This document shows, one piece after another, positions 1 through 64,000 of a stretch of 64,000 nt of DNA; position 1 is the stretch's first letter, and every line of letters begins with the position of its first letter. This DNA is from Halorhabdus salina (GTDB lineage: Archaea > Halobacteriota > Halobacteria > Halobacteriales > Haloarculaceae), in assembly GCF_013839425.1 (NCBI RefSeq), contig NZ_JACDNP010000007.1, positions 1-64,000 of the forward strand. The letters run 5' to 3'. Made by a program: the position numbers and the translations under genes. A model generated the notes under the pieces. That model saw only the letters and a list, made by a program, of their open reading frames with translations. It did no database searches and was not told the DNA's origin.

Positions 1-349
1 ATTTAGCGTGAGCTACTAGGAAATCTATACGAATTCAGGAGGCGCTGAACTGCGTGGTTTCGAGCGTCTAAACAAGGCCCAGTGGCTGTATTTGCGAGGA
101 AAGTTCTGCGACTCTGACTACTGTCAACACCTTGGTTTTGGCGTGACATCAAGAGGTCATTTCCACCCTTTCTGTTTAAACTTTTTGGTCCACAATAATG
201 GAATACATTTTCTAATTAGGTATATAAGTACCATACGTGTTATTATTTATTTGTTTCAACATATACGTGAGAAGAGGTAGAATGGTAATATTACACGGCA
301 TAAATGTTTAAATCGAAATATTTATATTCGGAGCACAGCTCTTCCCTTT
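1..349. other. AT-rich stretch without a recognisable gene
   Basis: This edge is much more AT-rich than the rest of the window. The only open frame of any length (92-280, plus) encodes a Cys/Phe/His-rich peptide with none of the acidic bias of haloarchaeal proteins, and it matches no family I know. The base composition suggests acquired or decayed DNA, but no transposase end or tRNA is visible. The last part carries the promoter of the lipoprotein gene. Confidence 0.5.
321..326 (+). promoter_or_regulatory. TATA element of the PQQ-propeller lipoprotein gene
   Basis: TTTATA preceded by a purine-rich BRE-like CGAAA. Its centre lies about 27 bases before the ATG at 350, which fits a haloarchaeal leaderless transcript and supports that start. 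Confidence 0.6.
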
Positions 350-1531
350 ATGTCAAAGCTGTCCCTCCACTGTTATCGACGAGAAGCAATCGGTCTCTGC
401 TGTGGAGTCGCCCTTGCAGGCTGTGCTGGGCCGCTCCTTTCTACAGAGCAAGACCGAAGTGCGTCATATCCGGAGGAGTGGCCGTCAGTCCAGTTCGATC
501 CACAGAACACGGGCACCGTGTCGGGTACGGTCCCACAGGAGATCGAACTCCAATGGTTGAAACAGACGGGCGGTGAAGGCGTCTCCCCGATCGTCGTCGA
601 CGACGGCGTCCTCGTGGCGACGGGCGACGTCTCCACTCAGTACCACGGCGTCGCCCAGTACGACTTAAACGGCGATCTGCGATGGAAGAACGAGCTTCCG
701 GGACCCGTCAGCGCGAGTCCGGATGGTCATAGCCAAGTCGTGTACGTCCCGATTGAAACGCCCGATGGCGGACGACTCTTCGCCTTTCGAACGACTGACG
801 GTGAACGACTGTGGACCATCGACGTACAGGGCGAGCAGCTGTTCTCGCCGACGTTCGCCGACAATACGGTGTTCCTCCGCACGACTGACAGGCTACTGAC
901 CATCGACACTGAATCGGGGGAGATCTCGCGCTACCGGAGCATGCCGACCTACGAGGTTGACGCGATGCAGGCACGCATGGACATCGCGCCGGCTGTGAGC
1001 GAGACCACAGTGTGCGTCCCGAGCGAGAACGAAGTCTGGGCTATCGATCGAGAATCTAACGAGCGCCAGTGGAGGGTATCCCTACAGAAGGTGCGGGCTG
1101 CGCCCACTGTGGCCGGTCGAACAGCAGTTCTATCGAGTGTGAAAGGAGGCATCGTGGCCGTGGATGTCGAGAGTGGCCAGCAGCGGTGGCGACGGGATGA
1201 CCTCACATCGTGGACATCTCCGGCTGTAACGGAGACTGCACTCTACGTGACCGACGGGTTCGATCTCGTCAAACTGGATCGCGAGAGCGGAGAAGGCAGT
1301 GCATCGCGATCGCTCCAGGGAGATATCTACTCGTCGCCGATCGTCGTCGGCGACACTGTTATCGCCGGTTCTATCGATATAGACGTGGCAGCGTTCGATA
1401 CCGACCTGCAGACCGAACGATGGTCGGTCGCGGAATCCTCCATAGTCCACTCGTCTCACGCTGTTGCGAGTCGTAGCATCCTGGTCACAAGTCGGGACGG
1501 AGAGCTCCGGGCGTTCCGACCACCGACGTGA
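350..1531 (+). CDS. PQQ-like beta-propeller lipoprotein
   Basis: This is a 393-residue exported protein. Residues 10-11 are Arg-Arg, followed by a short hydrophobic stretch and the lipobox LAGC with Cys25, so Tat export and lipid anchoring outside the membrane are likely. The mature part has repeated blades, each with a Trp near the end of a strand (LRW, RLW, RQW, QRW, ERW) and a Gly/Asp-rich turn, typical of PQQ_2 or YncE/BamB-like propellers. In haloarchaea such proteins are common surface proteins without proven PQQ binding. Substrate and partner cannot be read from the sequence. The start is set by the TATA element 27 bases upstream. The gene stands alone and converges on the IMP dehydrogenase gene. 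Confidence 0.8.
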   Translation: MSKLSLHCYRREAIGLCCGVALAGCAGPLLSTEQDRSASYPEEWPSVQFDPQNTGTVSGTVPQEIELQWLKQTGGEGVSPIVVDDGVLVATGDVSTQYHGVAQYDLNGDLRWKNELPGPVSASPDGHSQVVYVPIETPDGGRLFAFRTTDGERLWTIDVQGEQLFSPTFADNTVFLRTTDRLLTIDTESGEISRYRSMPTYEVDAMQARMDIAPAVSETTVCVPSENEVWAIDRESNERQWRVSLQKVRAAPTVAGRTAVLSSVKGGIVAVDVESGQQRWRRDDLTSWTSPAVTETALYVTDGFDLVKLDRESGEGSASRSLQGDIYSSPIVVGDTVIAGSIDIDVAAFDTDLQTERWSVAESSIVHSSHAVASRSILVTSRDGELRAFRPPT

Positions 1532-1597
1532 TCCTGATCACTCTCCCTCTTCGATCTACTGAACCGTCCGGAGATAGACGAAATATAGCTGATGACG

Positions 1598-3088
1598 CTA
1601 CTCGTCAGGCCGGTAATTCGGGGCTTCGTCGGTGATGACGACGTCGTGGGGGTGGTTCTCCTGCTGGCCGGCCCCCGAGACCCGGACGAACTCGGCCCGT
1701 TCTTTGAATGCAGGGATTGACTCCGCCCCGACGTACCCCATGCCCGATTTCATGCCGCCGACGAGCTGGTGGAGCTCGTCCTCGACAGGCCCTTGATAGG
1801 GCGTGGCAGCCTCGACACCCTCGGGGACGTACTCCTCGTCGTCCTGGCCTTCCTCGACGTCCTTGAGATAGCGGTCGCCACCGCCGGATTTCATCGCCCC
1901 GACGCTCCCCATCCCGCGGTACTGCTTGTACTTCTTGCCGTTCATCGTGATGACGCGTCCGGGGGCCTCGTCGGTCCCGGCGAAATAGGACCCGAGCATG
2001 ACCGCATCGGCACCGGCGGCGATGGCCTTGATCGCGTCACCGGAGTACCGGATCCCGCCGTCGGCGATCACCGGCACGTCGTGATCTGCGGCCACGTCCG
2101 CGACCTCCGCGGTCGCCGTCAACTGTGGCATTCCTGCCCCGGAGACGATCCGGGTCGTACAGATACTACCCGGGCCGATGCCGACCTTGAGCCCGTCGGC
2201 GAAGTCGACGAGATCCTCGGCAGCCTCTCGGGTCCCGATGTTGCCGACCACGACGTCGGCCTCGACCTGGGATTTGATCTCGCGAGCGCTTTCGACGACG
2301 TCCAGGTTGTGCGCGTGCGCACAGTCGATGAAAAGGACATCCGCGCCGGCCTCGTCGGCGGCAACGGCACGGTCCTGCTCGAACGGGCCGACCGCGACAC
2401 CACAGCGAAGGCGGCCGTTTTCGTCCCGGGCGGCCTGATCGTACTCACGACGCTGGAGAATGCCCTGCATCGTCACGAGGCCGATGAGTCGCTCTTTGTC
2501 GTCGACGATCGGCACCCGCTCGATCTTGTGATCGTACATCAATTCGAGTGCGTCCCGGGGCGTGACGTCCTCGCTCGCGGTGATGACCTCGTCAGTCATC
2601 GCCTCGCTGACGGCGTCCGATTCACCGACTTCCAGATACGGCCGGATGTCGGTCGCCGAGATGATCCCCAGGACCTCGTCGTCGTCGTTGATCACGGGTG
2701 CCCCACTGACCCCCTTCCGGTCCATCAGCGCGTCGACTTCCCGGACGGTCTGGTCCGGGCTGGCCGTCACAACATCCCGAATGATCAGTTCGTCGGCGCG
2801 CTTGACGCGCTCGATTTCGCCGACCATGTGGTCGACATCCATGTTCCGGTGGATAACGCCGAGTCCGCCGTGGCGTGCCATCGCAATTGCCATATCGCCG
2901 GTGGTAACGGTGTCCATCGCCGCCGAGAGGACCGGGACGTTCAGTGTGACGTTTTTCGAGACTCGTGTTTCCGTTAGTGCATCGTCCGGTTCGACGCGAC
3001 TCTCTTTGGGTCGTAAAAGTACGTCGTCAAAAGTCAACGCTTCCGGTTCGTCCAGTTTCGCCGAAAACTGACGGTCGTCGTTCGCCAT
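1598..3088 (-). CDS. guaB: IMP dehydrogenase
   Basis: This 496-residue enzyme oxidises IMP to XMP with NAD, the committed step of guanine nucleotide synthesis in the cytoplasm. An N-terminal barrel half (LTFDDVLL near residue 20) is followed by two CBS domains at about 100-215, then the catalytic loop GSICTTR with the nucleophilic Cys near residue 310 and the flap region. The frame stays open upstream to 3289, but the ATG at 3088 gives the family N-terminus and has TTTTTA (plus-strand 3112-3117) centred about 27 bases before it. The 67-residue extension is therefore rejected. The gene is monocistronic. Confidence 0.95.
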
Positions 3089-3111
3089 GTAATCTGTCGG
3101 AACACTCACGC

Positions 3112-3117
3112 TAAAAA
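3112..3117 (-). promoter_or_regulatory. TATA element of guaB
   Basis: On the minus strand this reads GCAACG followed by TTTTTA, centred about 27 bases upstream of the guaB ATG. The same 12-base string GCAACGTTTTTA occurs on the plus strand at 3274-3285. Confidence 0.6.
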
Positions 3118-3279
3118 CGTTGCGAGTCACGACCGAATCGGGTCTTGCTACTTCGTCACAGAGACGCGAAGAAAAATAGACGAATGAGACGGCTTTGCCG
3201 AGTGAGACGAACAGTCCGGTTGAACGGTCCCGGTATTCTCTTGTGAATCCATATCTTTGCGGGCCCCTCTCACGCAACG

Positions 3280-3285
3280 TTTTTA
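3280..3285 (+). promoter_or_regulatory. TATA element of the leader before the DUF5794 gene
   Basis: TTTTTA preceded by GCAACG, identical to the guaB promoter core. The expected transcript start is about 3309, some 240 bases before the DUF5794 start codon. Confidence 0.5.
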
Positions 3286-3308
3286 CCACTATCCATCATT
3301 GTTTCACA

Positions 3309-3549
3309 CATGGCTTCCGCCATCCCCATCCGAACGCGGACCGCCTGCAAGCTGCGCGGCGACTCTAACGGACGACACACATTTTCGAAATCGATGGGGA
3401 ATGCGTTCACACGCGGGGGCGGACTGAATCCAGGACACTGGCACGCCCCCCGATCCGGACGCGAGGCGGAGTTTGTTCACCCCGACCGAGTACGGTATCG
3501 GGGCGAACGCCATCACCCACGGGCCACGGGAGACGGCCGCCCCTAGGTG
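3309..3549 (+). other. Long untranslated leader or possible small RNA upstream of the DUF5794 gene
   Basis: A promoter-like element at 3280-3285 would start a transcript here. The stretch can form hairpins. The best lies at about 3476-3509 and pairs GTTCACCCCGA with TCGGGGCGAAC around an inner CCG/CGG stem. A short one near 3310 pairs ATGGC with GCCAT. A 78-codon frame (3310-3546) fills it, but the product is rich in Arg and His, third-position GC is lower than in neighbouring genes, and the acidic bias is absent. I treat it as non-coding leader or RNA. A leaderless small gene beginning exactly at 3310 is the alternative. Confidence 0.35.
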
Positions 3550-4443
3550 ATGAGTAGCTCCAGACATCCGACCGCGCTGGCCATCGAGCGACGGGTCGGT
3601 GGCGCCGGTCGATTACTTGCGACTGTCATGTGTCTCCCCCTGGTTGACGGTGTCTTCCCGGCACTGGTGCTTGCCGGTGCCGTGAGCAACGCGGCCGGCA
3701 TTGTCGAAGTTGGGTTGCTCGTCTTTGGCGGCAGTGCGACCGTGGCCGTCATCCTCGCGGACTTCGATGGCTCTCCCCGTGAACAGGTCTTAACCGTCCT
3801 GGTCGTCGGGGCGATCTTGCTCCCCATCGCAGCAATCGAAGCCGCCCTCGCCCCGACGATCAGCAGCCTGCTCGACCTGGCGATCTTCGAGCGATTCGCC
3901 GGGTTGGTGATCCTCGCGATCGCCGCCAAAACCGCGAGCGCCCGTATCGGCGACGTGCTACCCCGGCCTGGGCTCGTCGTTGGGCTTGGGCTGGTCGCCA
4001 GCCTCGATCTCTCCGGGGCCCAACTGGCTATCACGACTGATCTAGGGCTGATCGTCCGCGGGACGGCCGCTGCCGGTGTTGGCGTCGGGTTCGCGCTGTT
4101 GGTCGCGATATTCGGCCCGTGGCTGCGAACGACGGTCGACATCGACCGATTCCGATTCGGTAGCGCCGTCGCACTGGGCGTACTCGTGCTATCGATCTAC
4201 GGGTTGATCCCGTCGGACGCTCCACTCCCGCTTGCGGTGTTGGTGATTGCTGTCCTGCTGTCTCTGGACCCCGGTTCGGATCCGGAACCGCGCCGTTCCG
4301 AGCCAGCCACGGACGGTGGTCAGTCGACGGTCCACGACGGCGACACAGAGGACTCGAAAGCGGCCGTGACCGATTCATCACCGGGAATCCCGCAGGTCAC
4401 TGACGACGATACGTCGAGCCCTCGACAGCGTCCGTGGCTGTGA
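3550..4443 (+). CDS. DUF5794-type haloarchaeal membrane protein
   Basis: This 297-residue protein has about seven hydrophobic segments between residues 15 and 235, with conserved-looking loops such as MCLPLVDG and FERFAG. A hydrophilic acidic Ser/Asp/Glu tail of about 55 residues follows. I recognise the N-terminal two thirds as the DUF5794 family, known only from haloarchaea and without assigned function. The ATG at 3550 is preferred over the GTG at 3547. The next gene, a small zinc protein 70 bases downstream on the same strand, is a common neighbour of this family as I recall. A role in membrane transport or maintenance is possible, but nothing in the sequence shows a substrate. Confidence 0.75.
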   Translation: MSSSRHPTALAIERRVGGAGRLLATVMCLPLVDGVFPALVLAGAVSNAAGIVEVGLLVFGGSATVAVILADFDGSPREQVLTVLVVGAILLPIAAIEAALAPTISSLLDLAIFERFAGLVILAIAAKTASARIGDVLPRPGLVVGLGLVASLDLSGAQLAITTDLGLIVRGTAAAGVGVGFALLVAIFGPWLRTTVDIDRFRFGSAVALGVLVLSIYGLIPSDAPLPLAVLVIAVLLSLDPGSDPEPRRSEPATDGGQSTVHDGDTEDSKAAVTDSSPGIPQVTDDDTSSPRQRPWL

Positions 4444-4513
4444 TCGAACAGAGCCGCCAGTGCCAGTCGAAGCTGACAGGAAAGTTTAGGACCATCGACC
4501 CCCAGGCGTGTGT

Positions 4514-4741
4514 ATGGCTGAAAACCGCGTCGTCGAGGGACGGATGGTCACGGCTGTCAGCCTGGCCGAACTCGTCGAAGGCGAGGACGTCATGGACGCC
4601 GAATCGATAGCCGACGCCGACCGGGACTGTCCCGAGTGTGGCGGTGACGTCCTCGAAGTTGGATATATGCCCTCGATCACCGAATTCGTCACTGGGTATA
4701 AGTGCCAAGAGTGTGCGTGGCAAGCGACCGACAGGGACTGA
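4514..4741 (+). CDS. DUF5795-type small zinc-ribbon protein
   Basis: This 75-residue acidic protein has a C-terminal zinc-ribbon-like pair, CPECGG and CQEC, separated by about 21 residues, after an Asp/Glu-rich N-terminal half. The sequence matches what I know as DUF5795, a haloarchaeal family usually close to DUF5794. Function is unknown; small one-domain zinc proteins of this kind may act in protein or nucleic-acid contacts. The start is ATG 4514, because the upstream GTG at 4508 adds only two residues. It ends 41 bases before tRNA-Trp. Confidence 0.75.
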   Translation: MAENRVVEGRMVTAVSLAELVEGEDVMDAESIADADRDCPECGGDVLEVGYMPSITEFVTGYKCQECAWQATDRD

Positions 4742-4782
4742 ATCGAAATCCATTTACGGCAAATCGTCCTACAGCGGAGCGC

Positions 4783-4960
4783 GGGGTCGTGGCCAAGTCC
4801 GGCATGGCGACTGACTCCAGAGGCAATGGCGCCCGGGACGACACTCCAGACTGATATACTGAGCGACCGGCTGATCACCGGCGCTTTGATGACCCTCTGG
4901 AGTTCCGAGGCGCTTACCGGAGATATCAGTCGATCGGGAGTTCAAATCTCTCCGACCCCA
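4783..4960 (+). tRNA. tRNA-Trp (CCA) with a 104-base intron
   Basis: The exons are 4783-4820 and 4925-4960, giving a 74-base mature tRNA. The acceptor stem pairs GGGGTCG with CGACCCC, with A73 as discriminator and no encoded CCA. The anticodon stem is ACTGA/TCAGT, the anticodon CCA is at 4817-4819 and the T loop is TTCAAAT. Splice sites form a canonical bulge-helix-bulge: bulge AGA (4819-4821), helix CTCC (4815-4818) with GGAG (4919-4922), and bulge ATA (4923-4925). Cuts fall after the second base of each bulge. Processing needs the splicing endonuclease and the RtcB ligase, which is encoded at 35834. Confidence 0.95.
4821..4924 (+). ncRNA. tRNA-Trp intron containing a box C/D methylation guide
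   Basis: The intron carries box C-like TTGATGA (4886-4892), a CCGA box (4905-4908) and a CTGA box (4859-4862). The guide at 4894-4902 pairs nine bases with the anticodon-loop and intron junction of its own pre-tRNA, and the base five upstream of CCGA faces C34. The guide at 4849-4857 pairs with the 3' exon around ATATCAGTC, and the base five upstream of CTGA faces U39. This matches the intron-encoded guide known for Haloferax tRNA-Trp, which directs Cm34 and Um39. The second C box is degenerate and not clearly identified. Confidence 0.85.
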
Positions 4961-5063
4961 TTTCCTGCTGTGAGCAAACGCGCGAGCAGCAGAAATGTAG
5001 TCGGAGAGATTTGAATCAGGGAGCAGTGTGCTGGGACCGTGGTTCATAATCTCTCCGACCCCA
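4945..5063 (+). repeat. Repeated 3' end of tRNA-Trp (attachment-site-like)
   Basis: The last 16 bases of tRNA-Trp (4945-4960) are repeated exactly at 5048-5063. The match extends to about 22 bases if one inserted T is allowed. A 16-base piece of the same tRNA end (4941-4956) also occurs inverted at 5000-5015. A T-rich stretch, possibly the displaced tRNA terminator, follows at about 5071-5085. Direct duplication of a tRNA 3' end is the hallmark of integration by a tyrosine integrase. No integrase gene is left nearby. Confidence 0.75.
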
Positions 5064-5070
5064 TACTGTG

Positions 5071-5086
5071 CTTTAATTTTTCTTTA
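5071..5086 (+). terminator. T-rich tract after the distal tRNA-Trp repeat
   Basis: A run of T-rich sequence (TTTAATTTTTCTTT) lies just past the repeated tRNA end. Oligo-T tracts end archaeal transcription, so this may be the original terminator of tRNA-Trp, pushed about 100 bases away by the duplication. Confidence 0.4.
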
Positions 5087-5166
5087 CCTCAGGTAAGTGA
5101 GCGGCCGGTTTTCGGTGTTTTCAGAAACGCCGAAAAACATGCTAAAATTTCTGAGAGGTGTGCGCT

Positions 5167-5580
5167 ATGACGGCGCAATCTCGTCGTCAAAACGTTCCGT
5201 CTGTGACCCTCACCGGTCAGGGATATGCCTACACTCGGTCCCGTTACGATGGTGAAGATGAGACTGTCTATCTACACCAGTTGTGTGCGATCGCCGGCGG
5301 CGCTGATTTGTAGGGCCTTTTCTCGGAAACAACCGACGTTCATCACCGCCCACTGCAGGAGTGGCTCGACCTCGGTGACGGTCCGTCTGCAACTCGTCCA
5401 GACCCTCGAGGAACTCACAGAGAACCTCCCCCTGTGCGGCCCCGAACACCCGTGCCGCCCGCGCCAGAGCACTCGAAGATCGCCTCGCCGCCGAACGAGA
5501 ACTCACCATGATGCAATCCCATCCCAGCTCGATCCCACCTGGAACGGACCAACCGACGCCCACGAGTGGGATGCCAGCAT
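5167..5580 (+). pseudogene. Broken small gene in the tRNA-Trp integration scar
   Basis: From ATG 5167 a frame encodes 48 residues (including GQGYAYTR and YLHQLCAIAGGAD) and stops at TAG 5311-5313. The same frame continues after the stop with DVHHRP and LQEWLDLGDG. A second frame later encodes ALEDRLAAERELT, so at least one stop and one frameshift separate the parts. The pattern of a short YLHQLCAIA-like opening followed by a VHH segment reminds me of small HNH-type proteins of haloarchaeal plasmids and viruses, but I cannot confirm the family. It lies next to the duplicated tRNA end, which supports an origin in a mobile element. Exact limits are uncertain. Confidence 0.5.
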
Positions 5581-5766
5581 GCTCACCGATATGAAGCCTC
5601 AGTCGCTGAAAACGTAGGTCAACTAGCGTCACGCCATCGAAAGCCCGAGTTACACGGTTCGATGATCCGGCCACAAGGACGTGGTTTGCTCCGGGCGACG
5701 TTGTGAGCAGGGTACTGCAGGCTTCACGCTGCCGTCATTTCAAAAGTAGGTGTGGAAGTCTTCCCG
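5581..5766. other. Gap between the broken gene and the small membrane protein
   Basis: No gene or RNA is recognised here. It is probably the rest of the decayed insert. Confidence 0.4.
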
Positions 5767-6033
5767 TTATCCATCACGTTCGTACAATAATTTCTGTATT
5801 TCGTCCAGTTTGATGTACGTGGCGAGGCCAAGTATGGTCGGGGGCCAAAGCCCGATAAACTGGCCGCGCTGTTTCTCGCCACGGACGTAATAGTAGTAAA
5901 GTGACAGAGCCACAGACCCGATTGCAGCCATCACAGCTGGCGCAATCATGCCGTCATCCATCTTTGCCACTGTCTCGCTACCCTCGTCAGTTGTGTCACT
6001 CACGGGGAAGGGGACGGCGGCTACACTAAACAT
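5767..6033 (-). CDS. Small membrane protein of unknown function
   Basis: The 88-residue product has one hydrophobic segment around IAPAVMAAIGSVALSLYYYY, a short basic loop (RGEKQRG), a second segment around FIGLWPPTILGLATYI and a charged C-terminus, so it should be a two-helix membrane protein. The ATG at 6033 has a TATA-like CATAATA (6057-6063) centred 27 bases upstream, fitting a leaderless start. The frame stays open to an ATG at 6264, which would overlap the herA-like stop by four bases and give 165 residues. That extension has low third-position GC and no hydrophobic or acidic character, so I prefer the short form. Several codons are AT-rich compared with neighbouring genes. Confidence 0.55.
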   Translation of the reverse strand: MFSVAAVPFPVSDTTDEGSETVAKMDDGMIAPAVMAAIGSVALSLYYYYVRGEKQRGQFIGLWPPTILGLATYIKLDEIQKLLYERDG

Positions 6034-6056
6034 TGTTTGGCATTGTTTACCATGAG

Positions 6057-6063
6057 TATTATG
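6057..6063 (-). promoter_or_regulatory. TATA-like element for the small membrane protein
   Basis: CATAATA on the minus strand, centred 27 bases before the ATG at 6033. It lies inside the alternative longer frame. Confidence 0.45.
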
Positions 6064-6260
6064 TAGTCCGCTAAGTAGGCCAACCACAATGGAGGTCGGG
6101 GTGCCCGCAAACGTTGTGTACTCACGCCCGAACGGCCAGAGTGCATCGACCGAACAGTCACGATGGAAACGGTTGACCAGGAAGTAGGGAAGGAGCAACT
6201 CATGGGTGCGTGCGTCAACAGTCGACCGGACACCATCGATTGCGCGTTCGATTCGAGTCG

Positions 6261-7931
6261 TCACTCACTCGCGTCAGCAAACGAGTCCTCGACGGCATGG
6301 ACGTAGGTATCGAGATCGTCGTCGGTGACGTCTTCGGGGCCCCGCGTTTCCAACAGTGTTTCCAATCGGTAATCGTAGGCGCCCTGGCCGACGTGCTCGA
6401 TAAGCCCCTTCGTCCGGAGCGTTCGATTGCGGGAGTACGCGTGCGTCCGGTCGCCTGAACCCCCAGCAACGAAGTGGGCGTCCAGCGGCGAGGCCGGGCC
6501 CTGTTCACGGTAGTAATCGAGCATCTTCTTCGTTTTGGGTTCGAGCGTGCGGATCTCCGCCCGGACGCGACCGACGAAGTCCGGAAGTTCCTCGATCGAC
6601 GGTGTGGCAGTCCCGCTGCTCTGCGTTGCCTCAGCAGCGACATCCGACCCATCAGTATCCTGCATATCGCTGTCGGCACTCGCAGGGACGAACTCCTCGA
6701 AGGACTCGATCGCATCGGCGACCACGTCCTCAGAATCCGTGCCGTTCGAATCGACAGTCGTCGCGTCGCCGTCGGCCACCAGTTCACGCTGGGCCGGGTC
6801 GTCATCGCTGGTACGCTCCGTTGTCCGGGAGTGACTGGCCCGCAATTTCTGTTGTTCCGTGCGACCGGGGTTGGCTCCATCGACGTGTCCAACCAGCGCG
6901 TCGACAAACTGGTCGGCCATTCGACTCATGTCTCGGGCATCCTGTAACTCGCGTTCGAGTTCGGCGATCCGAGAGTTTTTGCGGTCGAGTTCCTCTTTCA
7001 ATTCTGCAATGCGATCTTCGGTCTCTTCCTGGTGGTCGCTAATCGACTGCAAGTCCGAGACAAGATCGTCGCTGACGGACTTGAGATCGGGCCGCTCGAA
7101 GTCGTCCAGACCGGGGGTCGCCCCGGCGTCGAACGTCTGTTTGCGGTGGAACTGGACGCGCTGGACGCGTTCGGCCCAGTCGTTCATCATGAACGCTTCG
7201 CCGTCATCGAGCGATTCGACGGCGTCGGCATAGTCCGCATCGAGGATGCGACGGACGACCTTCGTGTCGTTGTTCCAGGTGAGGCGATGCCAGACGAGCC
7301 AGTCACACTGCGTGATGAAGTCCTTCTTGACATCGGCGGGCCGCTGGCTAATTCCGGCGATACCGAGCCCGTGTTTGCGCCCGCGCTTGCCGATCTTGAT
7401 GAGCATCTTCCCGCACTCGTCGACACTCCCCTTCTCGGGGATGTACTCGTGGATTTCCTCGACGAGCATGAGGAACGGCTGTTTGCATTTCTTGGCTTTC
7501 GCAAATAGTTGCCGTGAAACGGCAGTCAGCAGTTCGCGGGCTTTCTGCTCGTCGAGAAAGCTCGAGACATCCAGAATGATCGGGACGTTTTGCTCTAAGG
7601 CAAGCGACGCGAGTTTCTCGGCGTGATCGGGCGTTACCTGAATGTCACACTCCTCGTCGCCCCCGGCGTGGAGAATCTCGTACTCCTCTTTGAGACCATA
7701 ATATTCGCCGTCGATGTCGACAATGAGGAGCCCAAAGCCCTGATCGAGCAACTTCTCGGCGACCACAGATGCGGAATTACTCTTGCCACTACCGCTCTTG
7801 CCGGTGATGAATCCGCGTCCGGTGAGGAGTTCGACGACCGGTAGCGACACCGACTGGCCCGGTTCGCTCGTCCCACCGTGGCCATCGGATGTCTCGGCGA
7901 CCGTGATCGTCCGCGTGTCGTCCTCGCCCAT
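6261..7931 (-). CDS. HerA-like ATP-binding protein (DUF87)
   Basis: This 556-residue protein has Walker A GKSGSGKS near residue 45, the DUF87 core LLIVDIDGEY, and a Walker B-like LMLVEEIHEYIPEKG. GISQRP is a sensor-like motif. These place it in the HerA/FtsK-type ATPases that pump or translocate DNA. A predicted coiled coil follows at about 310-350, then a long acidic linker, and a C-terminal part of about 110 residues resembling a winged-helix domain (LDYYREQGPASPLDAHFV). Unlike the HerA that works with NurA, no nurA or mre11 is adjacent. The start ATG 7931 is preferred to 7958. Confidence 0.8.
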   Translation of the reverse strand: MGEDDTRTITVAETSDGHGGTSEPGQSVSLPVVELLTGRGFITGKSGSGKSNSASVVAEKLLDQGFGLLIVDIDGEYYGLKEEYEILHAGGDEECDIQVTPDHAEKLASLALEQNVPIILDVSSFLDEQKARELLTAVSRQLFAKAKKCKQPFLMLVEEIHEYIPEKGSVDECGKMLIKIGKRGRKHGLGIAGISQRPADVKKDFITQCDWLVWHRLTWNNDTKVVRRILDADYADAVESLDDGEAFMMNDWAERVQRVQFHRKQTFDAGATPGLDDFERPDLKSVSDDLVSDLQSISDHQEETEDRIAELKEELDRKNSRIAELERELQDARDMSRMADQFVDALVGHVDGANPGRTEQQKLRASHSRTTERTSDDDPAQRELVADGDATTVDSNGTDSEDVVADAIESFEEFVPASADSDMQDTDGSDVAAEATQSSGTATPSIEELPDFVGRVRAEIRTLEPKTKKMLDYYREQGPASPLDAHFVAGGSGDRTHAYSRNRTLRTKGLIEHVGQGAYDYRLETLLETRGPEDVTDDDLDTYVHAVEDSFADASE

Positions 7932-8057
7932 ACTCTCTGTGAAACAGATAGAGCCCAACGCCCATAACTCTCCGTCAGACGGTGGTCCGACGAATGGGGC
8001 ACCTGTGTGTATTTATCCCAGGGACGTGTTGAGACAGCTATAGCAACCACACGTGAC

Positions 8058-8411
8058 ATGGCGCGGTACGAAACGATCGTCGAGGACGGAACTGTCTACG
8101 TGGCCAGCGACGCGGATCGACTCACAGTTGGTGCCGTCGAAGACGTCCTTGCAATCGTCGGCGGACCGTCCTGGACGATCAGATACACCGACGAAGAGAA
8201 AACCCGACATCCGGAGATGGATACCGCTGACGAAGGACTGACTGTCGACGTCGTTGATATGATACAAGCGATGACCCACGGCGAGCAGTTCGTCACCACG
8301 CTTGCCGCCCAGCCAGCCGATCCACCCAGCGACGATTCCGACACGATCGCGCCCCGTCTGGGCCTGTTCGCCGGGAAGTTACTGGAAAACCTCGACAGCG
8401 GACTGGATTGA
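8058..8411 (+). CDS. Conserved haloarchaeal hypothetical protein
   Basis: The 117-residue soluble, acidic protein starts MARYETIVEDG and has a segment resembling a small alpha/beta domain to about residue 80. An unstructured Asp/Ser/Pro stretch and a short amphipathic end follow. No motif I know is present. It is divergent from the HerA-like gene, with 126 bases between the two starts that must hold both promoters. The frame is open from 8007, but the ATG at 8058 gives the first acidic, haloarchaeal-like residues. Confidence 0.6.
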   Translation: MARYETIVEDGTVYVASDADRLTVGAVEDVLAIVGGPSWTIRYTDEEKTRHPEMDTADEGLTVDVVDMIQAMTHGEQFVTTLAAQPADPPSDDSDTIAPRLGLFAGKLLENLDSGLD

Positions 8412-8450
8412 GAACGAGTCGATTCGAGGGACCAGACAGCACACCTCGCC

Positions 8451-9776
8451 CTAGCCGAAGTCGAACAATGACGTCTGCCCAGCCAGATTGTGGTTGCCCG
8501 TCGTCTCCCCCGAGATCGCTGCATGGTCGCCGCCAGAGGTTGCAGTCTGGGCCTCAGTGGCGACCGTGTCGTCGCTGTGATCGTCGATCGATTCTGTCTC
8601 GTTTACAACTGGTTCCTCATCGTCGTGGGTCGACGCCGTGTCGAACCCGCTGAGGGCTACCTGCTCGCGATCAGTGAAGGACAGGTTCGACACGCGAACG
8701 CCGACCTTCCGGACACTCGCCTTATCGAACTCCGAAAGCAAGTCAGCGGCGACGTCCGCTACGAGCGCAGGGTCCTCGACGGGGCCTGAGAGCGAGCGGG
8801 CGCGAGTGTGGACGTCGAAGGGGGGTTCGACGACTTTGATACCGATGGTCTGGTAGAGCGCCCCGTTTCGAGCAGCCCGATCAGCGACGGCCGAGGCAAG
8901 TGTCTGAATCCGTTTCTCGACCCGGTCGAACTCACTGACTGCCTCCGAAAAGGCGGACTCCCGCGAGAAACTCTTGGGATCGTCACGGGGCGTCACGTCG
9001 CGGTCGTCTTCGCCCCTGGCATACCGATAGATCGTCCGCCCGCGCTCGCCGAAGCGATTCGAGAGTCGGTCGGGGTCCGCACTCGCCAGATCTCCAGCCG
9101 TTTCGATGTCCATCTCCCGGAGTTCCCGCGCCGTCGCCGGGCCGACGTTGTGAATCGCTTCGACATCTAGCGGGCCGAAAAATGCCCGCACTTCGCCGGG
9201 TTCGACGACGGTCAGTCCGTCCGGCTTGTCCACGTCACTGGCGATCTTGGCGGCACTCATCGCCGGGGCGATGCCGACGCTGACGACGATCCCCGCCCGG
9301 TCCTGAATTTTCCCTTTCAGGTCATCGCCGAACGACGCCGCATGCGCCCAGTCTGTCCGGTCAGTCACGTCCAAATACGCCTCGTCGATGCTCACCGGTC
9401 GGACCACGTCTGCGTACTCGTCCAAAACGTCTCGGACGTCGTCGCTGATTGACTCGTAGTAGTCCATGTCGACTGGGCGATAGTACGCCGTTGGCTCTTC
9501 GTCGGCGTCGGCATCCGCTCGGCGGGGGAGCGCTTCGAGTGCTTCCTCGATCGACTGAGCGCTCTCGACGCCATACTCGCGGGCTTCGTAACTCGCCGTC
9601 GCGACGGCACCGTGGGACTCACCTTCCGCATACCCCATGCCAACGATAACCGGTTCGTCCCGCAGTTCTGGCTCGCGCAGCCGCTCACAGGAGACGTAAA
9701 AGCAGTCCGCATCGACGTGACAGACGATCTGCTCGTCGGTGGGCGAATCGATGGGGAGCGTACCCGGCCGTGGCAT
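8451..9776 (-). CDS. dinB: DNA polymerase IV (Y-family, DinB)
   Basis: The 441-residue translesion polymerase copies damaged DNA. The catalytic Asp lies in VDADCFYVSCE and the second acidic pair in SIDEAYLDVT. The palm and fingers are followed by the helix-hairpin-helix region (VGPATARELREM) and a little-finger domain to about residue 355. A poorly conserved acidic linker leads to a C-terminal peptide QTSLFDFG that fits the PCNA-interacting pattern (Gln, Leu at +3, Phe at +6). The ATG at 9776 is chosen; a GTG at 9782 adds two residues. It converges with the preceding small gene. Confidence 0.93.
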   Translation of the reverse strand: MPRPGTLPIDSPTDEQIVCHVDADCFYVSCERLREPELRDEPVIVGMGYAEGESHGAVATASYEAREYGVESAQSIEEALEALPRRADADADEEPTAYYRPVDMDYYESISDDVRDVLDEYADVVRPVSIDEAYLDVTDRTDWAHAASFGDDLKGKIQDRAGIVVSVGIAPAMSAAKIASDVDKPDGLTVVEPGEVRAFFGPLDVEAIHNVGPATARELREMDIETAGDLASADPDRLSNRFGERGRTIYRYARGEDDRDVTPRDDPKSFSRESAFSEAVSEFDRVEKRIQTLASAVADRAARNGALYQTIGIKVVEPPFDVHTRARSLSGPVEDPALVADVAADLLSEFDKASVRKVGVRVSNLSFTDREQVALSGFDTASTHDDEEPVVNETESIDDHSDDTVATEAQTATSGGDHAAISGETTGNHNLAGQTSLFDFG

Positions 9777-9782
9777 ACGCAC

Positions 9783-10120
9783 TGTTTAGCCCACGGCGAT
9801 AAGGAAGTTGCTGCTCCGGAACGCTTGGCGGGCTATACGCGCTGCTGGGTCGTGAAATACACAGAAACCCGCCGGGGTCGCGTACCGGCGGTCGTGGCGT
9901 CGCTTGCGCACGGTTCGACTCCCGGACGTTCACGACGGTGGTTCCCGTCGGGAACCCTCTGCGAGGTTCCATGTGAGTGTTACACATTGTCATACTTAAT
10001 GGTTTCCCCGCCTGTCCGATAGTGAGGCCGACCAGTTTGAACTCCCGAGGGTATAGAGACGGTGATCGTCGTAGCAGAAGACTGGATCGGTCGCGAGACC
10101 GACCGAACGGCTCGAATCGA
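9783..10120. other. Intergenic stretch between dinB and tpiA
   Basis: No coding frame here has haloarchaeal codon or residue bias. A hairpin with six base pairs and a GCGA loop (10087-10102) lies 18 bases past the tpiA stop and may help end that transcript. The dinB promoter must lie at the left end. Confidence 0.45.
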
Positions 10121-10768
10121 TCAGGAAAGCGGTTCGACGAGGTCTTCGAGGGCAGCGCGCGGGTCGTCGGCCTTCGCGACACCACTGGCCAGGAGCACGC
10201 CGGTCGCACCCAGGTCACCGGCGGACTCGACGTCTTCGCCGGTCGAGATACCGGCACCACAGTAGACATCGACGGCAGCGTCGACGGCCTCAGCGGCCTC
10301 GACTGCATCCGTCACGATGTCCGGGTCGGCTTTGCTGACGGGCGTGCCAGTGCCGATAAGTTCCGGCGGTTCGACAGCAACCGAGTCGGGACCGAGCGCC
10401 GCGGCGGCGGCGATCTGATCGGGGTTGTTTGCACAAACGCAGGTTTCCAGCCCGGCCCGTTCAGCGGCCTCAACCGAACCGTCGATGTCGGCGAGTTTGA
10501 GCCGCTGTTCGGAGTGATTGATCAGCGTGCCGACGGCACCGGCGTCAGCGACGCTCTCGGCGAGCGTGTGGCCGGTGTTCGAGCCATACTCGATCGGGTC
10601 GACGTGCTGGGCCCAGGTCTCGACGCCAGTGTCGGCGACCGCTTCGAGGTGGGCCGCCTGTGCGGCGACACCGATGCGGACGCCGGACGCTTCGCTTACG
10701 TCCCGTGCGGCCTCGGCGACTTCGACCGGGTCACAGGGGTAGGTCTTGAGGTTGACAAGAACGAACAT
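10121..10768 (-). CDS. tpiA: Triosephosphate isomerase
   Basis: The enzyme interconverts dihydroxyacetone phosphate and glyceraldehyde 3-phosphate in central metabolism. At 215 residues it has the short archaeal form. The substrate Lys lies in LVNLKTYP near residue 8, the catalytic His in INHSEQR near 85, the catalytic Glu in VEPPELIG near 135, and the phosphate-binding GAGIS and LLASGVAKA motifs follow. An A/T-rich TATA-like element with a purine BRE lies about 29 bases before the ATG. The gene is divergent from the HalX regulator. Confidence 0.95.
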
Positions 10769-10884
10769 TGCATTTCATACTGTGTCGACCGGGCGAAAAT
10801 AGGTTTCGAACCGTCGCGTCTGTGACAGCATCAGATTCGGCCCAAACAGTGACGGTTAAGACCCTCTCGACGTAATCATACGGC

Positions 10885-11442
10885 GTGACTGACCGGAGCG
10901 AGGCGACGACTGTCCTTATCGTCGAAGACGAAGATCACTTAGCAGACCTGTACGCGGAGTATCTCACCGATCAGTACGACGTTCGGACAGCCTACGGTGG
11001 CCAGCAGGCCATCAACGAACTCGACGCGACGGTTGATCTTGTCCTCCTCGATCGTCGCATGCCCGTCGTCTCGGGGAACGAAGTGCTCGCAACCATCGAA
11101 GAGCAGGGTATCGACGTCCAGGTAGCGATGGTGACCGCTGTCGATCCTGACTTCGACATTATCGACCTGGGTGTCGACGACTACGTCGTCAAGCCGGTGA
11201 GTAAAGGGACACTACGAAACGTCGTCGATCGCCTGGAAACGATTTCGAAGTACAACGAACAGCGCCGAAAGCTCACGGCCAAGAAGCTCAAGCGCAACGT
11301 CCTCGAAGTGGAGAAGACACGCCCGGAACTGACAAATAGCGAACGGTTCACAGCGCTCGAAGGGGAAATTGATCGACTCGAAGCCGATGTCGAGGAACTA
11401 GCGGAGTCACTCGAAGAACGTCAGATTACGCGCGGAAATTGA
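10885..11442 (+). CDS. HalX-domain response regulator
   Basis: The 185-residue protein starts with a CheY-like receiver at about 8-120, with the acidic pair EDE and the phospho-acceptor Asp in VLLDRRMP; Thr and Lys follow in MVTAV and VVKPV. The C-terminal 60 residues are a charged helical HalX domain instead of a DNA-binding output domain. HalX proteins are common in haloarchaea and receive phosphate from histidine kinases; their outputs are unknown. No kinase gene is near, so the partner is encoded elsewhere. The start is GTG 10885, with TTAAG at 10856-10860 as the likely promoter element. Confidence 0.85.
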   Translation: MTDRSEATTVLIVEDEDHLADLYAEYLTDQYDVRTAYGGQQAINELDATVDLVLLDRRMPVVSGNEVLATIEEQGIDVQVAMVTAVDPDFDIIDLGVDDYVVKPVSKGTLRNVVDRLETISKYNEQRRKLTAKKLKRNVLEVEKTRPELTNSERFTALEGEIDRLEADVEELAESLEERQITRGN

Positions 11443-11455
11443 CCGGCCCGCCTTT

Positions 11456-11998
11456 TTAAGAATCCTTGCGCTCGACAACGTCACCGAGCGTGTATTCGCC
11501 GACGTCCGAGCCGCCATCCCAGTCAGTGTCGCCTTCATCACCGCTTTCCGTCAGCGTGATGTCGAGTGCATGTTCGAGCTTCCCCTGAACGTCGTCGCTG
11601 GGGAGGTGGCCGCCGTGTTCGAGCTGCCGGATGAGGCTCGCCTTTTCGTTGAGTTGGTCGGCGAGTTCGCTCTGGCTGAGCCCGGCTGATTCGCGGGCTG
11701 CCCGGATACGCTCGTCAAAGTCCTGGACGAGTTCGTCCATCTCATCGAACATGTCCTGTCGGCGGCCGCCGCTTGATTGACTCGCCGAACTCGATGTTGA
11801 TGGCGACCCGTCGGAACTTGACGCGCTCGAACTGGAAGAGCTGCCCGTCGAGTACTTCGTCGACGCCGATCCCGAGTCCGCAGTCTGGACTTCGGTCCCG
11901 AAGTCAGTACACTCATCACAGACATCCAGTTCCGCACCCTCCACTTTGATCGTGTTGGGCGACTGGGTCTCCGCCCCGCACATCTCACACTGTACCAT
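11456..11998 (-). CDS. Multiprotein bridging factor 1 homologue (MBF1)
   Basis: The 180-residue protein begins MVQCEMCGAE with a zinc ribbon formed by CEMC and CDEC. A long Ser-rich acidic linker (about 45-90) leads to a Cro/C1-type helix-turn-helix at about 110-165 (LSQSELADQL and LIRQLEHGG). This architecture is that of archaeal MBF1, which in eukaryotes bridges activators and TBP and in archaea associates with the ribosome. The Ser-rich linker is longer than usual. The ATG at 11998 removes nine basic residues of the open frame. It converges on the HalX gene, with stops 14 bases apart. Confidence 0.85.
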   Translation of the reverse strand: MVQCEMCGAETQSPNTIKVEGAELDVCDECTDFGTEVQTADSGSASTKYSTGSSSSSSASSSDGSPSTSSSASQSSGGRRQDMFDEMDELVQDFDERIRAARESAGLSQSELADQLNEKASLIRQLEHGGHLPSDDVQGKLEHALDITLTESGDEGDTDWDGGSDVGEYTLGDVVERKDS

Positions 11999-12148
11999 GT
12001 GAGTCCTTTGCCTGCGCCGGGGCATAAATCGTACGCCTACCTGGGTGGCGAAGCGATTTCCGCGATGGAGTCAAACGACCACTATCGAGTGCCCGCGTAT
12101 CCTGCCGGTTTCCCCATCCTCATCCCGATTTAGGACGGAGGCTGGGCA

Positions 12149-12664
12149 ATGTCACAGACGACGAATGAGTCGCCGGTCGAGCAGTTTACCACCTCGCTCG
12201 CCGAGATCGAGGTGGACTGGACGACAACCGGACTGGACGACATCGAATCGACGCTTACAGCACTGATCGAGTCGCCGGCAGTCGGCGTGGAACTCCCGAT
12301 CGATGGCGTCACACTCCCGGAACGTGTCGAGACAAATCCGGATCCAACAGCGATCCGGACGGCCACGACCGGCGTGACACCGGCGACCCTGGCCATCGCT
12401 GATTACGGCAGCGTTGTCCTCGAATCCGACCCGAACGGCTCCGAACTGATGAGCCTCTTTTCCGGAACACATGTCGTCGTTATCGAGGAGTCGGATATCG
12501 TCGGATCGATGGCCGAAGCCTTCGAGGCACTCGGCCCACACCTGCGTGAGGAACGCGGTGACGCGATCGTGGCGACGGGAGCCAGTGCAACGTCGGACAT
12601 GGGGGCACTCGTCCGTGGCGTCCACGGGCCGAAACACGTCCACATCGTTATCATCGAATCATGA
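12149..12664 (+). CDS. LUD-domain protein, LutC-type lactate utilisation subunit
   Basis: The 171-residue protein has the LUD/LutC fold: a helical start, then a nucleotide-like core with DYGSVVLESD and a C-terminal GVHGPKHVHIVIIE that matches the family's GPSKTADI-type region. LutC works with LutA and LutB to oxidise lactate to pyruvate. The stop overlaps the next gene's start by four bases (12661-12664), so the two are translated together. No lactate permease or FAD-type lactate dehydrogenase gene is near. Confidence 0.8.
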   Translation: MSQTTNESPVEQFTTSLAEIEVDWTTTGLDDIESTLTALIESPAVGVELPIDGVTLPERVETNPDPTAIRTATTGVTPATLAIADYGSVVLESDPNGSELMSLFSGTHVVVIEESDIVGSMAEAFEALGPHLREERGDAIVATGASATSDMGALVRGVHGPKHVHIVIIES

Positions 12665-14856
12665 GCGGGAAAACCTCGAAACGTGCGAAGGCAGCGAAAA
12701 TCCGGGAGATCCTCGACACCGAAGGCGCCGCTATCGAGACCAACACCCAGGGGTTCAACGACGATCGGTACGAGTCGGTCGCCAACCTGGAGAATTACGA
12801 AGCCCTCAAAGACGAGGCACGCGCGATCAAGGAAGACGCCATCGAGAGATTGCCCGAGCTGATCGAGGAACTCACGGCCGCCGTCGAGGCAAACGGCGGC
12901 ACGGTCTATCTTGCCGAAGACGCCGCTGACGCCAACGAATATATCGAATCAATCGCCAAAGACGCCGATGCCGACAGCGTGGCAAAGAGCAAGTCAATGA
13001 CGACGGAGGAACTCGACGTCAACGAACACCTCGAAAGCGCTGGCGTCGACGTCGTCGAAACCGACCTCGGCGAGTGGGTGTTACAGGTGGCTGAGGAAGC
13101 CCCGTCCCACCTTGTTGCCCCCGCGATCCACAAATCACGTGCGGAAATCGCGGACCTGTTCGAGGACCACTTCGATCCCGACGTCCCCCTGGAAACGGCC
13201 GAGGACCTCACGAACTTCGCCCGCGAGCAATTGGCCGACCAGATCGCTGACGCCGACGTGGGCATGACGGGCGCGAACTTTCTGACGGCCGACTCCGGGA
13301 CGATGGCACTCGTGACCAGCGAGGGGAACGCCCGCAAGACCGTCGCCAGCGCGGACACCCACGTCGCGGTGGCCGGCGTCGAAAAGATAATTCCCAGCGT
13401 GGAGGACCTCCAGCCGTTCGTCGAGTTGATAGGGCGCTCTGGAACGGGCCAGGACATCACCTCCTACATTTCGCTGCTGACACCACCGATCGACGCGCCC
13501 ACGTTCAATGGCGACCGCTTGGGCGATCCGGACGACCGCGAGTTCCACCTCGTCCTCGTGGACAACGGCCGCATGGCGATGCGCGAGGACGACGACCTCC
13601 GGGAGACGCTTTACTGTATCCGGTGTTCTGCATGTGCCAATTCGTGTGCCAACTTCCAACAGGTCGGCGGTCACGCCTTCGGCGGGGAGACTTACACCGG
13701 CGGGATCGCCACTGGCTGGGAGGCCGGTATCGGTGGCGAGGAAAGCGCCGAAGAGTTCAACGACCTCTGTACCGGCTGCAGTCGCTGTACTGAAGCCTGT
13801 CCCGTCAAGATAGACATCCCCTGGATCAACACCGTCGTGCGGGATCGACTCAACCGCGGCGAGGATCCGGACACGTTCGATCACCTCGTCACCGGACTGA
13901 CGCCAGACGAGGAACCCGCCGGCCTGGACCTCCAGAAGCGCTTTTTCGGGAATTTCGCCACCGTCGCGACACTCGGCAGCGCGTTCGCCCCGCTGTCGAA
14001 CTGGGCCGCCGCGGCCCCGCCGTCCCGGTGGATTGCCGAGAAACTGCTCGGCGTCGATCGCCGGCGAGAGATGCCGAAATTCACGCGCGGGACGCTCCGC
14101 AAGTGGGCCAAGGGTCGAGAACCGCCAGCAGACCCCGAGCGCGAAGTCGTCCTGCTCGCCGACACCTACACCAACTACATGCACGTCGAGCGGGGCAAAG
14201 CCGCGATCCGGACGCTCGAAGCCCTCGACGTGGAAGTCCACGTCGCGGACGTGACCGAAAGCGGCCGCGCCGCCCTCTCACAGGGCATGATCGAGACGGC
14301 CCGCGAGCACGCCGAAACCGTCGCCGACGCGCTGGAACCCCACCTCGAAGCCGGGCGCGACGTGGTTATGGTCGAGCCGAGCGACCTCGCGATGCTCCGG
14401 AACGATTACCGTCGGTTGCTCCCCGAGGAAGCGTTCGACCGACTTTCGACAAACAGTTACGAGGTCTTGGAGTACGTCTTCGGCCGCCTCGAAAACGGCG
14501 CGGACCTCGACGCGCTTGCCGACGGCGACGGCGAGGAAATCGCCTATCACAGCCACTGTCAGCAACGGACGCTCGGGTTGGCGGCTCACACCGAAGCGAT
14601 CCTCGACGAAGTGGGCTACGACATGGTCACCTCGGAGGTCGAGTGCTGCGGGATGGCCGGCTCCTTTGGCTTCAAACAGCAGTATTACGACGTCAGCATG
14701 GCCGTCGGTGACGACCTCCGCGAACAATTCACCACGCCCGAGACTGAAGATCGGCGGGTCGTGGCGAGTGGCACGTCCTGTCATGACCAACTGACTGATC
14801 TGCTCGATCGACCAGCGACACACCCGGTCGAGTTGATCGCGCCCGAGGAGGAGTAA
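12661..14856 (+). CDS. LutB-LutA fusion: LUD, 4Fe-4S and CCG-domain protein
   Basis: The 731-residue protein joins functions that are separate in bacteria. The N-terminal 300 residues are a LUD domain. Two 4Fe-4S clusters follow at about 320-390, with CIRCSACANSC and CTGCSRCTEACP. The C-terminal part has cysteine-rich CCG elements typical of heterodisulfide-reductase-like LutA, with HSHCQQRT, VECCGMAGSFG and SGTSCHDQL at about 640-715. The whole resembles a single-chain LutAB that would pass electrons from lactate to the respiratory chain, together with LutC encoded just upstream. It is cytoplasmic or membrane-associated; no membrane segment is seen. Confidence 0.85.
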   Translation: MSGKTSKRAKAAKIREILDTEGAAIETNTQGFNDDRYESVANLENYEALKDEARAIKEDAIERLPELIEELTAAVEANGGTVYLAEDAADANEYIESIAKDADADSVAKSKSMTTEELDVNEHLESAGVDVVETDLGEWVLQVAEEAPSHLVAPAIHKSRAEIADLFEDHFDPDVPLETAEDLTNFAREQLADQIADADVGMTGANFLTADSGTMALVTSEGNARKTVASADTHVAVAGVEKIIPSVEDLQPFVELIGRSGTGQDITSYISLLTPPIDAPTFNGDRLGDPDDREFHLVLVDNGRMAMREDDDLRETLYCIRCSACANSCANFQQVGGHAFGGETYTGGIATGWEAGIGGEESAEEFNDLCTGCSRCTEACPVKIDIPWINTVVRDRLNRGEDPDTFDHLVTGLTPDEEPAGLDLQKRFFGNFATVATLGSAFAPLSNWAAAAPPSRWIAEKLLGVDRRREMPKFTRGTLRKWAKGREPPADPEREVVLLADTYTNYMHVERGKAAIRTLEALDVEVHVADVTESGRAALSQGMIETAREHAETVADALEPHLEAGRDVVMVEPSDLAMLRNDYRRLLPEEAFDRLSTNSYEVLEYVFGRLENGADLDALADGDGEEIAYHSHCQQRTLGLAAHTEAILDEVGYDMVTSEVECCGMAGSFGFKQQYYDVSMAVGDDLREQFTTPETEDRRVVASGTSCHDQLTDLLDRPATHPVELIAPEEE

Positions 14857-14870
14857 GCGTCCGCGAAAGC

Positions 14871-15479
14871 TCAGTCCAGATCCCGAAGCGACACCACAAG
14901 TCGCTGGATCGCGGTGAAGTGACCGACGACGGCGAAGACGACGAGCAACCAGCCGACGACCGAAAGGCCACGGATTGGCTCGCCGTACACGAACGCCACG
15001 ACGCCAACAACCCCGGTGAGTGCGAGGCGATCAGCCCGACCCAAGAGACCGCCATAAACCCGGTCAAGTCCGACTGCCTGGGCCTGGGTTCCCAAGTAGG
15101 ATGTCATCAACACGCCCGTGATCGCTGCGACACCGAGATCCCAGCGGTCGATGCCCCCAGCTAGCCCGACGAGGACGAGCAAGTCAGCATAGCGATCGAA
15201 GACGTGATCGAGCAGGTCACCGGCCGCCGATTCGGTTCCCAGTTCCCGAGCGATTGCACCGTCAAGCAGATCGAGCAGGCCGTTGAGAAACACCAGGAAT
15301 GCGCCCGCGAGATACCAGCTCGGCGCAGATGGGCCGAAGTAGAACGCGACGGCGGCCCCACCGGCGACGAGCAGTGCTACGACGCTGACGGCGTTCGGCG
15401 TGAGCCCGAGCCGAACGCTCACTGCGACGAACGGGTCGAGCAGTCGGTCCGTGAGTGGACGGAGCCGATCGAGCGTCAT
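14871..15479 (-). CDS. CDP-alcohol phosphatidyltransferase family protein
   Basis: The 202-residue membrane enzyme has the family motif D-x2-D-G-x2-A-R-x8-G-x3-D-x3-D at about residues 68-92 (LLDLLDGAIAR through DLLDHVFD). It also has five or six hydrophobic segments. Such enzymes move a phospho-alcohol from a CDP-lipid to an acceptor such as glycerol phosphate, serine or inositol phosphate; here the lipid would be CDP-archaeol. The acceptor cannot be told from the sequence. The start overlaps the stop of the adenylate-kinase-like gene by four bases, and that gene similarly overlaps hisC, so the three form one operon. Confidence 0.85.
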   Translation of the reverse strand: MTLDRLRPLTDRLLDPFVAVSVRLGLTPNAVSVVALLVAGGAAVAFYFGPSAPSWYLAGAFLVFLNGLLDLLDGAIARELGTESAAGDLLDHVFDRYADLLVLVGLAGGIDRWDLGVAAITGVLMTSYLGTQAQAVGLDRVYGGLLGRADRLALTGVVGVVAFVYGEPIRGLSVVGWLLVVFAVVGHFTAIQRLVVSLRDLD

Positions 15480-15982
15480 AGGTAGTCGATGTAGGATACC
15501 GCCCCGGCCCCTGGCTTGCGATCCCCGTCGATGACGGCTTCGATCTCGGTGGCGACCGCCTCAGGCGAGCGATCGGTCGTCTCGATCTCGTAGACTGATT
15601 CGCCGCCGTGCTCCTCGATCGCCTCGACGAGAATGACGTCCAGGGCCTCACTCTCGGCGTTTTCCTGTGCGCTTTCTTCGCTCTCGCCGCGGTCGCTCAG
15701 TCGCTGTTCGATCGTCTCGGGATGACAGCGGAGGACGATCACGCGATCGACTGGAAGGTGATGGGCGAGGTGAGATTCGACGACGACATCGTCGCGCCCG
15801 TCGAACCAGTCCCGGACGGCGTCGAGATCGGCGATCGTCGAATCGCGTTCGTCGTCGACGCCCTGTGAAAGCCCTTCCTGCGTGATGACTTCGTTGAGAT
15901 GAACGACATCCAGATCCCGTTCCAGACGGTCCGTTGCGCTCGTTTTGCCAGTGCCGGGCGTCCCAGTGACGGCGACCCTCAC
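15476..15982 (-). CDS. Adenylate kinase family protein (Fap7/AK6-like)
   Basis: The 168-residue protein has a P-loop GTPGTGKT at about 7-14, the NMP-binding region DVVHLNEVI and a lid-like stretch rich in Arg, Glu and Ser. It matches the short archaeal AK6/Fap7-type kinases, which phosphorylate nucleoside monophosphates and also help mature the small ribosomal subunit. It is the middle gene of a run with four-base overlaps at both ends (15476-15479 and 15979-15982). The link to phospholipid and histidine genes may reflect shared transcription, not a shared pathway. Confidence 0.8.
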   Translation of the reverse strand: MRVAVTGTPGTGKTSATDRLERDLDVVHLNEVITQEGLSQGVDDERDSTIADLDAVRDWFDGRDDVVVESHLAHHLPVDRVIVLRCHPETIEQRLSDRGESEESAQENAESEALDVILVEAIEEHGGESVYEIETTDRSPEAVATEIEAVIDGDRKPGAGAVSYIDYL

Positions 15983-17052
15983 GAATCGAGCACCTCGTTG
16001 ATGGTTTCGACCGCCGTCTTCGTCTCCGCACGGGTCCCACAGGTGATCCGGACGTGTTCGGGCAGACCGAAGCTCGAACAGTCCCGGACGATCACGCCCC
16101 GCTCTTTGCTCTCCTGGGCGACGCGCGTCGCGTCACCGACCTCCGCGAGAACGAAGTTTCCGCCGCTCTCGTAGGTCCTCGCGTCGAGATTGTCCTGATA
16201 GTATTCGCGACTCCACTCGACAAGGTCCCGGATCTTCTGGATGTGTTCCTCGTCGTCCAGTGCGGCCAATCCGGCCCGGCAAGCGAGCTCACTCGCCGAG
16301 AAGGGCGTGTTGATTCGCTCGTAGGCATCGGCCCACTCCGTGGGCGTGATGGCGTACCCGAGTCGAAGGCCGGCGAGACCATACGCTTTCGAGAACGTGC
16401 GGATGACCGCGACGTCATCGCGCTGTCTAACAAGTTCAACGGCACTCGGACGGTCGGCGAACTCGTTGTAGGCCTCGTCGACGACCACGAGCGTCTCCTC
16501 GTCGGTCCGGTCGGCGATTGCTTCGATCTCGTCGAGAGAAACCTGCGATCCCGTGGGATTGTGCGGGCTCGTCAGGTAGACTATTCGCTCGCCGTCGTAG
16601 CCATCGAGGACGCGATCGGGTGACTGGTGGAAGCCGTCGTCGGCCACGAGCGGATAGGTGTGGACCTCGCCGTGGTGATACCGGGCGCTCATCGAGTGAT
16701 AAGTAAAGTCCGGGTCGGGGACCAGTGCGGCTTGCCCGGGGTCAAGCATCGCGCGGGAAAGGGCGTCCATCGCACCGTCGCCCCCGTTTGCCGGCCAGAT
16801 CTGGGCCGGGTCGACGTCCCAGCGGTCGGCCAGCCGCTCGACGAGATCAGCGTGGGAGGCTTTCGGATAGGCGTGAATCCGTTCGGCGTGCTCGCGGATC
16901 GCTTCAACAGCCTTTGGACTCGGGCCGATGGCGTTCTCGTTCGAAGAGAGTTTGATCAGGTCGTCGGGGTCGACGCCGAGTTCGCGGGCGGTCTCTTCGA
17001 TCCCGCGCCCGGCACGATAGACAGTGTGGGAAGAGAGGTCCCGTGGGTTCAT
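15979..17052 (-). CDS. hisC: Histidinol-phosphate aminotransferase
   Basis: The 357-residue PLP enzyme makes histidinol phosphate in histidine synthesis. Visible are LSSNENAIGPSP near the N-terminus, the substrate region DPDFTYHS, the SPHNPTG motif, the PLP-contacting DEAYNEF, and FSKAYGLAGLRLGY with the Schiff-base Lys near residue 220. The frame runs to 17283, but the ATG at 17052 starts MNPRDLSSHTVYRAGRGI as usual for haloarchaeal HisC. It heads the three-gene run with the kinase and the CDP-alcohol transferase. Confidence 0.92.
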   Translation of the reverse strand: MNPRDLSSHTVYRAGRGIEETARELGVDPDDLIKLSSNENAIGPSPKAVEAIREHAERIHAYPKASHADLVERLADRWDVDPAQIWPANGGDGAMDALSRAMLDPGQAALVPDPDFTYHSMSARYHHGEVHTYPLVADDGFHQSPDRVLDGYDGERIVYLTSPHNPTGSQVSLDEIEAIADRTDEETLVVVDEAYNEFADRPSAVELVRQRDDVAVIRTFSKAYGLAGLRLGYAITPTEWADAYERINTPFSASELACRAGLAALDDEEHIQKIRDLVEWSREYYQDNLDARTYESGGNFVLAEVGDATRVAQESKERGVIVRDCSSFGLPEHVRITCGTRAETKTAVETINEVLDS

Positions 17053-17131
17053 ACCCGAAGGGTGGGGGGCGGGCACTCTTAAGCGTGCATACCTGTCGCT
17101 ACGGGGCGTTCGAATCGGGAAAACAGGCCAC

Positions 17132-18343
17132 TCAGGCGAACGTCTTCGAAACTTCGTCGTCTTCCTCTTCGGCCTGGATCTTCTCCCAGGCGTCGACGAA
17201 GTCGGCCTCGGTGACCTCAGTCCGGTCGTCGCGGATGGCGAGCATCCCAGCCTCGGTACAGATCGCCTTGACGTCGGCCCCACTGGCCTCCGTCGCTTCT
17301 TCAGCCAGGCGAGCGAAGTCGACGTCTTCGGCGAGGTTCATCTCGCGGGTGTGGATCTCGAAGATCTGCTCGCGGCCCTCGATTTCCGGCTTTGGCACCT
17401 CGATGAGGCGGTCGAAGCGACCGGGCCGGAGGATGGCGCGGTCGAGCATGTCAAAGCGGTTGGTGGCGGCGATGATGCGGATCTCCCCGCGGTCGTCAAA
17501 GCCGTCCATCTCCGAAAGGAGTTGCATCATCGTCCGCTGAACCTCGGCGTCGCCGCTGGTCTTTGAGTCCGTTCGCTTCGAGGCGATCGCGTCGATCTCG
17601 TCGATGAAGATCACGGCGGGTTCGTGCTGGCGTGCGAGTTCGAAGAGATCGCGGACGAGTTTCGCGCCCTCGCCGATGAACTTGTGGACCAGTTCCGAGC
17701 CAGCCATCTTGATGAAGGTGGCGTCGGTCTCGTTGGCGACGGCTTTCGCCAGCATCGTTTTCCCGGTCCCTGGCGGGCCGTGCAGCAGGACACCACTGGG
17801 CGGATCGATACCAACCTCGTCGAACATGCCGGGATTCTTCATGGGCATCTCGACGGTCTCGCGAACTTCCGAAACCTGGTCGTCAAGCCCACCGATGTCC
17901 TGGTAGGTCACCTGTGGGCTCTGATCGACCTGCATCACGCGAGCACGAACGTCCGTCTCGTCGTCAAGCGTCTTGACGATCGACAGCGAGTTGTTGACCG
18001 CGACACGTTCGTCGGGTTCGATGTCCTCGCGCATTTCGTCGGTGACTTCGGTGAGGGCTTCCTGGTTGTTCCCGTGCTGTTTGATGATGACGCCCTCGTC
18101 AGTTAGCTCTTGGACCGTTGCCACGAACAGCGGGGACTGCTTGAGCTTCTTGTTCTCGTGGTTGAGGCGTTCGAGTTTCTGCTGGTACTTGTTGTTCTCG
18201 GCATTGGCATCCAGCAGCTTGTCCCGCATCTCCTCGTTTTGGTCCTCGAGGATGTCGAGTTGTTCTTCGAGCGCTTCGAGTTTCTCCTGTTGGGACGCGT
18301 CTTCGTCGTACGGTTGCTCGACGTCGTCCACCGTATCCGTCAT
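17132..18343 (-). CDS. pan: Proteasome-activating nucleotidase (PAN)
   Basis: The 403-residue AAA ATPase unfolds proteins and feeds them to the 20S proteasome. An N-terminal coiled coil (about 15-75) is followed by the OB ring domain and the AAA module with Walker A GPPGTGKT, Walker B VIFIDEID and the second-region ATNRFD. The arginine-finger segment is RPGRFDR. The last residues are Thr-Phe-Ala, so a textbook HbYX tail (hydrophobic, Tyr, any) is not visible; Phe may stand in for Tyr. The gene is upstream of hisC, with 79 bases between. Confidence 0.93.
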   Translation of the reverse strand: MTDTVDDVEQPYDEDASQQEKLEALEEQLDILEDQNEEMRDKLLDANAENNKYQQKLERLNHENKKLKQSPLFVATVQELTDEGVIIKQHGNNQEALTEVTDEMREDIEPDERVAVNNSLSIVKTLDDETDVRARVMQVDQSPQVTYQDIGGLDDQVSEVRETVEMPMKNPGMFDEVGIDPPSGVLLHGPPGTGKTMLAKAVANETDATFIKMAGSELVHKFIGEGAKLVRDLFELARQHEPAVIFIDEIDAIASKRTDSKTSGDAEVQRTMMQLLSEMDGFDDRGEIRIIAATNRFDMLDRAILRPGRFDRLIEVPKPEIEGREQIFEIHTREMNLAEDVDFARLAEEATEASGADVKAICTEAGMLAIRDDRTEVTEADFVDAWEKIQAEEEDDEVSKTFA

Positions 18344-18499
18344 TGAACGTCCCTAGCGGGTCTGCCAACAAGAGGCTTCGGGTCACGACGAATACTCGCC
18401 CAATCCGGCAGTTGAGGCAAATCCTGACCGTTCTTCGACTTGATCGACAGGGCAGGTGACATGGGTAGAGAATAACCAAAAGTTATAATTAGAGATAGT

Positions 18500-18508
18500 A
18501 AATATTAT
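18500..18508 (+). promoter_or_regulatory. TATA element upstream of the HTH gene and mre11
   Basis: An A/T-rich AAATATTAT in a strongly AT-rich stretch, centred about 32 bases before the ATG at 18537. It implies a very short leader for the HTH gene and perhaps the mre11-rad50 genes. Confidence 0.5.
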
Positions 18509-18536
18509 CACCCTGTATCAGTTACGACGGAGTACG

Positions 18537-18803
18537 ATGAGCGTCACGGAGTCACCACAGGTCGAGCCAGCACAGGACCCCGGTTGGGAAGCCGTCGAAG
18601 AGCTGCCACCGAGTGCGAAACTCGTCGCCAAGTCCCTCGAATACAACGACAGCTTGACCCAGAGCCAACTCGCCGACGAGACGCTGTTGCCGGCCCGGAC
18701 GGTTCGGTACGCGCTAAATCGCCTCGAAGACGTCGGCGTCGTCGACTCGCGGTTCTCGTTTGCCGACGCCCGCAAGCGCGTCTACACCCTGTCGATCGAG
18801 TGA
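18537..18803 (+). CDS. Small winged-helix DNA-binding protein
   Basis: The 88-residue protein is almost wholly a MarR/TrmB-type winged helix. ELPPSAKLVAKSLEYN leads into the recognition region (SQLADETLLPARTVRYALNRLED), and a short wing ends in RVYTLSIE. A regulator-like role is likely, but no ligand domain is present. It lies 71 bases upstream of mre11 on the same strand, and the same neighbours occur in other haloarchaea as I recall, so it may serve as a regulator of the repair genes. Confidence 0.8.
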   Translation: MSVTESPQVEPAQDPGWEAVEELPPSAKLVAKSLEYNDSLTQSQLADETLLPARTVRYALNRLEDVGVVDSRFSFADARKRVYTLSIE

Positions 18804-18874
18804 TCGCGGGCTCGTCGTCCACTTTCACCCACCTCGCGGAACGTCTTTAGGACCCGGTCGCGTAGCCGCCGGCA

Positions 18875-20341
18875 ATGACGCAGGTGATACACACCGGCGA
18901 CACTCACCTTGGCTATCGGCAGTACCATTCCGCCGAGCGCCAGTCGGACTTCCTGGATGGGTTTCGAACGGTCACGACCGACGCTATCGAGTCGGATGTC
19001 GACGCCGTTGTTCACGCCGGCGACCTCTTTCACGATCGGCGACCCAGACTGCAAGACATCATGGGAGCGATGTCGATCCTCCGTGACCTTGCTGACGCGG
19101 AGATTCCGTTCCTGGCCGTCGTCGGCAATCACGAAGGGAAACGCGACGCCCAGTGGCTCGATCTGTTCGAGTCACTCGACCTGGCGACGCGACTCGACGC
19201 GACGCCGACCGTGATCGGCGATACCGCCTTCTACGGGCTGGACTTCGTTGCGCGCGCCCAGCGAGACGCCTATCAGTACGACTTCGAACCACACGACGCC
19301 GACCACGCGGCTCTCGTCTCACACGGCCTGTTCGAACCGTTCGACCACGGCGACTGGGACGCCCGCGAAATTCTCAGTGAGTCCGACGTCGCGTTCGACG
19401 TGATGTTGCTCGGTGATGACCACACCCCGGCCAAGCGCGAGGTTGAGGGCACGTGGCTCACCTACTGTGGCTCGACCGAGCGGGCGAGCGCGGACGAGCG
19501 AGAGGCACGCGGGTACAACATCGTCACGTTCGACGACGAGGTGGATATTCGACGTCGATCCATCGAGACCCGCGAGTTCGTCTTCGTTGACGTCGAACTC
19601 GCCGAGGGAGAAGGGGGAAAACGAGTGCGCGAACGAGTCGGCCAGCACGACCTGACGGACGCCGTCGTCATCGTCACGATCGAGGGCGAGGGCGAGCCAG
19701 TGCCGCCGGCCGGGATCGAGGAGTTCGCCCGCGATCGCGGGGCCCTGATCGCCCGCGTCAACGATCGCCGGGAGATCGACGAGGAATCAGCCTACCAGGT
19801 GAGTTTCGCCGATCCAGACGACGCCGTCCACGAACGTATCCAGCAACTCGGCCTCAGTCCCGCCGCCCAGGAACTCGACGAGGTCGTCCGGGCGAGCAAG
19901 GTCGCCGACTCGAACGTCGACGATTCCGTCCAGGGCCGCGTTCGCGAACTGGTAACGGACGCCGACGCCGACACTTTCGAGCCGGCCCCGCCCGAGGCTA
20001 ATTCTGACAAGCAACAGACCGAGGAATCCCAGGACGACACCGACGAGAACGATGTCGACCCAACGGGCGTGGCCGACGAAAGCCCCGTCGACTCAGCTGG
20101 CCCGGCTGAGGAAGATTCCGAGACACAACGTCACGACGACGATTCCAAGACACAACGTCACGACGACGATTCCAAGACACAGCCTCACGACGACGATTCC
20201 GAGACGCAGCCAAACGACGACGATGCCAAAGACGCTGGCGTCAGCGACGACTCGTCCGGCACTGACGAAGCTGCTCCCGGAGACCAGTCCCACCCTGACG
20301 GGGACGGCGAGGATCAGGCCACGATGGAGGAGTACCTATGA
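18875..20341 (+). CDS. mre11: DNA double-strand break repair protein Mre11
   Basis: The 488-residue Mn-dependent nuclease trims DNA ends together with Rad50. Phosphoesterase motifs are visible in order: DTHLGY (about 9-14), [17 protein letters not shown], the LVSHG segment and the GDDHTP loop. After about residue 365 a long acidic, disordered tail carries four 9-residue repeats (20114-20221). The very last residues, QATMEEYL, match a PCNA-interacting pattern (Gln, Met at +3, Tyr at +6). The gene overlaps rad50 by four bases. A CTTTAG element about 28 bases before the ATG can act as its own promoter. Confidence 0.92.
20114..20221 (+). repeat. Four tandem 27-base repeats in the mre11 tail
   Basis: Four copies encode a 9-residue unit of the type DSETQRHDD, with changes E/K, R/P and H/N between copies. 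They sit in the acidic linker between the nuclease and the C-terminal peptide. Copies differ at few positions, which suggests recent expansion. Confidence 0.85.
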
Positions 20342-23010
20342 GATTCGAGCGCATCCGGTTGGAGAACTTCAAGTGCTACACCGACGCCGATCTGCGACTG
20401 GATCGCGGCGTGACGGTCATTCACGGTGTCAACGGCAGCGGGAAGTCATCGTTGCTCGAAGCCGCCTTCTTCGCCCTGTACGGGGCGCGGGCGCTCGATC
20501 GAACGCTCGAAGACCTGGTGACGATCGGGGCCGAGGAAGCCACGATCGAGCTGTGGTTCGCCCACGGCGGAAAGTCCTATCACATCAAACGACGCCTCCG
20601 CGTCCGCGACGATCGGGCGACGACAGTCGAATGCGTCCTCGAAGAACCGGATGGCACGGTTGAGGGCGCACGCGACGTCCGCGATCGGGTTGCTACACTG
20701 TTGCGGATGGATCACGCGGCGTTCGTCAACTGTGCGTACGTCCGCCAGGGCGAAGTCAACAAGCTGATCAACGCGACCGCGAGCGAGCGCCAGGACATGA
20801 TCGACGACCTCCTCCAGCTCGGTCGCTTAGAGGAATACCGCCAGCGGGCCAGCGACGCCCGCGTCGGGGTCGGCCGCGTCTTGCAGGACAAGGAAGGCTC
20901 GCTCTCCCAGCTCGACGAACAGATCGAAGCCAAGGAAGCCAAAGACCTCCACGAGCGACGCAACGCCGCCGAGACGGATCTGGCGTCCGTGAGGGAGGAA
21001 CTCGAAAACTACGAAGAGCAACGCGAGACTGCAAAGGAGACGCTCTCGGACGCCGAATCGGCCCTGGAAGAGTACGAACAGCGACGCGACGAACTCGACG
21101 AGGTCGAGAGCGAGGTCGACGACCTGACTGAGACGGTCGAGGCGACAGAATCGAAGCGCGAGCAACTGCAGACGGAGATCCGTGAGCACCGTGAACGGCG
21201 CGAAGAGGTCGAGGAGACCATCGACTCGGCGATTGAATCAACGGAACTGGCCGCGGATGCCGACCGCGGAGCACTCGAAAATCAGCTCGAAGAACTGCGA
21301 TCACAGGACGAGGACCTCCGTGACGACATCGAGAGTCACAGACTCGACGCCCAACGCCACCGCGACGAGGCCGAGTCACACCGCGAGGAAACCGACGAGT
21401 GCGAGACTCGGGCTGCCGAGAAGCGCGAGCGTGCCGACGAGCTTGAGTCCGACCTCGAAGACACACGGGAGGATCTGGCCGACCGTCGCGAGACGCTTTC
21501 AGACGTCGACGAGCAGATCGACGCGATCGAGGCGACCTTCGAGGACGCGCCGATCGCCCTCGGTGAGGCAGACACGTTCCGCGAGGAGGTCCAGGACGAA
21601 CTGGACGAGATCGACGACGAACTCACGTCGACCCGGGCGACCATCGAACACCTGGAAGAAACAATTCAGGAGGCAGAAGAACTCCTCGACGCGGGCAAGT
21701 GTCCGGAGTGTGGCCAGTCAGTCGAGGGCGCACCGCGTGTCGACACGCTCGAAGCCGATCGCGAGCGACGCCAGGAGCTGGAATCCGAACGTGAGGCCGT
21801 AGAAGACGATTATGCGACGCTCGAAGACCGGCTGGAACGCGCCAAAGCGCTCCTCGACCGTGAGAGTGAGTACGACCGCCTCCAGGAGAAGCGCGAGACA
21901 CTCGCGGAACTGATCGGCGATCGGGAAACGACAATCGAGGAGACAGGCGAGCGAATCGAGACCCTTCGAGATGAGGCCGACCAACTGGACGAACAGGCCG
22001 AGGAACATCGTGAACAGGCCGAAGAAGCAAAAGCAGCGGCCAAGGAGGCCCAAGAAGCGATCGCGGACTGCAACGAGGGCCGCGCGGAGCTGTCGGATCG
22101 GATCGACACCATCGAAGATATTCTCGAATGGCTGGAGGAACGCGAGGACATTGCAGACGCGATCGAGCAACGCCGCGAGCGCCGCGAGCAACTGGCCGAG
22201 ATGAACGACGAGCGACGGGAGCGATTGACGGCGCTCCGGGAACGACGGGCCGATCTCGAAGAGGCGATCGACGAGGACCGCCTCGAAGAAGCCAGGGCGG
22301 ACAAGGACCGAGCGGAAACCTATCTCGAAGAGGTCCGCGAGGAAATCGAGCGCCTCGAACAGCGCCGCGACGACCTGCAGGGCAAAAAAGGAGCTCTCGA
22401 AAACGAGATCGAGGAGTTGCAGTCACTCAGGGACCGTCGCGAGGAACTCGCTGCCACTGTCGACCGGCTCGATTCGCTGTACGACGAGGCCGAGCAATTA
22501 CAGGAGATGTACGGCCAGCTTCGGGCCGAACTCCGCAAGCGAAACGTCGAGACCTTAGAGCGGATGCTCAACGACACGTTCGACCTCGTCTATCGGAACG
22601 ACTCCTACGATCGGATCGAACTCGATGAAGAATATCACCTGACGATCTACCAGAAAGACGGGCAGGCCCTCGACCCAGACCAGCTCTCGGGCGGGGAACG
22701 AGCATTGTTCAATCTGAGTCTCCGGGCGGCGATCTACCGGCTCCTGGCCGAAGGGATCGAAGGGACGGCACCGACCCCCCCGCTGATTCTCGACGAACCG
22801 ACCGTCTTCCTGGATTCGGGGCACGTCTCACAACTGCTCGAACTTATCGAGTACATGCGCGCGGAGATCGGCGTCGAGCAGATCGTCGTCGTCAGCCACG
22901 ACGACGAACTCGTCGATGCGGCCGACGACCTCGTTCACGTCAGCAAGGACGCCACAACCAATCGCTCGACTGTGAGCCGCCGCGAGGCAACTGCCCTGCC
23001 GGCGGATTGA
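20338..23010 (+). CDS. rad50: DNA double-strand break repair ATPase Rad50
   Basis: The 890-residue SMC-like protein has Walker [12 protein letters not shown] near residue 35 and a Q-loop around YVRQGEVN near 140. A very long heptad-rich coiled coil is broken near 455 by the zinc hook CPECGQ. The C-terminal half has the signature [13 protein letters not shown] and Walker B PLILDEPT. It binds ATP as a dimer, tethers DNA ends through the hook and controls Mre11, whose stop it overlaps by four bases. The coil is rich in Glu and Arg, as usual for halophiles. Confidence 0.94.
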
Positions 23011-23044
23011 TCGGTGGGAGCGACAGAGCCACGAAGAGGCAGGT

Positions 23045-23470
23045 TCACTCCGTATCGAGTATTGTCGCAAGCGCGTCCGTCGCCACGTCAGTCGTCCCGT
23101 AGCCCCGTTTTCCGGCAACCGATTCTTCCTCGATCAACCCAGCAGCCCGAAACTCGGCCAGTTGGCCATGCAGATCGCTCTCGCAGTACTCGTAGCGATC
23201 GAGCAACGTAGTGACGGCCACTGGGCCGTCGCGATTGATTTCGAGGAGTAAGCCAAGCGCCTGTTCAGTCCGGACCGCAGTGAGGACAGCCCGTACCGGG
23301 CTCGAAACGGTTGCTGAGACTGCCTCTAGCGGGGACTCCTCGATCGGTTCGAGGGTCGATTCGGGCCGATAGGACTCCTGGCCGGTCTCGGGATCGCGAA
23401 CGAGCCACTCCGACCCCGACCGCTTGACGAGGAGATACGTCCGTCCATGCTCGTCACGTACCGTCCGCAT
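23045..23470 (-). CDS. Haloarchaeal HTH-containing protein (DUF7346-like)
   Basis: The 141-residue protein has an N-terminal beta-rich part (GRTYLLVKRSGSEWLVRDPETG) and a C-terminal winged helix at about 75-135, where DRYEYCESDLHGQLAEFRAAGLIEEE looks like the recognition region. I recall a haloarchaeal family of this shape beside rad50 (DUF7346), with unknown function. Start ATG 23470 is chosen; the open frame adds three residues. It converges on rad50, with 34 bases between the stops. Confidence 0.7.
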   Translation of the reverse strand: MRTVRDEHGRTYLLVKRSGSEWLVRDPETGQESYRPESTLEPIEESPLEAVSATVSSPVRAVLTAVRTEQALGLLLEINRDGPVAVTTLLDRYEYCESDLHGQLAEFRAAGLIEEESVAGKRGYGTTDVATDALATILDTE

Positions 23471-23523
23471 GGTCGCCATTTCGCTCGCGCCGGGATAGCA
23501 CTTTGGACGGCCAAGGGAGACTG

Positions 23524-23835
23524 TCAGTCTGCAAGCCGCTCTCGTTTGAACGCCCAGTATCGAGCGAATCCGTATCCGGCGAAAAGCAGCCCGACCGCGA
23601 GTAAGCCGCCACCAATGCGGAGATTGCCTCGAAAGTACAGCATCATCGGCCCGACAGTGACGCCAAACAGCGCCACGTTGAACACCAAGACGAGTCGCCA
23701 GAACAGGGCCGCGACTGCCCCATCGAGCGCATCCTCGCCGGGGTCCGGTTCGGGCACGTCGACCGCCGGGACTAGATCCGTCGGCTGGTCGTCGTTGTCG
23801 CCGACGAGATCGTCGATAAGGTCGCGATCGGACAC
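23524..23835 (-). CDS. Two-helix membrane protein (DUF7322-like)
   Basis: From GTG 23835 the product has 103 residues. An acidic N-terminal tail of about 45 residues (DLIDDLVGDNDD) is followed by two hydrophobic segments, one around LFWRLVLVFNVALFGVTVGPMML and one around GGLLAVGLLFAGYGF. A basic end RYWAFKRERL points to the cytoplasm. The ATG at 23940 gives a longer basic N-terminus unlike haloarchaeal proteins, so GTG is preferred. Function is unknown; the family sits between rad50 and polB in other haloarchaea as I recall. Confidence 0.65.
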   Translation of the reverse strand: MSDRDLIDDLVGDNDDQPTDLVPAVDVPEPDPGEDALDGAVAALFWRLVLVFNVALFGVTVGPMMLYFRGNLRIGGGLLAVGLLFAGYGFARYWAFKRERLAD

Positions 23836-23894
23836 GCTGTACGTTCGGGTCGCCGGCCTCAAATCGGCTTCGGGTAGGCGTGACCGAAGGATAG

Positions 23895-24086
23895 CTACCG
23901 ATGGGCCGAGAGATCGATAGCGTCGTCGCTGAACACCCACGAAAGCGGGTTCTCTGCGTCGTAGAGTACAGTGCCGTCGTCAGTCTCGTAGAACTCGACG
24001 GTTGCGGCCGTCTCGGACGGTTCGGGGAGACGTTGCTCCCCGCTCGGCACTCCGTCGCTCCGGCGTCCGTCGGCGGGGTTCGTCAT
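23895..24086 (-). CDS. Small acidic haloarchaeal protein (DUF7331-like)
   Basis: The 63-residue soluble protein starts MTNPADGRRSDG and ends with a compact part including FYETDDGTVLYDAENPLSWV. No catalytic or metal-binding motif is seen. It is divergent from polB, with 95 bases between starts. Similar small proteins lie beside polB in related genomes as I recall, which supports it being a real gene. Confidence 0.6.
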   Translation of the reverse strand: MTNPADGRRSDGVPSGEQRLPEPSETAATVEFYETDDGTVLYDAENPLSWVFSDDAIDLSAHR

Positions 24087-24151
24087 AACTACGATAAGTG
24101 GTATGGTATGACATGGCATAAACTTTGTTCCCTCGGCAGGCGACCGGGGAG

Positions 24152-24157
24152 TTTTTG
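24152..24157 (+). promoter_or_regulatory. TATA-like element of polB
   Basis: TTTTTG centred 27 bases upstream of the ATG at 24182, fitting a leaderless start and excluding the earlier in-frame ATG at 24125. Confidence 0.45.
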
Positions 24158-24181
24158 CACGGGCAGGCGAACGCTACGCCA

Positions 24182-26899
24182 ATGGTAGATTCCGGGGAAC
24201 AGATCGGCCTGGACGATTTCGACGGGGGGGTCGACAGACCGAACGAAGAGGCCCAGGCCGTCGCCGGCAACGGCGGCCACCAGGCTGGCGTCGTCGAGAC
24301 CAGCGAGTGGCGATATCCCGAGGCCGACGGGACGGTCGAGCTCTTCGTCACGCAGGTCGATTACACGATCGAGGGTAGCGGAGACGACGAATATCCTGTC
24401 TTGCACGTCTTTGGTCGTACCAGCGACCACGAGCTAGAACATATCCGCGTCTACGAGTTCAAACCGTACTTCTATGCGCCAGCAGCGTCCGTCGATGAAG
24501 ACCGCCTCGCAAGCTACGATGCGATCACCGGGTGGGAATACACTGACGATGACGGGAACGCCTACGAGTCCATCCGCGGCGAGGAACTGATGCGGATCTT
24601 CGGTCGCACACCGCGTGACGTCGGGCAGATCCGTGACGACTTCGACCATTACGAGGCGGACATTCTCTTTCCCAACCGTCTGCTGATCGACAAGGACATC
24701 ACCAGCGGCGTTCGCGTCCCAGCGCGGCGAACTGACGACGGTTCGATCCGGGTCCCCCACGACGAAATCGAGGCCGTCGATTACGACGCCGAGGCGCGGG
24801 TCAACACCTTCGACATCGAGGTCGAAGACCGCTCGGGCTTCCCCGAAGACGGCGAGGAGCCGATCATCTGTCTCACCAGCCACGACTCCTATCGTGACGA
24901 GTACGTCGTCTGGCTGTATGACTCGCCAGTCGGAATCGACCCGCCGGAGGCACTCGATGGCTACGAACCCCTGGAAGACGATTTCGAGGCCGACGTCCGC
25001 GTCTTCGACGAAGAGGAGGCGATGCTTGGGGCGTTTCTCGACTACATCGAGGAAACGAATCCAGACTTGCTGACCGGGTGGAACTTCGGTGATTTCGACG
25101 CACCCTATTTCATCGACCGACTGGACGTTCTCGACGCTCGGGCCGAGGAAAATCTCGACATGAACCGGCTGTCCCGCGTCAACGAAGTGTGGCGGTCCGA
25201 CTGGCAAGGCCCGGATATCAAGGGCCGTGTCGTGTTCGATCTCCTGCGGGCCTACAAGCGGACGCAGTTCACGGAACTCGATTCCTACCGTTTAGAGGAT
25301 GTCGGCCAGGCTGAACTCGGGGCCGGCAAAGAAACCTACACGGGCGACATCGGCACGCTCTGGGAAGAGAATCCCGAACGCCTGCTGGAGTACAACCTCC
25401 GGGACGTCGAACTGTGCGTCGAACTCGACCGCAAGCAGGACATCATCGCCTTCTTCGAGGAGGTGGCCTCCTTCGTCGGGTGCAAACTCGAGGACGCCCC
25501 CACACCAGGGGACGCCGTCGACATGTACGTCCTCCACAAGGCCTTCGGGAATTTCGTTCTGCCCTCGAAGGGCACCGTCGAGTCCGGCGAAGAGTTCGAG
25601 GGCGGGGCCGTCTTCGAGCCGATCAGCGGGATCAAGGAGATGGTAAGTGTCCATGACTTGAAATCTCTCTATCCGATGTGTATGGTGACGATTAACGCAT
25701 CCCCGGAGACGAAGGTTGATCCAGAGACCTACGACGGGGAGACGTTCCGGGCACCCGATCCCAGCGGCCAGCACTTCCGGAAAGAACCCGACGGGATCGT
25801 TCGGGAGATGGTCGAAGAACTATTATCAGAGCGCGAAGAGAAGAAGTCCCTCCGAAACGATCACGAACCCGGAACCGAGGCCTACGAGCTCTATGACCGG
25901 CAGCAAGGAGCTGTCAAGGTTATTATGAATTCTCTCTACGGCGTTTCGGGATGGGATCGATTCAGGCTCTATGACAAGGACAACGCCGCCGCCGTGACCG
26001 CGACGGGGCGATCGGTCATCGAGTACACCGAATCGGCTGTCAACGACCTCGGATACGAGGTGACCTACGGGGATACCGACAGCGTTATGATAAGTATGGA
26101 GGATGATATGTCGGTCGCGGATGCGATCGATCGCTCCTTCGAGATCGAGGAGGCGATCAACGCCTCCTACGACGAGTTCGCCCGCGAGACGCTACAGGCC
26201 GATGAGCACCGCTTTCAGATCGAGTTCGAGAAGCTCTACCGGCGGTTCTTCCAGGCGGGGAAGAAGAAGCGCTACGCGGGCCACATCGTCTGGAAAGAGG
26301 GCAAGGATGTCGACGACATCGACATCACCGGTTTCGAGTACCAGCGCTCGGACATCGCGCCGATCACCAAGCGCGTCCAGAAGGAGGTTCTCGACTTGAT
26401 CGTCACCGAAGGCGATGTCGACGCCGTCACGGAGTATCTTCACGACGTGATCGAGGACTTCCAGGCAGGCAACGTCAATATGGAGGACGTGGGTATCCCC
26501 GGTGGGATCGGCAAGCGCCTGGACAATTACGACACCGATACCGCCCAGGTCCGGGGGGCGAAGTACGCAAACGAGTTACTTGGGACGAACTTCGATCGCG
26601 GGAGCAAGCCCAAGCGCCTTTATTTGAAGAAAGTCCACCCCGAGTACTTCCGACGGATCGAAGACGAACGCGGTCTCGATCCTTCCCGGGACCTCATCTA
26701 TGGCGAATTCAAACGCGATCCGGACGTGATCTGTTTCGACGTCGCCGAACAGATCCCCGAGGAATTCGAGGTCGACTGGGAGAAAATGCTCGAAAAGACC
26801 CTCAAGGGACCGATCGCCCGCGTCATCGAGGCTTTAGACGTCTCCTGGCAAGAGGTCAAAAGCGGCCAAGAGCAGACGGGGCTCGGCCAGTACATGTGA
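24182..26899 (+). CDS. polB: DNA polymerase family B
   Basis: The 905-residue replicative polymerase has an N-terminal domain and a 3'-5' exonuclease with FDIEVED near residue 210 and GWNFGDFDAPY. The polymerase core shows DLKSLYPM, VIMNSLYGVSG and YGDTDSVM, which hold the metal-binding aspartates. No intein interrupts these motifs, although inteins are common there in haloarchaea. The C-terminal QTGLGQYM fits a PCNA-binding peptide and resembles the end of RfcL in this window. The open frame starts earlier at 24125, but ATG 24182 fits both promoter spacing and the family N-terminus. Confidence 0.94.
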   Translation: MVDSGEQIGLDDFDGGVDRPNEEAQAVAGNGGHQAGVVETSEWRYPEADGTVELFVTQVDYTIEGSGDDEYPVLHVFGRTSDHELEHIRVYEFKPYFYAPAASVDEDRLASYDAITGWEYTDDDGNAYESIRGEELMRIFGRTPRDVGQIRDDFDHYEADILFPNRLLIDKDITSGVRVPARRTDDGSIRVPHDEIEAVDYDAEARVNTFDIEVEDRSGFPEDGEEPIICLTSHDSYRDEYVVWLYDSPVGIDPPEALDGYEPLEDDFEADVRVFDEEEAMLGAFLDYIEETNPDLLTGWNFGDFDAPYFIDRLDVLDARAEENLDMNRLSRVNEVWRSDWQGPDIKGRVVFDLLRAYKRTQFTELDSYRLEDVGQAELGAGKETYTGDIGTLWEENPERLLEYNLRDVELCVELDRKQDIIAFFEEVASFVGCKLEDAPTPGDAVDMYVLHKAFGNFVLPSKGTVESGEEFEGGAVFEPISGIKEMVSVHDLKSLYPMCMVTINASPETKVDPETYDGETFRAPDPSGQHFRKEPDGIVREMVEELLSEREEKKSLRNDHEPGTEAYELYDRQQGAVKVIMNSLYGVSGWDRFRLYDKDNAAAVTATGRSVIEYTESAVNDLGYEVTYGDTDSVMISMEDDMSVADAIDRSFEIEEAINASYDEFARETLQADEHRFQIEFEKLYRRFFQAGKKKRYAGHIVWKEGKDVDDIDITGFEYQRSDIAPITKRVQKEVLDLIVTEGDVDAVTEYLHDVIEDFQAGNVNMEDVGIPGGIGKRLDNYDTDTAQVRGAKYANELLGTNFDRGSKPKRLYLKKVHPEYFRRIEDERGLDPSRDLIYGEFKRDPDVICFDVAEQIPEEFEVDWEKMLEKTLKGPIARVIEALDVSWQEVKSGQEQTGLGQYM

Positions 26900-27020
26900 G
26901 ACGGACAGTCCCCATCGACTTCATCGTTCGGCAAGATTCTTTCTGATTCAGCCAAAGCAAATATCTTGTGTTGCGAAAGCTTCATGGGTGAGAGGAACCA
27001 CTTTTCGGTTGACCTAGAAC

Positions 27021-27929
27021 ATGGCAACACTCGAAATCAATAGTCTCCACGCGAAGGTAGCCGAAGAAGGTGGCGAGCGGATTCTCGAAGGGGTCGATCT
27101 GACGGTCGAGTCCGGCGAGATTCACGCGCTGATGGGACCGAACGGCAGCGGGAAATCGACAACGGCGAAGATAATCGCCGGTCACCCTGCCTACGAGGTG
27201 ACCGACGGTGACGTATTGCTGCACCTTGACAGCGAGGAATACGACGAGGAGATTCCCGAGGACCTGCAGACGTGGGATCTCCTCGACCTCGAACCGAACG
27301 AGCGTGCAGCCCTCGGAATCTTCCTCGGCTTCCAGTATCCGGCCGAGATCGAAGGCGTCACCATGGTGAACTTCCTCCGAACGGCGCTGAACGCCAAGCT
27401 CGAGGGCCGCGAGGAGCTCTTCGAAAACGACGAGGAAGCAGAGGCCGAAGACGACGAAGAGGCGGGCTATGATACCTCGCCGATGGAAGGGGCCGCCGAC
27501 GAGGGCGAGGTCAGCGTCGCCGAGTTCCAGCAGCTCTTGAAAGAAAAGATGGAGCAGCTGGATATGGACGAGTCCTTCGCCGAGCGGTATCTCAACGTCG
27601 GGTTCTCCGGCGGCGAGAAGAAACAGAACGAGGTCCTGCAAGCGGCGATCCTCGAACCCGAGATCGCCGTGCTCGACGAGATCGACTCCGGGCTTGACAT
27701 CGACCGCCTTCAGGATGTCTCGAAGGGGATCAACTCCCTCCGGGACGACCAAGGGACGGGCGTTCTCCAGATCACCCACTACCAGCGCATCCTCGATTAC
27801 GTCGAGCCCGATCACGTCCACGTGATGCTCGACGGACAGATCGCACAGAGTGGCGGGCCGGAACTGGCCGAAAAGCTCGAAGACGAGGGCTACGATTGGG
27901 TTCGCGAGCAGGTTTACGAGGCTGCCTGA
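27021..27929 (+). CDS. sufC: Fe-S cluster assembly ATPase SufC
   Basis: The 302-residue ABC ATPase drives Fe-S scaffold assembly with SufB and SufD. Walker A GPNGSGKS is at 39-46, the signature FSGGEKK near 195 and the Walker B region VLDEIDSGLD near 215. Between about residues 128 and 165 an acidic insertion (rich in Glu and Asp) enlarges the helical subdomain and explains the length over the usual 250. It is the first gene of sufCBD; a purine-rich GAGAGGA upstream may act in ribosome binding. Confidence 0.93.
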   Translation: MATLEINSLHAKVAEEGGERILEGVDLTVESGEIHALMGPNGSGKSTTAKIIAGHPAYEVTDGDVLLHLDSEEYDEEIPEDLQTWDLLDLEPNERAALGIFLGFQYPAEIEGVTMVNFLRTALNAKLEGREELFENDEEAEAEDDEEAGYDTSPMEGAADEGEVSVAEFQQLLKEKMEQLDMDESFAERYLNVGFSGGEKKQNEVLQAAILEPEIAVLDEIDSGLDIDRLQDVSKGINSLRDDQGTGVLQITHYQRILDYVEPDHVHVMLDGQIAQSGGPELAEKLEDEGYDWVREQVYEAA

Positions 27930-27941
27930 GGTGACCAACGT

Positions 27942-29369
27942 ATGAGTTCAGACAACGACCTCGAATCGACCGACACGGAGGCTCGATTCGAATTCAAGAA
28001 AGAAGAGAAGTCGGCCTACGAAGCTGAGGTCGGCCTCACAGAGGAGACTGTCCGGAAGATCAGCGACGACAAGGACGAGCCCGATTGGATGCTCCAACGG
28101 CGCCTTCGCGCCTTGGAGCAGTACAAGGAAATGCCGATGCCGACGGACTGGCCCGGACAGCCGGACCTCTCGGAAGTCAACGTCGACGAGATCATCCCCT
28201 ACATCCGCCCAGACATCGAGACTCGCGGTGGCGAGGACGACTGGGACGACCTCCCCGACGAGATTCAGGACACCTTCGACAAGCTGGGCATCCCCGAGGC
28301 CGAACAGCAGGCCCTCTCTGGGGTCGGCGCTCAGTACGAGTCCGAGATCGTCTACCAGAACATGCAGGAGCAGTGGGAGGAGAAAGGCGTCGTGTTCATG
28401 GACATGGACAAGGCCGTCCAGGAACACCCCGAGCTCGTCCGTGAGCACTTCATGACCAAGGCTGTCCCGCCCAGCGACAACAAGTTCGCGGCGCTACACG
28501 GTGCGGTCTGGTCGGGCGGGAGCTTCGTCTACATCCCCGAGGGCGTCACTGTCCAGATGCCCATCCAGGCGTACTTCCGGATGAATTCGGAGGGAATGGG
28601 CCAGTTCGAGCACACCCTCATCATCGCCGAGGAGAACTCGGAAGTCCACTACATCGAGGGCTGTTCGGCACCCCAATACGCCCGTCACAATCTCCACAGT
28701 GGGGGCGTCGAAGTCTTCGTCAAGGAGGGTGCCCACGTCCAGTACTCGACGGTCCAGAACTGGTCGAAGAACACCTACAACCTCAACACCAAGCGCGCCA
28801 TCGCCGAGGCCGACGGCCGCATGGAGTGGATATCCGGGTCGATGGGCTCGAAGGCGACCATGCTGTACCCGAGTACGATCCTCAAGGGCCCCGGTGCCAG
28901 TGACAATCACATCACCATCGCCTTCGCGGGCGAAGGCCAGGACATCGACACCGGCGCGAAGGTCTACCACAACGCGCCCAACACGAAGTCCACCATCGAA
29001 TCGAAGTCCATCGCCAAGGACGGCGGGCGGACGAACTACCGCGGGCTGGTTCACATCGCCAATGGGGCGAAAGGATCCCAGACGAACGTCGAATGTGACG
29101 CGCTGATGTTCGACAACGAGAGTACGTCGGACACGATGCCGTACATGGAGATTCAGGATAACGAAGTTGACGTCGCCCACGAGGCAACTGTTGGGAAGAT
29201 CGGCGACGAGGACATCTTCTACCTCCAGAGCCGGGGCCTGGACGACGACGACGCAAAGCAGATGATTGTCGCTGGGTTCATCGAGCCGATCACGGAGGAG
29301 CTGCCGATCGAGTACGCCGTCGAACTCAACCGTCTCATCGAACTGGAGATGGAGGGGAGCCTCGGATGA
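27942..29369 (+). CDS. sufB: Fe-S cluster assembly protein SufB
   Basis: The 475-residue scaffold subunit builds Fe-S clusters with SufC and SufD. After an acidic N-terminus the beta-helix core begins near residue 130, with SDNKFAALHGAVWSGGSF. The conserved EGCSAPQY segment includes the Cys usually implicated in cluster building. Further motifs are the SVQNWSKN-like TVQNWSKNT and the C-terminal ESxSYLQSRGL-type EDIFYLQSRGL. No intein is present. The gene follows sufC by 12 bases and overlaps sufD by four bases. Confidence 0.94.
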   Translation: MSSDNDLESTDTEARFEFKKEEKSAYEAEVGLTEETVRKISDDKDEPDWMLQRRLRALEQYKEMPMPTDWPGQPDLSEVNVDEIIPYIRPDIETRGGEDDWDDLPDEIQDTFDKLGIPEAEQQALSGVGAQYESEIVYQNMQEQWEEKGVVFMDMDKAVQEHPELVREHFMTKAVPPSDNKFAALHGAVWSGGSFVYIPEGVTVQMPIQAYFRMNSEGMGQFEHTLIIAEENSEVHYIEGCSAPQYARHNLHSGGVEVFVKEGAHVQYSTVQNWSKNTYNLNTKRAIAEADGRMEWISGSMGSKATMLYPSTILKGPGASDNHITIAFAGEGQDIDTGAKVYHNAPNTKSTIESKSIAKDGGRTNYRGLVHIANGAKGSQTNVECDALMFDNESTSDTMPYMEIQDNEVDVAHEATVGKIGDEDIFYLQSRGLDDDDAKQMIVAGFIEPITEELPIEYAVELNRLIELEMEGSLG

Positions 29370-30577
29370 GCACGCAGGTACACGCAACTGTCACTGAAGC
29401 GGACGTCGAGCAGATCTCCGCGGAACTGGGCGAGCCGGACTGGCTAACTGAGACGCGCCTCGAGGCCTTCGAAGCGCTCGAAGCGCTTCCGATGCCGTCG
29501 GTCATCCGCACGCCCGGGCGAGACTGGACGAACCTCGACGCGCTGGATTACGAGGAACTCGTCGACCCGCTTGAGTGGGCCGAGGAAAAAGACCGCGTCG
29601 AGGCCGAGGGCGTCGAGGTGCTCTCCTGGGCGGAAGCTCTAGAGGACCACGGCGACCTGATTGAGGACCACTTCGGGAGTGTCGTCGATCCCCAGCGGGA
29701 CTATCTGACGGCGCTGTCGACGGCACTGTTCGGTGCCGGGACGGTCGTCTACGTCCCCGAGGGTGTCGACGCCGAGGACGTCAAGATCCGGACGACGATG
29801 AACTCCCGGTCGCTGTTCAACTACACCTTGGTCGTCGCCGAAAAATCGTCGTCAGTGACGATTCTGGAGCGCCAGCACACGGGCGAACCCGTCGAGGGCG
29901 ACCAGTACTATTCGGGTGTCGTCGAGGTCACTGCCGGCGAGAACGCCACCGTCCAGTACGGGGCCTTGCAGAATCTCGCCGAGGACACGTACAACTTCTC
30001 GATCAAGCGCGGCCACGCAGACACCTACGGGACGATCAACTGGATCGAAGGCAATCTCGGCTCGCGGCTGACCAAAACCAGCGTCGAAACCCGCTTGCTT
30101 GGCGACGGCTCTGAGTCGAAGATCGTCGGGGCCTTCTTCGGACACGACGACCAGCACTTCGATCTCGCCTCGCGCGTCTGGCACGAGGGCGAGCACACGA
30201 CGGCCGATCTCGTCACGCGAGGCGTGCTGGACGACACCGCCCGCTCGGTGTACGAGGGAGTTCAAGATGTCGGAGAAGATGCGTGGGACACCAACTCCTA
30301 CCAGCGGGAGAACACCCTCATGTTGAGCGACGACAGCGAGGCCGACGCCTCGCCGAAGTTGATCATCAACAACCACGACACGGAAGCCAGTCACTCCGCA
30401 ACGGTCGGGCAGGTCGACCAAGACGATCTGTTCTACATGACCTCACGTGGCGTCGACGAGGAATCGGCGACGAACATGCTCGTCGAAGGCTTCTTCGTGC
30501 CGGTGTTAGAAGAAGTCGAAGTCGACGAACTTCGCGAGGACCTGGACGCGCTGGTCCTCGAACGCCTGGGCATCTGA
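29366..30577 (+). CDS. sufD: Fe-S cluster assembly protein SufD
   Basis: The 403-residue paralogue of SufB shares its beta-helix core and ends with EDLFYMTSRG-like DDLFYMTSRGVDEE, followed by a C-terminal helix. It lacks the EGCSAPQY Cys region, as expected for SufD. It overlaps sufB by four bases (29366-29369), so the proteins are likely made in step. The next gene (ferritin-like) starts 95 bases later. Confidence 0.92.
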   Translation: MSTQVHATVTEADVEQISAELGEPDWLTETRLEAFEALEALPMPSVIRTPGRDWTNLDALDYEELVDPLEWAEEKDRVEAEGVEVLSWAEALEDHGDLIEDHFGSVVDPQRDYLTALSTALFGAGTVVYVPEGVDAEDVKIRTTMNSRSLFNYTLVVAEKSSSVTILERQHTGEPVEGDQYYSGVVEVTAGENATVQYGALQNLAEDTYNFSIKRGHADTYGTINWIEGNLGSRLTKTSVETRLLGDGSESKIVGAFFGHDDQHFDLASRVWHEGEHTTADLVTRGVLDDTARSVYEGVQDVGEDAWDTNSYQRENTLMLSDDSEADASPKLIINNHDTEASHSATVGQVDQDDLFYMTSRGVDEESATNMLVEGFFVPVLEEVEVDELREDLDALVLERLGI

Positions 30578-30672
30578 CCTCGGAGATTGGGATCCGGGAA
30601 CGAGTTTAAGGGCGTGCCACACGGAGCCTCACACATGTCTCTCGGCCCCAATCGCATACCGGAGGTGAGTCG

Positions 30673-31152
30673 GTGAGCCTCAGAGAGCCGATCGCCTCAG
30701 ACCACCAGCTCGCCCGACTCTTACAGATCGGCGTCGTCCTGCAGGAAGTTATCGAAGCCAGGTCGAGCAAGCATATTGAATCGAACGACGGTCTCGAAGG
30801 GGAGCTACACGCACTCCTTGAGGACGCGATCGACCAGGCGAACACCCATCGACGGCGCTTAGAGACCCTAATCGACGATCTCGACGCTAACAGCGTGGCC
30901 TACGAGGACATCGAACCACTGGTCGAGGCCCAGTACCAGGCCGATCAGGACTTCGACGATATCGTGTACGACCAACTCTGTAACGCCGAAACAGCCTACA
31001 AGTTCTTCGACGACCTCCTTGATGCACTCGCCGAAAGCGAGGCGTCCGTTGGAATCGACAGCGACGAACTGGAACAAACGCTTGGCGACCTACGTGGGGC
31101 CGAAGCCCGGGGCGTCGAGGCGGTAACGGACGTCATGGAGGAACGAGCATGA
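30673..31152 (+). CDS. Ferritin-like domain protein
   Basis: The 159-residue, almost wholly helical acidic protein has an alternating Glu/His pattern of a four-helix bundle (LQEVIEARSS, EGELHALLEDAIDQANTHRRRLE, VEAQYQADQDFDDIV). This recalls rubrerythrin/ferritin-like di-iron proteins. Whether a complete di-iron site exists cannot be told without alignment. The position between sufD and a DtxR-type regulator supports a role in iron handling. The start is GTG 30673 after a GAGGTGAG sequence that may bind ribosomes. Confidence 0.7.
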   Translation: MSLREPIASDHQLARLLQIGVVLQEVIEARSSKHIESNDGLEGELHALLEDAIDQANTHRRRLETLIDDLDANSVAYEDIEPLVEAQYQADQDFDDIVYDQLCNAETAYKFFDDLLDALAESEASVGIDSDELEQTLGDLRGAEARGVEAVTDVMEERA

Positions 31153-31198
31153 ACACTGGGCCAGCGGTGATCGACAGAACGAGACGGAGGGATGCGAC

Positions 31199-31630
31199 GT
31201 GAATACTGCAGACCAATATCTCAAGGCCATCTACCTCGTCCAGCAACAGACAGACGAACCGGCTTCTACCGGCCGGATCGCCGATCGACTGGGCGTGAGC
31301 CCAGCCAGCGCCAACGAGATGGTCGGCAAGCTCGAGGAACGCGGGTTAGCCGATCACGAGAAGTACAACGGTGTAACGCTGACTGACGAGGGAATCATCC
31401 AGGCCAGAGACGCGCTTGAGACGTATTGTATCATCGAACGATTCCTCTTTCAGGTACTGGAAGTCGAAGAATTCCGAACCGAAGCCCGGCAACTCGAGAG
31501 TGTTATCGACGAGACAGTCGCCGAACGCCTCGATACGATCGTCGAGCGCGAACCGGAGTGCCCGGACTGTTTCGACGCCGAAAACGACGTCTGTGAGTGT
31601 CTCGACGTCGAGTTCGGTGCCTCGGATTGA
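31199..31630 (+). CDS. DtxR/IdeR-family metal-dependent regulator (SirR-like)
   Basis: The 143-residue protein has the family N-terminus NTADQYLKAIYLVQQ and a winged helix (TGRIADRLGVSPASANEMVGKL). A dimerisation and metal-binding region follows (YCIIERFLFQVLEVEEF). The C-terminal CPDCFDAENDVCECLD adds a Cys cluster that may bind metal. Members repress iron or manganese uptake genes when metal is bound. The start is GTG 31199. Neighbours suf and ferritin-like point to iron. Confidence 0.85.
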   Translation: MNTADQYLKAIYLVQQQTDEPASTGRIADRLGVSPASANEMVGKLEERGLADHEKYNGVTLTDEGIIQARDALETYCIIERFLFQVLEVEEFRTEARQLESVIDETVAERLDTIVEREPECPDCFDAENDVCECLDVEFGASD

Positions 31631-31654
31631 CTGTCCACCTGGAAAGACGAATGC

Positions 31655-32140
31655 TCACCGGCGAAGCAGCGACTGGAGACGCTCGAAAATTCCCTCGTCG
31701 TCGCCGAGTTTGAGGTAATAGGCGTCGCCACCATCTTCGTAATAGCCGTCGATCCGGCGGACGATCTCGAAGCCGATATGCTGATAGAATTGCATCGCTT
31801 CGCGGTTGGTCGTCCGAGCGTGACAGGAAACGTTCCGATAATCTTTGACGACACGAGCGACGAGTCGTTTCCCCAACCCCTGCCCACGATACTCCGGATC
31901 GACCGCCAGAAAGAGCATATAGCCGTCGCGGCGGACCGCTGCAAATCCAATCAGCGTCGAACGCCGCCCACCGTCATAATAGGCGTAGACGGTCGAGCGA
32001 CGGTAGGCGTTTTCGAAGAACCGGCGGCGCTGCCGGAGAACGCCGTTCTCCTCGCGGATGCGTTCTTTGAGCTGCCACGCGGCCTCGACGAAGTCGTCGT
32101 CGCCGCGTTCGACGCGTGTTGACTCGACGGTCACGCTCAC
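31655..32140 (-). CDS. GNAT-family N-acetyltransferase
   Basis: The 161-residue protein has the GNAT fold. The acetyl-CoA pyrophosphate motif is VDPEYRGQGLGKRLV near residues 100-114, and the C-terminal FYQHIGFEIVRRI is typical of RimI-like members. Substrate is unknown. The start is GTG 32140, with a TATA-like AATTATA (plus-strand 32164-32170) about 28 bases upstream. Confidence 0.8.
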   Translation of the reverse strand: MSVTVESTRVERGDDDFVEAAWQLKERIREENGVLRQRRRFFENAYRRSTVYAYYDGGRRSTLIGFAAVRRDGYMLFLAVDPEYRGQGLGKRLVARVVKDYRNVSCHARTTNREAMQFYQHIGFEIVRRIDGYYEDGGDAYYLKLGDDEGIFERLQSLLRR

Positions 32141-32248
32141 TATCGGCCATAATACGCTCCAGCCTATAATTCCACCGCCCGACAGAGGATTTGCCGGCCA
32201 GTTTCTCGTCCCGCAATGCTTTCAGGAGTGCCGCCAAACACTGTCTAT

Positions 32249-33022
32249 ATGTCGCTGTCCGATCGGTCCCGGGATCGTGCCACGAAGCTACGCGAACGCG
32301 TCAAACAGTCGCTCTTTACGGGACTTGCTATCACCGTGCCGCTATTGATTACGCTGGTTGTGCTCAGTCTCGTCGCCGGGTTCGTCTTCGGCCAGCTCGA
32401 CCCATTGATCGAGGTACTCGAAAACATCGCGGGGGCAGATAGTGGGACCCCACGGATCGTTCTGGAACTACTGGCAGTCCTGATTATCCTATTCGTGATC
32501 TTTCTGATCGGATTTGCCGCCGAGAGCCGCCAGGGGGACGGCCATCTCGAGGCACGATTCGACCGGGCGATGGGGAATATTCCCGGGGTTGGAACTGTCT
32601 ACCGGACGTTCGACGAGATGAGCGAGATGGTCACGGACGCCGACACGGCCAGTTTCAAAGAGGTGAAACTCGTCGAATTCCCGACGCCCAACTCATATGC
32701 ACTAGGATTCGTCACCGCTGAGACGCCAGATCGCTTCGAAGAACGTATCGACGACGGCGAGATGCTGACACTGTACGTGCCGATGTCACCGAACCCCGTC
32801 ATGGGAGGATACGTCATCTACGTCCCGAAAGACCGCTGTGTGGACGTGGATATGAGTATCGAGGCAGGGATCAAGTCGATCATGACCAGCGGCGTCTCGA
32901 TCGGCGAGGAAACGACAGCCGAAGAGGTCGAGAGTGTCCTCCCCGACGCCGAGGACTTCCCCGTTGACTTGCCGATGACAAACGAGGATGCCGAATCGAC
33001 GACGGACGGTGACAGCCAGTGA
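32249..33022 (+). CDS. DUF502 membrane protein
   Basis: The 257-residue protein has a basic N-terminus and two hydrophobic segments (about 20-50 and 70-95). A soluble domain follows with NIPGVGTVYRTF, the SYALGFVT segment and PNPVMGGYVIYVP, which are the hallmarks of DUF502. The family is widespread in bacteria and archaea and has no firm function. The ATG at 32249 is chosen because upstream residues from 32216 do not look like the family. The gene overlaps archease by four bases (33019-33022). Confidence 0.85.
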   Translation: MSLSDRSRDRATKLRERVKQSLFTGLAITVPLLITLVVLSLVAGFVFGQLDPLIEVLENIAGADSGTPRIVLELLAVLIILFVIFLIGFAAESRQGDGHLEARFDRAMGNIPGVGTVYRTFDEMSEMVTDADTASFKEVKLVEFPTPNSYALGFVTAETPDRFEERIDDGEMLTLYVPMSPNPVMGGYVIYVPKDRCVDVDMSIEAGIKSIMTSGVSIGEETTAEEVESVLPDAEDFPVDLPMTNEDAESTTDGDSQ

Positions 33023-33429
33023 GTTTCGAGCTGAGGGACCACACGGCGGACGTGGCTGTCGAGGCGACGGGAGAAACACTGGGAGGCGTGTTTGCAGCGA
33101 CGGCCGACGGAATGGCTGGTGCGATGTGCGAGACCGTCCCGACAACCGGCGACCGATTTGAGTGTGCCGTCACTGCCGAGCGTCGAGATGCGCTTCTGTT
33201 CGATTATCTGGACGAACTCATCTACCAACGGGACGTTCGGGGCGTCCTCCCGGTCGATAATCGAGCCACAGTCGAGAAGTCCGGCGACGACTGGTCAGTC
33301 GACGCTAGCGCTCGGGGCGTCCCCCTGGAAACGATCTCCGCCCGAGAGATCAAAGCCGTCACGTACTCCGAAATGGTCCTCGAAACGACTGAGGACGGCT
33401 GGCACGTCTACGTCGTCCTCGACGTCTAA
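33019..33429 (+). CDS. Archease, RtcB ligase cofactor
   Basis: The 136-residue protein starts with the family motif DHTADV and has conserved acidic residues in LLFDYLDELIY and the KAVTYSEM strand. Archease speeds guanylation of RtcB, allows multiple turnovers and widens its nucleotide use in tRNA splicing. Here rtcB lies 2.4 kb downstream on the same strand, with katG between. The start is GTG 33019, overlapping DUF502, so the two are translated together. Confidence 0.92.
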   Translation: MSFELRDHTADVAVEATGETLGGVFAATADGMAGAMCETVPTTGDRFECAVTAERRDALLFDYLDELIYQRDVRGVLPVDNRATVEKSGDDWSVDASARGVPLETISAREIKAVTYSEMVLETTEDGWHVYVVLDV

Positions 33430-35747
<2,318 letters not shown>

Positions 35748-35833
35748 CGGCCGTCTCACCCTCACGCGTTTGCCGATCCGACGACGTCCTCCGCTTCGAA
35801 CCTTACTTTGTGCCACAGGTTCTACCAACGCGT

Positions 35834-37294
35834 ATGACTACCTACGACGCCGGCGAGTTCACCTTGGAGAAGGTTCGCGAGTACGTCTGGGAGCTCCCAC
35901 AGGAGGGCGAAATGCGCGTCCCGGCGCGAGTCCTCGCAAGCGAGGCGCTCCTGGACGAGATCAGCGATGACCTCTCGCTGCAGCAACTCAAGAACACCAG
36001 CCACCTCCCCGGAATCCAGAAGTACGCCATCGCGATGCCCGACGCCCACCAGGGCTATGGTTTCCCCGTCGGGGGCGTCGCCGGCATCGATGCCGAAGAT
36101 GGCGTGATTTCGCCGGGAGCGGTGGGCTACGATATAAATTGCGGCGTACGGATGTTGAAGACGGATCTGGAATATAGTGATATCCAGGGTCGCGAAGAGG
36201 AACTCGTCGATGCCCTCTTCGAAGCGATTCCGGCCGGCCTGGGCGGTGGCGGTGTCGTCCAGACGGACGTTGAAACGCTGGAAGACGTGCTCGAACGCGG
36301 CGTCGACTGGGCGCTTGAAGAGGGCTACGCCGTCGAGGACGACCTCGCCCACTGTGAGGATGAGGGCGTGCGGCCAGGTGCCGACGCCGCTGCCGTCTCG
36401 AAGAAGGCCAAAGACAGGGGCCGCCAGCAACTCGGGAGTCTCGGTAGCGGGAATCATTTCTTGGAGGTCCAGCGCGTTACGGACGTCTACCGCGACGACG
36501 TCGCGGAGAGCTTCGGCCTCGAAGAAGACCAGATCGTCGTCCTGATTCACTGTGGCTCGCGCGGACTGGGCCACCAGGTCTGTACCGACTACCTGCGGGA
36601 GATCGAACAGACCCACCAGGGACTGTTGAACGAGTTGCCGGACAAGGAACTCGCGGCCGCGCCGGCGGGCAGCCATCTCGCCGAGGAGTACTACGCCGCG
36701 ATGAACGCCGCGATCAACTTCGCGTGGGTCAACCGACAGCTCATCATGCATCGGACGCGAGAGGTCTTCGCCGACGTGTTCGACCGTGACTGGCGTGACA
36801 TGGAGATGGATCTCCTATACGACGTGGCCCACAACATTGCAAAGAAGGAGGCACACGATATCGACGGAGAGGATCGAGAACTCTTCGTCCACCGGAAAGG
36901 TGCGACACGGGCGTTCCCGGCCGGCCATCCCGAGGTGCCGGCCGCATATCGGGATGTCGGCCAGCCGATCATCATCCCCGGAAGTATGGGCGCCGGGAGC
37001 TACATTCTGCGCGGCGGCGAGCACTCGATGGAAGAGACGTTCGGCTCGACGGCCCACGGCGCAGGTCGATTGATGTCCCGGACCGAAGCCAAAGACATCT
37101 ACTGGGGAGAGGACGTCCAAGACGATCTACAGGATCACCAGCAGATCTACGTCAGAGCCGAAAGCGGTGCGACGGTTGCCGAGGAAGCGCCGGGCGTCTA
37201 CAAGGATGTCGACGAAGTGGTCCGGGTCTCGGATGCACTCGGCATCGGTGATCGCGTCGCGCGGACGTTCCCGGTGTGTAACATCAAGGGCTGA
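35834..37294 (+). CDS. rtcB: tRNA-splicing ligase RtcB
   Basis: The 486-residue Mn/GTP-dependent ligase joins 2',3'-cyclic phosphate and 5'-OH RNA ends, sealing tRNA exons. Motifs are DAHQGYGFPVGGVAG, YDINCGVRML with the metal-binding Asp and Cys, GSGNHF, HCGSRGLGHQ, and AHGAGRLMSR whose His accepts GMP. No intein is present. The upstream ORF start at 35810 adds eight residues; ATG 35834 with CCTTACTTTG about 28 bases upstream is preferred. The tRNA-Trp at 4783 is one natural substrate. Confidence 0.94.
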   Translation: MTTYDAGEFTLEKVREYVWELPQEGEMRVPARVLASEALLDEISDDLSLQQLKNTSHLPGIQKYAIAMPDAHQGYGFPVGGVAGIDAEDGVISPGAVGYDINCGVRMLKTDLEYSDIQGREEELVDALFEAIPAGLGGGGVVQTDVETLEDVLERGVDWALEEGYAVEDDLAHCEDEGVRPGADAAAVSKKAKDRGRQQLGSLGSGNHFLEVQRVTDVYRDDVAESFGLEEDQIVVLIHCGSRGLGHQVCTDYLREIEQTHQGLLNELPDKELAAAPAGSHLAEEYYAAMNAAINFAWVNRQLIMHRTREVFADVFDRDWRDMEMDLLYDVAHNIAKKEAHDIDGEDRELFVHRKGATRAFPAGHPEVPAAYRDVGQPIIIPGSMGAGSYILRGGEHSMEETFGSTAHGAGRLMSRTEAKDIYWGEDVQDDLQDHQQIYVRAESGATVAEEAPGVYKDVDEVVRVSDALGIGDRVARTFPVCNIKG

Positions 37295-37306
37295 CGGCCT
37301 CGCTGT

Positions 37307-37750
37307 CTACGGACCGTCCGCACCCGTCCAGCTGTCGAGTACCGCTGTCCCGTTCGCTGTTGCGTTCCACCAGACGAGATCTATCTCATCGTTCGCCCCT
37401 ATCGGTGCGCCGTAGGCCCCACCTTGGGCGACCTGTACAATGTCTCCTTCTTGTATCATTCTCGATTCGTTCCATCCTGCGAGGGCCGCCCACGTCACGT
37501 TCCCATCTTGCCCTTCGACGTAGACGTCCGCGGCCCGAATACTATCGCCCGTCTCGTGTGTCACAATCAATGCGCTGCTCTGCTCGACATACCGGAAGGT
37601 AAAGTTAGCACTGGGGGCACCGGAATCACTGGGCGCGAGCAAGAACACGTTCAGTCCCATCCCGACGACGAGTAACAGCGCCATGGCAACGAGCGTGGCG
37701 ACGGCCATCATCTCAGAGACAGCGCGGTCATCGGGTTCGGACGCGGCCAT
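37307..37750 (-). CDS. Archaeal type IV pilin-like protein
   Basis: The 147-residue protein has a class III signal: charged DDRA before VSEMMAVATLV and a hydrophobic helix (about 10-35) that would build the pilus core. Cleavage by the prepilin peptidase is expected between Ala and Val. The mature part is rich in beta-type sequence and has Asn-X-Ser/Thr sites (NFT, NVT, NES, NAT, NGT) for N-glycosylation. It is probably a minor pilin or adhesion protein. No pilus assembly ATPase gene lies nearby. Confidence 0.82.
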   Translation of the reverse strand: MAASEPDDRAVSEMMAVATLVAMALLLVVGMGLNVFLLAPSDSGAPSANFTFRYVEQSSALIVTHETGDSIRAADVYVEGQDGNVTWAALAGWNESRMIQEGDIVQVAQGGAYGAPIGANDEIDLVWWNATANGTAVLDSWTGADGP

Positions 37751-37910
37751 GCAAGTTGATTCGACCGCGTCACTGAAAGATTACACGCCCTGTTACCCCC
37801 CGAGACGGGCAGCCATCGACAAGCGATCTGAGCCACAACCGAGACGGAACTGACCGGAGTTTCGGTGGGTGGTCACAACGCTTTTTTCTTCCGGGACAGT
37901 CTCTGCGTGC

Positions 37911-38936
37911 ATGCAGTTGCCCGCCGTTATCTTCCCGTTGATTTTTTCGACGCCAACCACCGAGACGTCGGGCATAACGCGTGTCGCTGAATTGGTGCCA
38001 GCCTGGATTCCCAGTTGGGTGATTGAGCTCTTGGCAGTGATTGTCGTGCTGGTCGGTGCCTGGCTACTTTCCCGGGGATTGGTAACCCTCTTTGGCCGAC
38101 GCATCGCCAGACGATTTCGCCGACCGAGTCTGACGCGCACGTTCCTCAGTGGGATTCGCGCCGGCGTGTTTGTACTTGCGTTGCTGGTGATTCTTCGGAT
38201 ATTTGGGTTGAAATTGGGCGATATCGCGCTTTCAGTCACTGTCTTCTCGGCCGTGGTCGGTGTCGTCCTCGCGCCGATCGTCGGCAGCGTGATCAGTGGG
38301 GTCTTCCTGTTGGCCGATCAGCCCTACGAGATCGGGGACATGGTCGAACTGGTAGACACGAACCAACGAGGGTTCGTCGAAGACATCACGCTCCGGTACA
38401 CGAAGATATTCACGCTCGATAATACGTTTCTGGTCATTCCGAACGGAGCCATTCGTGACCGCGACGTGGTAAACTATTCGGCCGAGGATCCACGGACGAG
38501 ACGCGCAATCGACGTTGTCGTCACCTACGAAGGAGATCTCGACACCGCCCGGGACCGCTTCGAGCGAGCCGCCAGAGGCGTCGAAGGCGTCATCGAAGGA
38601 GGACCTGACATTCGCGTGGGTGCTGCCCGGTATCCGGCTGGGCCGACTTGCTATGTCAACGAGTTTGGGGACCACGGAGTGAAACTCACACTTCGGTATT
38701 GGATCAAAGAGCCCTACAAACTTCTGGCGACGCGATCACGCGTCCAGACGGCGATCTGGGAGGCGCTCGAAGACATCGATGTCGAGATCGCCTACCCACA
38801 CTCCCATCTGATGTTCGACGAAACTAGCGGCGAGTTGCCGATCAGACACGATGAGAACAGAGCAAGCCGAGCCGGAGATAGCTCGATCCGACCGCCTTCG
38901 GGAGGTGAGCCGACGGACGGTCCATCTCCCGATTAA
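37911..38936 (+). CDS. MscS-family mechanosensitive channel
   Basis: The 341-residue protein has three hydrophobic segments. The last (SVTVFSAVVGVVLAPIVGSVISGVF) is the Gly/Ala-rich pore helix, and the beta domain starts with the MscS motif YEIGDMVEL. NTFLVIPNG follows, then the C-terminal alpha/beta part. It opens on hypo-osmotic shock to release solutes. The start ATG 37911 has a CTTTTTT element centred 26 bases upstream. The stop overlaps that of the UspA gene on the other strand. Confidence 0.88.
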   Translation: MQLPAVIFPLIFSTPTTETSGITRVAELVPAWIPSWVIELLAVIVVLVGAWLLSRGLVTLFGRRIARRFRRPSLTRTFLSGIRAGVFVLALLVILRIFGLKLGDIALSVTVFSAVVGVVLAPIVGSVISGVFLLADQPYEIGDMVELVDTNQRGFVEDITLRYTKIFTLDNTFLVIPNGAIRDRDVVNYSAEDPRTRRAIDVVVTYEGDLDTARDRFERAARGVEGVIEGGPDIRVGAARYPAGPTCYVNEFGDHGVKLTLRYWIKEPYKLLATRSRVQTAIWEALEDIDVEIAYPHSHLMFDETSGELPIRHDENRASRAGDSSIRPPSGGEPTDGPSPD

Positions 38937-39343
38937 TCGATCGAGGCCGTGACGACCCGGCAATCCAGTTCCCCGTCGAGATAAGCGGCGATATCCGGAT
39001 CGTCTGCGAGTCGCCGAACCATCTCCCGCCAGCGGCTGACTTGTTTCCGGCCGATGACGACGACATCGACGTCCATCGCCGCCACTTCTTCGAGGATCGT
39101 CTCCTCGACGAGCAAGCCTGATCTGACGACGTACCGTGTATTCGGCAACGTCCCGAAGGCATCTTCCACTGCAGATTTGAGTTCCGGTCGCGCTACGTGG
39201 CCGTTGGCCTGGTGGAGATTGACGTGTAACACTGCCAGGTCAGCATCTTCCTCGTGGGCAACCTCGATTGCCCGTGAAAGCGTTGCACGGGAATGCTCGG
39301 AGAGCGGATATCTGACAGGGGCCAAAACGGTCGACATCAGCAT
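38933..39343 (-). CDS. UspA-family universal stress protein
   Basis: The 136-residue protein has a nucleotide-binding UspA core with TVLAPVRYPLSEHS and a VVVIGRK segment. The last strand lacks the usual GSVT loop, so ATP binding is uncertain; the sequence ends CRVVTASID. Two start codons, ATG 39343 and ATG 39337, are possible. Its stop and that of mscS share TTAA at 38933-38936. Confidence 0.75.
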   Translation of the reverse strand: MLMSTVLAPVRYPLSEHSRATLSRAIEVAHEEDADLAVLHVNLHQANGHVARPELKSAVEDAFGTLPNTRYVVRSGLLVEETILEEVAAMDVDVVVIGRKQVSRWREMVRRLADDPDIAAYLDGELDCRVVTASID

Positions 39344-39511
39344 GTGGTAGCCCGTCGCCGATCCTCAACGTTTCGCTTCCCGGAGTGGAGTTCACTGTCG
39401 CGAGATTCGTTCGTGAACTGACCCAGATCGAAGACAGCCCAGCAGGCGTGAGCACCTGTCGGTATCGTAGCCTAGCGAAAGCCATAACCCCGGAGGCACG
39501 AACGGAGTGAT

Positions 39512-40093
39512 ATGAGCGCACCACCGGGAGAATACTACACAGAAGAACGCTGGAAAAACTGGATCGAGCGCATCGAAGCTGAGAGCATCGATCCCGAAGA
39601 AGAAGACTCTGCCCGCCTATTGTTGAATCTCCAGGATGACGCCGCGATCGCCGTCGCCAAGATCGTCACCGACTACGAGGACGACGAACTCGACACCGAG
39701 GCAGCCCTCGAAGAACTCGCGTCCGTCCGCGACATCGTTCTCAAAGAGGTCGAAATGGACGACGAAGAGAAACTGATGGTCGTCGACGGCGTCCAGACGT
39801 CGCTGGTCTGTGTCTTCTATGCAGCCGAGGAGTATGTTGCCGGTGATGTCGCTGAGGCACCGGTTGACAACCTGATCGAAGCAGCGGGAGACGCCGAAGC
39901 GAACGAAGATATGGACGCCGCGCTCGGCTACTGTGTGCAGGCCGGGACACGTATATTCGCCGACGAAGACGAGTTGTCGATGGATATCGTCGACGAACTC
40001 GAGTTCGGACTCGTCGCTGAGTGGGTCAACGGCCTCGACAGTCTGCAGACGGCCTTGAGTGACCCGGAAGTCGTCGAAGAAGACGACGCCTGA
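39512..40093 (+). CDS. DUF2150 haloarchaeal protein
   Basis: The 193-residue, very acidic helical protein starts MSAPPGEYYTEERWKNWI and matches DUF2150, a family of archaeal proteins of unknown function. No enzyme motif or membrane segment is seen. A TATA-like CATAACC with a CGAAAG BRE lies about 26 bases before the ATG. The next gene starts 62 bases downstream with its own promoter, so it is probably transcribed alone. Confidence 0.85.
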   Translation: MSAPPGEYYTEERWKNWIERIEAESIDPEEEDSARLLLNLQDDAAIAVAKIVTDYEDDELDTEAALEELASVRDIVLKEVEMDDEEKLMVVDGVQTSLVCVFYAAEEYVAGDVAEAPVDNLIEAAGDAEANEDMDAALGYCVQAGTRIFADEDELSMDIVDELEFGLVAEWVNGLDSLQTALSDPEVVEEDDA

Positions 40094-40125
40094 ACCACGA
40101 GTCGACGCCGGGGCAGGCACACACA

Positions 40126-40131
40126 TTTTTA
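40126..40131 (+). promoter_or_regulatory. TATA element of the large pilin-like operon
   Basis: TTTTTA centred 27 bases upstream of the ATG at 40156. It should drive both large pilin-like genes as a leaderless transcript. Confidence 0.55.
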
Positions 40132-40155
40132 TCGACGACGACGAAAGGTAACGCA

Positions 40156-42234
40156 ATGTCGTTCCGGGACGACGAGCGCGCCCAAGCAATTCAGATAGGG
40201 GCCGTGCTACTGTTTGCTGTGCTCATAATCGCGTTCTCGCTCTTTCAGGCGTTTGTCGTCCCAAACCAGAACGAACAGGTCGAGGCCAATCACCTGCAGA
40301 CGGTCGCCGGTGATATGCAAGATCTACGGAATTCGATCGTCTCAGTACCGAAGACGGGCGAGGGACGATCGGTCGGCATTGCCCTGGGGACCAGCTATCC
40401 AGCGCGACTGGTCGCGTTGAATCCCCCACCGCCAGGTGGGCGCCTGCGTACAGTCGGGACGGGCGAGGAGGCGATCAATCTGACAGTCGCCAATGCACGC
40501 GCAACCGATGAGGAGACGAACGATTACTGGACCGGAGCGAACCAGACCCGGTATTCAGGAGCGATCGGGTACACGCCGGACTACAGCGAATTTACTGATC
40601 CGCCCACGATCGGCTACGATACCACGGCACTGTTCCGGCAATTCGACGACGCAAGCTTGTGGACATCGGGACAGCAACTCGTCGATGGCCGGAAGATTAC
40701 CCTCGTCGCGATCGAGGGGTCGTACGACCGGCGGTCGAGTCAGTCGGTGTCGCTCGATCTGGAAGCACTCAGTGCCTCCCAGACCGACGTAGCGATCACC
40801 AACGAGACCGACGAGAACGTTACTATCCAGTTCGCGTCGATGCGAAACGCCAGTGACTGGCGGTCGCTATTGCGTGACTCCGATCAGTTCGTCGACCAGA
40901 GCGGATACGTCGTCAGCGTCGATGGGACCCCGCTGGCCGAGGAATCGTTCGATCTCGTCTCGATCGAATTCGAACAATCGGAGACGTACACGCTTCGGAT
41001 GGCGAAAGTAGGCGTCGGAACGAATACCGAGTCGGAATCGGCCAGATATATCACAGATATCGCCGGTGACGGCGGGTCGATGCAAGAAAAAAGTGAACGA
41101 TCGGTGGTCGTCGAAGCACGTGACAAGTTCAACAATCCTGTCTCGGGGGTAGAACTGTTTGCAAGCGTCGAATCCGGCCCTGAGAACGGAAGCCTGGCCA
41201 ATTCGACGGTGAATACAGACGAAGATGGCAGAGCTGAGTTTCGGTATCTGGCCGAAGACATTGCAGGGCAAGCCAGTCGAAACATCCGGATCAACGTGAG
41301 CCTCGATGGGCAGCCAACCAGTGCATTCGATCCGAGAGGTCCTGAGAATGTCTCGGTGACCGTTACCGTCCAGAACACCGACGGGAGTGGGCTGGACACA
41401 GGGGGCGGGAACGGGACTGGGGCGTACGTAGTCGACTGGGTGAGCAGTCAAAGTCCGGTCAAATGCCCGAATGAGCTGGATGAGGTCTGTACATTCGATG
41501 CCAGTCAATCTTCGACGGGAGCAGTGACGATGGGAACCGATCCAATCGCCCAAGGGGCAACTGTGGAGTACGCACTCAACGACACGTCAATTGTTTCGTT
41601 ATCGCGTTCTACCGGAGTGACAGATTCAAACGGCAAAAATTCGACGGAATTTCAAGCACTGGACAATGGATTTGTCAAAGCGTACACGTCGAGTGGGTCG
41701 AGTGGAGACACGTTGGTCTTGGAAGTTATCAATGCACTCGGCCTCATCTATAATGGCGATGCAGCAGCTGTGGACGGAGACGACACACCAAACCCGGACA
41801 GAGCTGGGGGCGTTGAATTCAGCGTAACAAATGAATATGGGTCAGCTGTTACTATCGATTCGATCACGATTGATCCGGTGAATGATAACATAGTAGAACT
41901 CAGTGATGATCTACTTAACTCACCGAACCCACAAGATGTGGAAGTATACATTGCCGCTGATACCGATGCTTACACCGATTATGGTGGAGGCGTTGCAATT
42001 CCAGCTGATGGATTAACAGTTGACGTTGGCGAAGGTGGCAGGTACAACAGTGGAACTGAGGCAGTGATCAACGCTGGTAACTCAGCTACTATCTCATTTT
42101 ATGAGTTTTACGTTGCTTCCGGTGGCTCTGGAAATACACAAAACCAGAACATGACTGGTGAGCAGCTGAATATCACAATCACGTACACCGTTGATGGGAC
42201 TCAAGTCACGGAAGAGTTCACGTTCACGGCCTAG
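40156..42234 (+). CDS. Large pilin-like surface protein with Ig-like domain
   Basis: The 692-residue protein starts with a class III-like signal (DDERAQAIQIGAVLL), and a hydrophobic helix to about residue 35. Cleavage before Gln would leave a pilin-type N-terminus. The outer part is rich in beta strands and Asn-X-Ser/Thr sites. At about 310-400 EARDKFNNPVSGVELFASVESG with NTDEDGRAEFRY is a bacterial-Ig-like (Big_1) module. A second similar module may follow near 470. The last 200 codons are noticeably AT-richer. A secreted adhesion or cell-surface role is likely; no anchor is seen at the C-terminus. The next gene begins two bases after the stop. Confidence 0.78.
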   Translation: MSFRDDERAQAIQIGAVLLFAVLIIAFSLFQAFVVPNQNEQVEANHLQTVAGDMQDLRNSIVSVPKTGEGRSVGIALGTSYPARLVALNPPPPGGRLRTVGTGEEAINLTVANARATDEETNDYWTGANQTRYSGAIGYTPDYSEFTDPPTIGYDTTALFRQFDDASLWTSGQQLVDGRKITLVAIEGSYDRRSSQSVSLDLEALSASQTDVAITNETDENVTIQFASMRNASDWRSLLRDSDQFVDQSGYVVSVDGTPLAEESFDLVSIEFEQSETYTLRMAKVGVGTNTESESARYITDIAGDGGSMQEKSERSVVVEARDKFNNPVSGVELFASVESGPENGSLANSTVNTDEDGRAEFRYLAEDIAGQASRNIRINVSLDGQPTSAFDPRGPENVSVTVTVQNTDGSGLDTGGGNGTGAYVVDWVSSQSPVKCPNELDEVCTFDASQSSTGAVTMGTDPIAQGATVEYALNDTSIVSLSRSTGVTDSNGKNSTEFQALDNGFVKAYTSSGSSGDTLVLEVINALGLIYNGDAAAVDGDDTPNPDRAGGVEFSVTNEYGSAVTIDSITIDPVNDNIVELSDDLLNSPNPQDVEVYIAADTDAYTDYGGGVAIPADGLTVDVGEGGRYNSGTEAVINAGNSATISFYEFYVASGGSGNTQNQNMTGEQLNITITYTVDGTQVTEEFTFTA

Positions 42235-42236
42235 TG

Positions 42237-44105
42237 ATGACCCACTCCGCACAAATTGAAAAAAGAAACAGTGACGTCGACCCTCCGAAACGAGGTCAAT
42301 CAGAGGTCATCGGCGTCATTCTCCTGACGGCAGTCATCGTCATCCTATCGGCACTCGTTGGCGTCGTCATCTTGGGCACCGTCGATACGACCGACGAACC
42401 GGTCCTCGATATTGATATCGAGGTCTCCGGTACCGGTATCGAAGTGATTCACAAAGGCGGAGACACAGTCGCGATCGAGGAGTTACAACTACTCATCCGC
42501 GATGGGAGTGGTGAACGGAGGGTAACTCTGGATAGCGATGCTGTGTCGGGGAATGACGACAGCGAGTTCAGTCCAGGTGAGAGATACATCCATCAGCAAC
42601 GATTGACGGGCGAGACGGTCCAAGTACTCGTCGTTCACGAGCAGACGAACACTGTCTTGGTCGATCAGGCGTTCGATATACCAGCAGTCCCCGGGCCGCT
42701 AGCATCGCTAACGTACAGTCCACAAGATGTCGAGCCAGGTGAAACGGTGACGTTCAACGCGAGCGGATCGATTGCAAACCAATCCATCGCTCGCTACGAG
42801 TGGGCGTTCGGAGACGGGACGACACTGAACACGACCGATCCGAGCATAAACCACACCTACACGAACACTAGCGATTACGAGGTCACGCTTACCGTCGTCG
42901 ACAGTGATGGCCGGGAAGACACCACGTCGTTGACGATCACTATCGACTACCTACGTGCACCCGACAATCCCGAATCGACAGAGGCCGGTGTGCAGTACGA
43001 GTATTACGAGGCAGCTGATTACACGAGTATGCCGGACTTCGAAGCTGAATCACCGGTGCGGACGGGAGAGACAGACCAGATCGATCTCGACCCCGCCCAC
43101 CGGGAAGACAACTTCGCGTTCCGTTTCACTGGCTACGTCGAAGTTCCTTCGAACGGAACGTACACGTTCTCGACCCGATCAGATGACGGGAGTTATCTGT
43201 ATATCGGGGATCAACAAATCGTCGATAACGGCGGCGAACACGGCAACCGAACCCGAAGTGGATCTATCAATCTCTCCGCGGGTAAACACGCAATTACGGT
43301 GACGTACTTCGAAAACGAGATAGACGAGGGGCTGACTGTAAACTGGTCTGGCCCGGGCGTCAATGCTGGCGAAATCCCCGCAAGCGCTCTGTTCCGAACG
43401 CCTGCTCCGAGCGTAAATTTCGACACCGATTGTGTGGGACTCACGTGCACTTTTAACGCAAGCAAGACGACTGCTGACGGCTCGATCTCCGAATACGAGT
43501 GGGCCTTCGGCGACGGGAATACGACTACGACATCGAACCCCACAGTCGAGTATACCTACGGGTCAAATGGAACCTATCCTGTGACGCTCACTGTCACAGA
43601 CGATGCGGGTCGATCAGACTCGATGCAAACCTCCGTTGCAGTCCTCGATCTCCTCCCTGCACTTTCACCAGGAACGGGTGACAACGGCGTTGAGTACCAA
43701 TATTACGAAGCGTCGAGTATTACCTCACTCGATAGTGTGAATTGGTCCGCGGCCGATCGAAACGGGGACAATGAAAGTATTGATCTTGAACCATCCCATC
43801 GTGAAGACAACTTTGCGTTCAGATATCAGACGTATCTCAACGTCTCAAAGACAGACACGTATATATTCAACACAAGTTCCGACGATGGGAGTCGTCTCTA
43901 CGTCGACGGAAAACTGGTCGTCGACAACGGCGGACTCCATCCAGAAGAGACGGCAAGCGGACGAGTGGCTCTCGAAAGCGGATACCACAACGTAACGGTG
44001 GTTTACTTCGAACATACGGGAGTCCAGTCACTTGCCGTCGGTTTTGGCAACGAAACGAGTGGCCCAGAACCGATCCCGCCAAGCCGACTCTATCGACCAA
44101 AGTAG
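42237..44105 (+). CDS. Pilin-like protein with two PKD-PA14 modules
   Basis: The 622-residue protein has a pilin signal (KRGQSEVIGVILL) and helix at about 20-50. Two copies of a two-domain unit follow. Each PKD domain has YEWAFGDG (about 205 and 420) and each PA14-like domain has YYEA and HREDNFAFR, then a SDDGS loop and VDNGG. PA14 domains bind sugars in many adhesins; PKD domains usually act as spacers. The pattern suggests a pilus- or membrane-attached glycan-binding protein outside the cell. GTG at 42234 is an alternative start that overlaps the upstream stop. N-glycosylation sites are frequent. Confidence 0.82.
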   Translation: MTHSAQIEKRNSDVDPPKRGQSEVIGVILLTAVIVILSALVGVVILGTVDTTDEPVLDIDIEVSGTGIEVIHKGGDTVAIEELQLLIRDGSGERRVTLDSDAVSGNDDSEFSPGERYIHQQRLTGETVQVLVVHEQTNTVLVDQAFDIPAVPGPLASLTYSPQDVEPGETVTFNASGSIANQSIARYEWAFGDGTTLNTTDPSINHTYTNTSDYEVTLTVVDSDGREDTTSLTITIDYLRAPDNPESTEAGVQYEYYEAADYTSMPDFEAESPVRTGETDQIDLDPAHREDNFAFRFTGYVEVPSNGTYTFSTRSDDGSYLYIGDQQIVDNGGEHGNRTRSGSINLSAGKHAITVTYFENEIDEGLTVNWSGPGVNAGEIPASALFRTPAPSVNFDTDCVGLTCTFNASKTTADGSISEYEWAFGDGNTTTTSNPTVEYTYGSNGTYPVTLTVTDDAGRSDSMQTSVAVLDLLPALSPGTGDNGVEYQYYEASSITSLDSVNWSAADRNGDNESIDLEPSHREDNFAFRYQTYLNVSKTDTYIFNTSSDDGSRLYVDGKLVVDNGGLHPEETASGRVALESGYHNVTVVYFEHTGVQSLAVGFGNETSGPEPIPPSRLYRPK

Positions 44106-44195
44106 AACCCATTTGATCAACACGCTACTTTCGACAATCGACGAAGTCCTGATCGACAGAAACATAAGACACTTCGCCGTCAATGAGGACGAACC

Positions 44196-45530
44196 ATGAC
44201 AACCGCCGGCATCGACGCCGTCGAGATCCGTACCGGGAATCTCAAACTCGATCTCGCGGAGACGTTCGCGCCCGCAAAGGACGAAGATCCTGCCAAATAC
44301 ACGAAAGGGCTCGGATTGCATGCCAGTTCGTTCCCCGACGCCTACGAGGACATCGTCACGATGGGGGCAAACGCGGCCAAGCGGCTGATGGACCGAAAGG
44401 GCCTCGAACCCGACGACATCGGCCGAATCGACGTCGCCACCGAGAGCGCGTTCGATCACTCAAAGCCGGTGTCGACGTACATCGCCGGCTGTCTGGAAGA
44501 TGTCTTCGAGGACGACTTCCATCACGCGAACAAGGGCGAGCGGAAGTTCGCCTGTCTGGCTGGGACCCAGGCGATCGACGACGCCGTCAACTGGGTCACG
44601 TCCGGGAAGAACCGGGGCCGGGCGGCACTCGTCATCGCAACGGACACGGCGCTGTACGAACGTGGAGATTCCGGTGAGGCCACGCAGGGCGCCGGTGCGG
44701 TCGCCATGCTGATCGACGAGGATCCCGATCTCACAATCGTCGAACCCCTCCAGGGCTTTGGGAGTGCCGACGAGACGGACTTTCTCAAGCCCAACCAGCA
44801 GTTCCCAAGCGTCGACGGCAAACGTTCGATGCAGGTCTATCTCGCCCGGATGCGAGAGGCACTCCGCGATCTCGAAGAACAACGGGATCTCCACCCCGAT
44901 GACTTCGCTGTCGTGCCGTTCCATATTCCGTTCCCGGGGATGGTCCGGAAAGGTGCTGCGCTCGGGTATCGACACATTTCCCGCGGGACGGACGTCGAAG
45001 ACGCGCTGGCTGAAGAAATCGGGCCACAGCCTCGACCTGAGGACTTCGAGGACGACGACGCGTTCCGAGATGCCCTCTCGGAGTACACCGACGGTCTGAC
45101 CGAGACCGATCTGTACCAGGAGTGGTACGATCTGACGGTCGAGCCAACGCTCGGTATCTCCCGGTACGTCGGCAACTGGTACACCGGATCGGTCCACCTC
45201 GCCCGGGCGTCCGCACTCCGGGAGGCCCGTGAGAACGGCCGTGCCCTGGACGAAAAGCAGCTGCTGGTCTGTTCATATGGCAGTGGCGCACAGGCCGAAG
45301 TCCACATCGAAACCGTCCAGCCTGGGTGGGAGGAAGAGATCGCCCAGCTCAACGTCGATGAGCAGCTGCGTGAGCGCTACGACCTGAGTTTCACCGAGTA
45401 CGAACAGATCCACGACGTCCACAACTACGACGAAAGCACCGATATCGACGCCTTCACCACGCCCGAAGAAGAGTTCGTCTTCGACGGTTGGGGTCGCATG
45501 GGCGAGCGCAAGTACACGTACGTCGAGTAA
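44196..45530 (+). CDS. hmgB: Hydroxymethylglutaryl-CoA synthase
   Basis: The 444-residue thiolase-fold enzyme condenses acetyl-CoA with acetoacetyl-CoA, the first committed step of the mevalonate route to archaeal lipids. The nucleophilic Cys lies in FACLAGTQA near residue 118, the Glu-rich start is IDVATESAFDHSKP and the His is in PFHIPFPGMVRK near 245. The C-terminal VCSYGSGAQAE region completes the fold. A CATAAG element lies about 30 bases before the ATG. The neighbouring gene on the other strand is a regulator often found beside it as I recall. Confidence 0.93.
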   Translation: MTTAGIDAVEIRTGNLKLDLAETFAPAKDEDPAKYTKGLGLHASSFPDAYEDIVTMGANAAKRLMDRKGLEPDDIGRIDVATESAFDHSKPVSTYIAGCLEDVFEDDFHHANKGERKFACLAGTQAIDDAVNWVTSGKNRGRAALVIATDTALYERGDSGEATQGAGAVAMLIDEDPDLTIVEPLQGFGSADETDFLKPNQQFPSVDGKRSMQVYLARMREALRDLEEQRDLHPDDFAVVPFHIPFPGMVRKGAALGYRHISRGTDVEDALAEEIGPQPRPEDFEDDDAFRDALSEYTDGLTETDLYQEWYDLTVEPTLGISRYVGNWYTGSVHLARASALREARENGRALDEKQLLVCSYGSGAQAEVHIETVQPGWEEEIAQLNVDEQLRERYDLSFTEYEQIHDVHNYDESTDIDAFTTPEEEFVFDGWGRMGERKYTYVE

Positions 45531-45649
45531 CGTCGTCAACGTCCGCGTCGATACGCCGCCGGTTCGGGCCCAACACCCGGACGGCGGGACCGGGATGTGG
45601 TCGCCCTGGCCCATCATAATCGCGGCCGCATCCCCTCGCCGTCTTTCTC

Positions 45650-46357
45650 TCAAAACTGATCGTCACCAGCGTCGAGGACAGCCGAAAGGTCGATTGTCGT
45701 GGTCGAAAGCGCGAAGCCATCGACGCGTGCCAGATCGACCGCATGCTCCCAGACATCTTCCCCCTCGATCCCGTGGAGGACGACCGCATTCGGCGTCGGA
45801 TTGACCACACGCATCGCCACGAGCGGTGACTCCCCTCGGGAGACGTTCGTGAATACGAGGGCCCGGTTCGAACTCTGACCGTACAGACGATAGAATTCCT
45901 CGCTTGAAAGTCGCCTGATCGCTGCGATGGAATCGATGACCGTGTGCCCGACGACGGTTTCCTGGGTCCCGGCCGCTAGTTCAGTTGCGTCGATCGCGTC
46001 GAAATAGCGCTCGATGGGGACCGCGGCCGAAAACTCCCGGAGGTCGAGTACGCTATCCCTGTCGTAGCCCGCAGAAATGACCCGCGCATGCTGGCGGATA
46101 TGTCTCCCACCGCGCGCTTCGTCGATGTCGAGCAGCGCCTCAACCGTTCGCCTGACGACGGCGATTCCTGGATTGTCCCGCCGACCGCTCTCGTAATCGG
46201 ACACGACCGATGGCGAGACATCCAGCCGATCAGCGAGTTCGGTCTGGGTGACCTCGAAGTCAGTCCGCCACTTGCGGATCGTCTCCCCTGAGCGCTCGCT
46301 ATAGGCGATCTCGCCGGCGATGCGTTCGGCCAGCTGTGTTCGCTCTCCCTGACTCAT
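45650..46357 (-). CDS. XRE-family transcriptional regulator (COG1709-like)
   Basis: The 235-residue protein has an XRE-type helix-turn-helix at about 35-75 (VTQTELADRLDVSPSVVSDYESGRR). The rest has no known catalytic motif but resembles the larger archaeal COG1709 regulators, with a part near 130-235 that may bind a ligand. Start ATG 46357 is chosen over 46384. It converges on hmgB, with stops 119 bases apart, and could regulate lipid synthesis; that is inference from position. Confidence 0.75.
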   Translation of the reverse strand: MSQGERTQLAERIAGEIAYSERSGETIRKWRTDFEVTQTELADRLDVSPSVVSDYESGRRDNPGIAVVRRTVEALLDIDEARGGRHIRQHARVISAGYDRDSVLDLREFSAAVPIERYFDAIDATELAAGTQETVVGHTVIDSIAAIRRLSSEEFYRLYGQSSNRALVFTNVSRGESPLVAMRVVNPTPNAVVLHGIEGEDVWEHAVDLARVDGFALSTTTIDLSAVLDAGDDQF

Positions 46358-46489
46358 GAGTTCCCGTCGGTGGGCCGCAGACATAACTCCTGTCGAATCG
46401 TCACTCGACTATCGTCGAACACTCTCGTGAGACGGCCGCCGAATACCGGCGGAAGGGATTTGTTCATTCGTCACTCAGTACCGACCACT

Positions 46490-47170
46490 ATGCCCTCGAC
46501 GGTGGTCCATCTCGCACTTGCGGGCTTGCTCGCGGCGGGATTGCTCGGGGCAGCGTTCGATCTCCGGGCGCTGGCCGTCGTGTTCGTGGCGGCGGCGATT
46601 CCCGATCTCGACGCGTTCGCGAGCCTCGTGATCGAGAGTGGGCACCGTGCCGTCCTGCACACGCTGCTGTTGCCGCTCGCGGTCGGCGCCGTCTGCTGGT
46701 ACGACACCCGATACCGGGAAGACTCGTGGATACGGGCCCGATGGGACGACGCGGGCGTTCGCGTCGCCTGGGTGAGCATCCTCTCGCTTGCGATCGCGGG
46801 GATCGGCCTGGACATGTTCACCAACGGCGTCAACGTCTTCTACCCGGTCCACGATCAGTTCTATCAGCTCGACGGCGAGGTCCTGCTGTCGACCCACGAC
46901 GGCATCGTCCAAACGTTCGTCGACCTCTCACAGTCGACGGCCGACGGTGCCAGCAGTGGTGGAGGAAGCAGTGGCGGCGAGGTCGCCGTCGGCTCGACGG
47001 ACGACCAGTTCTACAGTTCGGGCGTCGATCCCTGGGAAGGAGAGGAACCGGCGAACGTCGAACGGACCTTCCCCATCGTCCGGTCGGGCCAGCAACTCCT
47101 GCTGGTCGTGACGAGCGCCGTCGTCGTCGGTGGCCGGTTGATCGAGCAACGCATCGTCGGCGAATCCTGA
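46490..47170 (+). CDS. YdjM-like membrane-bound metal-dependent hydrolase family protein
   Basis: The 226-residue membrane protein starts MPSTVVHLALAGLLAAG and has several hydrophobic segments. The His/Asp-rich motifs VVHLALAG, IPDLDAF and HRAVLHT match the YdjM/DUF457 family of predicted metal-dependent hydrolases. A Ser/Gly-rich loop at about 155-175 may lie outside the membrane. Activity is unproven. The frame is open from 46370, but the first 40 residues do not fit the family. Confidence 0.8.
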   Translation: MPSTVVHLALAGLLAAGLLGAAFDLRALAVVFVAAAIPDLDAFASLVIESGHRAVLHTLLLPLAVGAVCWYDTRYREDSWIRARWDDAGVRVAWVSILSLAIAGIGLDMFTNGVNVFYPVHDQFYQLDGEVLLSTHDGIVQTFVDLSQSTADGASSGGGSSGGEVAVGSTDDQFYSSGVDPWEGEEPANVERTFPIVRSGQQLLLVVTSAVVVGGRLIEQRIVGES

Positions 47171-47198
47171 AAGACGCGGCCGACGAACGCGGGCACAG

Positions 47199-48431
47199 TT
47201 ACTCGGCGAAATCACGCCACCGAGTCAGCCGTATCGCGACGGCGAGAAAGACCACTGCCAGGACGCCGAGGGAGAGAAATGCCGGCCAAACGCCATCGGT
47301 CGTCCCCACGATCATGAGCCGGCGCAACCCGCGATGGAACTGATAGAGCGGAAGCAATCGGCCGATCGTTTGCAGCGTCTCGGGCATGATATCCATCTCC
47401 CAGAAGACGCCCGAGAGGAACATCATCGGGAACGCGACGATCCCGCCCAGGCTGGTCGCTGCGTCAGGGTCCGGCAGCAGACTCCCCAGAGCCATCCCGA
47501 GTGCCGAGAAGCCGACGGCCCCGATCAGCAAGAGCGCGATCGAAAGCGGCCCTGGTACGACCGTGACGCCGAACAACACCGCCGCGACGACCAGCATCAC
47601 CCCCGTCAAGACGAGCGCGAGCAGCGACTGCTGGATGACGTTTGCGAGGATCCAGTCGCGCTTTCGCAACGGCGTCGCGACGAGTCGCTTGAGCGTGCCA
47701 TCGTCGGTGAAACCCGCGATCATGCTCGGGACAGTCATCACGCCGTTGATCAACACCAGCGTGGCGATGAACGCCGGCAAGTAGTACTCGACGGCACCCA
47801 GACCAGCCGAGCCGGTCGTGCCCGTGGTCATCGTGACCGGCGGCTCCTCGACACCGATCGCCTCCTGGTTGAATTCGGCGACGACCTGTGCGAGAATTCC
47901 ACGGACGACGGGCGCTGATTCGTCGTCAGGCGGCGCGTAGAACTGCACCGTCACGCCGGTCGCGTTGGTCGCATTCGTCCGTTCTCCGGCCGCCGCGAGG
48001 CCGCTTTGGATCGACTGTCGCTGGCTGTCGTTCAACTGACCCTGGACCATTGTGACGGTGTCTCTAACGATCACCATTCGGGCGCGCCCGGCCTGATCAC
48101 GGACGTGCTCGCCAAAGCCATCGGGAATCACCAGGACGCGACGAGCGTCGTCGCTGTCAGTGACGTTTCGGGACGCGTTGACGTGCGTGACTGACAGCGG
48201 GTCGACACCCTCGATACTCTCGACGAATTGTGCAGACAGTTCCGTGGGTTCGCCATCGGGACCGAGATCCTGATTCTGCACGGCGATCCCGAACGTGGGC
48301 GTGCTGGCCGCGAAGACGCTGCTGAAAATCACCAGCAGGATGATGGGAAACAACACGACGAAGAAGACAGTCTCCCGGGAACGCGACCAGTCTTTCAGGA
48401 GCGCGATCAAGAGAGCGACGATTCGCGTCAC
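47199..48431 (-). CDS. ABC-2 type exporter permease
   Basis: The 410-residue protein has one N-terminal helix (about 18-40), a long soluble outer domain with two NATN-type glycosylation sites, then five or six helices. This is the ABC2_membrane_3 or YhgE-like pattern of a drug, lipid or polymer exporter. The C-terminal helices include the family's LSGVFWEMDIMP near 325. It overlaps the ATPase gene by four bases and forms its partner; substrate is unknown. Confidence 0.87.
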   Translation of the reverse strand: MTRIVALLIALLKDWSRSRETVFFVVLFPIILLVIFSSVFAASTPTFGIAVQNQDLGPDGEPTELSAQFVESIEGVDPLSVTHVNASRNVTDSDDARRVLVIPDGFGEHVRDQAGRARMVIVRDTVTMVQGQLNDSQRQSIQSGLAAAGERTNATNATGVTVQFYAPPDDESAPVVRGILAQVVAEFNQEAIGVEEPPVTMTTGTTGSAGLGAVEYYLPAFIATLVLINGVMTVPSMIAGFTDDGTLKRLVATPLRKRDWILANVIQQSLLALVLTGVMLVVAAVLFGVTVVPGPLSIALLLIGAVGFSALGMALGSLLPDPDAATSLGGIVAFPMMFLSGVFWEMDIMPETLQTIGRLLPLYQFHRGLRRLMIVGTTDGVWPAFLSLGVLAVVFLAVAIRLTRWRDFAE

Positions 48432-49399
48432 GACAAATCACCACCCGGCTCCGGCGTCGAACCCGCCAGTCGCAAGAACACGTCCTCCATTCCGGCACTC
48501 ACCAGATCGATCGCCCGGTCGCCACCCTCTCGATGCAGACGGCTAAAGGTCTCCTGGGCTCGCTCGCGGTCCTCAAAGAGTCCAACCAGGTCGCCCTCAT
48601 CGGTCCCATACGTGTCGATTGCGTCCGCTGCGAGGATTTCTCCGATTGCGTCGTCAGCAGTCGGTTCGTCTCGGCGACCGTCGGCCCTGACGACCACTTT
48701 GATCGCACCGCCGTACCGTTCGATCAGATTCGACACAGTGTCGACAGCCTCGATCGTGCCTTCGAGCAACAGGGCAGCGCGGTCGGCGAGTTGTTCGACT
48801 TCCTCCATGTAGTGAGTCGTCAGGACGACCGTTGTCCCGCGATCGGCCAGTGCTTCGATCCGGTCCCAGGTCGCCCGGCGCGCGTCGGGATCGAGCCCAG
48901 TTGTGGGTTCATCGAGGAACAACACGGCCGGGTCGCCGACCAGCGCCATCGCGATCCCCGTCCGGCGCTGCAGGCCACCGGAGAGGGTCTCGAATCGGCG
49001 ATCGGCCCACTCCGCCAGATCGAGTTCGTCGAGGACGGTCTCGACAGCGAGGCTGTCGTCGTACAGTTGACCGATGAGTTCGACGTTCTCCCGGACGGTC
49101 AGCCGCTCGAAGGTGTGAAACGACTGTGGGACGACGCCGATGTCGGCTTTGATCGCGCGGGCGTCGGTCCCGACGTCGCGGCCCAGAACCGCGGCCGATC
49201 CACCGCTTGGCGTCCGAAGACACTCGAGCATCTCGACCGTCGTCGTCTTGCCCGCGCCGTTCGGACCGACCAGGGCGAAGATTTCCTCCTCGAAGACCTC
49301 GAAACTGACGCCGTCGACGGCTGTCGTCTCCCCGTAGGTCTTTTGCAGGTCGGCGACTTCGATCACCGATCCCGACCGTTCGGTCTGCGGTGGTGTCAT
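48428..49399 (-). CDS. ABC exporter ATP-binding protein
   Basis: The 323-residue ATPase powers the adjoining permease. Walker A GPNGAGKT is near residue 45, the Q-loop VVPQSFH near 90, the signature LSGGLQRR near 145 and Walker B VLFLDEPTTGLD near 165, with the switch His in LTTHYMEE. The C-terminal 100 residues are a regulatory tail. Start ATG 49399 is chosen; the frame extends to 49537 but with basic, unrelated residues. It is the first gene of a two-gene operon, divergent from rfcL. Confidence 0.92.
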   Translation of the reverse strand: MTPPQTERSGSVIEVADLQKTYGETTAVDGVSFEVFEEEIFALVGPNGAGKTTTVEMLECLRTPSGGSAAVLGRDVGTDARAIKADIGVVPQSFHTFERLTVRENVELIGQLYDDSLAVETVLDELDLAEWADRRFETLSGGLQRRTGIAMALVGDPAVLFLDEPTTGLDPDARRATWDRIEALADRGTTVVLTTHYMEEVEQLADRAALLLEGTIEAVDTVSNLIERYGGAIKVVVRADGRRDEPTADDAIGEILAADAIDTYGTDEGDLVGLFEDRERAQETFSRLHREGGDRAIDLVSAGMEDVFLRLAGSTPEPGGDLS

Positions 49400-49566
49400 G
49401 GGACGTTTCCCCCATACAATCCTGACATCGTCAATCGAGCGATGATTCAGCGGGCCGGAACTTAAATCCAGACGTGGGAAGTACAGAGAGCGACGCACCG
49501 TCCCACCTACCCCCGCTTCGCTGTCGCTCCGCAACACCTAACCACTGCTCGCCCCAGGTTTCGATA

Positions 49567-51051
49567 ATGACCGACTGGACGGAGAAACACCGCCCGTCGA
49601 CGCTCGCGGAGGTGCGGGGCAACGACAAGGCCCGTGACGCGCTCCGTGAGTGGGCCAAGACCTGGCCCGACCACCGTGAGGCCGTCATCCTCCATGGCTC
49701 ACCGGGCGTCGGAAAGACCTCCGCGGCACACGCCCTCGCTGCCGACATGGACTGGCCGACCATCGAATTGAACGCCAGCGACGCCCGGACCAAGAGCGTC
49801 ATCGAGCGGGTCGCTGGCGAGGCGGCCAAAAGTGGGACGCTGAGCGAAGGCGGCGCTGGTCGCCGCGTCCTCATCCTCGACGAGGCGGACAATCTCCATG
49901 GCAACGCCGATCGCGGTGGGGCACGGGCGATCACCGGGGTGGTCAACGACGCCAGCCAGCCGATGATACTGATCGCAAACGAGTTCTACGAGATGTCGAA
50001 CGGGCTCCGAAACGCCTGCCGAGACATCGAATTCCGAGACGTTTCTGCACGCTCGATTGTCCCTGTGCTGCGAGACGTCTGTCGGCAAGAGGACGTGGGA
50101 TTCGAGGACGACGCCCTCCAGAAAATCGCCGACGCCAACGACGGTGATCTCCGGGGGGCGATCAAGGACCTGCAGGCAGCGGCGGACGGCCGCGAGACAA
50201 TAACTGCCGAGGACGTCGTCACCGGAGACCGTGACCGGACGACGGGCATCTTCGACTATCTGGATGCCGTCCTCAAGGAATCCGATGCCCAGGAGGCCCT
50301 AGAGGGGTCCTACGACGTCGACGAGACGCCCGACGACCTGATTTCCTGGATCGAGGACAACATGCCCAAAGACTACGAGGGTGAAGAACTCGCGGCCGCC
50401 TATCGGTCGCTCTCGACGGCGGATCGCTGGCTCGGTCGGGTGCGAGCCACGCAGAATTACTCCTTCTGGCGGTATGCCGCCGACAACATGACGGCCGGTG
50501 TGGCGGCTGCCCGCGACGGGACCAAAAGCGGGTGGACGCGCTATGGCCCACCGAGCTACTGGTCGAAACTCGGCCGGACGAAGGGGGCACGGGGGACCCG
50601 GGACGACGTGGCGCGAGCGATCGCCCAGGAAAGTGGCGTGAGCATGAGTACGGCACGCCGAAAGATCCTGCCACATCTGGAAGTCATCACGCATCACTGC
50701 AAGAACCGCGAGGCGACGGTCGCGATGACCGCAGCCTACGATCTCTCTGCCGAGCATGTCGCCTTCGTCACTGGCAGTGGCGAGGACACGAACAAGGTGC
50801 AGTCGATCGTCGAAGACGCCCAACAATTGCGAGCGGAAGCCGCTGTCGAGGGGTCCGAAGGGGCATTCGAACCCGGTCCAGATCAGGGCGATTCACGCGA
50901 CGAGTCGGAGAACCTAGACACCGGAGCGACAGCCACAGACGGCAGTGATACATCGACGAGCGTCGAGCGTGACGAAGCGAGTGATCCCAGCCAGGGAGAA
51001 GATCCCGAAGCAGAGGACGATCAGCAGACTGGACTTGGCGATTTCGTCTAG
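49567..51051 (+). CDS. rfcL: Replication factor C large subunit
   Basis: The 494-residue clamp loader subunit opens PCNA and places it on DNA. Walker A HGSPGVGKT is near residue 47 and Walker B VLILDEAD near 105. The AAA lid and a helical domain (CKNREATVAMTAAYDLS) follow, then an acidic linker from about 415. The extreme C-terminus QTGLGDFV fits a PCNA-binding peptide. ATG 49567 is used; the open frame starts 31 codons upstream. It converges on ctaA, with stops overlapping by four bases. Confidence 0.93.
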   Translation: MTDWTEKHRPSTLAEVRGNDKARDALREWAKTWPDHREAVILHGSPGVGKTSAAHALAADMDWPTIELNASDARTKSVIERVAGEAAKSGTLSEGGAGRRVLILDEADNLHGNADRGGARAITGVVNDASQPMILIANEFYEMSNGLRNACRDIEFRDVSARSIVPVLRDVCRQEDVGFEDDALQKIADANDGDLRGAIKDLQAAADGRETITAEDVVTGDRDRTTGIFDYLDAVLKESDAQEALEGSYDVDETPDDLISWIEDNMPKDYEGEELAAAYRSLSTADRWLGRVRATQNYSFWRYAADNMTAGVAAARDGTKSGWTRYGPPSYWSKLGRTKGARGTRDDVARAIAQESGVSMSTARRKILPHLEVITHHCKNREATVAMTAAYDLSAEHVAFVTGSGEDTNKVQSIVEDAQQLRAEAAVEGSEGAFEPGPDQGDSRDESENLDTGATATDGSDTSTSVERDEASDPSQGEDPEAEDDQQTGLGDFV

Positions 51052-51857
51052 TCGCCGCCCGGTGACGGGTGCCGTTGCCAGGTACCGATCGCACTGCCTA
51101 CAAGCGCGGCGAAGACGACGAATCCAGCGAGCAGATAGACGAGGTGGTGAATCGTTGACCCGGCAAGCAGGTGCCGGCCCAGGTAGACCGTCGGCACCAG
51201 CGCGACGATAGCCACCACGGGTGCGGACTGGTAGGCGTCCGGGAACGTGCGTCGACCGACGACCACGAGGGTGATCACCGATAGCACCAACACGAGCAGG
51301 ACTGCGTACTGCAGCGTCTGGAGGACTGGCGTGTAACTACTGATGAACGGCGGCGTCAACAGGACCTGGACGGGAAAGAGCACGAGCGCGAGGACGGCAG
51401 CCCCTTTCAGATGGGGCGTCCGGATCGCATCCGCCCAGGACGCGACCAACGCGAAGGCAAAGGCCCCGAAGATCGTAACGGCCGTCCAGAAGTGCGCCGT
51501 CAGGATCGGGAACGTGAAGTTGACGACCGTCTGCTGGCCGAGGACGACCTGCAGCGGCGTTAACAACGCCCCGACGAGCAGCGCATTCCGGATCTTCGGT
51601 GCCACGTCTCGCCGCCAGGCCTCGAGTGCCGTCCCGACGATGAACAACCCGCCGACACCGGCGACAGCGCGGTGAATCCACTCGAAGAAACTCGGGAACG
51701 ACTCGGGAAAGAGGTTCAGGATGCCGCCATCACAGACGGGCCATCGGGCCTGACAGGCCAACCCTGCACCATACGATTTTGTCGCCACGCCAAGCAGGAT
51801 CGTCGCGAAGACGAACGCCGTCGTGACGGCAACGAGAGAGCGAAACCGCCGGTCCAT
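51048..51857 (-). CDS. ctaA: Haem A synthase (CtaA/COX15)
   Basis: The 269-residue membrane enzyme oxidises haem O to haem A for terminal oxidases. It has about seven or eight helices, with the Cys pair ACQARWPVCDG in an outer loop near residues 34-44. The paired His residues lie in WIHRAVAG and AHFWTAV, with HHLVYLL near the end. ATG 51857 gives the family start; ATG 51896 and the 52001 frame end are less likely. It converges on rfcL and starts opposite the malic enzyme gene. Confidence 0.88.
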   Translation of the reverse strand: MDRRFRSLVAVTTAFVFATILLGVATKSYGAGLACQARWPVCDGGILNLFPESFPSFFEWIHRAVAGVGGLFIVGTALEAWRRDVAPKIRNALLVGALLTPLQVVLGQQTVVNFTFPILTAHFWTAVTIFGAFAFALVASWADAIRTPHLKGAAVLALVLFPVQVLLTPPFISSYTPVLQTLQYAVLLVLVLSVITLVVVGRRTFPDAYQSAPVVAIVALVPTVYLGRHLLAGSTIHHLVYLLAGFVVFAALVGSAIGTWQRHPSPGGD

Positions 51858-51938
51858 GCGCTTAATTGTGGTCGGCTCCCACTTAGCCTCCCGCATTCCG
51901 GCCGATCGGTCAGTCTCCTGTCTGGCCGGCAGGCAATC

Positions 51939-51946
51939 CTTTTTGG
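51939..51946 (+). promoter_or_regulatory. TATA-like element of the malic enzyme gene
   Basis: CTTTTTGG centred about 26 bases upstream of the ATG at 51969, fitting a leaderless start. Confidence 0.45.
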
Positions 51947-51968
51947 TACTGGCTGACAGGCACTCTCT

Positions 51969-54224
51969 ATGGGCCTCGAAGAGGACGCACTCGAATATCA
52001 CCGCCGCGATCCGCCCGGGAAGCTAGAGATTGCCACGACGAAACCGACCAACACGCAGCGAGATCTCAGCCTGGCGTACTCGCCAGGTGTCGCCGGCCCT
52101 TGCCGGGAAATCGATGCCGATCCGACCGATGCCTTCGAGTACACCTCGAAGGGAAACCTTGTCGCTGTCGTCTCCGATGGCAGCGCCACGCTCGGGCTGG
52201 GTGACATCGGACCACTTGCCTCGAAACCAGTCATGGAAGGGAAGGGTGTGTTGTTCAAGCGATTCGCCGACATCGACGTCTTCGATCTGGAAGTCGACGT
52301 CGAATCCGCCGAGAAGATGATCGGCGTCGTCGAGGCACTGGAACCAACCTTCGGGGGCGTCAACCTCGAAGACATTGCTGCCCCCGCGTGTTTCCGGGTC
52401 GAGGAACACCTCAAGGACTCGCTGTCGATCCCCGTCTTCCACGACGACCAGCACGGGACTGCGATCATCAGCGGGGCGGCACTGCTGAACGCCGCTGATG
52501 TCGTCGGGAAAGCCATCGAGGACCTCGAGGTTGTGTTCTCGGGTGCCGGAGCGAGCGCAATCGCCACAGCCCGCTTTTTCGAGTCGCTGGGCGTTCCCAC
52601 GTCGGGGATCACGATGGTCGACTCCGGTGGGATCGTCACGGAATCAAGGGCAACGGCCGGCGACGTCAACGAGTACAAGGCCGAATTCGCGAGCGATCAG
52701 CCGGCCGGCGATCTGGCCGACGCGATGGCCGGGGCAGACGTCTTCGTCGGCCTCTCGATCGGCGGCATCGTCGATCCGGAGATGGTGGCCTCGATGGCCG
52801 AAGACCCGATCGTCTTCCCGATGGCCAACCCAGACCCGGAGATCGACTATCCGGCGGCCAAAGAAGCCGGCGAGGGGACCACCATCGTTGCGACTGGCCG
52901 ATCGGACTACCCCAATCAGGTCAACAACGTCCTCGGATTCCCGTTCATCTTCCGGGGCGCGCTTGATGCACGGGCGAAGACGATCAACGAGGAGATGAAA
53001 GTCGCGGCCGCCCAGGCGCTGGCTGCCCTCGCCCGCGAAGACGTCCCGGACGCCGTCGTGAAAGCTTACGGCGGCGAGGCGATCCAGTTCGGCCCTGAGT
53101 ACGTCATTCCAAAGCCACTCGACCCGCGCGTGCTCTTCGAGGTCGCCCCTGCCGTCGCGCGTGCAGCGATCGAGTCCGGCGCAGCCCGGCAACAGCCGGA
53201 TCTCGACACCTACGTCGAGGGGCTGGAGGCCCGACTCGGAAAGTCCCGCGAAATGATGCGAGTCGTGCTCAACAAAGCCAAGAGCGATCCCAAGCGCGTC
53301 GTCCTCGCGGAGGGCAACGACGACGCGATGATCCGGGCAGCCTACCAACTCGCGGATCGTTCGATCGCCGACCCGGTGTTGGTCGGGGACCGAGAGTGGA
53401 TCCGATCGAGCGCCGACCGACTCGGGCTCTCGTTCACACCCGAGGTCGTCGACATCGCCGACGAAGACGTCGAGCGCTACGTCGATCGGCTGTACGAGCT
53501 CCGCAAGCGAAAGGGCGTGACGCGCCAGGAGGCCCGCGATTTGCTCGCCAATGGCGATTACCTCGCCAGCGTCATGGTCGAGACGGGTGACGCCGACGCC
53601 ATGCTGACCGGCGCGACGAACCACTATCCCTCGGCCCTCCGACCACCGCTTGAAGTCGTTGGAACGGCACCCGACGCTGCGTACGCCGCGGGCGTGTACA
53701 TGCTTACGTTCCGCAATCAGGTGCTATTCCTCGCCGACACGACGGTTAATCCTGATCCCGACGCCGAGGTGCTGACGGAGATAACCGGCCACACCGCCGA
53801 CCTTGCTCGACAGTTCAACGTCGAACCCCGGGCCGCGTTGCTCTCCTACAGTGACTTCGGGAGCGTCGACGACGAACACACGCATGCCCCACGAGAGGCG
53901 GCCCGTCGCCTCCGGGCTGACCCGGAAGTGCAGTTCCCTGTCGACGGCGAGATGCAGGCAGATACGGCCGTCGTCAGGGAGATGCTCACCGGGAGCTACG
54001 AGTTTGCCGAACTGGACGATCCGGCCAACGTGTTGATCTTCCCGAATCTGGATGCGGGCAACATCGCCTACAAACTCCTCCAGACACTCGGCGGAGCGGG
54101 TGCCATCGGCCCGATGCTCGCGGGCATGGATCGACCCGTCCACGTCGTCCAGCGCGGCGACGACGTCGAGGATATCGTGAACCTGGCCGGCGTCGCCGTC
54201 GTCGACGCGCAGGCGGAAGAATAG
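51969..54224 (+). CDS. maeB: NADP-dependent malic enzyme with phosphotransacetylase-like domain
   Basis: The 751-residue protein has the malic-enzyme part at about 1-420, with LAYSPGVAGPC, VSDGSATLGLGDIG and PVFHDDQHGT, then the NADP-binding GAGASA. It decarboxylates malate to pyruvate. The C-terminal part (about 430-750) is phosphate acetyl/butyryltransferase-like, with MLTGATNHYPSALRP and the ending GGAGAIGPML. This MaeB fusion is common in haloarchaea; the second domain usually binds effectors such as acetyl-CoA and is not proven to catalyse. Confidence 0.92.
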   Translation: MGLEEDALEYHRRDPPGKLEIATTKPTNTQRDLSLAYSPGVAGPCREIDADPTDAFEYTSKGNLVAVVSDGSATLGLGDIGPLASKPVMEGKGVLFKRFADIDVFDLEVDVESAEKMIGVVEALEPTFGGVNLEDIAAPACFRVEEHLKDSLSIPVFHDDQHGTAIISGAALLNAADVVGKAIEDLEVVFSGAGASAIATARFFESLGVPTSGITMVDSGGIVTESRATAGDVNEYKAEFASDQPAGDLADAMAGADVFVGLSIGGIVDPEMVASMAEDPIVFPMANPDPEIDYPAAKEAGEGTTIVATGRSDYPNQVNNVLGFPFIFRGALDARAKTINEEMKVAAAQALAALAREDVPDAVVKAYGGEAIQFGPEYVIPKPLDPRVLFEVAPAVARAAIESGAARQQPDLDTYVEGLEARLGKSREMMRVVLNKAKSDPKRVVLAEGNDDAMIRAAYQLADRSIADPVLVGDREWIRSSADRLGLSFTPEVVDIADEDVERYVDRLYELRKRKGVTRQEARDLLANGDYLASVMVETGDADAMLTGATNHYPSALRPPLEVVGTAPDAAYAAGVYMLTFRNQVLFLADTTVNPDPDAEVLTEITGHTADLARQFNVEPRAALLSYSDFGSVDDEHTHAPREAARRLRADPEVQFPVDGEMQADTAVVREMLTGSYEFAELDDPANVLIFPNLDAGNIAYKLLQTLGGAGAIGPMLAGMDRPVHVVQRGDDVEDIVNLAGVAVVDAQAEE

Positions 54225-54257
54225 CTGCAGGACTGACGGCCGAGTGCGTGCCCGGGA

Positions 54258-54881
54258 TCAGTCGTCGGCTGGTCGGTCAGACCGCGAAGGTGGCGGCACA
54301 CGCTGCTCACTGGCCGTTGGCGGTTCCGGACGCAGACATCGGTCCCGCTCGTTGTTGACGTGGGCGTACTCGTCTGGCGCGTTGGCTAGTGGGTGAGCCG
54401 GGTTTACGTCCGAGGCGATGCGGGCCGCGCGCAGGGAGTCGAACTCCCGGATCCGCGCTCGGATGCCTCGCCAGTGGTGGCGCGACGCCGGCGGGATCGA
54501 CAGCGTGTGTGGGGACTCGGCGACGGGGTCCTCGAAGGCGAGCATGGCGGCGTTGACGTTGCCCGCGAGGTCGTCGTGATCGATGAGGACGCCGACCTGG
54601 GCTCGATCCGGTGCCCTGGCTGCGAGCACGTCCAGTCCCAGATGGAGGGCTCGATACTCCGCGACGTTGTTGTCCGGCACCACGTCTGGCACCGACAGGC
54701 GAGCGACACGCTCGCCATCCCGCGTTTCGATGACGACGCCGAGCCCACCTTCGGATTCGCGAAACGACCCATCGGTTGCGAGATAGAAATCCCGGTGATG
54801 GGTCCGTGGCGGGTGGGCGATGTGTGGCGTCGGAGAATCGTCGAACAGGTCACGGAGCGTCGGCCGGCCATATGCGGCCAT
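54258..54881 (-). CDS. RNase H-like protein
   Basis: The 207-residue protein has the RNase H fold. The first Asp is in LATDGSFRE near residue 36, Glu in NNVAEYRAL near 74 and Asp in LIDHDDLAG near 104; a fourth acidic residue may be near DRC in the end. These are the usual two-metal catalytic positions. It is probably a type 1 RNase HI that removes RNA from RNA-DNA hybrids, but it lacks a hybrid-binding domain. An ATTTAC element lies about 29 bases upstream of ATG 54881. Confidence 0.75.
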   Translation of the reverse strand: MAAYGRPTLRDLFDDSPTPHIAHPPRTHHRDFYLATDGSFRESEGGLGVVIETRDGERVARLSVPDVVPDNNVAEYRALHLGLDVLAARAPDRAQVGVLIDHDDLAGNVNAAMLAFEDPVAESPHTLSIPPASRHHWRGIRARIREFDSLRAARIASDVNPAHPLANAPDEYAHVNNERDRCLRPEPPTASEQRVPPPSRSDRPADD

Positions 54882-55084
54882 GTCTACCGTTCGCGGCCGA
54901 GCCCTTGTAAATCTTCCTCGGATGTCAACAATTACCAAACATGGGTGCTGCCCAACGGGTGTGACATTCTGGCTAGGGACGAGAGTTCCCATCTCAGCAA
55001 ACGCCCCCAGGCCAGATCAATACAGAGCCCCTCTCAATGGCCGAGTCGAGACGTTCTTGAGTCCGCCGACCGAAGGAAGTCGGG

Positions 55085-56182
55085 ATGGCAGAAGATCTCT
55101 TTTCACCGCTCGAATTGCGGGACGTGAGGACCCCAAACCGCGTGATGGTCTCGCCGATGTGCCAGTATTCGTGTGAGGACCGCGACGGGATCCCGACGGA
55201 CTGGCACCGGGTCCACCTCGGGAGCCGGGCCGTCGGCGGTGCCGGCATCGTTATGTCAGAAGGAACGGGCGTCGAACCTCGCGGACGGATCTCACCCGAA
55301 GACACGGGAATCTGGTCGGCCGAACAGGTTGCAGCCTGGCAACCGATCACCGACTTCATCGCCGAGCAGGGGTCAGTGCCGGCGATCCAGCTCGCCCACG
55401 CCGGCCGGAAGGCCTCCAAGAGCCGCCCGTGGGACGGCAGCGAGCCAGTCCAGCCCGAAGCAGGTGGCTGGGAGACGATCGGCCCGAGCGGTCAGTCCTG
55501 GCCGTACGACGAGCAAGCCCCGCCACACCAGCGCATGGATCAGGCGACAATCGAAGACGTCATCGATGCGTTCCGGACGGGTGCCGAGAACGCCCTGGAA
55601 GCCGGCTTCGAGATCGCCGAGGTGCACGCCGCCCACGGCTACCTGCTCCACGAATTCCTCTCGCCGGTTACCAACAACCGTGACGACGAGTACGGCGGTG
55701 ACTTCGAGGGACGGACACGACTGCTCCGGGAAGTTGTCACGGCCGTCCGTGACGTTTGGCCGGAAGAAAAACCCGTGTTCGTGCGAATCTCGGCGACGGA
55801 CTGGCTGTCGGATCGAGACGCCTGGACCCTCGAGCAATCCGTCGAACTGGCAGGTGACCTCGCCGATCTCGGCGTTGATCTGATCGACGTGAGTTCCGGC
55901 GGGATCTCACCGGCGTCCCACCCCGACGAGGCCGGCCCTGGCTATCAGGTCGGGTTCGCCGAACGCATCAACGAGGAAACGCCCGAGTCGCTGCGCGTCG
56001 GTGCTGTCGGGGCGATTACGACGGCCCAGCAGGCCGATCAACTCGTCGCAAACGGGCGGGCTGACGTCGCGATTGTCGGCCGTGAACACCTCCGGGATCC
56101 GTATTTCACGCTGCGGGCTGCCGTGGAACTCGATGCCCTCGATCGCGTTCGCGTGCCACCGCAGTACGAGCGAGCGTTCTGA
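55085..56182 (+). CDS. Old yellow enzyme family oxidoreductase (YqjM-like)
   Basis: The 365-residue FMN enzyme reduces activated double bonds with NADPH. The YqjM-type Cys is in MVSPMCQYS near residue 25, QLAHAGRKA holds the substrate His near 100, and EVHAAHGYLLHEFLSP near 180 and AVGAITT near 310 bind FMN. The length and Cys are those of the thermophilic-like OYE class. Natural substrate unknown. The following UspA gene starts 36 bases downstream. Confidence 0.9.
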   Translation: MAEDLFSPLELRDVRTPNRVMVSPMCQYSCEDRDGIPTDWHRVHLGSRAVGGAGIVMSEGTGVEPRGRISPEDTGIWSAEQVAAWQPITDFIAEQGSVPAIQLAHAGRKASKSRPWDGSEPVQPEAGGWETIGPSGQSWPYDEQAPPHQRMDQATIEDVIDAFRTGAENALEAGFEIAEVHAAHGYLLHEFLSPVTNNRDDEYGGDFEGRTRLLREVVTAVRDVWPEEKPVFVRISATDWLSDRDAWTLEQSVELAGDLADLGVDLIDVSSGGISPASHPDEAGPGYQVGFAERINEETPESLRVGAVGAITTAQQADQLVANGRADVAIVGREHLRDPYFTLRAAVELDALDRVRVPPQYERAF

Positions 56183-56218
56183 GGTAGCCTTTTGCCACCG
56201 GGGGTCATCATCGCCGGC

Positions 56219-57049
56219 ATGGTCGACCGGATCCTGTTTCCGACAGACGGCAGCGCGGGCGCGATGGCAGTCCTCGAACACGCCCTCGACGTGGCGAACG
56301 ATCACGACGCAAGCGTCCATCTGTTGACGGTCGACGAATCGGGATCCGATCCTGAGGAACTGTTGGCACTCGCCGGTGATCGCGTTCGCGAGCGAGGACT
56401 CGAACCTGAATCAGTTCGACGAGAGGGGGAGGTCTACCAGGAAATCCTCGCGTACGCAGAAGAGGCGAACGTCGATGCGATCGTCATACCGACCCACGGG
56501 CGATCAGGACTCGAACGCCTACTGCTCGGTAGCGTCACGGCCCGGATCATGCGCCTCGCAGACATCCCAGTGCTCACAGCGACGCCGGATGCGGAACTGC
56601 GCTATCCGTATCGTCGGGTTCTCGTCCCGACCGACGGGAGCCGGGCAGCCCAAGCAGCGGTCGAGGTGGGGGCGACACTGGCTCGCGTCGCGAACGTCCC
56701 GATTGCCGCGCTGTCGGTCGTCGAACGGACGCGATCTGACGCCAACGTTCGTTCGACCACTAGCCGCGAGCACATGGAAGATCGCGCACGAACAGCCGTC
56801 AGAGAAGCGACGGAGACGGCCCGATCGGTTGGCGTCTCGGACATCTCGACAGCCGTCGTAACCGGCCGGTCGATCCCCGAGACGATTCGGTCGTACGTCG
56901 CGGACCAGCACATTGATCTAGTCGTGCTTGGCACCCACGGTCGGACCGGATTGGATCGATATCTCTTCGGAAGTACCACAGAGACACTGGTCCGAACAGC
57001 GACGGTTCCAGTGATGACTGTTCGTCCCCCGGACAAGTGGCGTGATTGA
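56219..57049 (+). CDS. Tandem UspA-domain universal stress protein
   Basis: The 276-residue protein has two UspA domains, at about 1-130 (RILFPTDGSAG through LLGSVTARIM) and 135-276 (VLVPTDGSRAAQ through YLFGSTTETLVR). Each carries the ATP-binding G-T/S-T/H-G-R-x-G-type loop (THGRSG and THGRTG). These proteins usually bind ATP and respond to stress or starvation. The start ATG 56219 has TTTTG centred 27 bases upstream, inside the oye stop region. It ends at the transposon remnant. Confidence 0.88.
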   Translation: MVDRILFPTDGSAGAMAVLEHALDVANDHDASVHLLTVDESGSDPEELLALAGDRVRERGLEPESVRREGEVYQEILAYAEEANVDAIVIPTHGRSGLERLLLGSVTARIMRLADIPVLTATPDAELRYPYRRVLVPTDGSRAAQAAVEVGATLARVANVPIAALSVVERTRSDANVRSTTSREHMEDRARTAVREATETARSVGVSDISTAVVTGRSIPETIRSYVADQHIDLVVLGTHGRTGLDRYLFGSTTETLVRTATVPVMTVRPPDKWRD

Positions 57050-57296
57050 GCTACCCACGACTGAAGTCGTGGGATTCAGCGTGGACTCCCGTTCTGGCCT
57101 CTGACGAGGCAGGAGAATAGCCTCCGTTCACGTTCAGCGTCCCGCTGTCCACGTCGAGCGAAACGGGGACGATCCGCCGCACTTCCATATGGCATCTGTA
57201 GCACTAGTATTTGTTCAACGCTGGAGAGTCGGCCTGCTCCAAGACCATGGGTAGTGACGGATTCATCCCACAGCTAAAGCTGTGGGTTTGCTCCTG
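57050..57296 (-). mobile_element. Internally deleted IS200/IS605-type (TnpB) element, MITE-like
   Basis: Two GC-rich hairpins mark the ends: CCCACGAC/GTCGTGGG at 57054-57073 and CCCACAGCT/AGCTGTGGG at 57267-57286. Between them on the minus strand is a 45-codon frame (57188-57051) that starts MEVRRIVPV, like haloarchaeal TnpB, and ends at TAG in the first hairpin. About 230 of the usual 400 or more codons are missing, so TnpB is dead. The element lies between two convergent genes and its right hairpin holds the pgm stop. Exact ends and target site are not resolved. Confidence 0.75.
57051..57188 (-). pseudogene. Residual tnpB fusing the start and end of the gene
   Basis: The 45 residues open with [16 protein letters not shown], resembling TnpB N-termini, and end with AESHDFSRG, which reads through the terminal hairpin. 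The deletion left the frame intact. It has no RuvC or zinc motif, so it encodes no nuclease. The frame is too short to be a functional gene unless expressed as a peptide. Confidence 0.6.
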
Positions 57297-58683
57297 AATT
57301 TCGGATGATCGGTTCGACAATGTCGACGCCCGCATCAAGTAGCGCGTCGACCCGGTCGGCGCTGTCGGCCTCAGCGTAAATCCGGAGTTTCGGTTCCGTG
57401 CCGCTGGGACGAGCGAGCAACCAGGAGCCGTCTTCCAGAAGGATCTTGAACCCGTCGGCGTCGTTGACTGTCTCGACGGTGACACCGGCGACTGTCTCGG
57501 GCAACGCCTGCTCAATCTCGCCGACGACTCGGTCTTTCTCCGAATCCGGACAGTCCAGATTTCGGCGATCCTGGTGGATCTCACCGTATTCCGCGAGGAG
57601 CGTATCGATCCGCTCATCGAGCGATCGGTCGGCGGTCGCCACCGACGCGAGCAACGCCATGAGGACGCCGTCTTTCTCGCGGACGTGGCCACGGATCGAG
57701 AACCCGCCGCTTTCCTCGCCGCCCATCAAGGCATCGCGCTCTTCCATCGCCTGGGCGATCCACTTGAATCCAACTGGGACCTCCGCGACGGTCTGGCCGT
57801 GGGCCTCGGCGATGCGGTCGATGAGGAACGTGGTCGAAACGGTCCGGACCGCTGGGCCGTCGTCGTCTTCGAGCATGTAGTCGTACAAGCCGGCAAAGAA
57901 CAGGTTTTCGTCGAGGAAGCCACGCGCTGGCGTGACGACGGCGATCCGGTCGGCGTCGCCGTCGTTGGCCACGCCCAGGTCGGCGTCGTGCTCACGGACG
58001 GCCGCGACCAGTTCTTCGAGGTTCTCCGCCGAGGGTTCCGGCGGGGTCCCGCCAAAGTCCGGGTCGCGCTCACAGCGGCGGCGGTGGACGGTCGCCCCCC
58101 CGCGTTCGAGCAACTCGTCGGTGACGCCCCGGCCGCTGCCGTGCATAGCATCGTAGACAACCGTAAGATCGGATAGATCCGGCTCCAGCAAGTCTAGGGC
58201 GTGCTCGTAATAGGTCTCGGTGAAGTCTACCTCCTTGATGTCGCCGTGTTCGGCCCCAGGTAATGGGTCGGGCTCGCGCAGTCGTGCTTCGAGTCCCTCG
58301 GTCACCTCGGGCAGCGCGGGCGAGCCGTTCTCGGGGATGTACTTTACGCCGTTGTATTCTGGCGGGTTGTGCGAGGCCGTAATGACCATCGCGCCGGCCA
58401 GATCGCGGTCGACGATCGTCCAGGCGGTGACCGGTGTCGGGCAGTCCCGCTCGGCGACGAGGACGTCGAACCCGTTCGCCGCGAGAACCTCGGCAACATC
58501 CTCGGCGAATCCCGGTGAGGATTCGCGAGCATCGTATCCGACTGCCACGGTGTCGCCTGCGCGGTCTGCCTCCTCGCGGAGGTAGTCGGCGACGGCCTGT
58601 GCCACCATCTTGATCCGGGGCGTCGTGAACGTATCGAGGGTGTCTCGCCACCCATCGGTTCCGAACTCGATCGGCGTATCCAT
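57274..58683 (-). CDS. Phosphohexomutase (phosphoglucomutase/phosphomannomutase)
   Basis: The 469-residue alpha-D-phosphohexomutase moves phosphate between C6 and C1 of glucose, mannose or glucosamine. The phospho-Ser is in ITASHNPPEYNG near residue 100 and the metal loop in NDGDADR near 240. GGEESGG near 325 binds the sugar, and RPSGTEPKLR near 435 binds the phosphate. GlmM and ManB-type members cannot be separated by eye. The last eight residues (NSGANPQL) and the stop lie in the transposon end, so the natural C-terminus was replaced by the insertion. Confidence 0.88.
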   Translation of the reverse strand: MDTPIEFGTDGWRDTLDTFTTPRIKMVAQAVADYLREEADRAGDTVAVGYDARESSPGFAEDVAEVLAANGFDVLVAERDCPTPVTAWTIVDRDLAGAMVITASHNPPEYNGVKYIPENGSPALPEVTEGLEARLREPDPLPGAEHGDIKEVDFTETYYEHALDLLEPDLSDLTVVYDAMHGSGRGVTDELLERGGATVHRRRCERDPDFGGTPPEPSAENLEELVAAVREHDADLGVANDGDADRIAVVTPARGFLDENLFFAGLYDYMLEDDDGPAVRTVSTTFLIDRIAEAHGQTVAEVPVGFKWIAQAMEERDALMGGEESGGFSIRGHVREKDGVLMALLASVATADRSLDERIDTLLAEYGEIHQDRRNLDCPDSEKDRVVGEIEQALPETVAGVTVETVNDADGFKILLEDGSWLLARPSGTEPKLRIYAEADSADRVDALLDAGVDIVEPIIRNSGANPQL

Positions 58684-58768
58684 GTGTGTCCCTGCCGATT
58701 GAACGCTAAAAAACGCGCCGATCCGTCGCGCCCGCGTTCGATCGATTCGATCGGATTTCCTCAGCCGA

Positions 58769-59536
58769 TCAGGTGTTGGTCTGGCCGCCGTCGACGACGA
58801 GGGACTCGCCGTTGACGTAGTCGCTCATGTCACTGGCGAGGAAGAGTGCGGCATTCCCAATGTCGTCCGGTTGCCCAAAGCGCCGGAGTGGCACCTGCTG
58901 TCGGAACGCCTCTTCGCCCTCACCGCCGATGATCGGCACGTCGTCAGTCACCATCTCGGTCTCGATCACGCCCGGGTGGATGGCGTTGACGCGGACTCCC
59001 TCCGGACCGTATTTATCAGCGAGTGAGTAGGTCATGAGTCGTACAGCACCCTTCGAGGCACAGTACGTGACGAAATCGCCTGATCCTTCCAGTCCGGCCA
59101 CACTGGAGAGGTTGATCAGGCTGCCGCCGCCGGTCTCGACCATCTGCTCGATGGCGACCTGGGCGCCAAAGAAGGTGCCCTTGACGTTGATATCCATCAA
59201 CTGATCGTATTCGTCTTCAGTGACCTCGGTGAACTCCTCGCCACGGAAGATCCCGGCGTTGTTGACCCACACGTCAATCCCTCCGAGTTCCGTGGCTGCG
59301 TCGGCGACAGCTTCCAGATCCGCTTTTTCCGAGACGTCACACTCGACGTACGTCGCTTCGACGCCGTATTCCTCGGCAACCATTTCGTGGGTCGGATTCC
59401 CGCCCTGGCGGGGCGCTTCCTGGATATCTGCGTTGACGATTGACGCTCCCTCCGAAGCGAACGTCTCGCAAATGTTTCGGCCGATACCACTCGAGCCACC
59501 AGTTACAACAGCAACGTCGTTTTCGAGCAAAGACAT
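58769..59536 (-). CDS. Short-chain dehydrogenase/reductase
   Basis: The 255-residue enzyme has the NAD(P) motif TGGSSGIG near 12-19, NNAG near 90 and the catalytic Ser/Tyr/Lys: LINLSSVAG near 140 and YCASK near 157. It looks like the FabG-type cluster that reduces 3-oxo-acyl or sugar ketones. Asp in NADIQEAP after the second strand favours NAD. The ATG at 59536 is preceded by AT-rich promoter-like sequence; the frame extends to 59683 without family residues. Confidence 0.88.
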   Translation of the reverse strand: MSLLENDVAVVTGGSSGIGRNICETFASEGASIVNADIQEAPRQGGNPTHEMVAEEYGVEATYVECDVSEKADLEAVADAATELGGIDVWVNNAGIFRGEEFTEVTEDEYDQLMDINVKGTFFGAQVAIEQMVETGGGSLINLSSVAGLEGSGDFVTYCASKGAVRLMTYSLADKYGPEGVRVNAIHPGVIETEMVTDDVPIIGGEGEEAFRQQVPLRRFGQPDDIGNAALFLASDMSDYVNGESLVVDGGQTNT

Positions 59537-59686
59537 GATACGTCGATATGATCGAAGTTCGAGGGTAACAAATACTTTTGGGGTATTGTGGCACCAAGAG
59601 CCACGGTACCGGCAGCTTTTGTCGCCATAGTGAAAATATAACGAACGTTTATCTAATTCACCGCTCCCAGGCTGAATATCCACCGT

Positions 59687-60610
59687 TTATGCTGTCCCAT
59701 CATTGTCGGCAAGCCGGTCGACTTCTTGGTCGGCTTTCCACTCGCCGAGTTCCCGGGGATCGACGTGGACGAATGCCTCGTCAACCTGATCGAGATCTTC
59801 GACTGTCTTGACGACGGCCGTTTCGATATCGTGGGCCTCTCGAAGCGTGCGATCGCCCTCGACTTCGATGTGGAGGCTAACGTCTATCTCGGGGCCGACG
59901 TAGTGAGCAATCACGTCGTGAGCACCCTCGACGTCCGAATGTTCGAGCGCTCGCTGAACGATCTCGCCCCGCAATTCCTCCGGCGGGGCCGCCCCAACGA
60001 GGTAATTGATATTATCTCGGACGACTTCGACGCCCGTGTGGACGATGCCGATTGCGACGATCATCGCCGCGAGCGGGTCCAAAACTGGGGCACCCAGTCC
60101 CGCCCCGACGACGCCGGCGAGTGCGGCCCCAGCCGTCCAGACATCATTGCGGTTGTCCAGTGCGGTTGCGACGAGCGCGGGGGATTGCCACTCCCGGCCG
60201 ACTGCCAGGCAATAGCGGTAGAGCCCCAGCTTCGCCAGCACTGAGACCAGAAGGACGGCGATTGCCAACGGACTCTGTACCGGGTCGATCGGTCCACCGA
60301 GCAACGCCGTGCCGGATTGATAAAAGACTACAGCTGCCGCAATGAAAATGCCAACTGCGACGAACAACGAGACAAACGGTTCGATCCGTTCGTGGCCGTG
60401 AGGGTGCTCGAAGTCCGGGGGGCGCGTCGTCAGATATAGTCCTGCCAAAATCACCATCGAGTAGACGGTGTCTGCTAAGCTGTTGACGGCCTCAGATTCG
60501 AGCGCCAGACTGCCCGTCTGGAGGGCAACGGCTCCCTTGGCGATAAACAGTGCCAGGTTCGCGACGAACAGCAACAGACCCACCCGACGAAGCGTGTGGC
60601 GGCGACTCAT
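59687..60610 (-). CDS. Cation diffusion facilitator (probable Mn/Fe-type efflux)
   Basis: The 307-residue protein has about six helices and a soluble C-terminal domain with VIAHYVGPEIDVSLHIEVEG. The metal site residues are N-x3-D in AVNSLADTV (helix 2) and D-x3-D in ALDNRNDVW (helix 5). Zinc transporters usually have HxxxD in helix 5, so the pattern is closer to Mn exporters such as MntE. Start ATG 60610 (MSRRHTLRR) is chosen; the frame reaches 60715 and would overlap the HIT gene end. Confidence 0.85.
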   Translation of the reverse strand: MSRRHTLRRVGLLLFVANLALFIAKGAVALQTGSLALESEAVNSLADTVYSMVILAGLYLTTRPPDFEHPHGHERIEPFVSLFVAVGIFIAAAVVFYQSGTALLGGPIDPVQSPLAIAVLLVSVLAKLGLYRYCLAVGREWQSPALVATALDNRNDVWTAGAALAGVVGAGLGAPVLDPLAAMIVAIGIVHTGVEVVRDNINYLVGAAPPEELRGEIVQRALEHSDVEGAHDVIAHYVGPEIDVSLHIEVEGDRTLREAHDIETAVVKTVEDLDQVDEAFVHVDPRELGEWKADQEVDRLADNDGTA

Positions 60611-60689
60611 CGGTTTCTCGTTGCGGACCGCCAGTAATGGACCTTCCTGTTTGGCTTGACTGCAGGCTTTCCTCAGTATTCGGGCCTTC

Positions 60690-61229
60690 TTAAAATTGTA
60701 CGGCTGTGTCGTCACTGACGGCGGTGGCCCCGTCTTGAGCAGCGAATGCCTCGTGGAGCCGATTGTACGTCTCGGCGATGGCCTCGACGATTACTTTCGT
60801 TTCCGAGATGACCGCCATGAAGTTACTGTCGCCCGCCCAACGCGGGACCACGTGCGTGTGGAGGTGATCGCCAATTGACCCACCGGCCGCACTCCCGCCG
60901 AGATTCAAGCCGACATTGAAGCCATCCGGGTCCAGACCCGTTTCCATCGCGGCAATTGTCCGCTGTTTGAGGTGTGCGTGATCGAGCAACTCCGCGTCAC
61001 GCAGGTCGCCGTACGCCCCCGTATGGGTTCGCGGGATGACCATTGCGTGGCCAGGATTGTAGGGGTAGTTATTGAGAAGGACGTAGGCGTGTTCGTTCTC
61101 GGCGAGGAGGTACGCCTCGCGGTCTGTGTCCCGTTCGGGGAGTTCACAGAAAACACAGTCGTCGATGTCCGGGTTCTTCTCGTCCCGTTCGACCCACTCG
61201 ATGCGCCACGGCGCGAACACCTGATCCAT
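60690..61229 (-). CDS. HIT-family hydrolase
   Basis: The 179-residue nucleotide-binding protein has the histidine triad HLHTHVVPRW near residue 115 and an N-terminal Cys pair CVFCELP near 25 that may bind zinc. MDQVFAPWRIEWVE opens the family N-terminus. HIT proteins hydrolyse AMP-lysine, Ap4A or similar nucleotides. Start ATG 61229 has ATTAAC about 27 bases upstream; the upstream frame to 61538 is not family-like. Confidence 0.88.
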   Translation of the reverse strand: MDQVFAPWRIEWVERDEKNPDIDDCVFCELPERDTDREAYLLAENEHAYVLLNNYPYNPGHAMVIPRTHTGAYGDLRDAELLDHAHLKQRTIAAMETGLDPDGFNVGLNLGGSAAGGSIGDHLHTHVVPRWAGDSNFMAVISETKVIVEAIAETYNRLHEAFAAQDGATAVSDDTAVQF

Positions 61230-61466
61230 ATGTGCACACGTTGCTTGGGAAGTTAATCGGTTCCGCTCTGTCGGAGGTCCCCCTTCCACTATGTATTTCT
61301 TTCGGCCGTTTGGCCCAAAACGGGCCACTTCACAAGCCGCATGCCGGTGATGAACTGTCTCTGTGGCATTTCTCGGTTTCTCGACGCAATTGGACTCCCG
61401 TCCTGCGGTGAACGGTCCGAACGGACTGCCTTTCTTATGCTCCGTCATGCCAACCTGAGAAATAGG

Positions 61467-61667
61467 ATGGCCAGCACAGACCAGGCGACGGATACGATGA
61501 TGGAGCATTGCCCGGCCTGTGGGACCGACCAACCACACGCGGTGTCACTCGCGCTCGTGACCGAGAGCGACGACCAGACGAACGCCGCGTTCTCACGCGA
61601 ACCGTATCGCGTGAGAGAGTGTCGGGCCTGTGGTCGAGAAACGAGACGTCGCATGAACGACGCCTGA
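61467..61667 (+). CDS. Small zinc-ribbon protein (DUF7835-like)
   Basis: The 66-residue protein has two Cys pairs, CPACG and CRACG, separated by about 34 residues, with FSREPYRV before the second. This matches DUF7835, a small haloarchaeal zinc beta-ribbon family. Function is unknown; the ribbon may bind nucleic acid or another protein. The start is ATG 61467, not the upstream 61341 frame end. Confidence 0.75.
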   Translation: MASTDQATDTMMEHCPACGTDQPHAVSLALVTESDDQTNAAFSREPYRVRECRACGRETRRRMNDA

Positions 61668-61770
61668 GGCCATCCTAGAAAAACCGAGACGCGACTCGCT
61701 GGCACTGAATCGCTCCTGTCACCCCACTCACTCCGATCCTATCATATCGAATTACATTTCACTGACAAAG

Positions 61771-61794
61771 GAACACCGCAAAATCGGGGTGTTC
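61771..61794 (-). terminator. Hairpin after tRNA-Thr
   Basis: GAACACC and GGTGTTC form a seven-base-pair stem with a ten-base loop, 30 bases past the tRNA-Thr end on the minus strand. It may end that transcript or the DUF7835 transcript from the other side. Confidence 0.35.
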
Positions 61795-61823
61795 GGTGTT
61801 CTGGCTCGACACGTATCGTTCGA

Positions 61824-61897
61824 AGCCAGGGGTGGGATTTGAACCCACGAATTCTCGATTACAAGTCGAGTGCTTGCACCGCCCAAGCTCCCCTGGC
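61824..61897 (-). tRNA. tRNA-Thr (UGU)
   Basis: The 74-base gene has acceptor GCCAGGG/CCCTGGC, the D stem GCTTG/CAAGC, the anticodon stem CTCGA/TCGAG with loop CTTGTAA (anticodon TGT), and the T arm GTGGG/CCCAC with loop TTCAAAT. The discriminator is U73. There is no intron and CCA is not encoded. Confidence 0.95.
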
Positions 61898-61908
61898 ACA
61901 AGCGGTGA

Positions 61909-62391
61909 TTATTCGTCCCCCTTTGAGTGGGTATCGCTTTCGATCGACTTTTCGACGCTCATCCGGTGGGGGTTGTACCCACGGTCGCGATAGAACGCTC
62001 GGGCACCGTCATTGGGTGCGAGCACGTCGAGTGCGATCACGTCGACTCCCTCGTCGCCTAATGCCGTTTCTGCGGCGTCGAGCAATGTCGTGCCGATCCC
62101 TTCGCGTCGACGATCAGGGACGACGTAGAGGTTCTCGATCAGCCCACGGGACACTGTCCGACGAAGCGAGCTCGAATCGACCGTGAACATAACGAACCCG
62201 AGCAATCGATCGCTCTCGCGGACGACCCTGAGACGACCACTGATGGTGTGGCGGTTGATCGCCGAGCGGATCTGTCCGCGGTTGGTCTCGGCTTCTAGAT
62301 GCGAGCCGTACGCCCGCTGATCGGCTGCGAGGGAGACCCACATGTCCGCGAGCTCGTCAGCGGCGTCCATTGTGGGCGATTCGACGTACAC
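61909..62391 (-). CDS. GNAT-family N-acetyltransferase
   Basis: The 160-residue protein has the GNAT core with IENLYVVPDRRREGIGTTLL near residues 85-103 (acetyl-CoA P-loop R/Q-x-x-G-x-G/A). The C-terminal FYRDRGY near 140 is also typical. It may acetylate an amino group on a protein or metabolite. The start is GTG 62391. tRNA-Thr lies 12 bases past its stop on the same strand and could be co-transcribed. Confidence 0.8.
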   Translation of the reverse strand: MYVESPTMDAADELADMWVSLAADQRAYGSHLEAETNRGQIRSAINRHTISGRLRVVRESDRLLGFVMFTVDSSSLRRTVSRGLIENLYVVPDRRREGIGTTLLDAAETALGDEGVDVIALDVLAPNDGARAFYRDRGYNPHRMSVEKSIESDTHSKGDE

Positions 62392-62432
62392 GACCCGGGG
62401 TTGGGGCCTCGCCAGTAAGGGGATTGCGCTCC

Positions 62433-62984
62433 TCAGATATCCCGGCAGTCGCTACAAAGCAACTGCCCGTTGAACGAGGCGAGATCGCTGGTCAGTGCGC
62501 CACACCGCTCACAGATCCCTTGGTTTGAATATCGCTCGTCAGTGTCGGGATTTTGGCCGGTCCGTGCCGGTTCAATGTTCTCGGTCCGTTGGTCGTCCGG
62601 ATCGCGACCCAGTGCGACGGCTCTGACGAGATCCGCCTCGGTTACAACGCCGATGACGTCGTCGCGTTCGTCCGTGACGACAAGCACCGACTCGTCGCTG
62701 GAGACGAGTCGATCCGCCGCTGTCGAGATAGGCTGTTCCGCCCCAACACGTTCGACCTCAGAAACCATCGCGTCACCGACTGTCTCGACGTCACCGTCTT
62801 CGAGGACGTGATCGAGTACGCCGTCGACTTCGAGCATCCCGACAGGTTCGTTCCCCCGTAACACGACTGCCCCATCGACTCCTTCATCCCGAAGGAGTTG
62901 GCCCGCGTCGAGGACATCGTCGGATTCGCTGACGCCGACGTAGTCCCGCGTCATCACCTCCCTGATCGTGCTCTCGACGCTCAT
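62433..62984 (-). CDS. CBS-pair protein with C-terminal zinc ribbon
   Basis: The 183-residue protein has two CBS domains at about 5-125 (VMTRDYVGV, GVDGAVVL; VVTDERDDVIGVVTEADL). They bind adenosine nucleotides in other proteins. An acidic linker leads to a ribbon with CERCG and CSDC at 157-180. The combination suggests an energy-sensing switch, but target and ligand are not known. It lies 41 bases upstream of the GNAT gene. Confidence 0.82.
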   Translation of the reverse strand: MSVESTIREVMTRDYVGVSESDDVLDAGQLLRDEGVDGAVVLRGNEPVGMLEVDGVLDHVLEDGDVETVGDAMVSEVERVGAEQPISTAADRLVSSDESVLVVTDERDDVIGVVTEADLVRAVALGRDPDDQRTENIEPARTGQNPDTDERYSNQGICERCGALTSDLASFNGQLLCSDCRDI

Positions 62985-63062
62985 ACATCTCCATTGGCTA
63001 CGTTCGCTCTAAAAGATACTCCCACCACGTTTATGCACGCGGACGTGTTATGTTCACGATTG

Positions 63063-63359
63063 TCACGCCGATTCACGTTCGAGCGGCCAGTAGCCCGCCT
63101 CGCGCATCGCATCGCCGACAGCGGTGTGAAATTCGGGGAACGTCTCGAAGCTGTCCGCCTCAACGTGTTCGAAGATGTCCGACACGCTGACGACGGTCTC
63201 CTCGTCGATACGAATCGGGTGGTCTCCGTACTCGTCACGGAACGCTGTCGCTGCGACCGGAAAATCGTCGGCGTCGAGTTTCTTCGCCAGGATCGCCTGT
63301 CCGTACTTGCGGCGACCCTCGCTCCCTTCCTCGCCGTCTGGGTCGTGGGGCCAGTCCAT
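63063..63359 (-). CDS. DUF5785 haloarchaeal protein
   Basis: The 98-residue acidic protein begins MDWPHDPDGEEGSEGRRKYG and has a compact alpha/beta part to the end (FPVAATAFRDEYGDHPIRI). It matches DUF5785, a haloarchaeal family of unknown function. ATG 63359 has TTTTTG (plus-strand 63383-63388) centred about 27 bases upstream and is therefore leaderless. The longer frame to 63539 is rejected. Confidence 0.8.
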   Translation of the reverse strand: MDWPHDPDGEEGSEGRRKYGQAILAKKLDADDFPVAATAFRDEYGDHPIRIDEETVVSVSDIFEHVEADSFETFPEFHTAVGDAMREAGYWPLERESA

Positions 63360-63382
63360 ACCGTACCTGTGGCGCTCGCCGG

Positions 63383-63388
63383 CAAAAA
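63383..63388 (-). promoter_or_regulatory. TATA-like element of the DUF5785 gene
   Basis: TTTTTG on the minus strand, centred about 27 bases upstream of the ATG at 63359. Confidence 0.4.
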
Positions 63389-63467
63389 GGTATCCCAGCC
63401 AGCAGCCCCGACTGGTTGCGGTCAATTTGCAGATCACACCAAGTATTAAATGTGAGTTGTGCCACCG

Positions 63468-63473
63468 TTTATA
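63468..63473 (+). promoter_or_regulatory. TATA element of the Gln/Gly/Pro-rich gene
   Basis: TTTATA. The transcript should start near 63497, giving a leader of about 29 bases that includes the hairpin CCCGG/CCGGG (63493-63507). A Shine-Dalgarno-like GAGGTGAT at 63515-63522 precedes ATG 63526. Confidence 0.55.
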
Positions 63474-63525
63474 CAGTTGCTCGAGCCGTTTTCCCGGCAT
63501 TGCCGGGCCGGTTCGAGGTGATACA

Positions 63526-64000
63526 ATGCCTGAGGACAACGGAAACGACGGCGACAGAACCGATCGCGGGGGCGACGGGTCTGCGGGTGGCGACCCGTCG
63601 AATTCCCCGGACGAGCACGGTCAACACGGTGGACAGCCCCGCGAACAACCCGATCCGAATGGGCACGGGCAGGGTCGGCCTGGAGAGCAACCGGGCCAGG
63701 GTCAGCCCCAGGGCCAACCGCCGCGTGACCAGCCCCAAGGCCAGCCTCGCCAGGGCCAACCGCCCCAGGAGTCTCACGGGCAGAGACAGCCACACCAGGG
63801 TCGGCCCCAGGGCCAGGGAGGCCAGCCACAGGGTGGTCGCAACCCACAGAACCAGCCGTCTCAGAGCCAGCCTGGACAAGGGCGGGATCCACGGAACCAG
63901 CCACAGGGCGGGAACCCACAGCAGGGTGGACAACCACGCCAGGGCGGCCAGCCGCAAGGCGGACGACAACCCCAGAGTGGACAACCACAACAAGGTGGCC
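63526..64000 (+). CDS. Gln/Gly/Pro-rich low-complexity protein, 5' part
   Basis: The frame is open from ATG 63526 to the window edge (158 complete codons). An acidic start MPEDNGNDGDRTDRGGDG gives way near residue 35 to a Gln, Gly, Pro, Arg and Asn-rich stretch of short imperfect repeats such as QGQPP, QPQGG and RQGGQ. This is disordered and prion-like in composition. In haloarchaea such leaders often precede multi-helix membrane domains; that domain would lie beyond this window, so the family is unknown. The start is supported by the SD-like sequence. Confidence 0.75.
   Translation, partial: MPEDNGNDGDRTDRGGDGSAGGDPSNSPDEHGQHGGQPREQPDPNGHGQGRPGEQPGQGQPQGQPPRDQPQGQPRQGQPPQESHGQRQPHQGRPQGQGGQPQGGRNPQNQPSQSQPGQGRDPRNQPQGGNPQQGGQPRQGGQPQGGRQPQSGQPQQGG

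Follow-up and report, generated by a model that had tools for sequence, protein, structure and literature searches.

Two adjacent genes in the haloarchaeon Halorhabdus salina, designated here P1 and P2, raise the question of what kind of surface structure is built when a pilin-type signal is joined to predicted sugar-binding domains, and whether such a structure is new to archaea, as was originally predicted. The genes lie in a 64,000-nucleotide stretch of DNA, the whole of which is termed the window. The reading that we favor, at a probability of roughly 0.6, is that P1 and P2 form a pair of haloarchaeal type IV pilins, modular and probably minor, which present exchangeable modules for glycan binding and function in adhesion or cell recognition.

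Anatomy of two pilin-like proteins

All features described below are encoded on the forward (+) strand. P1 (40156..42234) specifies 692 residues and P2 (42237..44105) specifies 622, and because P1 ends at 42234 and the P2 ATG begins at 42237, the two large ORFs are indeed spaced by two bases, as first proposed; an alternative GTG start for P2 at 42234 overlaps the P1 stop codon. A TATA-like box (TTTTTAT, 40126..40132) precedes the P1 start codon by 27-30 nt, and most P1 loci that were sampled have a T-rich TATA-like box at this same spacing of 27-30 nt, a position that suggests a leaderless transcript starting with P1 and continuing into P2. P1 and P2 also have the lowest GC3 among the 46 window genes tested (0.60, against a mean of 0.75 and sd of 0.05).

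P2 opens with a predicted leader peptide (aa 1-20, 42237..42296), for which cleavage is predicted between KRG and QSEV (...PPKRG, then QSEVIGVILLTAVIVILSALVG). The N terminus scores above the cut-offs of both Pilin_N (47.9 bits, cut-off 25.2) and the archaellin/pilin N-terminal model TIGR02537 (32.1 bits, cut-off 20); the bacterial N-methylation motif does not appear in the Pfam output, where the archaeal Pilin_N matches instead. The pilin part, a hydrophobic helix (aa 22-47) and a beta domain (aa 57-147; together 42300..42677), is followed by a first PKD domain (aa 158-230, 42708..42926, PF00801/PF18911), a first PA14 domain (aa 251-381, 42987..43379, PF07691, 76.5 bits), a second PKD domain (aa 390-466, 43404..43634, PF18911) and a second PA14 domain (43686..44069, PF07691, 64.5 bits). 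Both PKD-PA14 units, which are identical at 99 of 232 residues, had been predicted from the outset, and the profile search places both domain types well over the Pfam cut-offs (PKD_4 E=1.7e-37, PA14 E=4.1e-38; two stretches apiece). The AF2 model (mean pLDDT 86.7) likewise resolves helix 22-47, the beta domain and four beta modules, and its closest PDB folds by Foldseek are the PA14 dyads 6qe7/6qdi, with a further match to the sugar-bound lectin MpPA14 (6x7j); the floating of the domains depresses whole-chain TM-scores, and weight is given only to matches of single domains. By profile and by predicted beta-sandwich fold, the modules are thus PA14-like, and chance or misread domains are ruled out as an explanation. 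P2 therefore combines a pilin part with domains that are not specific to pili (Pilin_N + PKD + PA14), which is the composition of a modular pilin.

For P1, cleavage is predicted after MSFRDDERA (40156..40182) and ahead of QAIQIGAVLLFAVLIIAFSLF, at a motif of the pilin type that reads ERA followed by QAIQIGAVLLF; a recognisable R-[GA]-x-[AST] site is kept in 42 of 43 P1 relatives. The original prediction of pilin-type signals on both ORFs holds in the sense of predicted class III signals, given by the motifs and, for P2, by TIGR02537. The confident AF2 model of P1 (mean pLDDT 87.8) begins with a long, hydrophobic, pilin-like helix of 61 residues (aa 7-67, 40174..40356), equivalent to pilin alpha1. 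Counting against the reading of P1 as a pilin, its match to Pilin_N (16.4 bits) lies under the 25.2 cut-off, and it scores below the DUF7289 cut-off as well. Further along the chain are a Big_1-like Ig domain (aa 315-363, 41098..41244) detected at E=3.8e-4, under the curated cut-off, a low-confidence linker (aa 414-421, 41395..41418) and a variable C-terminal region (aa 421-692, 41416..42231) whose GC3 is 0.43-0.55. Big_1 is detected at E<=0.001 in 30 of 44 P1 proteins, and Foldseek returns only generic Ig-stack matches for the P1 model. This Ig-like domain, and the conserved locus with variable tails described in the next section, were absent from the earlier account.

The PA14 domains of P2 are candidates for Ca2+-dependent lectins. 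In an alignment of residues with MhPA14 (6m8m), Asp316-Asp317 of the first domain (43182..43187) and Asp549-Asp550 of the second (43881..43886) both fall on Asp136-137, the D-cis-D pair that in MhPA14 binds Ca2+ and sugar (PMC6650083). The second Ca2+ loop, formed in MhPA14 by Asp181, Gly183 and Ala185, differs in P2, which has Glu at the Asp181 place (YFEN, YFEH) and diverges over the rest; the predicted site is therefore similar but non-identical to that of MhPA14, and the differing loop would weigh against a Ca2+-dependent lectin. The motif SDDG is present in 16 of 16 PA14 domains on haloarchaeal pilin-type proteins and in 0 of 10 rows of an enzyme-type PA14 clade, three of them confirmed glycoside hydrolase family 3 (GH3) members; this clade splits off in the PA14 tree with 100/99 support, and both H. 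salina domains are without firm placement there. PA14 domains are not unique to lectins, some make protein contacts, and PKD domains are common spacers, all of which lends some substance to the idea that the modules serve purely as structural spacers or bind proteins. We regard this as improbable given that both P2 copies of PA14 bear D-cis-D residues aligned with Asp136-137 of MhPA14, and that PA14 alternates at this locus with LamG and malectin modules.

A core locus with variable tails

The pair is flanked by two conserved genes, one upstream for a DUF2150 protein (39512..40093; PF09920, E=5.6e-63) and one downstream for HMG-CoA synthase (44196..45530; NF041302 equivalog). Relatives of P1 are present in 336 of 391 genomes of the class and in 74 of 86 genera, and the arrangement DUF2150 - P1 - (P2) - HMG-CoA synthase forms a locus that is core to haloarchaea. 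Besides H. salina, we compared 63 P1 loci, 43 of them taken as best family matches or PA14 hits and another 20 drawn from a further four families, with genes called by a simple codon-usage caller made for this analysis; since these loci were chosen non-randomly, the fractions that follow are no population estimates. In every one of the 63, the DUF2150 gene is at most three genes away from P1 and nearly always directly adjacent; the HMG-CoA synthase gene is likewise no more than three genes away in 54. A P2 partner, upstream or downstream of P1, accompanies 27 of the 43 loci in the first group and 2 of the 20 in the second, a count from which two loci with Pilin_N-like matches on the opposite strand (L196 and L199) were left out; all 28 P2 proteins scanned together, that of H. 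salina included, match Pilin_N. Many P1 loci lack P2 and many P2 relatives lack a tail, and both points count against the reading of a modular pilin pair. A PA14-pilin system peculiar to H. salina was also considered and is rejected on two grounds, the presence of the same locus in most haloarchaea and the recurrence of Pilin_N-PA14-PKD-PA14 proteins at another locus in four genomes of a different family (f3).

Between species, the conserved pilin part carries quite different tails. P2 ends in two PA14 domains in H. salina, the only member of its genus with a strong PA14 match; in three congeners the P2 tail is instead Laminin_G_3, a ConA-like/LamG lectin (E=2e-16 in L172, the closest congener; E=2e-21 in L175; E=1e-20 in L173, where a frameshift separates the tail from the pilin part and leaves it out of frame). 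In another genus the tail is malectin (L181, E=1e-30), and other P2 tails consist of one to five PKD domains, of CARDB (L204) or, in about a dozen cases, of nothing at all. Six genomes of families f2 and f4 (L216-L221) carry PA14 at the same locus on the tail of P1, a protein that ranges over the compared loci from 397 to 1340 aa. Because related species have the same kind of protein at the same spot with a different predicted sugar-binding tail, the spot looks like an exchangeable device for sugar recognition. No known sugar-binding module was found in the PKD-only P2 tails or in the unnamed P1 tails, which counts against that view.

How the tails may have come to differ is suggested by close species pairs. 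Between H. salina and L172, dS is 0.36-0.64 in the flanking genes and 0.4-0.7 over P1 codons 71-420 (1.0 over codons 1-70), and rises above 2 or to saturation from codon 421 onward, with the N-terminal part of P2 at about 1.9. Between L178 and L182, the flanks differ by a dS of 0.09-0.25 and P1 codons 1-350 are 87-99% identical, vs 26-35% past about codon 420, and the P2 proteins measure 137 vs 556 aa. In both pairs the similarity of P1 breaks off abruptly around codons 400-420, in a linker between domains that corresponds to the low-confidence segment 414-421 of the P1 model; in a control pair (L197 vs L198) the tails are similar throughout. Fast point mutation alone is rejected as the source of this divergence, since synonymous sites jump together with amino acids at the same P1 boundary. 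The C-terminal parts of P1 and P2 have been swapped between close species, and replacement of whole blocks by recombination appears to be the simplest account of the sequences. The low GC3 of the P1 and P2 block also speaks for the reading of a pilin pair with exchangeable modules. That same low GC3, together with the abrupt change of tails in very closely related species whose flanking genes are conserved, would fit an origin in which viruses or competitors use P1 and P2 as receptors, a changed tail is a means of escape and any sugar binding is a by-product; a link between viruses and the diversity of haloarchaeal surfaces has been drawn before (PMC5867893). We find little to recommend this explanation as the main cause of the variation, because carbohydrate-binding folds of three unrelated kinds turn up repeatedly at this one position and every PA14 domain carried by a pilin retains its Asp-Asp site, a combination suggesting that binding itself has been selected.

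Machinery and relation to known systems

If P1 and P2 are pilins, the machine that handles them is encoded elsewhere. The H. salina genome has one PibD-type prepilin peptidase (Peptidase_A24 + Arc_PepC_II), PilB3- and PilB4-type ATPases and archaellum genes, all off the window's contig; PilB-family ATPase genes are on contigs C1, C5, C19 and C21, and P1 and P2 are on C23. No PilB or PilC gene occurs at the P1/P2 locus in this genome, which counts against the reading of the pair as pilins and sets it apart from the large pilins linked to PilB4/PilC4, which adjoin PilB and PilC. With the machinery genes off the contig, P1 and P2 must be served in trans, as has been proposed for other haloarchaeal pilins (Makarova et al. 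2016, PMC4858521).

The lack of pilus machinery at the locus is also compatible with P1 and P2 being sugar-capture proteins held in the membrane or S-layer, with the signal serving only as an anchor and the lectin arms retaining polysaccharide for feeding. Archaea are known to have sugar-binding proteins with a class III signal, as in the Sulfolobus bindosome, whose members are processed by PibD (PMC4187195) and resemble P2 in its pilin-type signal and predicted lectin arms; additionally, PA14 dyads from surface proteins of the anti-sigma-factor type, RsgI3 and a homologue from C. clariflavum, are the closest sequences in the PDB. However, the bindosome uses ABC-type solute-binding proteins and dedicated Bas machinery, and PA14, LamG and malectin have folds of other kinds. 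Within the window, neither an ABC transporter nor genes for sugar use lie beside the pair, and P1 has its 61-residue pilin-like helix. We know of no description of tail swapping for bindosome proteins, and on balance consider the sugar-capture explanation unlikely.

As a modular pilin, P2 has clear bacterial parallels. The original prediction held that a pilin bearing PA14 would be a new type; it is not one, since Raynaud et al. (2021, PMC8179133) list PA14 modular pilins, as predicted from bacterial sequences, among the common bacterial architectures, in a survey that used the N-terminal motif IPR012902. For archaea too, the claim of novelty is weakened by the four f3 genomes with Pilin_N + PA14-PKD-PA14 proteins. 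P2 shares with PilB (vWA) and PilC (Ig + ConA-like lectin) of Streptococcus sanguinis, the latter an established lectin pilin that also has an Ig-like module (PMC9934059), the order of class III signal, pilin part and grafted adhesive module, and differs from them in its haloarchaeal Pilin_N, its tandem PKD-PA14 units, its P1 partner and a lectin module that varies by species at one fixed core locus. The PA14 fold and aligned Asp-Asp pair recall MhPA14 and MpPA14 of RTX adhesins (PMC6650083, PMC8092209), though those are borne on type I secreted adhesins and have a different second Ca2+ loop.

Among archaeal systems, the closest in variability is VARTIG, a set of large surface proteins with recombining Ig tails for which the authors report no counterpart outside the Thermococcales (Makarova et al. 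2021, PMC8416519). Like VARTIG, the H. salina locus encodes a large surface protein with Ig domains, a C-terminal part apparently made variable by recombination and a variable gene downstream. Yet it is not VARTIG, from which length and gene content set it apart: VARTIG loci have an arCOG07710 protein of at least 1000 aa and a downstream variable gene set, whereas P1 is 692 aa and only P2 precedes the HMG-CoA synthase gene. P1 and P2 further differ in their pilin-type signals, lectin tails, fixed locus between housekeeping genes and at most one partner pilin gene. The Ups pili of the Sulfolobales have pilin regions that differ by species and confer species-specific recognition, proposed to involve S-layer glycan patterns (van Wolferen et al. 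2020, PMC7064770); UpsA, however, is small and encoded with its own machinery, unlike the large, modular P1 and P2, which are encoded alone. A literature search, with most subscription journals outside its scope, found no paper on the P1/P2 pair, none joining PA14 domain, archaea and pilin, and none naming DUF7289. The part that appears undescribed is the exchange of lectin tails at a core locus whose position is fixed.

A possible recognition locus in haloarchaea

From these features we infer how a modular pilin pair of this kind may operate. P1 and P2 would be made as prepilins, cleaved by the PibD peptidase of the genome and, through their N-terminal helices, held or assembled into a filament by a PilB/PilC machine encoded elsewhere. 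P2 would project its PKD-PA14-PKD-PA14 arm, with PA14 binding glycan via Ca2+ held by the Asp-Asp pair, and P1 its Ig-like domains and variable tip. Recombination at the fixed locus would then exchange C-terminal modules between lineages (PA14, ConA/LamG, malectin, PKD arrays or none), and each exchange may retarget adhesion or cell recognition. More tentatively, the locus may be a core locus for recognition, where homologous recombination periodically fits the conserved pilin pair with a new lectin head, such that lineages recognise different glycans of the S-layer or biofilm matrix and choose their partners in aggregation or mating; we hold this to be a possibility well short of even odds.

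The targets to which haloarchaeal cells bind, and the means by which they discriminate among partners, are poorly known. A pilin pair that occupies one fixed place in the majority of haloarchaea, and that changes from one unrelated lectin fold to another at its tips, constitutes a defined set of natural variants that could be used to study glycan specificity, adhesion, mating preference and virus sensitivity. With P1 and P2, modular lectin pilins would be known from archaea as well, and the Halobacteria would have a case of recombining surface modules, previously reported only for the Thermococcales (2021 survey, PMC8416519). Should the recognition-locus proposal prove true, the pair would parallel VARTIG and the self-recognition of Ups pili in archaea, with exchangeable lectins as its basis.

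Sequons and a separate Pilin_N gene

The large pilin-like protein P1 (window 40156-42234) and the modular pilin P2 (window 42237-44105) contain 14 and 18 N-glycosylation sequons, respectively, and may themselves be glycosylated. A distinct 147-aa Pilin_N protein is encoded on the minus strand at window 37307-37750, where its gene adjoins an MscS-like gene in an arrangement conserved in the genus.

P2 and PA14 proteins in other haloarchaea

In a congener (L173:10589-11957), P2 reads as a 155-aa pilin followed by a LamG tail in a different frame; either this frameshift is genuine and reflects phase variation or gene decay, or it is an artefact of sequencing. Proteins of the form Pilin_N + PA14-PKD-PA14 in haloarchaeal family f3 (L212-L215) are encoded at another locus than P1 and P2, likewise conserved in position; a gene near them looks like purF. 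Another protein, encoded on the minus strand at L223:9188-10852 and surrounded by small membrane proteins, lacks a recognisable pilin signal and retains, in both of its two PA14 domains, the Asp-Asp pair that aligns with the D-cis-D Ca2+/sugar site of the lectin MhPA14.

A PilB4/PilC4-type locus

Elsewhere in the window's own genome, a PilB4/PilC4-type locus (L246, G000:C19:208000-227000; 13078-18926) encodes DUF7288, DUF7261, DUF7266(+PKD) and DUF7289 proteins, together with a DUF7289 + vWA protein. The last, which shares its vWA module with S. sanguinis PilB, is a candidate further modular pilin.
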